Source of the DNA: Bacillota bacterium
Lineage (GTDB): Bacteria > Bacillota > Limnochordia > Darwinibacteriales > Darwinibacteriaceae
Length of the DNA: 35,640 bases
Assembly: GCA_012521295.1 (NCBI GenBank)
Contig: JAAYMS010000107.1
Span: forward strand, 1-35,640
Reading direction: 5' to 3'
The notes under the pieces are model-generated. The model ran no database searches, was not told where the DNA came from, and worked only from the letters and a program-made list of their open reading frames with translations. The translations under genes were made by a program, and so were the position numbers. Below are positions 1 to 35,640 of the stretch, in pieces (the stretch's first letter is position 1; each line of letters opens with the position of its first letter).

Positions 1-9
1 CACCAAAAC

Positions 10-124
10 TGATCGGCTTAGACCGTATTTGGTGATCGGCATGAACCGTTTCGGGTGATCGACTTGAACCGTATCCGGCGATCGGCATGAACCGTTTCAG
101 GTGATCGAGATGAACCGTATTTCG
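10..124. repeat. Five tandem 23-bp repeats
   Basis: Five contiguous copies occupy 10-32, 33-55, 56-78, 79-101 and 102-124. The shared core is GATCG-N2-3-TGAACCGT. Copies 2 and 4 read GGCATGAACCGTTTC, while copies 1, 3 and 5 carry CGTAT at the same place, giving a 46-bp higher-order period. Most copies contain a GGTGA-like element followed by ATG or TTG, so each resembles a small translation initiation region. The last copy supplies the ribosome binding site and start of the gene at 110. There are no spacers, so this is not a CRISPR array. More copies may lie upstream of the window. Confidence 0.9.
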
Positions 125-460
125 CGACTGGCGCGTATTACTGACGAAGGGGTATTTGTCACTAAGAAACAAGCCATCAAGGTTCGGGCTGTTGGCAACG
201 TCGGTTATCAGGTGTTGATATCGACGCAGGAGCTACCGTTTAGACTTCAGTGTCGGCTGCATCTTTCTGGAGACGCCTCCGAAGATGATGAAGAGTCGTG
301 GCTCTTGGTTCCCATCGAGAGTGATCGGATGGTGGTCGGCCATCAGACAGTTCCCGGTAAGCTAGAGCTTAGCCTTGATTTGCGCCTGCTAGCAACCTGG
401 CAGGATTTGCCTGAGCAATATGAAGGTACGATCCTGTTGACCGTGATTCCAATAAGTTGA
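110..460 (+). CDS. Small beta-rich protein, possibly an N-terminally truncated surface subunit
   Basis: The 116-residue product is of unknown function. ATG at 110 is chosen because AGGTGA at 99-104 sits 5 bases upstream; GTG at 101 overlaps that site. The sequence alternates hydrophobic and polar residues as in a beta sandwich and ends YEGTILLTVIPIS, an ending shared in style with secreted proteins at 4462-5376 and 7072-7704. Its segment IKVRAVGNVGYQVLIST lines up by eye with VLVRSNADWSMAIDST of the secreted protein at 8231-8707, and both later carry HQTV. Unlike that relative it has no signal peptide, and an in-frame stop at 65-67 blocks extension upstream. It may be a truncated gene whose 5' end was replaced by the repeats, or a cytoplasmic protein. 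It is probably co-transcribed with the secretin 31 bases downstream. Confidence 0.6.
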   Translation: MNRISRLARITDEGVFVTKKQAIKVRAVGNVGYQVLISTQELPFRLQCRLHLSGDASEDDEESWLLVPIESDRMVVGHQTVPGKLELSLDLRLLATWQDLPEQYEGTILLTVIPIS

Positions 461-491
461 ACAGGCACAGATGAAGAACGGAGGGATTAGA

Positions 492-1679
492 GTGACGATT
501 CGCAGAGCTTGGTTCACCATTACTCTTGTTGTACTATCGTTGTTTGTCACAGGGCCGCTACCGGTCTTCGCACAAAACGAGGAGCCTTTGGTAAACCTGT
601 TCTTATTTGACACGGACATTCGTGACGCACTAACAGAAATCTCGATGCAGACGGGTGTGACTATTATTCCTGATCAAACAGTCAGCGGCCTGGTAACCGC
701 CGACATTCAGGACGTTCCGCTCGAAAGAGCCCTGCGCATGATCCTAATCGGGGGTGGATTTACATACCGCAAGGTGGACGATTTCTACTTTGTCGGACTC
801 CCCGATCCACGCAGCATAACGTTTGGCGAACTAGTTGATTCAGAGATCATTACTCTGCAGAACACAACTGTAGGGCAGGTAATGAAAAATATGCCTTCGT
901 TCTTGTCTTCCTATATCACTGGCGACCAGAACAGCAGTATTCTCACGGTAACTGCTCCGCCAGCACAGCTAGAAAGGATTAAGGTTTTGATTGACCAGCT
1001 CGATAGGCCTAACAAGCAGATAGAGGTGCAGGTTATTATCACGGAAGTTTCTTCAAGCGTAGTTAAAGACATTGGCCTAAATCTTTGGGAATACACGGCT
1101 AGTGCCGGCCAGAAGAAAAACGATAACTGGGAAGCTGTTCTTGGCCTCACTGACGGCATTATTGCTATTGAGACGAACATCTATGGCAGGCTGCTGGCCA
1201 ATCTAAAGCTCCTTGAGGAGAACCACGCAGCCAAGATCCATGCCGATCCCAAAGTTGTCGTAGCCAACGGTGAAACGGCTGAGCTGTTCATTGGAGACCG
1301 GCGGATTTTATTGGTCAACGGGGGAGAAACCTCATCGACCCGGGTTGAACGGCTAGAAGTGGGGATGACCTTAGCGGTTACTCCTACCATCGTCGGCCGG
1401 GATCAGATTGTCTTGGAGATTAAGCCGGAAATCAGCCACTTCGTTAATGAAGCGCAACCTGATTTGGTGGTGAAGGAGTCAGCGTTGTCTACTACCATTA
1501 CATTGGTTGATGGACAGACCGCGCTGCTGGCTGGAATGACCATGCAGGAGGGAGGAGACTACAGCAGCAAGGTTCCTATTCTAGGAGACATTCCCTTCTT
1601 GCGGTGGTTCTTCAGAAACGATGTTGACCGCCAAGAGGAAAAGGAATTGCTGATCTTCGTTACTCCTGTAATTCTCTGA
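492..1679 (+). CDS. Secretin (GspD/PilQ-type outer membrane channel)
   Basis: Secretins form multimeric gated channels in the outer membrane for type II/III secretion or type IV pili. GTG at 492 is the likely start because GGAGGG at 480-485 lies 6 bases upstream; an ATG at 471 overlaps that site. In the 395-residue product, 1-28 is a signal peptide ending VFAQ. Residues about 35-101 are an STN/N0-like domain, 112-172 an N1-like domain, and 175-395 the secretin core. The core carries the hallmark VPILGDIPFLRWFF (361-374) and a terminal LLIFVTPVIL. It is short for the family: one extra N domain, and no S domain for a pilotin. No secretion ATPase, inner-membrane platform or pilin gene is nearby, so the machine it serves is unknown. 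It implies an outer membrane. Confidence 0.93.
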   Translation: MTIRRAWFTITLVVLSLFVTGPLPVFAQNEEPLVNLFLFDTDIRDALTEISMQTGVTIIPDQTVSGLVTADIQDVPLERALRMILIGGGFTYRKVDDFYFVGLPDPRSITFGELVDSEIITLQNTTVGQVMKNMPSFLSSYITGDQNSSILTVTAPPAQLERIKVLIDQLDRPNKQIEVQVIITEVSSSVVKDIGLNLWEYTASAGQKKNDNWEAVLGLTDGIIAIETNIYGRLLANLKLLEENHAAKIHADPKVVVANGETAELFIGDRRILLVNGGETSSTRVERLEVGMTLAVTPTIVGRDQIVLEIKPEISHFVNEAQPDLVVKESALSTTITLVDGQTALLAGMTMQEGGDYSSKVPILGDIPFLRWFFRNDVDRQEEKELLIFVTPVIL

Positions 1680-1693
1680 GGAGCTGACTGCAA

Positions 1694-2932
1694 TTGACTC
1701 TTAGACATATGGCAGGTTGGCGAAAACTTGTGTTGCTCACGCTGATCGTTATCCCAGCGTATAGCAGCATAGCTTGGGCTGATGATCAAGGAGAATGGAA
1801 CCACGATATTGCCCGCCAATTAGCGGCAGAGGGCTGGGAATATGTTTCACAGCAGGAGTTTCCGTTGGTGTTGTATGGAGTTCAAGTAGTGGAACTCGAC
1901 AATGAGATCGCTGCTTACGCAGAGCTCGCTCTTGGGGCGGAAACAACTGATGATGGTCATTCCAACTGGGCCATTAGTGCTTCGGAGAGGCTTCTGCAGG
2001 TGGTTTCTCAGCATCTCGAGATGCGTTTGCAGGGACGGGATGATCAGGATATCAGCTATCTAAATAACGTAACATGGCTGGGAACCGTTTTGGGAAAACC
2101 TGTGTCCATTGCATCCAGGCAAGAAGCACCGACAAATGGTGGGAGCAGAAGCCATTTTGAACTAACCATAACACCGAGACAGCTCGAACCCGTCACGCAG
2201 CGGATCCAGACGGACATCGAACTTGAGTATGAGGCACAGGATGGGAGTACGGCCAACGTGGTGCTGACAGCCTGGGCAGGAGTTGATGAACCGTGTCCAA
2301 TCGCACTGGTTTCTTTTTCTCAAACAGAAAAGAGTATAACCTTAAACAAGCACTTTGCCTTATTACTGTGGGCCGTGGTCGTACCGATAGATGACTATCC
2401 GCCGGAAGTTCCATTAATGAAAATGGGTAACCTGCACGCTCTGAGTACTTTGGTGGACCAGATGCTGACTCAGTCAAGTGGTTCTCGGGATATCACACAT
2501 CTAGTCGCCCTTGGAATCTCTACCAATGGTGAAGGTGTGGGCTACAGCGCACAGTATAGAGGCCTAATTGAGGAAGGATTGGGCGTTGCTGTGCTGGTTC
2601 AGGGGGATCCAACGGACTCTGGACCCACAGTTTCCTTAGGTGCAGTTGACCAAGTGGAGGTTTGCGATAGCCTAGTCATGAGAGCGTACCTCTTGCCGTT
2701 TGTATGGGACATAGCTCACAGCGAGTTTAGACGAGAACTCCAGGGCGGCCTAGAAGCCGATCTGACTCGGGGAAAATGGAGTCTCAGTCTAGGAACACAG
2801 TATTTGGGCAACAGCTGGAGGTTCTCGACAGCAGTGAGGTACAGAGTTTATGAAAAAGCTGCCTTCGAAATAGGGGCATCGGTAAAGGGTTCCCGCTATT
2901 TGATGTCAACTGCGTTGTCAATAGAACTATGA
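1694..2932 (+). CDS. Secreted protein with an outer-membrane barrel-like C-terminus
   Basis: I do not recognise a family. The TTG at 1694 follows GAGGAG (1678-1683) by 10 bases; the in-frame ATG at 1709 would be too far. The 412-residue product has a signal peptide (cut near IAWA-DD). Residues about 280-412 alternate polar and hydrophobic residues in short strands, such as SLSLGTQYLGNSWRFSTAVRYRV, typical of an outer membrane beta barrel, although the last residue is L rather than F or W. The middle (about 125-230) has a faint resemblance to a secretin core: a GKPVSIASRQ stretch followed by LTITPRQL and DIELEY, in the same order as in the neighbouring secretin. It starts 14 bases after the secretin stop, so the two are almost certainly one operon. 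It may be a partner or pilotin-like accessory of the channel; this is inference. Confidence 0.7.
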   Translation: MTLRHMAGWRKLVLLTLIVIPAYSSIAWADDQGEWNHDIARQLAAEGWEYVSQQEFPLVLYGVQVVELDNEIAAYAELALGAETTDDGHSNWAISASERLLQVVSQHLEMRLQGRDDQDISYLNNVTWLGTVLGKPVSIASRQEAPTNGGSRSHFELTITPRQLEPVTQRIQTDIELEYEAQDGSTANVVLTAWAGVDEPCPIALVSFSQTEKSITLNKHFALLLWAVVVPIDDYPPEVPLMKMGNLHALSTLVDQMLTQSSGSRDITHLVALGISTNGEGVGYSAQYRGLIEEGLGVAVLVQGDPTDSGPTVSLGAVDQVEVCDSLVMRAYLLPFVWDIAHSEFRRELQGGLEADLTRGKWSLSLGTQYLGNSWRFSTAVRYRVYEKAAFEIGASVKGSRYLMSTALSIEL

Positions 2933-2964
2933 AATTCGACCTTTCTTGCCTTGATCAACATTAT

Positions 2965-3005
2965 GAGCCCGCTTTTCGAATCTACGAAGGCGGGCTCTTG
3001 CTGTT
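2965..3005 (+). terminator. Probable intrinsic terminator after the secretin operon
   Basis: GAGCCCGC (2965-2972) pairs with GCGGGCTC (2990-2997) around a 17-base loop, followed by a weak T-rich tail (TTGCTGTT). It lies 33 bases after the stop at 2932. Confidence 0.65.
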
Positions 3006-3020
3006 CCAATGATATTGTGG

Positions 3021-3060
3021 AAATGTTAAGTAATGTCACGAAATGTTGGTATTTTGTCAG
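3021..3060 (+). promoter_or_regulatory. Four 10-bp helically phased direct repeats upstream of the SARP-type gene
   Basis: Consecutive decamers starting at 3021, 3031, 3041 and 3051 share AATGT or close variants (ATGTTA, ATGTCA, ATGTTG, TTTGTCA), so the same base edge recurs every helical turn. SARP regulators are known to bind short direct repeats near promoters. The position 86 bases before the regulator start suggests an autoregulatory operator. Confidence 0.5.
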
Positions 3061-3145
3061 GAGGAACGCGCAGGTAATAAAAGGAAAAGAACTAGTGAAC
3101 CGTACTATCCTGGCTGTGTAACCGATTGGCATGGAGGGATCGATT

Positions 3146-4348
3146 GTGACTGTGAACTCTACGGGAAGGTTAAAGCTTCTGTTGCTCGGTTCTTTTCATG
3201 TGGAAATCGACAACCGAGAAATCCCCCTAGAGTGTTGGAAGTCAAAGAAAGCTTTGATGCTGTTCAAGTATCTTGTGGTGCGCTGCGGAGAAAAAATCCC
3301 TAGTGACGTGCTTGTGGATTTGCTCTGGCCCGAGAACGATGGCGAAAGTGGAAGTCACAACTTGCATACGACGATCTATTTCCTGCGGAAGACCCTCAAA
3401 GAGGCTTCGGCTCTACAGGATGTCAGCTCGCAGATCCGATTTGCCAACGGTCTGTACTGGTTCCATAAAGAGGAAGAGGATTTTGTGGACACGATCCGAT
3501 TCATCGCTTTGTGCCGCCGCAGTGAACAGTCGGAGGATAGCGATCCAGAAGAAGCTTTGGATGCGGGTTTGAAGGCATTGAGTCTTTATCGCGGAGATTT
3601 TCTGGCCGACGAACCTTATTCTGATTGGACAGCAAATGATCGTGCTTACTATCGCGAACACTACATAGAAGCGGCACTACGGACAAGCAGGCTCCTTGCT
3701 GAGCACAAGAAAGAGTACAAACGGGCTATTCGCATTTTACGGAAAGCCCTTACTATTGAGCCGTATCGGGAAGAACTGCATCAAGTTGTGATCCGTTACT
3801 TGCTGGATTCTAAGCGCTATCCGGAGGCGGCAGCTCAGTATAGAATTTGTGCGGAAGTGCTGCAGGAAGAGTTTGGCTTAGAACCCAGCGCAGAAACGCG
3901 CGCTCTGCTCAATCGAATTCGAGATACGTCTGATATCAAGGACCTTGTCGATGGGTTAGAAGTGTGTCCATCTCGGGGTCCTTTAGTATGTGAACCCAGT
4001 GTATTCGAATCTATCCTTCAACATGAAAGACGTCGTCTTGAGAGGGTCGGTAAGCCACTTACGATTGTTTCAATTTCCATCAAACATAAGCATGGAATGA
4101 GTCTTGCAGCCGAACGAGTTCTCGATGTCGTAACGCAGACCCTGCGAAAGGGTGACGTGGTATGCCGTTTGTCTGGTGAGTCTGTGGCAGTTCTGCTCCC
4201 ATCGACGAACGAATTTGCGGCGCCTGTCGTTATTCAGCGTATCCGGCGGACGTTAGAAGCGGCAAGTATCAGCGGCTATCAGCTGAGGCACTTTGTCGTG
4301 AAAGGTGGTTCACCGGCTGCAGAGCGGGAACTAGTGAACAGTTTGTAG
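3146..4348 (+). CDS. SARP/BTAD-type transcription regulator fused to a degenerate GGDEF-like domain
   Basis: GTG at 3146 is preferred because GGAGGG at 3133-3138 is 7 bases upstream; the ATG at 3131 overlaps that site. The 400-residue product opens with an OmpR-like winged-helix DNA-binding domain (about 8-108; LLWPENDGESGSHNLHTTIYFLRK is characteristic, written here only as a region at 59-82). Residues about 112-260 are a helical BTAD/TPR domain. Residues 285-385 resemble a GGDEF fold with RLSGESVAVLLP (341-352) where active diguanylate cyclases have RLGGDEFAVLLP, so it cannot be catalytic by the usual mechanism; it might sense a nucleotide or only mediate contacts. It stands alone between the secretin operon and the secreted-protein genes, so it is a plausible regulator of both. 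Phased repeats at 3021-3060 may be its own operator. Confidence 0.85.
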   Translation: MTVNSTGRLKLLLLGSFHVEIDNREIPLECWKSKKALMLFKYLVVRCGEKIPSDVLVDLLWPENDGESGSHNLHTTIYFLRKTLKEASALQDVSSQIRFANGLYWFHKEEEDFVDTIRFIALCRRSEQSEDSDPEEALDAGLKALSLYRGDFLADEPYSDWTANDRAYYREHYIEAALRTSRLLAEHKKEYKRAIRILRKALTIEPYREELHQVVIRYLLDSKRYPEAAAQYRICAEVLQEEFGLEPSAETRALLNRIRDTSDIKDLVDGLEVCPSRGPLVCEPSVFESILQHERRRLERVGKPLTIVSISIKHKHGMSLAAERVLDVVTQTLRKGDVVCRLSGESVAVLLPSTNEFAAPVVIQRIRRTLEAASISGYQLRHFVVKGGSPAAERELVNSL

Positions 4349-4461
4349 GGTTTCTCCCCCTTACCTGCAGTTTGAGTGTTTTTTGAGAGCACTTTAATCT
4401 GTCTTTGACTGCCTTGGAGTAAGTTGAACTGACAAGGTTGTTTCGTTGGGAGGGTTCTGTG

Positions 4462-5376
4462 ATGGTTCCTCAGTTTAAGGAGTGTGGACAAGCAGTTGTT
4501 GCCGTCTTCCTCGTAATATGGGTTTCGCTCTTTTTCGGGACGTATCAGGCCTCTGCTGATCCCGGACATTATTTTGTGAATCCCACAAATGTTACCATTT
4601 CTGTCGATTGCCCAACAGACGATAAGTGGATCATAGGTGAAGTCATCGATATAAGCCGGAAAGACAAATATGGCAATGGTAACGAACACGGGAACCCAGG
4701 GAACGGCCGCAATGATCCTCTGAAATACAGCGCTTTGATCCCGGCGGAACTGAAAGGACTGGTCTATCTTCGGATAAATGGTCAAGAATCGTTGCCACTG
4801 GGGAACGAGAAGATTACTGTCGTGAAAAACGGAGAAGACCATGCAGCGCTTGAGTTCCTGTTAGATCCGAGGATCATCTGGCAGAATGCTGGAGAGTACA
4901 CGGTACTACTAGAACCAAATGGGAACAAGGCACCAACTATTGAACTGGTCATCATCGTCCGCAAATACGCTCGGATAAAATCAGTTCCCGATATTGTGAC
5001 AATCGAAGCCACTGACGGTCCGGGACGCTACTTTTCGAAACACGTGCAATTCGTCGTGGAAGCAAATCACTCGCACTGGAAACTGGATCTCATTGCTGAC
5101 GATCTGCAGCATGAAGACTCTGAAACCTCTGCTGTTGTTAAGCCCAGTGAGCTTCTTATGGCACTTGTGACCAACGAAGATGTGGGAGAATTCGTTCCAT
5201 TTGCAAGTGAAGACCGCTGGACTGCGACAGTGGGGCGTGTTATCAACCCGAGGGATTGTACCAGAAGAGGTAAGGATTATACTACCACCGCTTGTTTTGC
5301 AGTTGATGTGGGTTGGCACCATTTGGCTGGAATCTACAGCGGCCGGATACACGTTACTCTTGTGGAGAAGAATTAA
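4462..5376 (+). CDS. Secreted Ig-like beta protein, function unknown
   Basis: ATG at 4462 follows GGGAGGG (4448-4454) by 7 bases. The 304-residue product has a signal peptide (hydrophobic core VVAVFLVIWVSLFFG, cut after ASA). There are two beta-rich parts, about 34-165 and 170-304. The second ends AGIYSGRIHVTLVEKN, the same style of closing strand as in the proteins at 110-460 and 7072-7704. Only three cysteines are present (C50 and two near 275-283). A glycine/asparagine-rich insert lies near residue 70. It is followed 34 bases later by the large chaperone-like gene, so they probably form one operon. No transmembrane anchor or sorting motif is visible after the signal peptide. A structural surface or fibre role is inferred from context only. 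Confidence 0.7.
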   Translation: MVPQFKECGQAVVAVFLVIWVSLFFGTYQASADPGHYFVNPTNVTISVDCPTDDKWIIGEVIDISRKDKYGNGNEHGNPGNGRNDPLKYSALIPAELKGLVYLRINGQESLPLGNEKITVVKNGEDHAALEFLLDPRIIWQNAGEYTVLLEPNGNKAPTIELVIIVRKYARIKSVPDIVTIEATDGPGRYFSKHVQFVVEANHSHWKLDLIADDLQHEDSETSAVVKPSELLMALVTNEDVGEFVPFASEDRWTATVGRVINPRDCTRRGKDYTTTACFAVDVGWHHLAGIYSGRIHVTLVEKN

Positions 5377-5410
5377 GTGTTCATCATATTTAGAGTAGAG
5401 GTGGATCTGA

Positions 5411-6949
5411 ATGGAAAAACGCCTGGGCAACACCATGCTGACCATTACGACGCTGGTTCTTTGTGTGGCATTATTTAGTCTGTCAGTCTCTGCTGTTGGG
5501 GTCCGTCCACTGGTGATTGACCTGGATATGAAGCCGGGCGAAACGAAGAGTTTTGAACTAATTCTTACTCCTAGTGATAGGGAGGAAACTGTTAATCTGT
5601 CGTTCTATGAGCCGGTTCAACTACTAAACGGCAGTTTAGCCTACCAAGAACCGACGCTCACATCTTTTTCTTCTGTTAGTTGGGTTACTCTCGAGAAGGA
5701 CCAAGCTCGGGTTTTTCCCGGTGAAGAGGTGAGAATAAATGGTACGGTCCGAGTACCGTTTTCTGCTGGTGGCTCCCATACTGTGGTGATCATGGTGGAG
5801 CCAGAGGTACCCACTACGGGGCAAGGAATTACGTTTCAGGTGCGTTATGCTGTGCGCCTGAACATAAGAGTGGAGAGGCCTGGCTTGAGACAGACGGCAG
5901 ACTTAGTTGGTTTGGAACTCATTCCCGGTGAAAAGCAGGAACCTCTTGTTCGTGCTGTTGTACACAACACGTCTGCCTGGGACTATCTAGTTTCTGGAGA
6001 AGTGACGATTCGAGATGAAGAGCGACGCTTAGTCGAACGTGTGAATTTGACTGCCCAGGCTTCCGCGGGCTCTGGTGCAAACCAATTACGCATGTATCCT
6101 GGCAGTCAGGTAGAGTTTCTCGGTGAGATAACAAAGAGGCTCAGTCCGGGAGAGTACAACCTACGGACCTTTATTAGATTTGGCGACCATGGTCAGATTG
6201 TAAGAAGTGAGACCATCACAATCGCGGAAGGCGATTTTCATTTCCCCACAGCTGATGAGATAGGGGCGTTTTCTGTAGCACCGACAGTAATTGAGCATCG
6301 TGTTAGAGCGGGCGAAAGGAAGAGTCAAGTACTGGAATTTGTAAGCGAAATCGTAGAATCTTCTATGATTACGGTGGAGATGCAGCCGGTAACTCGTGAT
6401 TACCCTTATTCCCTTGTGGACTGGGTGGAGTTTCGGACACCGACCACTCAATTTGAACTGCCTGGCCGCAGAACTAGTCGCTTGGGTATGACAATTGCTG
6501 TTCCTCGAGATGTACCGGATGGTAGTTTCCACGGTAATATCTTCGTTAGGGCTCATTCGATTGAGGGAGAGCTGCTGACTGAAAGGATAGTTCCAATTTC
6601 AGTCTTGGTTGGGACGAATCATGACTATGATGTCGATGTACGCAGTCTGCATGCCGAGGTTGTGGAAGGGGTCGAGACTATTCTGTCGCTGGATATTACC
6701 AATATAGGCAATGTACCGTTAACTCCACAAGCCAACATCGTCTTGACGAATGCTGACGGTGAGTTCGTCGATCGAGCGATCTTGACGCTTCCAGAGGGTG
6801 AACATACGGTTATTCCGTTGATGAGTCAACGGCTTGACGGTTCTATAGTTGAGCTCGAAGCGGGCGTTTATGGAGCAGAAATCACAATTCAGAACGATGG
6901 TCAGATAATCGCATTGGTAAATAGGGAGTTAGAGGTGGACGCGGATTGA
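5411..6949 (+). CDS. Large secreted protein of two chaperone-like plus Ig-like modules
   Basis: ATG at 5411 follows GAGGTGG by 6 bases. The 512-residue product has a signal peptide (about 1-28) and then an internal duplication. Module 1 (29-272) begins VGVRPLVIDLDMKPGETKSF. Module 2 (286-510) begins FSVAPTVIEHRVRAGERKSQ. Each continues with a SWV or DWVEF strand, a VRVP or IAVP strand and a glycine turn, then an Ig-like domain of CARDB/NEW3 style. The first half of each module resembles PapD-type pilus chaperones and the DUF916 (WxL) domain in strand order. That is a pattern resemblance, not a proven match. No anchor follows the second module. It may assemble or hold the neighbouring small secreted proteins. 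It is the last gene of the 4462-6949 pair. Confidence 0.72.
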   Translation: MEKRLGNTMLTITTLVLCVALFSLSVSAVGVRPLVIDLDMKPGETKSFELILTPSDREETVNLSFYEPVQLLNGSLAYQEPTLTSFSSVSWVTLEKDQARVFPGEEVRINGTVRVPFSAGGSHTVVIMVEPEVPTTGQGITFQVRYAVRLNIRVERPGLRQTADLVGLELIPGEKQEPLVRAVVHNTSAWDYLVSGEVTIRDEERRLVERVNLTAQASAGSGANQLRMYPGSQVEFLGEITKRLSPGEYNLRTFIRFGDHGQIVRSETITIAEGDFHFPTADEIGAFSVAPTVIEHRVRAGERKSQVLEFVSEIVESSMITVEMQPVTRDYPYSLVDWVEFRTPTTQFELPGRRTSRLGMTIAVPRDVPDGSFHGNIFVRAHSIEGELLTERIVPISVLVGTNHDYDVDVRSLHAEVVEGVETILSLDITNIGNVPLTPQANIVLTNADGEFVDRAILTLPEGEHTVIPLMSQRLDGSIVELEAGVYGAEITIQNDGQIIALVNRELEVDAD

Positions 6950-6998
6950 CTGGTCCCGTTGGCCTCCAAGGGTCATTTGCTAGTGTCTGCGTGACAGC

Positions 6999-7043
6999 AA
7001 AAAAAGGAGGGTAGTGTCTCAAATACTGAAAACACTACCCTCT
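6999..7043 (-). terminator. Strong intrinsic terminator for the 7072-7704 gene
   Basis: On the minus strand an 11-bp perfect stem (7032-7042 with 7007-7017, arms GAGGGTAGTGT) has a 14-base loop and is followed by CC and seven T (7005-6999). The plus strand has no T run after the hairpin, so it serves mainly the minus-strand gene. Confidence 0.9.
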
Positions 7044-7071
7044 GAATTAGCATAGTCTACTTTCTGAAAGC

Positions 7072-7704
7072 CTAGTTACCCAACGCCTCAATTGTCATGG
7101 TAATTCTACCTTCATACGTACCTGCTTTCACGTTATACCAATCCCGTTGGGCCCAGTCTTCTCGTCTCTGTGTACTCTGACCTTGCTGATAATTCTGGTT
7201 ATACCATCCGATACCAACGACTAGCCTTCCTTCATGTATGCCGGGTGAAAAAACATATTCTGCCCGTGCATAGCGCTGTCCAGGAATGCCCCAATAGTCA
7301 AACCCCGATTTAGGCTTGAAACCGTCAGCAAGCAGAACCGCTGTGTGTAATCCATCGTTATTTGTAGCGAACTGACCAGTTAGGTCTTCGGTCAGAGTGA
7401 TTTTTATCTCAGTGTTGGTTCCGAAAACGAATGGTCGCCTAATATTATAGGCATCACCACCTATAGACGGGGTTTCGAGTACGAATCTCATCACTGACGT
7501 ATCTAGTTCAGCAATATGCACAAATGGCACTACTTCTACCTGTACGTCAATCCCCTTGTCAATTATCCCATTGGCAGGAAGATCATTCCTAAGGGGTACT
7601 GTCGGATAATATCGTTCATACTTCAGATTCGGTTCATTAGCCAACACAACTGAGCCAATACCCGTGATTAGTATCAACGCCAGGAATAACGCTAACTTCT
7701 TCAT
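7072..7704 (-). CDS. Secreted beta-sandwich protein, function unknown
   Basis: The 210-residue product starts at ATG 7704, six bases after AAGGAGGAG. It has a clear signal peptide (MKKLALFLALILITGIGSVVLA-NE) and no lipobox or anchor. The mature part is beta-rich, with QVEVVPFVHIAELD, EIKITLTEDLTG and a closing AGTYEGRITMTIEALGN. That last strand is shared in style with the proteins ending at 460 and 5376. It has no cysteine in the mature protein and a Q/N/W/Y-rich stretch (YNQNYQQGQST) near 165-177. It converges with the chaperone-like gene and is ended by its own strong terminator. A surface or fibre subunit is the most natural reading, but I recognise no family. Confidence 0.7.
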   Translation of the reverse strand: MKKLALFLALILITGIGSVVLANEPNLKYERYYPTVPLRNDLPANGIIDKGIDVQVEVVPFVHIAELDTSVMRFVLETPSIGGDAYNIRRPFVFGTNTEIKITLTEDLTGQFATNNDGLHTAVLLADGFKPKSGFDYWGIPGQRYARAEYVFSPGIHEGRLVVGIGWYNQNYQQGQSTQRREDWAQRDWYNVKAGTYEGRITMTIEALGN

Positions 7705-7740
7705 TCAAAACTCCTCCTTAGATTTGAATTTGTTAGTTAC

Positions 7741-7771
7741 CTCTACAATAGAGCCTTCCGGTCAAACCGGA
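7741..7771 (-). other. Two short hairpins in the 5' leader of the 7072-7704 gene
   Basis: CTCTA-N3-TAGAG (7741-7753) and TCCGGT-N3-ACCGGA (7757-7771) lie 37-67 bases upstream of the minus-strand start, both with a CAA loop on the plus strand. Neither has a T run. They could be protein-binding dyads or RNA-stabilising stems. Confidence 0.5.
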
Positions 7772-7892
7772 GTAAAACCCCACTCATATTTTTATCAAAA
7801 TTCAGATTTATCGAGACTCACTTTCTTGATGGCGATGGTCGCTGTGCTTTTCGCTACCCAAATGTGAGAATAGACAACTATCAGAAAATAGA

Positions 7893-7921
7893 TTGCCAAA
7901 AATAGTCAGTTGTAGTATAAT
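7893..7921 (+). promoter_or_regulatory. Sigma-A promoter for the c-di-GMP riboswitch transcript
   Basis: TTGCCA at 7893-7898 and a perfect TATAAT at 7916-7921 are separated by 17 bases. Transcription would start near 7928, just before the riboswitch aptamer. Confidence 0.88.
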
Positions 7922-7943
7922 ACAGTTGATATTTAGGACAAGC

Positions 7944-8032
7944 TTCTCGATAAAGGCAAACTCATCGAAAGGTGAGGGCGCAAAGCCACAGGCCTAAGAC
8001 CTTCGTGGTGATGGCGGCTGGGCTGCCGAAGG
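7944..8032 (+). promoter_or_regulatory. Cyclic-di-GMP-I (GEMM) riboswitch aptamer
   Basis: The segment carries the conserved GEMM-I elements in order: GGCAAA (7955-7960), a hairpin with a GAAA loop (CTCA/TGAG arms, 7961-7976), GCGCAAAGCCAC (7978-7989), GGCCTAAG (7991-7998), then a helix CCTTCG (8000-8005) with CGAAGG (8027-8032) enclosing the GGCGGCTGGGCTGCC receptor. The known Vibrio Vc2 aptamer has the same arrangement. It follows a strong promoter and precedes a terminator and a secreted-protein gene, so it should couple that gene to c-di-GMP level. Confidence 0.93.
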
Positions 8033-8049
8033 AAGTGCAGGAAAGGATT

Positions 8050-8083
8050 GCCTGTCATTCCCTTCGGATTGACAGGCTTTCTT
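8050..8083 (+). terminator. Riboswitch expression-platform terminator
   Basis: GCCTGTCA (8050-8057) pairs with TGACAGGC (8070-8077), followed by TTTCTT. Its loop contains CCTTCGG (8061-8067), exactly complementary to CCGAAGG at 8026-8032 in the 3' side of the aptamer. This offers an alternative pairing that would compete with both the aptamer helix and the terminator. Confidence 0.8.
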
Positions 8084-8120
8084 CGAGTGTGTTTCGAACA
8101 TAGGCTTTGTACTACTGACA

Positions 8121-8179
8121 CCCACCAGCTTGTCCTTGGACAAATCGTGAACTCGCCCAAAGGTGGGCAGAAGATCACG
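8121..8179 (+). other. Structured leader between terminator and coding region
   Basis: TTGTCC/GGACAA (8130-8143) forms one hairpin. CGTGA/TCACG (8146-8150 with 8175-8179), enclosing GCCCA/TGGGC (8155-8168), forms a second. CCCACC (8121-8126) could alternatively pair with GGTGGG (8162-8167). The remaining leader up to the ribosome binding site at 8217-8224 shows no other recognised element. Confidence 0.45.
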
Positions 8180-8230
8180 TGCCTGTTAGTGTTAACTCAC
8201 GGGCGGCGGATTACCCAAGGAGGGATTATC

Positions 8231-8707
8231 ATGAGGATGCGTGGGTCATTGCATGTGGTGCTTGTGTTAACCGTATTATTAGGATTCAGCAGTCTCTCAA
8301 ACGCTCGTGTACTAGATAAAGTTGAGATAAAGGTTAGAGTAAATGTCCCAGTAATTCAGCAGCTTGAAATCATCGAACCGGTAGCAGTAAGCTTCAGTTA
8401 TCCCTGGGCAGGTGCAGAAAATGGACAACCTCTAATCTTCCACGACGTTGGCGATGTGTTGGTTCGCAGCAACGCAGATTGGTCGATGGCAATAGACTCA
8501 ACGGCTAGTAGCGGCTTTCGCGTTTGTGTGCGGCCTAGTGGTGAAAGGTTTGCCCAGTGGGTACCAGCCAACGGGTTGACGAGTCTTTATGGATCCCAAG
8601 GCATGAGCAATTTGAGCTGGGATGTGAGGATTGAACCACCACAGAGTACTGAGGTGGCAGCCGGGCACCAGACCGTACGATTTTCCCTGACTATCGGGCA
8701 CATGTAA
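8231..8707 (+). CDS. Secreted beta protein controlled by a c-di-GMP riboswitch
   Basis: ATG at 8231 is 6 bases after AAGGAGGG. The 158-residue product has a signal peptide (cut near SNA-RV), then a beta-rich domain with VEIKVRVNVPVIQQLEI, VLVRSNADWSMAIDS and a final VRFSLTIGHM. Its SN-x-W strand and overall layout resemble secreted fimbrial or coat-type subunits, but I cannot name a family. It has one cysteine. The product of 110-460 aligns by eye with its C-terminal two thirds. Its mRNA has a promoter at 7893, the GEMM-I aptamer and an early terminator, so expression should switch with c-di-GMP, as expected for an adhesin or matrix component. A strong terminator follows, so it is monocistronic. 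Confidence 0.82.
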   Translation: MRMRGSLHVVLVLTVLLGFSSLSNARVLDKVEIKVRVNVPVIQQLEIIEPVAVSFSYPWAGAENGQPLIFHDVGDVLVRSNADWSMAIDSTASSGFRVCVRPSGERFAQWVPANGLTSLYGSQGMSNLSWDVRIEPPQSTEVAAGHQTVRFSLTIGHM

Positions 8708-8731
8708 GTACAGATATCGTCGGCTACGAAC

Positions 8732-8764
8732 GGACTCACTCCGAACGGAGTGGGTCCTCTTTTT
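8732..8764 (+). terminator. Strong intrinsic terminator
   Basis: GGACTCACTCC (8732-8742) pairs with GGAGTGGGTCC (8747-8757), allowing one T-G pair, around a four-base loop, and is followed by TCTTTTT. It ends the riboswitch-controlled gene. Confidence 0.92.
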
Positions 8765-8846
8765 GCCCTTCTGGATAATGCAGGAAGAACGTAATTGTTA
8801 AAGAATATAACAGCGGGGAGGAGGACGTAAAGAAGGGGTGTAGAGG

Positions 8847-10046
8847 ATGGATCGCACTGAGTTCTTGACTCGGATCGGAGAGCAGCCAATTATCAATTCT
8901 CATTCACATCATCTGCCTGACCAGTTTCACCACGACCTTACTCTGGAGAAAATACTGCGCAATTCATACGTGGATTGGTGTGGAGTACCCGTGCCATCCT
9001 TTGACTCTAAAACAGCAGTCTCAGCGTGGCTAGATGCTGTGCGTACCAGGAGCTATTTTGTGTGGCTGGAGAAGGCGCTGATGGAGCTGTATGGAATTGA
9101 CGAACCTCTTCATTCAGGGAACATAGAGGTGTACGACCAGGCCATCCGAAGCGCACATCAAGACGAAGACTGGCATCTGAGTGTGCTGCGGGAGAACTGT
9201 GGGTATGAATCCATCATACTGGACACATATTGGGCACCCGGAGAAGACAATGGACACCGTGAGCTGTTCAAACCAGCCTATCGCATTAACAGCTTTTTTT
9301 ATGGCTACAACCACGCAGCAAGCGACCACAACGGTCACAACATTCAGGTGACCTATAACCGTTCCATCACAGACATCGACGAGTACGTGAGCTTTATGGA
9401 AGAGATTCTTGTAGAGCGTAAGACAGCTGGATGCGTTGTGTTGAAGTGCGCTTTGGCCTACGATCGCGGATTGGACTTCGGTAGCGCCACCAAAGCCGAA
9501 GCCCAGAGAGCTATGGGTCAAGATGATCCAGATGGGATCAATGTAATACGTTTCCAAGATTATATCTTCGACCAGGTCTGCCGTATCGCAGCCGAGTTAG
9601 AACTGCCTATTCAGATTCATACAGGTCTAGGTTTGATGAACCGCACTAATGCGATGCAGCTGCAGCCGCTAATCGCTCGGCATCCCAAGACCACGTTCTT
9701 GCTGATGCATGGGAGCTACCCGTGGACCAGCGATATTTCTGGGCTATGCCATGTTTATCCCAATGTTAGGGCAGATCTCTGCTGGCTTCCCATCATCTCT
9801 CCAACTGCCGCACGGAGATTGCTGCATGAACTGATTGAAGTTTGCGATGCTGACCGGATTATCTGGGGGTGCGACACCTGGACCAGTGAAGAAAGCTATG
9901 GGGCACGTCTGGCTTTCCTAGATGTTCTTTCCCGCGTATTAGTGGAACGGGTCGAGGAGGGGCTCATGCGGCAAGGCGATGCGCTGCGCTTTGCAGAACA
10001 GGTATTGCATAGTAATGCTGCCAAGGTGCTGGGGCTGTCAGATTAA
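8847..10046 (+). CDS. Amidohydrolase superfamily TIM-barrel hydrolase (amidohydrolase 2-like)
   Basis: The 399-residue product has metal-ligand motifs of the amidohydrolase superfamily in the right order: HSHH at 19-22, a candidate lysine in GCVVLKCALAYDR, histidine in PIQIHTGLG, histidine in FLLMHGSYPW and aspartate in IIWGCDTW. It is most like the amidohydrolase 2 / uronate isomerase branch (COG2159-like), whose members act on lactones, decarboxylate, or isomerise sugar acids. The substrate cannot be read from the sequence. There is no signal peptide, so it is cytoplasmic. The start is 8 bases after GAAGGGG. An MFS permease follows 28 bases later, so the pair probably imports and processes one small carbohydrate or acid. 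Confidence 0.85.
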   Translation: MDRTEFLTRIGEQPIINSHSHHLPDQFHHDLTLEKILRNSYVDWCGVPVPSFDSKTAVSAWLDAVRTRSYFVWLEKALMELYGIDEPLHSGNIEVYDQAIRSAHQDEDWHLSVLRENCGYESIILDTYWAPGEDNGHRELFKPAYRINSFFYGYNHAASDHNGHNIQVTYNRSITDIDEYVSFMEEILVERKTAGCVVLKCALAYDRGLDFGSATKAEAQRAMGQDDPDGINVIRFQDYIFDQVCRIAAELELPIQIHTGLGLMNRTNAMQLQPLIARHPKTTFLLMHGSYPWTSDISGLCHVYPNVRADLCWLPIISPTAARRLLHELIEVCDADRIIWGCDTWTSEESYGARLAFLDVLSRVLVERVEEGLMRQGDALRFAEQVLHSNAAKVLGLSD

Positions 10047-10074
10047 GTAACTGCAAAAAATAGGAGGAAGATTC

Positions 10075-11268
10075 GTGTACTCTCTGCTGCTCGTGATTAT
10101 CTACTTAGCGTTTATCAGTCTCGGCCTGCCCGATTCACTCCTTGGTTCCGGTTGGCCTGTTATTCATGGAGAACTGGGAGTCCCCTTATCGTACGCTGGT
10201 ATCATATCCATGATTATTGCTGGCGGGACTATCGTTTCGAGTCTCCTTTCAGACAGATTGACTCGTCGGCTGAAGGCAGGGCTTGTTACCGCCATCAGCG
10301 TCTTCATGACCGCCGCGGCTCTGTGGGGTTTTTCGGTATCAAACTCCTTCGTTCATCTCTGTCTATGGGCGGTACCCTATGGACTTGGTGCCGGAGCTGT
10401 GGATGCGGCGCTGAACAACTATGTGGCTCTACATTACGCAGCACGCCATATGAGCTGGCTGCACTGTTTTTGGGGAGTAGGGGTGAGTATCAGCCCTTAT
10501 ATTATGGGATCTGCTCTAACCCGAGGCCTGAGCTGGCAGCACGGATACTGGACCGTGTCTCTAATCCAATTTGCGCTTACTGCGGTTCTGTTCGCCAGCT
10601 TACCCTTGTGGAAAAAAAGAGACGGCCATCCCGAGAATGGTCCTGTTAGGGCCGCGGAATTAAGCTTAAGAGATGCCTTCAACATTAGGGGTGTTAAGTA
10701 CATCTTAATCGCTTTCTTGGGATACTGTGCCTTTGAGACAACTGCGGGACTATGGGCCAGCAGTTATCTGGTTGAGTTTCGCGGCGTTGACCCCGAGACG
10801 GCTGCCCGGTTTGCGTCCCTGTTCTATCTAGGCATTACCTTTGGCCGTTTTGTGAACGGCTTTATTGCTGATAAGGCCGGCGACCGCAGCTTGATTCGGT
10901 GGGGGATAGTGATCACTATGGTTGGGGCTGGTTTGGCAGCGATTCCACTTGGAACCAACGTTCCAGCCCTTGTCGGATTAGTCATTGCAGGGCTTGGCTG
11001 TGCGCCAATCTATCCCTCTATTATCCATTCGACGCCCGCAAACTTCGGCCCTGAGAACTCTCAGGCTGTGATTGGGATTCAGATGGCCAGTGCCTATGTG
11101 GGCAGCACGTTTATGCCACCGTTGTTTGGCTTCATTGCCCATAACTTAAGCATCGGCCTTTATCCGTGGTATTTGGGAATCTTTTCAGTACTGATGTTGA
11201 TTATGACCGAGGCGCTTAACAAGATTGTGAATAGTAAACCTACTTCCGGCCTTCGGTTATCAAGCTGA
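10075..11268 (+). CDS. MFS transporter, fucose-permease-like
   Basis: The 397-residue product has about 12 hydrophobic segments and the cytoplasmic loop motif SDRLTRRLKAG after the second. A repeat of this loop (ADKAGDRSLIRWG) starts the second half. The pattern SLGLPDSLLGSGWPVIHGEL and the central layout match the FucP/COG0738 group of sugar-proton symporters. The start is GTG, six bases after AGGAGGA. It is co-transcribed with the amidohydrolase, whose substrate or precursor it probably brings in. The operon ends at a strong hairpin 6 bases after the stop. Confidence 0.85.
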   Translation: MYSLLLVIIYLAFISLGLPDSLLGSGWPVIHGELGVPLSYAGIISMIIAGGTIVSSLLSDRLTRRLKAGLVTAISVFMTAAALWGFSVSNSFVHLCLWAVPYGLGAGAVDAALNNYVALHYAARHMSWLHCFWGVGVSISPYIMGSALTRGLSWQHGYWTVSLIQFALTAVLFASLPLWKKRDGHPENGPVRAAELSLRDAFNIRGVKYILIAFLGYCAFETTAGLWASSYLVEFRGVDPETAARFASLFYLGITFGRFVNGFIADKAGDRSLIRWGIVITMVGAGLAAIPLGTNVPALVGLVIAGLGCAPIYPSIIHSTPANFGPENSQAVIGIQMASAYVGSTFMPPLFGFIAHNLSIGLYPWYLGIFSVLMLIMTEALNKIVNSKPTSGLRLSS

Positions 11269-11274
11269 TCAAAA

Positions 11275-11304
11275 GGGGCAGGAGCATAGGCTCCTGCCCT
11301 TATT
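11275..11304 (+). terminator. Bidirectional intrinsic terminator
   Basis: GGGCAGGAGC (11276-11285) and GCTCCTGCCC (11290-11299) form a perfect 10-bp stem with a 4-base ATAG loop. The plus-strand tail is TTATTGT. On the minus strand the stem is followed by CTTTTG, so it can also end the convergent gene at 11341. Confidence 0.85.
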
Positions 11305-11340
11305 GTCTACTTCGCATCTGTGTCGAGCTGATGGCGTATT

Positions 11341-11766
11341 TCACATTTCTCGATGAAGTTTGCCTAAGTTCCAAAGGTAAACGATCCAGCTCAGTACATA
11401 GGCGCCTACGAACATCAGAATAATCTTGGTCTCGGCGCCGAGCAAAGTAGCTAGGATGAACACTGGTAGAGGCAGATAGACTCCAAAGTCAAAGGCTTTA
11501 GCTTTAGCCATCAAATTGATCAGATTGTTCCGTTCGTCATTGGCCTCAATATCAATTGTGCGATTCAGCTGTGGGTTATTCCGTACAATCCGCTCTGTAA
11601 TAGCCTTAGATGCAGCAAAGCCAGCTGTTCCAGAACCCAAACCAATGAGAACACCAGAGAGTACCTTTCCCTCAGGCCCTGCAAAGACAAAGAATCCGAG
11701 TGCGGTAGCAGCAATGCCGAGTAGGAACAGGAGCACAAAGCTAGGATAATAAGATTTACTTTTCAT
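11341..11766 (-). CDS. Small integral membrane protein paired with an XRE regulator
   Basis: The 141-residue product starts at ATG 11766 (MKSKSYYPSF); GGAGG lies 9 bases upstream inside the preceding gene. It has about four hydrophobic helices in two pairs: residues about 8-27 and 35-55, then about 90-108 and 112-132. Between them is a charged linker (NPQLNRTIDIEANDERN). I recognise no named family. Similar small membrane proteins are commonly encoded beside short XRE regulators in Firmicutes. The first 11 bases overlap the regulator gene's end, so the two are translationally coupled. Other in-frame ATG codons at 11775 and 11784 are possible starts. Confidence 0.75.
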   Translation of the reverse strand: MKSKSYYPSFVLLFLLGIAATALGFFVFAGPEGKVLSGVLIGLGSGTAGFAASKAITERIVRNNPQLNRTIDIEANDERNNLINLMAKAKAFDFGVYLPLPVFILATLLGAETKIILMFVGAYVLSWIVYLWNLGKLHREM

Positions 11767-11968
11767 CACTATCATCCTCCTCATAGATAAAAACCTCTTC
11801 GATAGGAAGTTGAAACAGCCTGGCGATCTTAAATGCTAAACTCAAAGATGGATTATACCTGCCGTTTTCGATAGATCCGATGGTCTGACGCGAGACACTC
11901 AGGATATCTGCCAGCTGTTCCTGAGTCATTCCCCTTGCTTTTCTAATTTCGGCAAGTCTGTTGTCCAC
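11756..11968 (-). CDS. Small XRE-family DNA-binding regulator
   Basis: The 70-residue product is a minimal Cro/C1-type helix-turn-helix: NRLAEIRKARGMTQEQLADILSV, then SRQTIGSIENGRYNPSL, which is the classical short-regulator consensus. The last residues are acidic (YEEDDSDEK). GTG at 11968 is chosen because GGAGGTG lies 6 bases upstream; a further in-frame GTG at 11983 is part of that ribosome binding site. It has its own promoter (12007-12035), with an inverted repeat running from near its start into the -10 box, so it probably represses itself and the membrane protein. Confidence 0.9.
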   Translation of the reverse strand: MDNRLAEIRKARGMTQEQLADILSVSRQTIGSIENGRYNPSLSLAFKIARLFQLPIEEVFIYEEDDSDEK

Positions 11969-11981
11969 AGAGGTCACCTCC

Positions 11982-12035
11982 ACTGATGTAAAGTTTTCTT
12001 TCCATCAGTATACACCTCCCACAGACAAATGTCAA
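11982..12035 (-). promoter_or_regulatory. Promoter and likely operator of the XRE gene pair
   Basis: On the minus strand, TTGACA (12035-12030) and TATACT (12012-12007) are 17 bases apart. An inverted repeat ACTGATG (11982-11988) / CATCAGT (12003-12009) overlaps the -10 box and transcript start. TTTCCATCA occurs there and again near 12042-12050, beyond the -35 box. Confidence 0.85.
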
Positions 12036-12063
12036 GGAAGCTTTCCATCAAACGAGAGGGTGC

Positions 12064-12099
12064 AAAAAGAAAAGCCGCCAGGCTGTTCACCTAGCGGCT
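12064..12099 (-). terminator. Intrinsic terminator for the CD3324-like gene
   Basis: On the minus strand, AGCCGC-N-AGG pairs with CCT-N-GCGGCT (12099-12073) and is followed by TTTTCTTTTT (12073-12064). It isolates the upstream minus-strand gene from the XRE promoter. Confidence 0.85.
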
Positions 12100-12109
12100 G
12101 TTGCTAAAT

Positions 12110-12128
12110 GTGGTCTATACTAGACCAC
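12110..12128. repeat. 8-bp inverted repeat
   Basis: GTGGTCTA (12110-12117) and TAGACCAC (12121-12128) flank a 3-base centre. It lies between the CD3324-like gene and its terminator. It could be a regulator dyad or an extra RNA stem. Confidence 0.7.
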
Positions 12129-12171
12129 ACCTCACACTGATCATAATCTATCATCCTCCTTCCCACGTATT

Positions 12172-12216
12172 TGATGCTGGATCCTGCATCAGCTTCATTG
12201 TAGCACTGCTGATGCA
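12172..12216. repeat. Three-arm inverted repeat with two competing hairpins
   Basis: TGATGC (12172-12177) can pair with GCATCA (12186-12191) around a GGATCC centre. Alternatively TGCATCAGC (12185-12193) pairs with GCTGATGCA (12208-12216). The middle arm is shared. There is no T run on either strand. It lies 28 bases past the stop of the CD3324-like gene. Confidence 0.7.
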
Positions 12217-12243
12217 CTTCGGAAGGCAGAATTCATCTAATAA

Positions 12244-12510
12244 TCAATCTTTCCGATACTTCCTTACGATCTTGCGTATACTGTCATAGCCAAGATGATA
12301 ATCTTCCATCAACGTCGCAATTGATGCTCCCTGTCTGTAGCGCTCAGCAATTTCTAAGTTGCGCAGCTTGATCTGCTGCCGCGTTCCATTCTTGGCGCCC
12401 CACTGAGCTCGATCTCCTCTACGGGGGACATAAAGCGCTGCCCCCTGTACATACTGCTGTATCTCAACCAGCAGCTCAGCAGGAAGCACTTCCTCGGCAT
12501 TGAAATACAT
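12244..12510 (-). CDS. CD3324-like small helix-turn-helix protein
   Basis: The 88-residue product has N-terminal MYFNAEEVLPAELLVEIQQYVQG and an aromatic/basic ALYVPRR stretch. It then has WGAKNGTRQQIKLRNLEI and a C-terminal helix-turn-helix-like part (ASIATLMEDYHLGYDSIRKIVRK). This matches the layout of the CD3324 family, small proteins related to the Mor activator fold and widespread in Clostridia. Its target is unknown. The start is 8 bases after AGGGAG. A possible 25-codon ORF precedes it by 48 bases on the same strand, and a terminator follows at 12064-12099. Confidence 0.85.
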   Translation of the reverse strand: MYFNAEEVLPAELLVEIQQYVQGAALYVPRRGDRAQWGAKNGTRQQIKLRNLEIAERYRQGASIATLMEDYHLGYDSIRKIVRKYRKD

Positions 12511-12558
12511 CAGGTCAACTCCCTTGCTTAAGCTGGGCGTCGGCCTGGTAGGTAGAAG

Positions 12559-12636
12559 TTAGATAATTCCTCCTTGGATGGGCCAACGCCAAATGATATC
12601 AATGCGTTTTGTTGTCGTGAGCAGAAAAACCGTCAC
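12559..12636 (-). CDS. Possible 25-residue leader or small peptide
   Basis: GTG at 12636 lies 5 bases after AAAGGAGGTGG, one of the best ribosome binding sites in the window. It opens a 25-codon frame ending TAA at 12559 (sequence MTVFLLTTTKRID then IIWRWPIQGGII). It is hydrophobic at both ends with a KR pair in the middle. It precedes the CD3324-like gene by 48 bases and could be a leader peptide, a small membrane peptide, or chance. The strong ribosome binding site in otherwise empty DNA is the main support. Confidence 0.45.
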   Translation of the reverse strand: MTVFLLTTTKRIDIIWRWPIQGGII

Positions 12637-12750
12637 GTTAGCCACCTCCTTTGACAAGAACTTTTGCCAATAGTTTACATTAAGACGGTTATTTGCACAA
12701 GGGAAAACTCACTTAAATAGGAAAATTCCTAATTGAAGGGAGTGATTTAC

Positions 12751-13308
12751 ATGTTGTTATTGATTATTGCTGCTGCTGTTGTATTGTATGTGATTTCCAC
12801 ATATAACGGTCTTGTTACTCTCCGGGAGCGTGTTAGGAATGCCTGGGCTCAGGTCGATGTTCAGCTGAAGCGTCGGTATGACCTGATTCCCAATTTAGTG
12901 AATACCGTTAAGGCTTACGCCAGTCATGAGAAGGATACACTCGCGCGGATAACCGAAGCACGCAGTAGGGCAATGGGTGCGTCGAGCACGAGTGAACAGA
13001 TTCAAGCAGAGAATGAACTTACGAACACTCTGCGAACGTTGTTTGCTGTGGCTGAGAACTATCCAGATCTCAAGGCCGATGCGAACTTCAGAGAACTCCA
13101 GCAAGAGCTGAGCGATACTGAGAGCAAGATAGCTTTTGCCCGTCAGTTTTTCAATGATACCGTCCAGAAATACAATACCCGCATCGCTGTTTTCCCAGCT
13201 AACATCATAGCTAGGAGTTTCGGTTTTGGTCCAGAAGCCTTTTTCACCCTGGACGATAACGCTGTGCAGCGCGAGAATGTCCGGGTCAGCTTTGACGATC
13301 ACAGCTGA
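12751..13308 (+). CDS. lemA: LemA family membrane protein
   Basis: The 185-residue product has one N-terminal membrane helix (LLLIIAAAVVLYVIST), then the LemA hallmark NGLVTLRERVRNAWAQVDVQ, KRRYDLIPNLVNTVKAYASHE, NYPDLKAD and a C-terminal NTRIAVFPANIIA. ATG at 12751 is 8 bases after AAGGGAG; the TTG at 12733 overlaps that region. LemA proteins are predicted to expose their long coiled part outside the membrane; their biochemical role is not settled. It is followed by a DUF2207 gene 20 bases later, a pairing seen across many bacteria. Confidence 0.95.
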   Translation: MLLLIIAAAVVLYVISTYNGLVTLRERVRNAWAQVDVQLKRRYDLIPNLVNTVKAYASHEKDTLARITEARSRAMGASSTSEQIQAENELTNTLRTLFAVAENYPDLKADANFRELQQELSDTESKIAFARQFFNDTVQKYNTRIAVFPANIIARSFGFGPEAFFTLDDNAVQRENVRVSFDDHS

Positions 13309-13328
13309 GACTTAAGGGGGCTTTCTAA

Positions 13329-15164
13329 ATGACAAGGCGGCTTATGGTCCGCGCAGCGGTGCTGATCCTGGTTCTGGCTAGCTTAGTTGGCTTATCGTCG
13401 GTGGCCCTAGGCCGCAATTATGATTTTCCACACCTGTTGATCGAAGCGCGCATCCTTGAAGATGGTACAGTTCAGATCCGTGAAACTCGCACTGTGGCCT
13501 TTGAAGGCCGCTATACTGGACTGTTTCAATGGATTAGGCTAAATCAAGGGTTGGAGATTACCGACATCCACGTTGGGGAACCAGCGAATCCCTATCAATA
13601 CAACCCATCCCATGATATTGGGCCAAGCTGCACCTATTTTGCGGAGCGGCGGGGCAATCAGATGTACATTGACTGGAGTTTTGAGGCCGCCGATGAAGTG
13701 CGGACTTTCGTTGTGTCTTACACTGTTCACAATGCTGTTTTGGCCCATGATGATGTAGCAGAGTTCTATTACCAGTTTGTTGGGTCCGAATGGGAAAAGG
13801 GTGTGAAAGAGGCAGAAGTAGTTCTGTATCTGCCGCCCGGTGCTGCCAAGGATCAGATTAGAGCTTGGGGGCATGGACCGCTTCACGGTGTCGTGGAGAT
13901 AGTAGATAATCAAACTGTCCGCTGGATCGTTGATGACCTACCTGCCGAGACGATGCTCGAAGGACGTGTAGCTTTTCCACTCAGTCTGGTCCCGCGCGCT
14001 GCGCGCCGTACTGGCGAAGAGGCGCTGCCTAAGATATTAGAAGAAGAAACGGCTTGGGCAGAAGAAGCCAACAGAAAGCGCCAAGCGGCACGTCGCGACA
14101 TCGCATTGGCCACTGCAATCGGTTTGTTCGCCATTGTCGCTCCGGTTGCTTTGTGGTCACGCTACGGGCGTGCTCACAAAGCCGATTTTGATGGCGACTA
14201 CTACCGAGAACTGCCTGCAGACTATACCCCGGCAGAATTAGGCGTTCTTTGGAACAGCGGCAGCGTTACAACGAAAGACTTCACCGCAACAATCCTCGAT
14301 CTTGCGCGCCGCAGGGTGATCAGTATTATCGAAGAAATCCGGGACAACAAAGGGATGTTCAAGAAGCGGACTGAGGTTGATTACGTCTTTACCAAGCTTG
14401 AGTACGAAGGAGTTCTCAAGCTGCATGAGCAGAGTCTGCTCGACTTCTTGTTTGATCAAGCTGCAGGTGGTGCTGGGCAGATTAAGCTTTCAGAGATAGA
14501 ACAGTTTGCCCGTAAAAAGAAACGCACATTCGCGGAGTTTTGGAGAGGGTGGCAGGAAGAAGTAAAACTTACCGCCGAGGATCTCAATTTCTTCGAGAAA
14601 CCAAATCGTGTTCGTGGTGGCGCCGTCCTGGTGGGTATCGGCTCAATGATATTGGCTATGATCGCCTTTGTGATCGGTTGGTTGTTTTCCGGGGTGGCCT
14701 TGATTCTTGCCAGTATAACTCTGACCATCACAGGTGCTGCTCTGCAGCGGCGATCGGTACGGGGTCAGAACGATTATGTGCGCTGGAAGGCCTTCCGCAG
14801 GTTCCTCCTGCATTTCTCCGAATTAGATCGGCATGAGGTGCCGTCGCTGATTATCTGGGAGCATTATCTGGTTTATGCAGTCACCTTAGGCGTGGCGCAG
14901 CAGGTGATTAAGCAGTTGGAGATCGTATTCCCGAATCTCGAAGATCAGAACTACCGGTTTGGCTACGGATGGTACTATTATCATCTCGGTTCAGCAAACA
15001 GCCTCAATCAAGGCTTAAGCAGCTTAACAACGAAGATCGAGCAGAGCTTTACACAATCGATTCAGGCCGCTGTCGGACAGACATCGTCTGGTTCTGGTAT
15101 GGGAGGAAGCTTCTCAGGAGGCGGTGGCGGCGGTTTCGGCGGTGGCGGTGGGGGAGCTCGTTAG
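13329..15164 (+). CDS. DUF2207 family membrane protein
   Basis: The 611-residue product has a signal peptide (about 1-28) and a beta-rich extracytoplasmic domain (about 30-225: ILEDGTVQIRETRTVAFEG, FQWIRL). A membrane helix lies near 258-276, a cytoplasmic domain starts YTPAELGVLWNSGSVTTKDFTATI, and two hydrophobic helices lie near 435-475. A glycine-rich tail (GGSFSGGGGGGFGGGG) ends the protein. This is the standard DUF2207 architecture, including the tail. The start is 8 bases after AAGGGGG. It is in operon with lemA. The function of the pair is unknown, with a cell-envelope role likely. Confidence 0.93.
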   Translation: MTRRLMVRAAVLILVLASLVGLSSVALGRNYDFPHLLIEARILEDGTVQIRETRTVAFEGRYTGLFQWIRLNQGLEITDIHVGEPANPYQYNPSHDIGPSCTYFAERRGNQMYIDWSFEAADEVRTFVVSYTVHNAVLAHDDVAEFYYQFVGSEWEKGVKEAEVVLYLPPGAAKDQIRAWGHGPLHGVVEIVDNQTVRWIVDDLPAETMLEGRVAFPLSLVPRAARRTGEEALPKILEEETAWAEEANRKRQAARRDIALATAIGLFAIVAPVALWSRYGRAHKADFDGDYYRELPADYTPAELGVLWNSGSVTTKDFTATILDLARRRVISIIEEIRDNKGMFKKRTEVDYVFTKLEYEGVLKLHEQSLLDFLFDQAAGGAGQIKLSEIEQFARKKKRTFAEFWRGWQEEVKLTAEDLNFFEKPNRVRGGAVLVGIGSMILAMIAFVIGWLFSGVALILASITLTITGAALQRRSVRGQNDYVRWKAFRRFLLHFSELDRHEVPSLIIWEHYLVYAVTLGVAQQVIKQLEIVFPNLEDQNYRFGYGWYYYHLGSANSLNQGLSSLTTKIEQSFTQSIQAAVGQTSSGSGMGGSFSGGGGGGFGGGGGGAR

Positions 15165-15165
15165 C

Positions 15166-15189
15166 AAAAGGGGAGGTAATTCCCCTTTT
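15166..15189 (+). terminator. Probable terminator after DUF2207
   Basis: AAAAGGGG (15166-15173) pairs with CCCCTTTT (15182-15189) around an 8-base loop, two bases after the stop codon. The T run is part of the stem, as in simple terminators. Confidence 0.65.
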
Positions 15190-15285
15190 ACCCATTATAT
15201 GGACAGGAATTCCTGTAGCCGTGGCGAAGAAGTTTAATAGCTTTTGCTTAAGATGGCCAGTGAGGTTAGGAGGAGTTCGGTCCAG

Positions 15286-16980
15286 ATGATGGATGGGAAC
15301 AAAACACGCCAAGAGCAGCAGCAGACTTCCACGTCCCTAAACTGGCAAGAGATCGAGGACGTACTCCGTGACTATAAGCTTATGGTTGATGGAGCTAGTG
15401 ACGGGTTATGGATTTACAATGTTAGTTCTGATCGCTATAACGTGTCTAAGAAAGACCGCGAGCGTTTTGATTTCGATCCTAACCTAGAAAGCTACTCCCT
15501 TGCCGCGTGGCAGGAGCTGCTGCATCCAGACGATGAGCCGCAGGCTTTGGCGACGTTTGTGGCTTTCATGGAAGGGACCAGCAACGTCTACGAAAATACA
15601 TATCGCCTGCGCACGCGGGACGGCTCCTACCGTTGGGTGAAAAGCCACGCGATTGCAGATCGAGCTGCTGACGGCACGATAATCAGCATTGCCGGGAGCC
15701 ACAGCGACATTACCAGTGAGATCGAGCAGGAGCGGTTGCTGTATAGGTTGGCTTACTACGATGATCTGACAGAGCTGCCTAACCGCACAAAACTGCGGCA
15801 TGACTTTGACTCTCTCAAACGTGATGGCATGGCTTTCCTCTTCATGGATGTGGACGATCTGAGCTATGTCAACAGTGTCATGGGTTATGACGCTGGGGAT
15901 AGGATCATCAGAGAGATAGCGGGGCGTTTCAGAGCTCGCTACGGCGCGGCACACTATGTGGCGAAACTGGATTCTGACCAGTTTACAATGCTGCTGTTTG
16001 ATGTCGACGACATCGAAAAGGAATTGACAGGACTGCTCGAAGAGATTCGATCCATACCCTTTTTAGACGATTCGGCTCTTCATGTGACGCTGAGCGTTGG
16101 GGTTTCGTTCTATGGCCAGCATGGAACCAACTATGATGATCTTCTCCGCCGGGCTAATACGGCGCTGTACTACGCCAAGGCCAACGGTAAGGATCAGTAC
16201 CAGATATACCAGCCGGCTATGGAAACTTACGCTTATCTGTACATAGATGGTGTCAAGCAGATAAGAAGAGCTCTCGAAGAAACTCAGTTTGAGATGCACT
16301 ACCAGCCTATTATCAGTGCCGCGACCGGTAACGTTGCGGGCCGGGAGGCTCTTCTCAGATGGAATCATCCACAAAGGGGACTGGTTTCGCCAGCGGAGTT
16401 TATCCCATTGGTAGAGCAGTCCAAGCAGATGCTTGACCTGGAGCGCTGGATCTTTGAAGCTGTTTACAAGCAGTATGCTGTTTGGTCTTTGAAGGAGCGC
16501 AGCGGCTGGTTCATGTCTATTAATCTTTCAGCCCGCGGCCTAATCACAAATGATATTGTCGGTTACTTGGATTATCTTACAGAGGAATACGAGGTTGAGC
16601 CTAGTTATGTGGAGCTGGAGATCACAGAGACTGCTCTCCTAATCAACGCTGGACAGACGCTAGAGGCCCTCAACCAACTGCATGAAAAAGGATTTCGTAT
16701 CGCACTTGATGACTTTGGTACTGGATACTCATCCCTCCATTATCTGCGGACTCTGCCCATTGATATGGTTAAACTAGATCGGAGTTTCGTGAAGTCTGTA
16801 GAGTTCGTCGAGAAGGATAGGGTCTTGGTAAGTTCCATAATCGATCTGGCCCACCGCATGGGATTGACGGTGGTAGCCGAAGGAGTAGAAACGCCCTCGC
16901 AGGACGGACTTCTGCGAGAGCTCGGATGCGATCTTATGCAGGGGTATTATTACGGACGGCCCCATCCGGCTTATCTCTAA
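15286..16980 (+). CDS. PAS-GGDEF-EAL protein, probable c-di-GMP phosphodiesterase
   Basis: ATG at 15286 follows AGGAGGAG (15268-15275) by 10 bases. The 564-residue product has a PAS/PAC sensor (about 28-148, with YRLRTRDGSYRWVKS), a GGDEF domain (152-310) and an EAL domain (322-564). The GGDEF site reads DSDQF at 229-233, so cyclase activity is not expected; it may bind GTP as a sensor. The EAL domain keeps the catalytic set: REALLRW (353-359), NLS (413-415), ELEITE, ALDDFGTGYSS (473-483), KLDRS, VAEGVET (530-536) and MQGYYYGRP. It should therefore hydrolyse c-di-GMP. It has no membrane segment, so it is cytosolic. It is a single gene, with a terminator on each side. It is the natural local counterpart to the GEMM-I riboswitch at 7944-8032. 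Confidence 0.93.
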   Translation: MMDGNKTRQEQQQTSTSLNWQEIEDVLRDYKLMVDGASDGLWIYNVSSDRYNVSKKDRERFDFDPNLESYSLAAWQELLHPDDEPQALATFVAFMEGTSNVYENTYRLRTRDGSYRWVKSHAIADRAADGTIISIAGSHSDITSEIEQERLLYRLAYYDDLTELPNRTKLRHDFDSLKRDGMAFLFMDVDDLSYVNSVMGYDAGDRIIREIAGRFRARYGAAHYVAKLDSDQFTMLLFDVDDIEKELTGLLEEIRSIPFLDDSALHVTLSVGVSFYGQHGTNYDDLLRRANTALYYAKANGKDQYQIYQPAMETYAYLYIDGVKQIRRALEETQFEMHYQPIISAATGNVAGREALLRWNHPQRGLVSPAEFIPLVEQSKQMLDLERWIFEAVYKQYAVWSLKERSGWFMSINLSARGLITNDIVGYLDYLTEEYEVEPSYVELEITETALLINAGQTLEALNQLHEKGFRIALDDFGTGYSSLHYLRTLPIDMVKLDRSFVKSVEFVEKDRVLVSSIIDLAHRMGLTVVAEGVETPSQDGLLRELGCDLMQGYYYGRPHPAYL

Positions 16981-16994
16981 GTGCGAAAACAAGT

Positions 16995-17026
16995 AGAAGC
17001 GGACCGCTTTGGATCCGCTTCTTTTT
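16995..17026. terminator. Bidirectional intrinsic terminator
   Basis: AGAAGCGGA (16995-17003) pairs with TCCGCTTCT (17014-17022) and is followed by TTTTT on the plus strand. On the minus strand the stem begins just past the stop of the permease gene and is followed by ACTTGTTTT. It separates two convergent units, and the permease stop codon lies in the T tract. Confidence 0.88.
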
Positions 17027-18356
17027 AGTGCTCTGTTCCGGAAGGTTTGGCGTCGGACCGGCTCTGGAGAACATGCTTCCAGGCGTGCATCGCCAACGTG
17101 ATTCCGATGACTCCGTAGGCAACAAAGACACGGAAGTACTCACCTATTTGGGCGTCCCCAAAGAGCTGACGCCCAGCAGCCGGTGCTACAATAAACAGAG
17201 TGTGGAAAAGAATGGTCCCCAAAACAGCATGTTTGATCGAAGCCTTCGCTACTGTAGCTCCGCCAATCAAAAGGGCAGCCGCCGAATACAAGCCTACCTG
17301 CTCATGGCTTCCGTAGGTGCTGAATGTTCCTAAGTTCTGAAGGAAAATGATGTGACCCCAAGCCGCCATTACCATGGAGAGAATGATGGCCTTAATCCGC
17401 ACCCGGTTTACGTCGATACCTGCAACAGCGGCCACGTGGCGGTTCTGACCGACACTGCGCATGTCCTGGCCCAACTTGGTCTTACTGAAAAAGTGAAGGC
17501 CAACGCAGGCGGCGCCGATCACTAGCCAAGTTAGGAGAGGAACCCTGATCCAGTTGATCTGACTGTTGGACCTAATCTGCACAATACTCCAAGCGGCAAT
17601 CACGACGATCCCAACCATAGAAGCGACCATGCGCGGAATGCTCCAGCGTTTTCGTTTTTCTGCTCGCAGTTGATAAGCAAGCAGTACTAAAGCAAGAAGT
17701 ACTGACAATCCCAACGCAGTCCACGGAAGGGTAGGACGGAGCAGCAGGTCGTTCCCCCAATATTGACCGGGCCAATCTAAGCCGTACTTGAGGCCGCCAG
17801 TGAGGTCAATGGTGGTGCGGACACCCACACCGCTTCCCATGATAAGTCTAGGATTGCTCATGGGAATCAGCGAACCCACCAGCTGCAAAAAGATGAGCTC
17901 GTAGACCCCTTGAGCGAAGTAGCCTAGTATCAGGCCAGCGATCATCTCTTGACCTTTGGTGCGGTTGAAGAGCGTTCCCGTCAAGAATCCCAACAGGGCG
18001 GCGAGGGGGGTAACTAAAGCCACGGCGAGCACAATACCAGGAAGCCCCCCAATGCCCCAGTGGGTAACGAAAATGACCACCGCTTGTGCCGCCATGGCAC
18101 CCAAGACGATGGAGAAGTTAAGGCCCATTCCAGCCATGACTGGGATAATCAGGGCTAATACCAAGAATGCATTTCGCGAGATCCTGGCGGTAATGTCCAT
18201 GAAGAACAAAAATGGGGTCATGCCGGAAACTTTGTAGCCCAAGACACTCAGGATCACGAACATAATTGTGACCATATTGCTTACTAAGAACTGTTTGATG
18301 CTCTCTATGCTTCTTGGGACGAAAGATTCACGCAGGACAGTGGTTTTACTCTGCAC
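17025..18356 (-). CDS. ABC importer permease, second of two (DUF3798-linked)
   Basis: GTG at 18356 follows GGAGG by 8 bases, inside the end of the first permease gene. The 443-residue product has about ten hydrophobic helices and the branched-chain/sugar permease (BPD_transp_2) pattern: NFSIVLGAMAAQAVVIF, and late MRSVGQNRHVAAVAGIDVNRVRIKAI, which is the ATPase-coupling loop. It is longer than usual because of an insert (about 150-260) around two tryptophan-rich loops. It works with the permease at 18358-19419 and the ATPase at 19422-21008. The substrate is unknown. Confidence 0.9.
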   Translation of the reverse strand: MQSKTTVLRESFVPRSIESIKQFLVSNMVTIMFVILSVLGYKVSGMTPFLFFMDITARISRNAFLVLALIIPVMAGMGLNFSIVLGAMAAQAVVIFVTHWGIGGLPGIVLAVALVTPLAALLGFLTGTLFNRTKGQEMIAGLILGYFAQGVYELIFLQLVGSLIPMSNPRLIMGSGVGVRTTIDLTGGLKYGLDWPGQYWGNDLLLRPTLPWTALGLSVLLALVLLAYQLRAEKRKRWSIPRMVASMVGIVVIAAWSIVQIRSNSQINWIRVPLLTWLVIGAACVGLHFFSKTKLGQDMRSVGQNRHVAAVAGIDVNRVRIKAIILSMVMAAWGHIIFLQNLGTFSTYGSHEQVGLYSAAALLIGGATVAKASIKHAVLGTILFHTLFIVAPAAGRQLFGDAQIGEYFRVFVAYGVIGITLAMHAWKHVLQSRSDAKPSGTEH

Positions 18357-18357
18357 T

Positions 18358-19419
18358 CTATTCACCTCCTGCTTGAGTCAGGGCGTACAGGATAACACCG
18401 TTTTGGATAATCTTACGGCTGATTTCACCCATACTGGACCAATCCGCTGTAAATGCATTTGCCACCGGAACCGCTACTACCTGTATGCCTAGGAACAAGA
18501 TCGTTCCCACAACCACATGAGTGATGTTGGCTTTGCTGACTGAGGCTCCTCCGATTAGGATAGCAGCAACCGCCACAAACGGCATGAACATCGGTCCCTC
18601 ATACAACTGGAGAAATCCGTAGCTCTGTGAGTAAATCAAGATGCCGACGGCACCTAGAACCGTCGAAAGCACAGTACCGATAATGCGCTGGCGGTCGACT
18701 GAGATTCCTGCTGCTTGTGCAAACCTGGGATTGCTGCCAGCTGCAGCCATAGCCATCCCCGTTTGACTCCGCATGAAGAACCAGACGAGCAGCGCACACA
18801 AGGCTCCACTGAGCAATAGGCCAGTTGGTATGACCACTTCACCAATTCTGATGGCTAAGAAGTTATTGAGGAGCTGAGCCAATCCGCGGTTTCCCAAAGC
18901 GACCTGCACCCGCACTCCACGTCCAATCGGCCAGGCCATTTCCGGATTAGTGAAGGGAAGGAAAACCCAGGCCAACTTCATTATGGATACGATAGAAAAC
19001 CCCACGTAAGTTGCAATCATCATCTCTGAACCTTTTACCCGGTTAAGCAGCCATCCATAGCCTACTCCCACCAATAAGGCAAAGGGAAGAGAGAATAGAA
19101 TAGCCATCAAAAAAAGGATCCCAGGCGAAAACTGTACGATTTCGTCAAGGCGATACGCAAGCTCTAAGGCGGTTAGGCCGCCCAAGAGGCCGCAGATAAT
19201 TCCCAGCGATACGCCAAAATTAGGACCGATACCTGAGACGATAGCAGGCAGCATGGCCAGCACCAAGACGGACCACATCCCGATACGGCTGAGGCTGGAT
19301 GTTATCAGTTCCGCCAGGTTTAGGCGTAGTGCTACCGCGGTGATACACAGAAAAACAAAGAATTCTGCAATAATCAGCCGAGCTAAGTCTATTCTTTTCA
19401 GAAAGCTGTTAGACGCCAT
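18358..19419 (-). CDS. ABC importer permease, first of two (DUF3798-linked)
   Basis: The 353-residue product starts at ATG 19419, seven bases after GGGGG; an upstream GTG at 19425 is too close to the site. It has about nine or ten membrane helices with GPNFGVSLGIICGLLGGL early and the coupling loop GMAMAAAGSNPRFAQAAGISVDRQRI late, as in BPD_transp_2 (simple-sugar/branched-chain type) permeases. It begins 2 bases after the ATPase stop, and its own stop is 1 base from the next start, so the three genes are tightly coupled. Confidence 0.92.
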   Translation of the reverse strand: MASNSFLKRIDLARLIIAEFFVFLCITAVALRLNLAELITSSLSRIGMWSVLVLAMLPAIVSGIGPNFGVSLGIICGLLGGLTALELAYRLDEIVQFSPGILFLMAILFSLPFALLVGVGYGWLLNRVKGSEMMIATYVGFSIVSIMKLAWVFLPFTNPEMAWPIGRGVRVQVALGNRGLAQLLNNFLAIRIGEVVIPTGLLLSGALCALLVWFFMRSQTGMAMAAAGSNPRFAQAAGISVDRQRIIGTVLSTVLGAVGILIYSQSYGFLQLYEGPMFMPFVAVAAILIGGASVSKANITHVVVGTILFLGIQVVAVPVANAFTADWSSMGEISRKIIQNGVILYALTQAGGE

Positions 19420-19421
19420 GG

Positions 19422-21008
19422 TCACGCCCCCTTCTCGATAGGCTGTCCTGCCATCAGCAGCCCGAAGTTGACATCTGAATCATCGGGCCTGAGGATGCCC
19501 GCCACTTGCCCGTCAGTGATGATCGCTATGCGGGAGCAGATACTTCTTAGTTCCGCCAACTCACTGGACGTAACAACAATGGTCATCCCAAGTTCTTCGT
19601 TGAGCTCGCGCAGCAGATCTAACACTACTTGCTTAGCACCCACGTCGATGCCTCTTGTTGGTTCAGAGACCAAGAGGATCTTCGGATTCATAGTCAGTGC
19701 ACGAGCTATGCAGACTTTCTGCTGGTTCCCGCCGCTCAGTTGGCGTACCTTTTGGGTCGGCCCCGTACAGCGGACACCAAGCTGTTTGATATACTTGAGG
19801 GCGTTTTCGCGGATCGCCCTGCGGTCTGTCTGCGAAAACGGACCCCAGGTCTTGAGGAATTTACCGTGCCCAAACATGGCACCGCTGGCGATGTTTAGTT
19901 CTATAGAAGCGTCGAGCAGCAGGCCAACGCCCCGGCGATCCTCCGACACAAAAGCTAGACCGGCAGCAATCGCTGCCTGCGAGCTGTTTAGCTCGAGTGG
20001 TTCCCCGTTGATCTTAACTTCACCGGAAGCCGGGAAAAGCCCCATAATGCCGTTTGCAATTCCAATCTTTCCCTGCCCGGCTAGGCCGCCTATGCCAAGG
20101 ATTTCTCCTTGATAAACGGTGAGGTCCACGCTGCGGACCTGTTCGCCTGGCATGTCTACCTTGAAGTCTTTCACCTCAAGGATGGGCTTTCCGCGCTGTA
20201 CCTGTCTCTTGCTGTTGGTATTAAACTGCATGCTGCGCCCAACCATCAACTCGGCCAGCTCAAGAACGTTTGTTTCATTTTTCTTGCGTGTGGCAACGAC
20301 GCGGCCGTCCCGCAGTACGGTAATGTTGTGGCAGACTTCCATAATTTCACTAAGTCTATGGGTAATAAACAGCACCGCAATTCCTTCTGCGGCGATTTCT
20401 TGAATCGCTTTTAATAGATGAGCAGCCTCAGATTCACCCAGGACTGCCGTGGGTTCGTCAAAGACTAGAATGCGCAAGTTCTCTTTATCAAGCTCGCGGG
20501 CGATCTCTGTAAACTGCATGTAGCCTACAGGCAGCCCTGCAATTGGGGCAAACTCATCGATCCCCACGTTAAGGCGTCCTAGAGCCCGGCGAGCATCTCT
20601 GTACATTCGCTCGTAGTCTAGAGATTGCAGTCCACTGCCGAAGAGCCGGCTCACAAGGTTAGGTTTGAGCACCTCTCTGTTTAGCTTAATATTCTCTGCC
20701 ACTGAGTAGCTGGGGAGCAGCATAAACTCTTGATGAACCATGCCGATGCCGTGCTCCATAGCTTGAAGAGGGCTTTTGATATCGACAGGTTTTCCGGCGA
20801 TCTCCAGCGAACCCTCGTAGCCTCCAGTGCTGTGAATCACATCCATACCGAACAGGATGTTCATCAAGGTGGATTTTCCTGCACCATTCTCACCGACTAT
20901 CCCGTGGATCTCGCCTGGCATGATTTCTAGATTAACGTCATGCAGCACTTGAGTGCCGTGGAAGCTCTTGCTGATTCCTCGCATGCGCAAGATTGGTGCC
21001 GCGCCCAT
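19422..21008 (-). CDS. ABC importer ATPase with two nucleotide-binding domains
   Basis: The start is ATG 21008, 5 bases after AGGTGG; an alternative GTG at 21017 sits too near its site. The 528-residue product has domain 1 (about 5-240: GENGAGKST Walker A, VFDEPTAVL Walker B, but GYMQFTEIAREL in place of an LSGGQ signature). Domain 2 (about 255-500) has a degenerate GLAGQGKIGI Walker A, but an intact LSGGNQQKVCIARAL signature and LVSEPTRGID. This asymmetric pattern is normal for simple-sugar (RbsA/MglA-like) and nucleoside importers. It energises the two permeases downstream. Confidence 0.94.
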   Translation of the reverse strand: MGAAPILRMRGISKSFHGTQVLHDVNLEIMPGEIHGIVGENGAGKSTLMNILFGMDVIHSTGGYEGSLEIAGKPVDIKSPLQAMEHGIGMVHQEFMLLPSYSVAENIKLNREVLKPNLVSRLFGSGLQSLDYERMYRDARRALGRLNVGIDEFAPIAGLPVGYMQFTEIARELDKENLRILVFDEPTAVLGESEAAHLLKAIQEIAAEGIAVLFITHRLSEIMEVCHNITVLRDGRVVATRKKNETNVLELAELMVGRSMQFNTNSKRQVQRGKPILEVKDFKVDMPGEQVRSVDLTVYQGEILGIGGLAGQGKIGIANGIMGLFPASGEVKINGEPLELNSSQAAIAAGLAFVSEDRRGVGLLLDASIELNIASGAMFGHGKFLKTWGPFSQTDRRAIRENALKYIKQLGVRCTGPTQKVRQLSGGNQQKVCIARALTMNPKILLVSEPTRGIDVGAKQVVLDLLRELNEELGMTIVVTSSELAELRSICSRIAIITDGQVAGILRPDDSDVNFGLLMAGQPIEKGA

Positions 21009-21038
21009 TTCAACCACCTGCCTTCCTGTTGATAATCT

Positions 21039-21064
21039 GCAGGGCCGCCCGGAGGCAGCCCTGC
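21039..21064 (-). other. Intercistronic hairpin after the binding-protein gene
   Basis: GCAGGGC and GCCCTGC arms (21064-21058 with 21045-21039) with a GC-rich inner part form a strong stem 30 bases past the DUF3798 stop. There is no T run. Such stems commonly protect or partly terminate binding-protein mRNA so that it exceeds the membrane components. Confidence 0.7.
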
Positions 21065-21094
21065 TTCACACTTCTTGCACTACAACTGCACGGC

Positions 21095-22192
21095 TTATTG
21101 GAAGATCACATGGTCAGACAGGTAGAGATAGTAGTTGTCGGTGCCGTCCAGCTCTGTCAGGGTGATCGACTGTCCAGCAATGTCCTCCATGATCCGGATC
21201 AGAGCGGCTTTGTCGTTCTTCGATGTGATGTTGCCGTTAATCCATTCGATCGCATAGTAGGTACCTGCCTGCATAAACATCATGTTAACCGGTACTGGCC
21301 AGGTGGCTACCCTTCCGGCTGCTCCTTTCTCAATGACCTTCTCATTGATTGCAGCGAGAATCCAGTCTAAGTCACCTTTATGCTCTTCTGGCACTTCAAT
21401 GCCGAGCGCGGAGGGAAGGGCATGGTACGGGCTGGGGCAGCACTGTACCGGGAAGATTCCGCCATGCTCAATTGCTTGGGCAATAAGTGGCTCCATCATG
21501 GCGCAGTTGGTCCCGAAGACCGCAGTATTGGGGCCATACTGAGCGATCTTGCGCGGTACATCTTCGCTGATGAACATCTGTGTACCAGTCACACCCGCAT
21601 CACTAGTTGGGTCGGGTGCATCTTCGTCAACAAAGAGTATACCTAGCTCTTCTGCTCTTGCTTTCATCTCCGCACGTCTTTGAGCTAAGAGCTCAATTGA
21701 CATGTGCCGGGGGAAAGAATAATGGACGATTACTTCGGCGCCCATTGCGTATGCATGCTCAGCAATTTGCGCACCACGGCCTACATCGTCGGTGTTAAGT
21801 ACGATATCGCCCTTTGTCGCGATAATGTTGGGATCTTCTTGGGGTGCCCCTAAGACGATCAGCATATCCGGCCGGAACTGACGTACCATATCCACTGCCG
21901 CCGCAGCACCAGGGACAGCCTGCACCATGACGATGGCCTTAACATCTGGATCCGAGGCCATTTCCAGCATGTTGCTGATGGTTGTCTCCTGTTCCTGCAT
22001 GAAACGGTCAGGATAAGTAGCGATCACGATGTGATCAGGGCCGAACTCTGCCTGGAGTTGCTCTGCCATGCGGTACTCTTCTTCATTCTGTGTTACCGTT
22101 CCGGTCAGGATTCCTACTTTCCAGTTGGCAGAGGCAGCACCAATTCCGAACAACATGATCAACACTACAGCCAGAACCAGTGACTTCTTCAA
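21095..22192 (-). CDS. DUF3798 family ABC substrate-binding protein
   Basis: The 365-residue product starts at TTG 22192, six bases after GAGGAGGAG. A signal peptide (KKSLVLAVVLIMLFGIGAASA) ends before NWKVGILTGTVTQNEEEYR and has no lipobox cysteine, so the mature protein would be free in a periplasm. The fold is periplasmic-binding type I: ASDPDVKAIVMVQAVPG, VLGAPQEDPN, FGTNCAMMEPLIAQAIEHGG. This matches the DUF3798 family known from Clostridia, whose ligand has not been established. It is the first gene of a four-gene operon with ATPase and two permeases. The conserved-looking CCPSPYHALPSALG segment may line the ligand site. Confidence 0.9.
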   Translation of the reverse strand: MKKSLVLAVVLIMLFGIGAASANWKVGILTGTVTQNEEEYRMAEQLQAEFGPDHIVIATYPDRFMQEQETTISNMLEMASDPDVKAIVMVQAVPGAAAAVDMVRQFRPDMLIVLGAPQEDPNIIATKGDIVLNTDDVGRGAQIAEHAYAMGAEVIVHYSFPRHMSIELLAQRRAEMKARAEELGILFVDEDAPDPTSDAGVTGTQMFISEDVPRKIAQYGPNTAVFGTNCAMMEPLIAQAIEHGGIFPVQCCPSPYHALPSALGIEVPEEHKGDLDWILAAINEKVIEKGAAGRVATWPVPVNMMFMQAGTYYAIEWINGNITSKNDKAALIRIMEDIAGQSITLTELDGTDNYYLYLSDHVIFQ

Positions 22193-22274
22193 TTATCTCT
22201 CCTCCTCATAAACTCCCAGGCGCCAGGGTGGTAATTATTTCGGTACTATTCCGCGGAAAACGTGTAATTCCTCC

Positions 22275-22354
22275 TTAGAAATGATCAATTTCGCAAGACG
22301 AGAGATATTTCTAAGAGCAATTCGCATTCAAAAATGGTTCTACCAGTTTGGTAG
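22275..22354. promoter_or_regulatory. Dyads in the divergent region between DUF3798 and MFS genes
   Basis: TTAGAAAT (22275-22282) and ATTTCTAA (22307-22314) are 8-bp arms 24 bases apart. GAAATGATCAATTTC, starting in the first arm, is itself a near-palindrome. CTACCA-N3-TGGTAG lies at 22340-22354. They are positioned to control either divergent gene. I could not fix clear -35/-10 boxes. The rest of 22193-22419 holds ribosome binding sites only. Confidence 0.5.
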
Positions 22355-22419
22355 GTATTTTTAGGAAAGGGAAGAAGTAAAGAGGAAGTGGTGCTGAGAA
22401 AACAGGAGGAGTGACGATA

Positions 22420-23697
22420 ATGAAGCTGAACTACAAACGGACATTTTTTATCGGGTTAGCGTTTTTGTCAATTTCGGCATTCTGGCAGATTTACGACAGC
22501 CTTATTCCACTGATCCTCAAGCATACGTTCGGGATAGGCGATACTTTGGCCGGTGGCATAATGGCTCTTGACAACGTATTGGCCCTCTTTATGCTGCCCC
22601 TGTTTGGTACTTTGTCTGATAAGGTACGGACAAGTATCGGCCGTCGCATGCCTTTCATTATCGGAGGAACAGCTGCAGCGGTGGTTTCCATGGTTTTGAT
22701 TCCGGTAAGTGACAATCTTGTCAATCTTCCGATGTTTATTTCGGTGCTTTTCTTGACCTTGGTTGCCATGAGTACATATCGTTCGCCTGCGGTTGCCCTC
22801 ATGCCTGACGTGACTCCCAAACCCTTGCGCTCCAAGGCCAATGGTGTCATTAACTTAATGGGCGCCGTGGGAGGCATCATCTCGCTCTTGCTCATGTCAG
22901 CTCTGATTCCGGATACGGGCAAGCCCAATTATCTGCCGATCTTTGCGATTGTCGCTGGGTTAATGGTGACTGCAGTTGTAATACTGGTGCTGACCATAAA
23001 AGAAAACAAATTGAGAGAAGAAATTGAGAAGCTTCAAGGGCACGAAGACGACGAATCAGAACGCTTATCTGAACATCAGCCGCTTCCTTACGCTGTCCAG
23101 CGCAGCCTGCTCTTTATTCTGCTTTCAATTTTCTTCTGGTTTATGGCTTATAATGCGGTGACCACGGCTTTTTCTAAGTATGCTCAAGAAGTATTGGGAA
23201 TGGCCGGCGGTGGCTTTGCCAACAGCATGCTCCTCGCTACAGCAGCTGCAGTTGTTACATTTATCCCGTCGGGGCTGATTGCAACCAGAATCGGACGTAA
23301 ACGCACTATCTTGATGGGTATCGTGTTTTTGTTTGCTTCTTTTACTGTTGCCTCTTGGTTTATGTCATACAGTCCGTTTATCAATGTGCTCCTGGTAACT
23401 ATCGGCATGGGATGGGCTTTGATCAACGTGAATTCTTATCCTATGGTTGTCGAGATGGCTAAGGGTTCCGATGTGGGCAAGTTTACTGGGTACTACTATA
23501 CTTTTTCCATGGCAGGGCAGATCATCACTCCGGTCCTTTCGGGAGCTCTTCTTGAGTACGTGGGCTATCGGACGCTGTTTCCTTACGCTGCGTTCTTTTC
23601 GGCTGTAGCGTTTATTACGATGAGTTTGGTTCAGCACGGAGACAGCCGTCCTACAGCGCCTCATGATAAATTAGAGCTGCTTGATATCGAAGACTAA
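22420..23697 (+). CDS. MFS sugar transporter, SLC45/GPH-like
   Basis: ATG at 22420 is 8 bases after AGGAGGAG; the GTG at 22411 overlaps that site. The 425-residue product has about 12 membrane helices. After helix 2 it has FGTLSDKVRTSIGRRMPFI, and before helix 5 YRSPAVALMPDVTPKPLRSKANG, both typical of SLC45-like sucrose/disaccharide symporters and related GPH carriers. A charged central loop (REEIEKLQGHEDDESERLSE) joins the halves. It has no signal peptide. An aldo/keto reductase follows 15 bases later, so the pair likely handles one imported sugar or polyol. Confidence 0.88.
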   Translation: MKLNYKRTFFIGLAFLSISAFWQIYDSLIPLILKHTFGIGDTLAGGIMALDNVLALFMLPLFGTLSDKVRTSIGRRMPFIIGGTAAAVVSMVLIPVSDNLVNLPMFISVLFLTLVAMSTYRSPAVALMPDVTPKPLRSKANGVINLMGAVGGIISLLLMSALIPDTGKPNYLPIFAIVAGLMVTAVVILVLTIKENKLREEIEKLQGHEDDESERLSEHQPLPYAVQRSLLFILLSIFFWFMAYNAVTTAFSKYAQEVLGMAGGGFANSMLLATAAAVVTFIPSGLIATRIGRKRTILMGIVFLFASFTVASWFMSYSPFINVLLVTIGMGWALINVNSYPMVVEMAKGSDVGKFTGYYYTFSMAGQIITPVLSGALLEYVGYRTLFPYAAFFSAVAFITMSLVQHGDSRPTAPHDKLELLDIED

Positions 23698-23712
23698 AGG
23701 GAAGGTGAAGAC

Positions 23713-24627
23713 ATGCAGTACACGCATATTAACGACGAAGTGAAGCTGTCGCGCATCGTTCTGGGATGCATGCGCATCGCAAACCTTGGTCCTACAGCTG
23801 TTCGAGATTTAATCGAGACAGCATTAGACGCAGGTATTAACTTCTTCGACCACGCCGATATTTACGGTGGAGGACGTTCAGAAGAGGTTTTTGCCGAAGC
23901 ATTGGCTCAAGAGAAAGGATTGCGGGAAAAGCTATTCATACAGACCAAGTGTGGGATTCGCCCTGGGTTTTATGATTTTTCGAAAGAGCACATTCTCCAG
24001 TCTGTCGATGGCAGCCTAAAGAGGCTGAAGACAGATTATGTCGACGTACTTCTTCTACATCGGCCTGATACACTGATGGAACCAGAAGAAGTCGCTGAGG
24101 CTTTTACTGCGCTCGAAAAAGCTGGAAAGGTGCGGTTCTTTGGCGTCAGCAACCATAATCCCATGCAGATCGAGCTGCTGCAGCAGGCGCTTCCGCAGAA
24201 GATAATGTTCAATCAGCTGCAGTTTGGGCCAGCTCATACTGGGATGATCGACGCAGGAATTAACGTGAACATGCTCACTGATGGCGCCATTGTGCGGGAT
24301 GGGGGAGTACTCGAGTACAGCCGGTTGAAAAAAATCACCATCCAGGCTTGGTCTCCTCTGCAGTTTGGGTTTTTCGAAGGCGTGTTCTTGGATCACCCGA
24401 GCTTTGCCAAACTTAACACCGTCCTCGAGCGCATTGCCGACGAGCACGGTGTCCCCAAATCTGCAGTGGCAATAGCGTGGATACTCCGGCATCCTGCTCA
24501 AATGCAGGTTGTTGTGGGAACCACCAAGTCTGGCCGGTTAAAAGAACTCTGCCGGGCCACAGAAGTGGAATTATCACGGAAAGAGTGGTATGAAATCTAT
24601 CAAGCTGGTGGCCGGGAGCTTCCTTAG
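23713..24627 (+). CDS. Aldo/keto reductase
   Basis: The 304-residue product is full length for the family. The catalytic tetrad is visible: D46 (FFDHADIYG), Y51, K79 (IQTKCG) and H116 (LLLHRPD). The C-terminal nicotinamide-phosphate contact (VVGTTKSGRLKEL) is typical. It is closest in style to E. coli YdhF-type reductases (LGCMRI, DIYGGGRSEE). It probably reduces a carbonyl on a sugar or similar compound with NADPH in the cytosol. ATG follows GAAGGTG by 5 bases. It is co-transcribed with the sugar transporter upstream. Confidence 0.92.
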   Translation: MQYTHINDEVKLSRIVLGCMRIANLGPTAVRDLIETALDAGINFFDHADIYGGGRSEEVFAEALAQEKGLREKLFIQTKCGIRPGFYDFSKEHILQSVDGSLKRLKTDYVDVLLLHRPDTLMEPEEVAEAFTALEKAGKVRFFGVSNHNPMQIELLQQALPQKIMFNQLQFGPAHTGMIDAGINVNMLTDGAIVRDGGVLEYSRLKKITIQAWSPLQFGFFEGVFLDHPSFAKLNTVLERIADEHGVPKSAVAIAWILRHPAQMQVVVGTTKSGRLKELCRATEVELSRKEWYEIYQAGGRELP

Positions 24628-24657
24628 GCCCAAACTGTGAACATAATCACTACCAGG

Positions 24658-24708
24658 GAATCGGAGGAATATGGAGAACACACCATAACGGATCCAAGGA
24701 TCCGATTC
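24658..24708 (+). other. Competing hairpins and mini-ORF before the Mrp gene
   Basis: GAATCGGA (24658-24665) can pair with TCCGATTC (24701-24708). CGGATCC (24689-24695) can instead pair with GGATCCG (24698-24704). The two share TCCG and exclude each other. Between them GGAGG precedes ATG GAG AAC ACA CCA TAA (24671-24688), a five-codon frame, though with only 3 bases of spacing. Confidence 0.45.
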
Positions 24709-24731
24709 TGTCATAGAAAGGAAGGGAGCAA

Positions 24732-25517
24732 GTGAGTAATTTTCTTGTCCCGACTCATAGATTGAGCAACATACGCAGCACGATTGCTGTCATGAGCGGT
24801 AAAGGTGGTGTGGGAAAATCATCGGTCACCTCCATGCTTGCAGTGGAGCTCAAACGGCGTGGGCTTGAGGTCGGAGTTTTAGATGCGGATATTACTGGCC
24901 CATCGATACCAAAGGTTTTTGGTAGATCGGACAGACAAGCCTACGGGACCGAAGACGGTATCCTGCCCATGGAATCTGATATGGGCATCAAGCTGATGTC
25001 GATCAACTTTCTCCTGCCTGAAGACGATTCACCGGTAGTGTGGCGGGCGCCGCTGATCAACTCGGCTTTGCGTCAGTTTTGGACTGATGTTATCTGGGGT
25101 GATCTGGATGTGCTTCTGCTGGACCTGCCTCCTGGTACAGGAGATGTGCCGCTGACCGTTTTCCAATCCTTTGGTTTGAGCGGGGTGATTATGGTAACAA
25201 CTCCCCAGGATTTGGTTTCTTTGATTGTGAAAAAAGCCTACCATATGGCCGAAGCTATGAATATACCGATTCTGGGATTGGTTGAGAACATGAGCTATGC
25301 AGTCTGCCCTGACTGCGGCAAGGAGATCAATATCTTTGGTGAGGGGAAAACCGAGGCTCTAGCTCAAGAAATGGGCGTAGAGTTCTTGGGGCGCCTGCCG
25401 ATCGATCCATCTGTGGCCACACTCTGTGACCAGGGCCGGATCGAAGACATTCCCCAGGGGTTCCTTGGTGCGTGGGTGGACTTGATACCTGAACGCGTAG
25501 GTCTTGCGAGAGGATAG
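24732..25517 (+). CDS. Mrp/NBP35-type P-loop ATPase (iron-sulfur cluster carrier)
   Basis: The 261-residue product has the deviant Walker A SGKGGVGKSS (22-31), the DADITGPSIP motif (51-60), DLPPGTGDVPL and the paired cysteines C192 and C195 (CPDC) that bridge a [4Fe-4S] cluster in the dimer. It lacks the N-terminal DUF59 (MIP18) domain found in longer Mrp proteins. It is expected to bind and transfer clusters in the cytosol. GTG at 24732 has GAAGGGAG immediately upstream. It heads a tight run with the CDF gene (3 bases apart), dcd and the methyltransferase. Confidence 0.93.
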   Translation: MSNFLVPTHRLSNIRSTIAVMSGKGGVGKSSVTSMLAVELKRRGLEVGVLDADITGPSIPKVFGRSDRQAYGTEDGILPMESDMGIKLMSINFLLPEDDSPVVWRAPLINSALRQFWTDVIWGDLDVLLLDLPPGTGDVPLTVFQSFGLSGVIMVTTPQDLVSLIVKKAYHMAEAMNIPILGLVENMSYAVCPDCGKEINIFGEGKTEALAQEMGVEFLGRLPIDPSVATLCDQGRIEDIPQGFLGAWVDLIPERVGLARG

Positions 25518-25520
25518 GGA

Positions 25521-26426
25521 ATGGAATATCACGGTCGAGAGAGAATTGCATTTTGGGCGGGAGCGGTGGGTATTGCGAGCAACTTGCTCTTGTTCGCCGC
25601 TAAACTAGGGGCCGGGCTGTGGGCTAACAGCATTTCGATCATTTCTGATGCGTTCAACAACCTCACTGATTTGGGATCAGCAGTTGTGGCGGTGCTCGGC
25701 GTTAAGCTGAGCAGCCGCCCTCCCGATAAAGAGCACCCTCATGGGCACGGCCGCTATGAATATGTGGCGGCTCTCATTGTATCTTTCATCATCTTCACTG
25801 TCGGTTTAGAACTGCTCCACAGCTCGGTGCAGAAAGTGCTGCAACCTGAGCCCGTGGGGTTTTCTACCACAGTCGGCGTGGTACTCATCCTATCGATTGC
25901 GGTTAAATTGGGTCTGTTCGTTTACAACAGATCGGTAGCGCACCGCATAGGTTCGAGCCTAAACCGAGCAGTAGCCTTCGACAGTCTCAGTGATGCTTTG
26001 GCGACGACAGCTGTCTTATTGGGCGCGCTCATGCAGAGAGCCTTCGAGCTGACCCTTGATGGCTATTTCGGAATGGCACTCTCACTCCTTATTATGTACA
26101 CTGGATTCAGCACTGCTAAGGAGTCAGTCAACCTGTTGGTTGGAATCTCAGCTGACCCCGAGTTGGTCAAACAGATTGAGACCCTGCTGTTGTCGGTTAG
26201 GGGTGTGAAAGGTGCCCATGAGCTGCGTGTGCATGATTACGGGCCTGGCCGTACTTTCGCTTCGGTTCACGCCGAAGTAGATCCTGAGGCCAGTTTCGTT
26301 GACACGCATGCGGAGATTGACAAAATCGAAGAGCGCATTGCTGAAGAACTGGGTGTGAAAATCGTAATACACATGGAACCGGTCCTGCCAGAGGAGAAGG
26401 AACGGGATGGGGGAGGACAGCTATGA
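25521..26426 (+). CDS. Cation diffusion facilitator (CDF) metal exporter
   Basis: The 301-residue product has six membrane helices in the first 215 residues and a cytosolic ferredoxin-like metal-binding domain (about 215-290). The transport site shows N46-x3-D50 in helix 2 (SDAFNNLTD) and D154-x3-D158 in helix 5 (DSLSD). Zinc/cadmium members usually have H-x3-D in helix 5. Asparagine plus three aspartates is the arrangement known from manganese exporters of the MntE type, so Mn2+ (or Fe2+) efflux is the best guess. The HPHGHGRYEY loop after helix 2 is conserved. Its end overlaps dcd by 4 bases (ATGA). Confidence 0.92.
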   Translation: MEYHGRERIAFWAGAVGIASNLLLFAAKLGAGLWANSISIISDAFNNLTDLGSAVVAVLGVKLSSRPPDKEHPHGHGRYEYVAALIVSFIIFTVGLELLHSSVQKVLQPEPVGFSTTVGVVLILSIAVKLGLFVYNRSVAHRIGSSLNRAVAFDSLSDALATTAVLLGALMQRAFELTLDGYFGMALSLLIMYTGFSTAKESVNLLVGISADPELVKQIETLLLSVRGVKGAHELRVHDYGPGRTFASVHAEVDPEASFVDTHAEIDKIEERIAEELGVKIVIHMEPVLPEEKERDGGGQL

Positions 26427-26965
26427 TATTATCTGGCCTAGAAATACTACGTCATTTGGGAAACGATATTACTATTGAGCCCTTTGACCGGAATCAGCTA
26501 AACCCAAACAGCTATAATCTTAGGCTCCACAATGAACTGCTGGTGTACGACACTCCCGTGCTGGACATGAAGGTGCCGAATCCTGTCAAGAAGATCACCA
26601 TCCCACCCGAGGGTCTCCAGCTCGAGCCGAATCGCCTCTACTTGGGCCGCACTAAGGAATACACCAAGACGACGAAATTCGTGCCCATGCTGGAGGGAAG
26701 GTCATCTATCGGCCGCTTGGGCCTCGTGATTCACGTGACTGCTGGATTTGGCGATGTAGGATTTGCCGGTTACTGGACTCTGGAGATGTTCTGCATTCAG
26801 CCGATTATTATCTATCCTGACGTTGAGATCTGTCAGATCTACTACCACACAATTCAGGGTGACTATGAGCCCTATTCTAGCGGCAAGTATCAAAACAACA
26901 GCGGGATCCAGCCCAGCCTGCTCTATCGTGATTTCGAAAAACTTCGCAGTGAGGACGGTAAGTAG
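26423..26965 (+). CDS. dcd: dCTP deaminase
   Basis: The 180-residue product has the dCTP deaminase/dUTPase fold: LNPNSYNLRL near the N-terminus, EGRSSIGRLGL (91-101) for the nucleotide phosphates, and HVTAGFGDVGFAGYWTLE with the catalytic glutamate E121. It converts dCTP to dUTP for dTMP synthesis. Some relatives also hydrolyse dUTP to dUMP; which type this is cannot be decided by eye. It overlaps the CDF gene by 4 bases and the methyltransferase gene by 1. thyX, the next step toward dTTP, lies 1.4 kb downstream on the opposite strand. Confidence 0.93.
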   Translation: MILSGLEILRHLGNDITIEPFDRNQLNPNSYNLRLHNELLVYDTPVLDMKVPNPVKKITIPPEGLQLEPNRLYLGRTKEYTKTTKFVPMLEGRSSIGRLGLVIHVTAGFGDVGFAGYWTLEMFCIQPIIIYPDVEICQIYYHTIQGDYEPYSSGKYQNNSGIQPSLLYRDFEKLRSEDGK

Positions 26966-28308
26966 TGCACTTTCCACAAGAATTTCTTGACAAGATGCGA
27001 GTCCTACTGGGGGATCAGTTTCCTCAGTTTCGGTACAGCTTAGAGGAAGAGAGTGAGCGCGGTCTGCGCGTCAATTCGCTTCGGATCTCCGTACAAGACT
27101 TTCTCAACCTGTCTCCGTGGCCTTTGGAGCCAATTCCTTGGTCACGGCTTGGCTTCTACTATAGAGAAGACGATCGGCCAGGCAGGCACCCTTACCATGA
27201 CGCTGGCCTGTACTATATTCAAGAACCCAGTGCCATGGCCGCAGCCGAAGTCCTGGCGCCTAAACCAGGAGAACGGATATTAGATTTGGCGGCCGCTCCA
27301 GGCGGCAAGTCCACTCACATCGCGGCGCTCATGGACGGGAAAGGCTTGCTAGTGGCCAATGAGATCCATCCCGGCAGGGCTCAGATATTAGCTCAGAATG
27401 TCGAGCGTCTCGGCATCAAAAACATCGTTGTTCTTAACGAGACTCCGGAGCGGATCGCTGCTTATTTTGGTCCTATCTTTGACCGTGTTCTTGTGGATGC
27501 GCCTTGCTCGGGCGAAGGCATGTTCCGGAAAAACCCTCTGGCTTGCTCAGAATGGAGTTTGGCCCATGTCGCCAGCTGTGCTGTGCGTCAGAGCCTTATT
27601 CTTGATCAAGTTCCTTACCTGTTGAGGCCAGGAGGTTATCTAGTTTATTCTACATGTACTTTTTCTCCTGAAGAAAATGAGGAAGTGATCGCCTCTTTTC
27701 TGGCTCGCTACAGTGATTTCGTGTTAGAAGAAATCACACCGCAATGGGGTTTCTCGCCTGGAAGCCTTCAGGGGACTGTGCGGCTCTGGCCGCACAAGCT
27801 GCGGGGAGAAGGCCATTTCATTGCCTTGTTGCGCCGCCAGGAAGATGCGCCTGTGCAAGCAGTGAAGGCAAAGCGGTCCGCAGGCAGAAAAAGCGAAGCG
27901 CCCGAGCTGGGCGAATACCCAGAGTTCGCCAGCCAAGCGTTGAAAAAGCAGTTTGAGGGCGAGTTCAGGCGCTTTGGAGATAACCTATATCTTGTACCAG
28001 CAGAAGCACCTGATCTGCAGGGGCTGAAAGTCGTAAGAGCGGGCCTCCATCTCGGAACCTTTAAGAAACGGCGGTTTGAACCAGCCCACGCTCTCTCCCA
28101 TACTCTAAAGGCAGGAGACGTGCATTATACAGCCAATTTTCCCGGCGATTCTGAAGAACTCGAACGATACCTGCGGGGAGAAACTCTGAGCGTTGAAGGG
28201 CCTGATGGCTGGTACTTGGTGGCCGTTGATGGTTATGGCTTGGGCTGGGGTAAGCTGGTCAAGGGTGTCTTAAAAAACCATCTGCCCAAGGGGCTTCGTC
28301 AACCGTAA
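26965..28308 (+). CDS. rsmF: RsmF/NOL1-NOP2-Sun family RNA m5C methyltransferase
   Basis: The 447-residue product starts at GTG 26965, sharing one base with the dcd stop. Its catalytic core (about 70-290) has the SAM site LDLAAAPGGKSTHIA, the general DAPCSGEGMFRKNP with the release cysteine and STCTFSPEENEEV with the nucleophile cysteine. A C-terminal extension (about 315-447: LYLVPAEAPDLQGLKVVRAGLHLG, YLRGETL) matches the RsmF-type RNA-binding tail. It should methylate cytosine in 16S rRNA; the exact position is not readable. A bidirectional terminator follows. Confidence 0.93.
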   Translation: MHFPQEFLDKMRVLLGDQFPQFRYSLEEESERGLRVNSLRISVQDFLNLSPWPLEPIPWSRLGFYYREDDRPGRHPYHDAGLYYIQEPSAMAAAEVLAPKPGERILDLAAAPGGKSTHIAALMDGKGLLVANEIHPGRAQILAQNVERLGIKNIVVLNETPERIAAYFGPIFDRVLVDAPCSGEGMFRKNPLACSEWSLAHVASCAVRQSLILDQVPYLLRPGGYLVYSTCTFSPEENEEVIASFLARYSDFVLEEITPQWGFSPGSLQGTVRLWPHKLRGEGHFIALLRRQEDAPVQAVKAKRSAGRKSEAPELGEYPEFASQALKKQFEGEFRRFGDNLYLVPAEAPDLQGLKVVRAGLHLGTFKKRRFEPAHALSHTLKAGDVHYTANFPGDSEELERYLRGETLSVEGPDGWYLVAVDGYGLGWGKLVKGVLKNHLPKGLRQP

Positions 28309-28327
28309 TTAGACATAAAGAACGAAA

Positions 28328-28359
28328 ACGCTGCTCGAACCGAACGGCCGGCAGCGTTC
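28328..28359. terminator. Bidirectional terminator between rsmF and thyX
   Basis: AACGCTGC (28328-28335) pairs with GCAGCGTT (28352-28359). The minus-strand tail TTTTCGTTCTTT is the better one and ends thyX. The plus-strand tail is CTCTCATTT. Confidence 0.75.
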
Positions 28360-28365
28360 TCTCAT

Positions 28366-29079
28366 TTAGGCACGGTTGTCCAGTAGAGCCTGGAGGGAAA
28401 TCGGGAATTTCTCCATGGTCAGCTGATGTACCGCTTGGGCGTAATCACGAATTTCCTTCTGGGCATGCTCGTCCAATCTGAGCTTCAAGAAATGGGCAAC
28501 TGCCTGCAGGCTGGCGGTCCATACCCAGCGGACATACATGCCGTAGGCAGGTAGGAACAGCCTAGCTTGCTCTGCGCAGACGCCGGCTTCCATAGCTTCT
28601 TCGTAGAGGGCGATGCTGGCTTCGACGTGCGCAGCCAGTTTTTCAGTGTAGATTCTACCGATATCTTCTGGGAGATTCTCGCCGCTGCCCTGCTTGCGGT
28701 TTGCAGGAGCTGAACGCCACTCATCCGCTTCGGGTACCATAAAAACGGGTTCCTCAGTAATATAACGGCGGCTCGACTCATTCCAGGCAGTCAGCCGATC
28801 AAAGGGTTCACCATGCTCGCTTCCGATAATATGTTTCCACCACTGCCGCGCTACCATCAAGGGCGCATACACCTCAAATTTCAACACCGAATGACGGAAC
28901 GGTGAAGTATGTTCGTTTTCAGCTAAGTATTTGATCAGCCGCTCTTCCTTAGGGCCGAGTTCCGATGCTTCTTTATCGAAGCTTACTTTCGCATCATTTA
29001 CAGGTGATAGATCTGTCCCCATCCAATCCTTCAACAAGACGTATCCCTTACCGCCCACGTCGATTTTCAGTTTCTCCAT
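28366..29079 (-). CDS. thyX: Flavin-dependent thymidylate synthase
   Basis: ThyX makes dTMP from dUMP using methylene-tetrahydrofolate, FAD and NADPH. The 237-residue product shows EHTSPFRH (56-63), ARQWWKH (77-83), WNESSRRY (99-106) and the late LKLRLDEHAQKEIRDYA block. The usual RHR-x7-S signature is altered: it reads KHI, and about 10 residues (IGSEHGEPFDRLTA) separate it from NESSRRY, so this belongs to a divergent subgroup. ATG at 29079 is 9 bases after GGAG; the upstream ATG at 29085 is only 3 bases away. It is a single gene, convergent with the dcd-rsmF run. Confidence 0.92.
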   Translation of the reverse strand: MEKLKIDVGGKGYVLLKDWMGTDLSPVNDAKVSFDKEASELGPKEERLIKYLAENEHTSPFRHSVLKFEVYAPLMVARQWWKHIIGSEHGEPFDRLTAWNESSRRYITEEPVFMVPEADEWRSAPANRKQGSGENLPEDIGRIYTEKLAAHVEASIALYEEAMEAGVCAEQARLFLPAYGMYVRWVWTASLQAVAHFLKLRLDEHAQKEIRDYAQAVHQLTMEKFPISLQALLDNRA

Positions 29080-29152
29080 ACCCATGTGCTCCTTTCACCC
29101 ATGTTACTCATAGCTTATCATTTTTTGCCCTAAGGTGCAAGGGCATTCGTCT

Positions 29153-29995
29153 CTATCCCTTGATGGCACCAGCCGATACGCCCTTGGTAATCTGGTTTCT
29201 AAAGACGAGATAGAAGATGACCATGGGCAGCATACCAATCACTAGAGCCGCAAACTGACGGCCGTAATCCGATGACAGGGCAGAGGAAAATCGCAAAATA
29301 CCCACAGGCAGGGTGCGCAGGCTCTCAGATGACACCAAGATGTTGATTAACATAAATTCGTTCCACACGCCAGCAATATTGAGTATGGCCAATGTGACAG
29401 CGACGGGCCTGGTCATCGGCCAGATAATGGCTTGGAGGATCTTTAGGTAGCTGGCTCCGTCAATGCGGGCCGACTCTACGACAGAGTCAGGGATTCCTTT
29501 AATAAACTCTGTACAGAGGTATACGGCCATTGGCATTCCCATTCCGATATAGGGGATCAAGACTCCTGTGCGGGTGTTGTACAGCCCAACCGCGTTGACT
29601 AGGAGGAACAGCGGTACCATGATCGATTGGATGGTTAGGAGAATCCCAATTACAAAACTGCCGTGGAGAATGGGAGTGGCTTTAGACCGAATTTTGGCGA
29701 AAGCAAATCCAGCCGAGACAGCTAGAAAGATAATAGCTAATGTGGATGCAATGGTGAAGAATAAGCTGTTGAGAAACAGAGTCCCGAACTTGCCTAGTTT
29801 CCAGGCACTTGTGTAGTTGAAAAAGGTCGGGTTCTGCGGCCAGCCGATGCGATTGAGTTGGAATTCTGTTGTTGTCTTGAAGGAGCTCAAGATCAGCCAG
29901 ATCAGCGGCGCGATGGTCAAAAGGGTAAAGAGAATCATCATTGCGTACACAAAAAACCTCAGAAGCGGATGAAAATCACTTCGGACACGCATCAT
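29153..29995 (-). CDS. Sugar ABC permease (MalG/CUT1 type)
   Basis: ATG at 29995 is 6 bases after GGAGG and overlaps the stop of the partner permease (ATGA). The 280-residue product has six membrane helices and the ATPase-docking EAA loop SVVESARIDGASYLKILQAIIWPMTRP, as in MalG-type permeases. It ends AIKG, as many of this family do. It pairs with the MalF-type permease at 29992-30894. No CUT1 ATPase gene is present here, so the complex probably uses a shared MsmX-like ATPase encoded elsewhere. Confidence 0.95.
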   Translation of the reverse strand: MMRVRSDFHPLLRFFVYAMMILFTLLTIAPLIWLILSSFKTTTEFQLNRIGWPQNPTFFNYTSAWKLGKFGTLFLNSLFFTIASTLAIIFLAVSAGFAFAKIRSKATPILHGSFVIGILLTIQSIMVPLFLLVNAVGLYNTRTGVLIPYIGMGMPMAVYLCTEFIKGIPDSVVESARIDGASYLKILQAIIWPMTRPVAVTLAILNIAGVWNEFMLINILVSSESLRTLPVGILRFSSALSSDYGRQFAALVIGMLPMVIFYLVFRNQITKGVSAGAIKG

Positions 29996-30894
29996 TCTCG
30001 ACCTCCAAACCGGCTCTCTGTTAGGCGGACGATCCAAATCAGTATGAGGCTCAAGACTACCATAAATACCGAGATAGCATTAGCCCTCGGGTAGTTGGGA
30101 GCGCCCCTGAATGCATTGTCGTACATGTAGAGCGATAGCACTGAGGTCCGCCGCGCTGGATTGCCTGCCGTCATGGCAAAGACCAGATCGAAACTCTTAA
30201 GCGAACCGGAAATGGCCAGAATAGCGGTTGTCAAGATGACACCCGAGAGGCAGGGAAGAATGATGCGAGTCAGTACCTGCCATTCGCTGGCTCCATCGAT
30301 ACGAGCAGCTTCAATCAGTGCTGGATCGATTTTCTGGAGGTTAGCAAGAAAGATAATTAGGTACGTCCCAGTATACATCCACAGGATCACAAATAAGACC
30401 GGAAGGATAGCCTTCTTAGGATCGTAAAAGAGCTCATTCTCCCAATTGGGTATAAACTTCTGCATCAGTTCAGTAAAGGGCCCATATGGCGAGAAAAACG
30501 ACTGCCAGAGGATGCCAATAACGATTGTAGAAATCACCGAGGGCAGATAGATCATGGTCTGGAAAAAGTCACGCTGTTTGACCAAGCGGCGGTGAATGAC
30601 GTAAGCAAAGAGAAATCCTAACGGAATTTGGCCAAAAAGTGAGATCAGCATGATGTAAATGTTGTTTTTCAATGAGATCCAGAAATACTGGTCTTTGAAC
30701 ATTCGGGCGTAGTGTGTGAAACCGACAAAGTCAAGTTTTGCCCCAAATAAGGGCCCGCCATTGTAATTAGTCAGGCTGAGGACAAGTGAAAAAATCGTGG
30801 GGAACGCCACCACAGCCCAATAAATGAGCACGCCAGGCAGAACCAGAAGCCAGTAGGCGCGTTTTTCTTCGGCTCCAAGCATCTTGCGTTTCAT
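29992..30894 (-). CDS. Sugar ABC permease (MalF/CUT1 type)
   Basis: The 300-residue product has six membrane helices. It begins KRAYWLLVLPGVLIYWAVVAFP and carries the EAA loop ALIEAARIDGASEWQVLTRIILPCL, both standard for CUT1 permeases. The start is ATG 30894, five bases after GGAGGG. It sits between the binding protein (62 bases upstream) and the MalG-type permease. The substrate is likely an oligosaccharide or other glycoside. It is not readable from the permease. Confidence 0.95.
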   Translation of the reverse strand: MKRKMLGAEEKRAYWLLVLPGVLIYWAVVAFPTIFSLVLSLTNYNGGPLFGAKLDFVGFTHYARMFKDQYFWISLKNNIYIMLISLFGQIPLGFLFAYVIHRRLVKQRDFFQTMIYLPSVISTIVIGILWQSFFSPYGPFTELMQKFIPNWENELFYDPKKAILPVLFVILWMYTGTYLIIFLANLQKIDPALIEAARIDGASEWQVLTRIILPCLSGVILTTAILAISGSLKSFDLVFAMTAGNPARRTSVLSLYMYDNAFRGAPNYPRANAISVFMVVLSLILIWIVRLTESRFGGRE

Positions 30895-30912
30895 GTCAGC
30901 CCTCCTAGAGAG

Positions 30913-30938
30913 GCGAGGCGCAGCAAGCCGCGCCTCGC
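30913..30938 (-). other. Intercistronic hairpin after the sugar-binding protein gene
   Basis: GCGAGGCGC and GCGCCTCGC form a perfect 9-bp stem with an 8-base loop, 18 bases after the binding-protein stop. There is no T run, so it is more likely a stability or partial-termination element than a full terminator. Confidence 0.75.
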
Positions 30939-30955
30939 ATTTTCTAAATCATTTC

Positions 30956-32263
30956 TTACTGGGCAGCAAACCACTGATCAAAGGCATCTTGTACTCTTTG
31001 GGCGACCTCAGCTGGTGTTGCCAAGCCAAGCCCGATCTCCTGCAGGCCAACGTTGAGCGGGCCATAGACATCGCCTGCGAGGACGTTGTCAAGTACATAG
31101 GTTCCTACGTCTACCTTACCGTAGAACGCTAAGCGTTCTTGTACGAGGGGTTCGAGGTTGTCGCTGGTTACATCAACACGGCTGGGTGTTGTACCGCCGG
31201 TTTCAAGGCGTAGGGTCTGAGCTTCTTTGCCGTTGAGCCACTTGATCAGTTCCCAAGCAGCCTTTTCTTTTGCAGAACCAGCAGGGATGTTAGCGTTCAT
31301 GCCATAGCCGACGCCAGCTACAGTAGACGTGGAGTTCGAGTTGATCTCACCAGGGATAGCTGGGAAGACAGTGATGATGAAGTTGGGCTGTTGATCAACA
31401 GGGATCAGAGCTTCGCCGGTATCTGGGTCAGTCAAGAAGTTACCAGTCTTCCAGTCACCGTCGATCAAGAACGGAGCGCGTCCTGATGCGAACAGGCCGT
31501 TAACTTCGCCGTAAGTGGTGTTCATAATCTTGCGGTGGAGGACGCCGTCATCATAGAGCTGTTTGTAGAACTCTAGTGCCCTCATGAATTCCGGATCGGT
31601 GAACTTAGCCTTGCCAGCAATGATTTCGTCCATTTTCTCGTCGCCTACCAAGCGGCCGACTATCATGCTGAACAAGCACGATTGGATTACCCAGTCATCT
31701 TGAGCGCCCATCAATACTACGTCTAGTCCTGCATTCTTCAGAACAGGAACCATCGCGACCAGCTCTTCGTAGGTTTTCGGTACTTCTAAGCCTAGTGAAT
31801 CAAGGAGCCCCTTGTTGACATACATGACATGGCTGGCTGTGAGCGTGGTAGGAATCATGGCAAGGTAGCCGCCTGCCTGAGGCATAAGGGCAGCTTCGGA
31901 GAACTCGTGGCGGACTTCGTCGATGAATGGTGTTAAGTCCTTAACTAATCTCTTAGTGTGGAGAGTGGTGGAACGCCCGCCTGGCCACATGAAGATAACA
32001 TCCGGCAGGGTACCAGCTGCGGCATAGGCTTCTGTCTTGTGATGGAATGGTTCGTTGAACAAGTCTTCGCGAATGATTGTGATGTGAGGATTTCGCCGCT
32101 CGAACTCTTCCCAGATCTCAGTGATTTCTCGCGATGCGTTTGGTGCGGTTAGGTCGAAGTAATTAAGAACAGTCAGCGTGATTTTCTCCTCAGCATAGAT
32201 TGCTGGTGCAAACAAGCTCAACACCAATAGGGCACTTAGGACAAACAACAAGGTTCTTTTCAC
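30956..32263 (-). CDS. Sugar ABC substrate-binding protein (CUT1 type)
   Basis: The 435-residue product starts at GTG 32263, six bases after GGAGGG. It has a signal peptide (LLFVLSALLVLSLFAPAIYA-EE) without a lipobox, so it would be soluble in a periplasm. The mature part is an SBP_bac_1 fold: EIWEEFERRNPHITI, AGTLPDVIFMWPGG, YVNKGLLDSLGLEVPKTYEELV, FLIDGDW and KWLNGKEAQ. W residues in FMWPGG and DGDWKTG probably stack on sugar rings. It lies between a ROK regulator (65 bases upstream) and two permeases. Confidence 0.93.
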   Translation of the reverse strand: MKRTLLFVLSALLVLSLFAPAIYAEEKITLTVLNYFDLTAPNASREITEIWEEFERRNPHITIIREDLFNEPFHHKTEAYAAAGTLPDVIFMWPGGRSTTLHTKRLVKDLTPFIDEVRHEFSEAALMPQAGGYLAMIPTTLTASHVMYVNKGLLDSLGLEVPKTYEELVAMVPVLKNAGLDVVLMGAQDDWVIQSCLFSMIVGRLVGDEKMDEIIAGKAKFTDPEFMRALEFYKQLYDDGVLHRKIMNTTYGEVNGLFASGRAPFLIDGDWKTGNFLTDPDTGEALIPVDQQPNFIITVFPAIPGEINSNSTSTVAGVGYGMNANIPAGSAKEKAAWELIKWLNGKEAQTLRLETGGTTPSRVDVTSDNLEPLVQERLAFYGKVDVGTYVLDNVLAGDVYGPLNVGLQEIGLGLATPAEVAQRVQDAFDQWFAAQ

Positions 32264-32328
32264 TTTGGTCCCTCCTAAAGTTTACTGTTCTTGTAAGACA
32301 TTCAACCCCAAAAACCTCGACAAAACGA

Positions 32329-33528
32329 TTATCTTCGTCTGTCACCCCCTCTTTCGGTTACGAGCTTAGGGCTGAGCCACGAATGAATCACGATCCCTGC
32401 TGCTCCGAAAAGATCGTTGTCATCGCTGAGGCTCGATCCGATAATACTCATCCTTCTATCCAGCCCGCTTCGTTTGAGAATTGCTTGATATTGAGCCTGA
32501 ATCGGCTCGATTACCAGTTCATTCATCTGGCCCCAGACACCGCCAATTACCAACTTGTCGAGATCGAGCAGTATCCCCCATGCACATACGGCCTGGCCAA
32601 TGGCATGTGCCGTTTCCTTTACTAGAAAACTGGCCTCTGGGTCGTTGACCTGCAGGAGCGCCATGAAATCAGAAACAGAGATGCTGCGGCCTGTGTTTTG
32701 GCTATACTGGCGTACCACATCAGCCATGTATACGTATGCCTCCAGGCATCCCCGTTGGCCGCACCGGCACTGGCGCCCACCAGGAATCACTGGCACGTGG
32801 CCGATCTCACCGGCGAGCCACTGCGGGCCGCTGACCAGATTGCGGGACACTACAAGGCCCACACCCGCACCCGTATCTGTTTTCAGATAGAGAAAACTGT
32901 CGGCATCTTGGCATTGACCGAACCAAAGCTCGGCAAGGGCAGCAGCATTGGCATCGTTCGCCACGTAAATGGGAAGATCAAGCCTTTCGCTGAGTATTTG
33001 TGCGACGGGTACATTCTCCCAGCCAAGGTTGACTGACTTGACCATTACACCTGTCGTGCTGTCAACCACGCCTGAAATGGCAACTCCTACGCCGAGGATG
33101 TGGTCTTCGTTAACTTTTCCTTGTGCAAGTATGCTTTCGATTTCACGGCAGACTTCGGGAAGTAAAGTTTCTGGAGTAAAGCTGGTAGGTGTCATGCTGC
33201 GCTTAAGCAGTAGTTCGCCCCGAAGATCCAACAGGGCAACTGCTGTTCGGTCTCTGATGAGCTGCACACTTACTATGTAGAGTTTGCTGTAGTCAAGATG
33301 AAGGTAAACTGGCTTGCGACCGCCTGTGGATTTGGCTTGGGTTCCTTCGTAGACGATACCTTGCTGCATCAGTTCGTTGATGATGCGGGTAATGGTAGCT
33401 GGACTAATATGGGTTAGACGAGTTAACTGTGTACGTGAGCAGCGCCCATGTCTATAAAGGGTCTGCAGAACGATTGAGGCGTTTAGAGAGCGAATGAGCC
33501 GGGTACTGCTGAAACCTTTTTGTGACAT
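32329..33528 (-). CDS. ROK family (NagC/XylR-type) transcription regulator
   Basis: The 399-residue product has an N-terminal winged helix-turn-helix (about 15-75: GRCSRTQLTRLTHISPATITRI). A ROK sugar-kinase-like domain follows (about 80-390) with VANDANAAALAELWFG, the DTGAGVG phosphate loop and the zinc motif CRCGQRGCLEAY. The zinc set and H (GEIGHVPV) are those of true ROK regulators. It should bind a sugar or sugar phosphate and repress the downstream transporter genes. It is the first gene of the operon and probably represses itself through the dyad at 33549-33571. Confidence 0.94.
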   Translation of the reverse strand: MSQKGFSSTRLIRSLNASIVLQTLYRHGRCSRTQLTRLTHISPATITRIINELMQQGIVYEGTQAKSTGGRKPVYLHLDYSKLYIVSVQLIRDRTAVALLDLRGELLLKRSMTPTSFTPETLLPEVCREIESILAQGKVNEDHILGVGVAISGVVDSTTGVMVKSVNLGWENVPVAQILSERLDLPIYVANDANAAALAELWFGQCQDADSFLYLKTDTGAGVGLVVSRNLVSGPQWLAGEIGHVPVIPGGRQCRCGQRGCLEAYVYMADVVRQYSQNTGRSISVSDFMALLQVNDPEASFLVKETAHAIGQAVCAWGILLDLDKLVIGGVWGQMNELVIEPIQAQYQAILKRSGLDRRMSIIGSSLSDDNDLFGAAGIVIHSWLSPKLVTERGGDRRR

Positions 33529-33548
33529 GCGGCCACCAACTTTTTTGC

Positions 33549-33598
33549 ATAGTGAAAATATCTAACACTATAGTAATACAGTGGATTGAGAAATGCAA
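33549..33598 (-). promoter_or_regulatory. ROK operon promoter with overlapping dyad
   Basis: On the minus strand, TTGCAT (33598-33593) and TACTAT (33575-33570) are 17 bases apart. ATAGTG (33549-33554) and CACTAT (33566-33571) form a dyad with an 11-base centre, overlapping the -10 box and start site. This is a plausible operator for the ROK protein. The rest of 33599-33710 shows only the hutH ribosome binding site. Confidence 0.7.
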
Positions 33599-33710
33599 CA
33601 TGAATTTTAAATAATAGCGCGATTGATGAAGTGGATCCGCAATAAAGGAAAGGAAATGTATGTGTTTGCTAGAATTCAAATAACAAGACGCTGAACTTGG
33701 TGGTGATATT

Positions 33711-35231
33711 TTGATCTGTATCGACGGAAGCAATCTTACCGTTCTTGAGGCCGTGGAGGCTGTTCGCTGTGGTAAGACTGTTGTCCTAGACGAAGCACAG
33801 CTTGCGAAGGTTGAAGCAAGCAGGCAGGCCGTTCAGACCGTAATTGAAGGCAATCAGGCTGTTTACGGCATTAATACAGGGTTCGGCAAGCTGGCTGATG
33901 TCTCTATTTCTCCAGAAGGCATGGAGGAGCTACAGCGTAACTTGATCTTGAGCCACTGCAGCGGAGTGGGCGAATTAGCACCGCTGGAGATCAGCCGGGC
34001 TATGCTGCTTCTGCGGGCTAATGCCCTGGTGAAGGGTTATTCTGGCGTGAGGCCCGACTTGATTAAGCTGCTCGTCGATATGTTGAATAGAGGAGTTACT
34101 CCTGCTGTCCCCCTGCAGGGTTCAGTAGGAGCGAGCGGTGATCTGGTGCCGCTGGCACATATGTCAGCTGTGCTGATCGGTGAAGGTGAGGCTTGGTATG
34201 AGGGGGAGCTGCTTCCAGGAGCTGAAGCTCTGCGGCGGGCTGGACTTGCTCCGATCACGCTCCAGGCTAAAGAGGGCCTTGCCTTGATTAATGGTACCCA
34301 GTTTATGACAGCCTTTGGTGTCTTGGGGCTATATGACGCTGAGAACATCACCAAGACCGCTGATATTGCCGGTGCTCTTACAATGGAAGCTTTGGGCGCC
34401 CTACCAGATGCCTTATCAGAATCTGTTCACGCGCTGAGGCCGCATGAGGGCCAAGTTGCGAGTGCCGCTAATCTGCGCAAGCTCACGAAGGGCAGTAACT
34501 TGATTTATAACAGTCGAAAGGCTAGAGTCCAGGATGCTTACTCTATTAGGTGCATGCCGCAGGTACACGGTGCGTCGCGGGATGCGCTGTCATATGTCGA
34601 GCGCGTTATCCGGACCGAGATTAACTCTGTTACAGATAACCCCATTGTGTTTGCTGAGGGAGGCCAGATAGTTTCTGCTGGGCATTTCCACGGTCAGCCT
34701 GTGGCTCTTGCCCTCGATTTTATGGGAATCGCTCTGGCAGAATTCGCGAGTATATCTGAGCGGCGCATTGAGCGGTTGGTCAACCCTGCGTTAAGCGGCC
34801 TTCCGCCGTTTCTGGTCGCCAACAGCGGCCTTAACTCTGGTTACATGATCAGTCAGTATACAGCCGCCGCTTTGGTTTCGGAAAACAAGGTATTAGCACA
34901 TCCCGCATCAGTAGATTCGATCCCCACATCTGCCAATCAAGAAGACCATGTTAGTATGGGCGCTGCTGCGGCGCGCAAAATGCGGGCGATTCTGGAGAAC
35001 ACCCGCAATGTGCTGGCTATTGAGCTTCTGTGTGCCTGTCAAGGCTTAGAGTTCAGGTCTAGGAACGACGTGAGCCCGGCCGCGGCTAGAGTATACCAGT
35101 TAATCCGTCAGGCTGTGCCTCCTCTCGATCAAGACAGGCTCTTAGCACCTGAAATCTCACTAGTACGGGAAATGATTGAATCGGGCCGCATCGTTGAGGC
35201 TGTCGAAGCGGTGACCGGCCCACTAAATTAG
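33711..35231 (+). CDS. hutH: Histidine ammonia-lyase
   Basis: HutH removes ammonia from L-histidine to give urocanate, the first step of histidine degradation. The 506-residue product is full length. The A141-S142-G143 triad in [14 protein letters not shown] forms the MIO cofactor. YGINTGFGK (52-60) carries the catalytic tyrosine region, and [20 protein letters not shown] and the NQEDHVSMG loop are also canonical. The start is TTG at 33711, just after GGTGGTG. No hut regulator is visible. The next gene, 11 bases on, is urocanate hydratase, so the two form an operon. Confidence 0.96.
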
Positions 35232-35242
35232 TGGAGGGGGAA

Positions 35243-35640
35243 TTGACCGTGATTAGGGCTCCTCGAGGAAACCAGTTAAGCTGTAAGGGGTGGCATCAAG
35301 AAGCTGCTCTACGCATGCTTATGAATAATCTTGATCCCGAGGTGGCAGAAAAGCCTGATGAACTTGTGGTTTACGGGGGCAGCGGTAAGGCAGCTCGTAA
35401 TTGGGAGTGCTTCCATGCGCTTGTGGCTGCGCTGCGCGAGCTGGAGAACGATGAGACGCTCCTGGTTCAGTCGGGTAAACCGGTGGGGATCTTTAGAACT
35501 ACGCCGCAGTCACCGCGGGTCCTGATTGCTAACTCCAACTTGGTTCCAGCATGGGCAACCTGGGAGAAGTTCTGGGAACTCGAGCGGCTTGGCTTGATGA
35601 TGTACGGGCAGATGACTGCTGGCAGTTGGATCTATATCGG
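35243..35640 (+). CDS. hutU: Urocanate hydratase, 5' part
   Basis: The frame is open to the window edge, giving about 132 residues of an enzyme normally about 550 long. [48 protein letters not shown] and [11 protein letters not shown] are classic urocanase N-terminal motifs, the last two lining the NAD site. The enzyme converts urocanate to imidazolonepropionate. The start is either TTG 35243 (5 bases after GGAGG) or GTG 35249 (8 bases after the G run); both give the same mature motifs. Confidence 0.94.

Follow-up and report, generated by a model that had tools for sequence, protein, structure and literature searches.

A class I OFF switch of the same architecture as the leader described here has been published for Cd1 of C. 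difficile (PMC9262584). The class I switches of this organism tested in reporters were uniformly OFF, and its class II switches are ON (PMC6200980). Class I aptamers also occur in tandem: 347 c-di-GMP-I doublets have been reported (PMC9481103), and B. thuringiensis carries the tandem Bc3-5 (PMC4759541). A GEMM-I leader can be locked whatever the ligand, as in Bc1 (PMC11218506), a precedent that counts against reading such a leader as a switch. A change of G20 to A accompanies cGAMP binding (PMC6274999). The riboswitch class itself is well understood; new in the present locus are the family of its target gene, a decayed tandem partner of the aptamer, and a two-class arrangement in relatives.

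The window, i.e., the whole stretch of DNA analysed (35,640 nucleotides), contains a leader (7893–8231) which is very probably a transcriptional c-di-GMP-I OFF riboswitch (Table 1). All elements named in the first-pass annotation, namely the promoter before the aptamer, the full GEMM-I aptamer, the terminator, and the downstream gene of a secreted protein (Sec-type signal peptide recognized by eye), were found at the coordinates it gave. Promoter sites with at least nine of 12 consensus matches are expected by chance 1.4 times in a 1150-base region. The covariance-model search that the annotation had proposed as a check, and whose failure it would have counted as a refutation, returned a match to RF01051 over its full length (1–87, P1/P2/P3 architecture) with 83 bits at a cut-off of 35. 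Clade model R1, built from 35 GEMM-I aptamers of relatives, gave 95 bits for aptamer 1, which is itself a member of R1; no sequence from 8090–8230 was included in this model. P2 carries a GAAA tetraloop (CGAAAG loop at 7966–7971). On these sequence grounds, the stretch 7946–8031 was confirmed as a c-di-GMP-I (GEMM-I) aptamer with c-di-GMP as the predicted ligand. The leader terminator (8050–8077) is composed of GCCTGTCA-T-TCC-CTTC-GGA-T-TGACAGGC, then TTTCTT; it was absent from the listing of a consensus terminator scan. The U tract behind it is interrupted, which counts against the switch reading.

Table 1. Features of the leader, the target gene, and the upstream gene cluster in the window.
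Feature	Position	Strand	Details
Pilin-like gene			First in cluster order, before secretin
Secretin	471–1679
Cluster gene	1694–2932
BTAD-GGDEF-like regulator	3131–4348
Cluster gene	4438–5376
WxLIP-like Ig protein	5411–6949
Pilin-like secreted gene	7072–7704		Inverted in the window
Sigma-70-like promoter	7893–7921	+	TTGCCA-17-TATAAT, 11/12 consensus matches
c-di-GMP-I (GEMM-I) aptamer 1	7946–8031	+	P1 7946–7949 with 8027–8031; P2 7961–7976
Antiterminator, 15 bp	8026–8067	+	8026–8032/8061–8067, 8034–8037/8056–8059, 8038–8041/8051–8054; MFE, ensemble, and duplex folding
Intrinsic terminator	8050–8083	+	8050–8057/8070–8077 plus 8059–8061/8066–8068, then TTTCTT; −17.6 kcal/mol (fold, scored by script)
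Degenerate second GEMM-I aptamer	8133–8221 (model match 8135–8218)	+	Clade model R1
Shine-Dalgarno (SD) sequence AAGGAGGG	8217–8224	+	6 nt upstream of ATG 8231; read from the sequence
Target gene	8231–8707	+	158-aa secreted beta-sandwich protein, undescribed family
Terminator 3' of target gene	8732–8757	+	11-pair stem and T run; single-gene transcript

The first-pass annotation had derived the switch from the complementarity of CCGAAGG (8026–8032) with CCTTCGG in the terminator loop (8061–8067), which was supposed to block the terminator. Both motifs are present at these positions, but the 7-bp loop pairing is only the outer part of a 15-bp antiterminator. As the entire switch this pairing was rejected, because it uses mostly loop bases and so would not clearly block the terminator. 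It is the inner 8 bp, AGTG/CATT and CAGG/CCTG, that block the terminator by taking its 5' arm. As a whole, the antiterminator sequesters one P1 strand together with the 5' arm of the terminator. When the two exclusive states were folded, the ensemble energy was −61.2 kcal/mol with the antiterminator vs. −56.0 kcal/mol with P1, P2, and the terminator, i.e., ligand-free folding favours the antiterminator by about 5 kcal/mol. In ensembles of the growing transcript, with ligand binding energy not included, the probability of the antiterminator was 0.94 at 8067 and 0.92 at 8085; that of the terminator was 0.07 when the transcript reached 8085. Pairing between the P1 3' strand and the terminator (its 5' arm and loop) was better than in dinucleotide shuffles (p = 0.004). 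P1 and the terminator were compatible in folding, and each was incompatible with the antiterminator. The OFF switch proposed by the annotation is well supported by these data, and more strongly than the annotation had seen; we infer its sign from the folding.

The aptamer, the terminator, and the alternative helix are present in the leader, and we infer that they are used as a ligand switch in the following way. Transcription would start near 7928, and RNA polymerase would make the aptamer first. With c-di-GMP bound, P1 would be held and CCGAAGG kept within the aptamer; the terminator would then form and transcription would stop. Without ligand, the P1 3' strand would pair with 8051–8067 once 8067 has been made, and the 15-bp hairpin would occupy the terminator 5' arm, allowing read-through by the polymerase and synthesis of the secreted protein. 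Ligand binding would stabilise P1, whose 3' strand is also used by the antiterminator.

This pairing between the P1 3' strand and the terminator (5' arm and loop) was also analysed against dinucleotide shuffles in 13 terminator-type leaders, for which the sole selection criterion was a target gene homologue behind the leader. It was better than in the shuffles (combined Fisher p 4e-6, for leaders which are partly related and not independent), with modest p-values for single leaders. Pairing was kept despite differing sequences: CCGAAGG/CCTTCGG, CGAAAGA/TCTTTCG (L101), GGGGAA/TTTCCT (L038), and CCGAAGAGA/TCTCTTTGG in L142 and L148. Nine leaders were folded over their whole length; in three of them (L094/L100, L083, and L038), the antiterminator was not favoured by the free-fold ensemble. 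In translational GEMM-I leaders of this gene family, the SD lies inside P1, and OFF is predicted as well. In alignment A2 (columns 11–40), GGTAA...ACACAAAG is found in many aptamers next to an SD, and GGCAA...ACGCAAAG in most of those of the terminator type; GGTAA/GGCAA and its partner form a covarying pair tending to separate the two positions.

The second aptamer, which the first-pass annotation had missed, lies between the terminator and the start codon, at the position occupied by an intact second aptamer in tandem relatives (L017, L033, L102, L103, L104, L107, L142, and L148). Its match to R1 had 23.8 bits (E 2.3e-4), with the next plus-strand match in the 35.6 kb at 9.4 bits. The possibility of an intact second aptamer was rejected: Rfam searches of 8080–8260 revealed neither such an aptamer nor any other family even at E 5, and the decayed one was seen by the clade-specific model only. 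It reads AAATCgTGAAC where AAAGGCAAAC is expected; with AAATCgT in place of AAAGGC, the ligand-site sequence is no longer intact, and we consider this aptamer decayed. Outside the modelled part, a P1-like helix of TCCTTGG (8133–8139) and CCAAGGA (8215–8221) pairs perfectly (−11.7 kcal/mol, p 0.046) and covers half of the SD; the fold z of the region was −2.4. Where an aptamer adjoins an SD, the core of the SD is paired with the 5' strand of P1, with modest single p-values. In tandem relatives, a terminator typically accompanies the first aptamer, and SD masking falls to P1 of the second, so that both levels point to OFF; no U tract was found behind the first hairpin of L017 and L033. A possible decayed second aptamer in G031 (L100, 1399–1487) scored only 6 bits and is suggestive by eye only. 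The leader of the window probably arose from tandem GEMM-I aptamers, the second of which masked the SD and then decayed. This second aptamer may have a new specificity, or it may be on its way to permanent SD masking or to a different signal. Pairs of intact and decayed aptamers constitute a set for studying riboswitch loss.

With the second aptamer clearly degenerate and its P1 still covering half of the SD, the leader could also be locked, as Bc1 is: the second aptamer would mask the start or the first would be unresponsive, and the gene would be constitutive or silent. We regard this as unlikely, since aptamer 1 is intact by both the Rfam model and R1, the clade model that includes it, and in the MFE fold of 8128–8236 a local hairpin (TTGTC-CTTG-GACAA) frees the SD strand. 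GEMM-I ON switches, in which c-di-GMP prevents termination, do exist, e.g., pilM (PMC9262584) and Cdi-1-1, the gene of which increases with c-di-GMP (PMC6200980), and surface proteins are often c-di-GMP-induced. In pilM, however, the P1 3' strand belongs to the terminator, whereas in the window it lies outside and upstream of it (8026–8032 vs. 8050–8077) and the terminator coexists with P1 in folding, which makes an ON switch very unlikely here. Still less probable is that the leader responds to a dinucleotide other than c-di-GMP, either 3',3'-cGAMP or the one bound by the c-di-GMP-I-GGC variant (RF03167), because, although RF03167 was placed first by the E-value ranking of Rfam (74.8 bits, above its cut-off of 59, E 4e-16), RF01051 was higher in bits (83), the window has GCAAAG (7980–7985) and not GCGAAG, in which, by our reading of the RF03167 consensus, a diagnostic G takes the place of the first A, and the position changed in cGAMP switches is G here (G7956 in AAAGGCAAAC, with the G20 numbering carried over by us from Vc2). 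The GGC label was thus rejected and aptamer 1 filed as an ordinary c-di-GMP-I.

The genome encodes 10 GGDEF and two EAL domains as well as flagellin. One further GEMM-I element (C120; L005, 1–77), cut by the contig end, is located before a gene of a methyl-accepting chemotaxis protein and has a strong terminator behind the aptamer. A PAS-GGDEF-EAL protein (15244–16980), likely a c-di-GMP turnover enzyme, is encoded 6.5 kb from the riboswitch gene. In relatives, GEMM-I was also observed directly before genes of secreted proteins that contain curlin-like QxGxxN repeats (L052, L054, L055, L056, L067, L069, L070–L074, L086, and L090); other GEMM-I elements of the clade precede Flp pilins, flgB, and DUF342/FapA-like and HD-domain genes.

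The target protein had no sequence relative in Pfam, NCBIfam, or PDB. Its model is a predicted 8-strand beta sandwich (pLDDT 79.5), for which the best folds found by Foldseek were the pilins PapA (E 4e-4) and CfaB, both weak, with TM below 0.45. Homologues were accepted at E below 1e-9 or when located directly behind an aptamer, which yielded 20 besides the window (G008, G002, G029, two copies in G031, G026, G047, G023, G045, G041, G211, G391, G304, G051, G024, and G136; loci L142, L148, L158, and L174). GEMM-I precedes 19 of the 21 genes, a proportion that is not unbiased, as some homologues were found through their aptamer; among finds of the protein search only (E below 1e-9, phylum sample), the proportion was 9 of 11. 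No GEMM-I was detected upstream of the second G031 copy (L114) and G024 (L106) even with a permissive search. G136, with its own E-value of 1e-4, was counted by the adjacent aptamer, and L148 is truncated at the end of its contig. Weak partial matches without GEMM-I (L109, L110, L111, and L113) were left out of the count. Locus L152 has a weak GEMM-I not followed by a gene of this family. The family is undescribed; its secreted members come from Bacillota, namely Limnochordia, Halanaerobiales, and unclassified MAGs, and are almost always encoded behind a class I switch.

The target gene is the last one of a conserved and undescribed cluster, the other genes of which lie upstream (471–7704) and encode a secretin, a BTAD-GGDEF-like regulator, a WxLIP-like Ig protein, and pilin-like proteins. 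The gene order is nearly identical in L117 and L119, and parts of the cluster are conserved in L115, L118, L120, L122, L126, L127, L128, and L130. A secretin together with WxLIP-like neighbours was seen in named MAGs of Bacillota, in Limnochordia, and in Halanaerobiales (among them Halanaerobacter jeridensis). The regulator, conserved in the cluster, is a fusion of BTAD with a partial GGDEF domain; since SGESV stands where the GGDEF signature is expected, it is probably inactive as a cyclase. The model of the WxLIP-like protein matched WxLIP structures of E. faecium (TM on the search target 0.57–0.61).

In seven clusters of relatives (L115, L117, L118, L120, L121, L158, and L174), the target homologue lies behind a class I element, and a gene of another small secreted subunit behind a c-di-GMP-II riboswitch. 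In L117, L118, and L174, the latter gene is related to 7072–7704 of the window (phmmer 6e-7 to 2e-5, tiny database). The P1 5' strand has a potential alternative partner in 12 of the 13 class II leaders examined, namely a second copy of the P1 3' sequence that lies further downstream and extends into the SD (CCTCATTGG with CCAATGAGGAGG; −14.5 to −21 kcal/mol, p ≤ 0.006). This pairing is stronger than P1. Ligand-bound P1 would free the SD, so ON is predicted, namely in all of the seven clusters except L121. With class I OFF and class II ON, c-di-GMP would reduce one subunit and increase the other. We tentatively suggest that c-di-GMP possibly swaps surface subunits in the secretin/WxLIP-like clusters, class I shutting off the target homologue and class II turning on the other subunit, and that the window keeps the OFF half only. 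A c-di-GMP-II element before the inverted neighbour 7072–7704 was considered and rejected, as none was detected even with permissive settings. No description of the two-class arrangement was found in the literature searched, which is not proof of its absence. Two RNA classes that respond to one second messenger and choose between surface subunits would make a concrete testable case.

Compared with known systems, the target model weakly resembles the folds of chaperone-usher pilins (PapA, CfaB), but the target has no sequence family match, and a secretin is encoded in place of an usher. Its protein 5411–6949 resembles the E. faecium WxLIP of WxL/WxLIP loci. As in known tandem c-di-GMP-I riboswitches, the leader of each of the eight tandem relatives contains a pair of class I aptamers, and most of these relatives have two control levels, comparable to the SAM-II/SAM-V pair that PMC4759541 cites; in contrast to them, the second aptamer of the window has lost the ligand-site sequence. 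The c-di-GMP-I OFF switch Cd1 (Cdi-1-3) before flgB of C. difficile and the leader of the window have in common a class I aptamer, terminator strands separate from P1, an antiterminator that uses the P1 3' strand and excludes the terminator, a terminator that tolerates P1, and a predicted OFF response. Unlike Cd1, the window leader has a decayed second aptamer behind the first, and the gene behind it encodes a small secreted beta-sandwich protein, where Cd1 has the flagellar operon.
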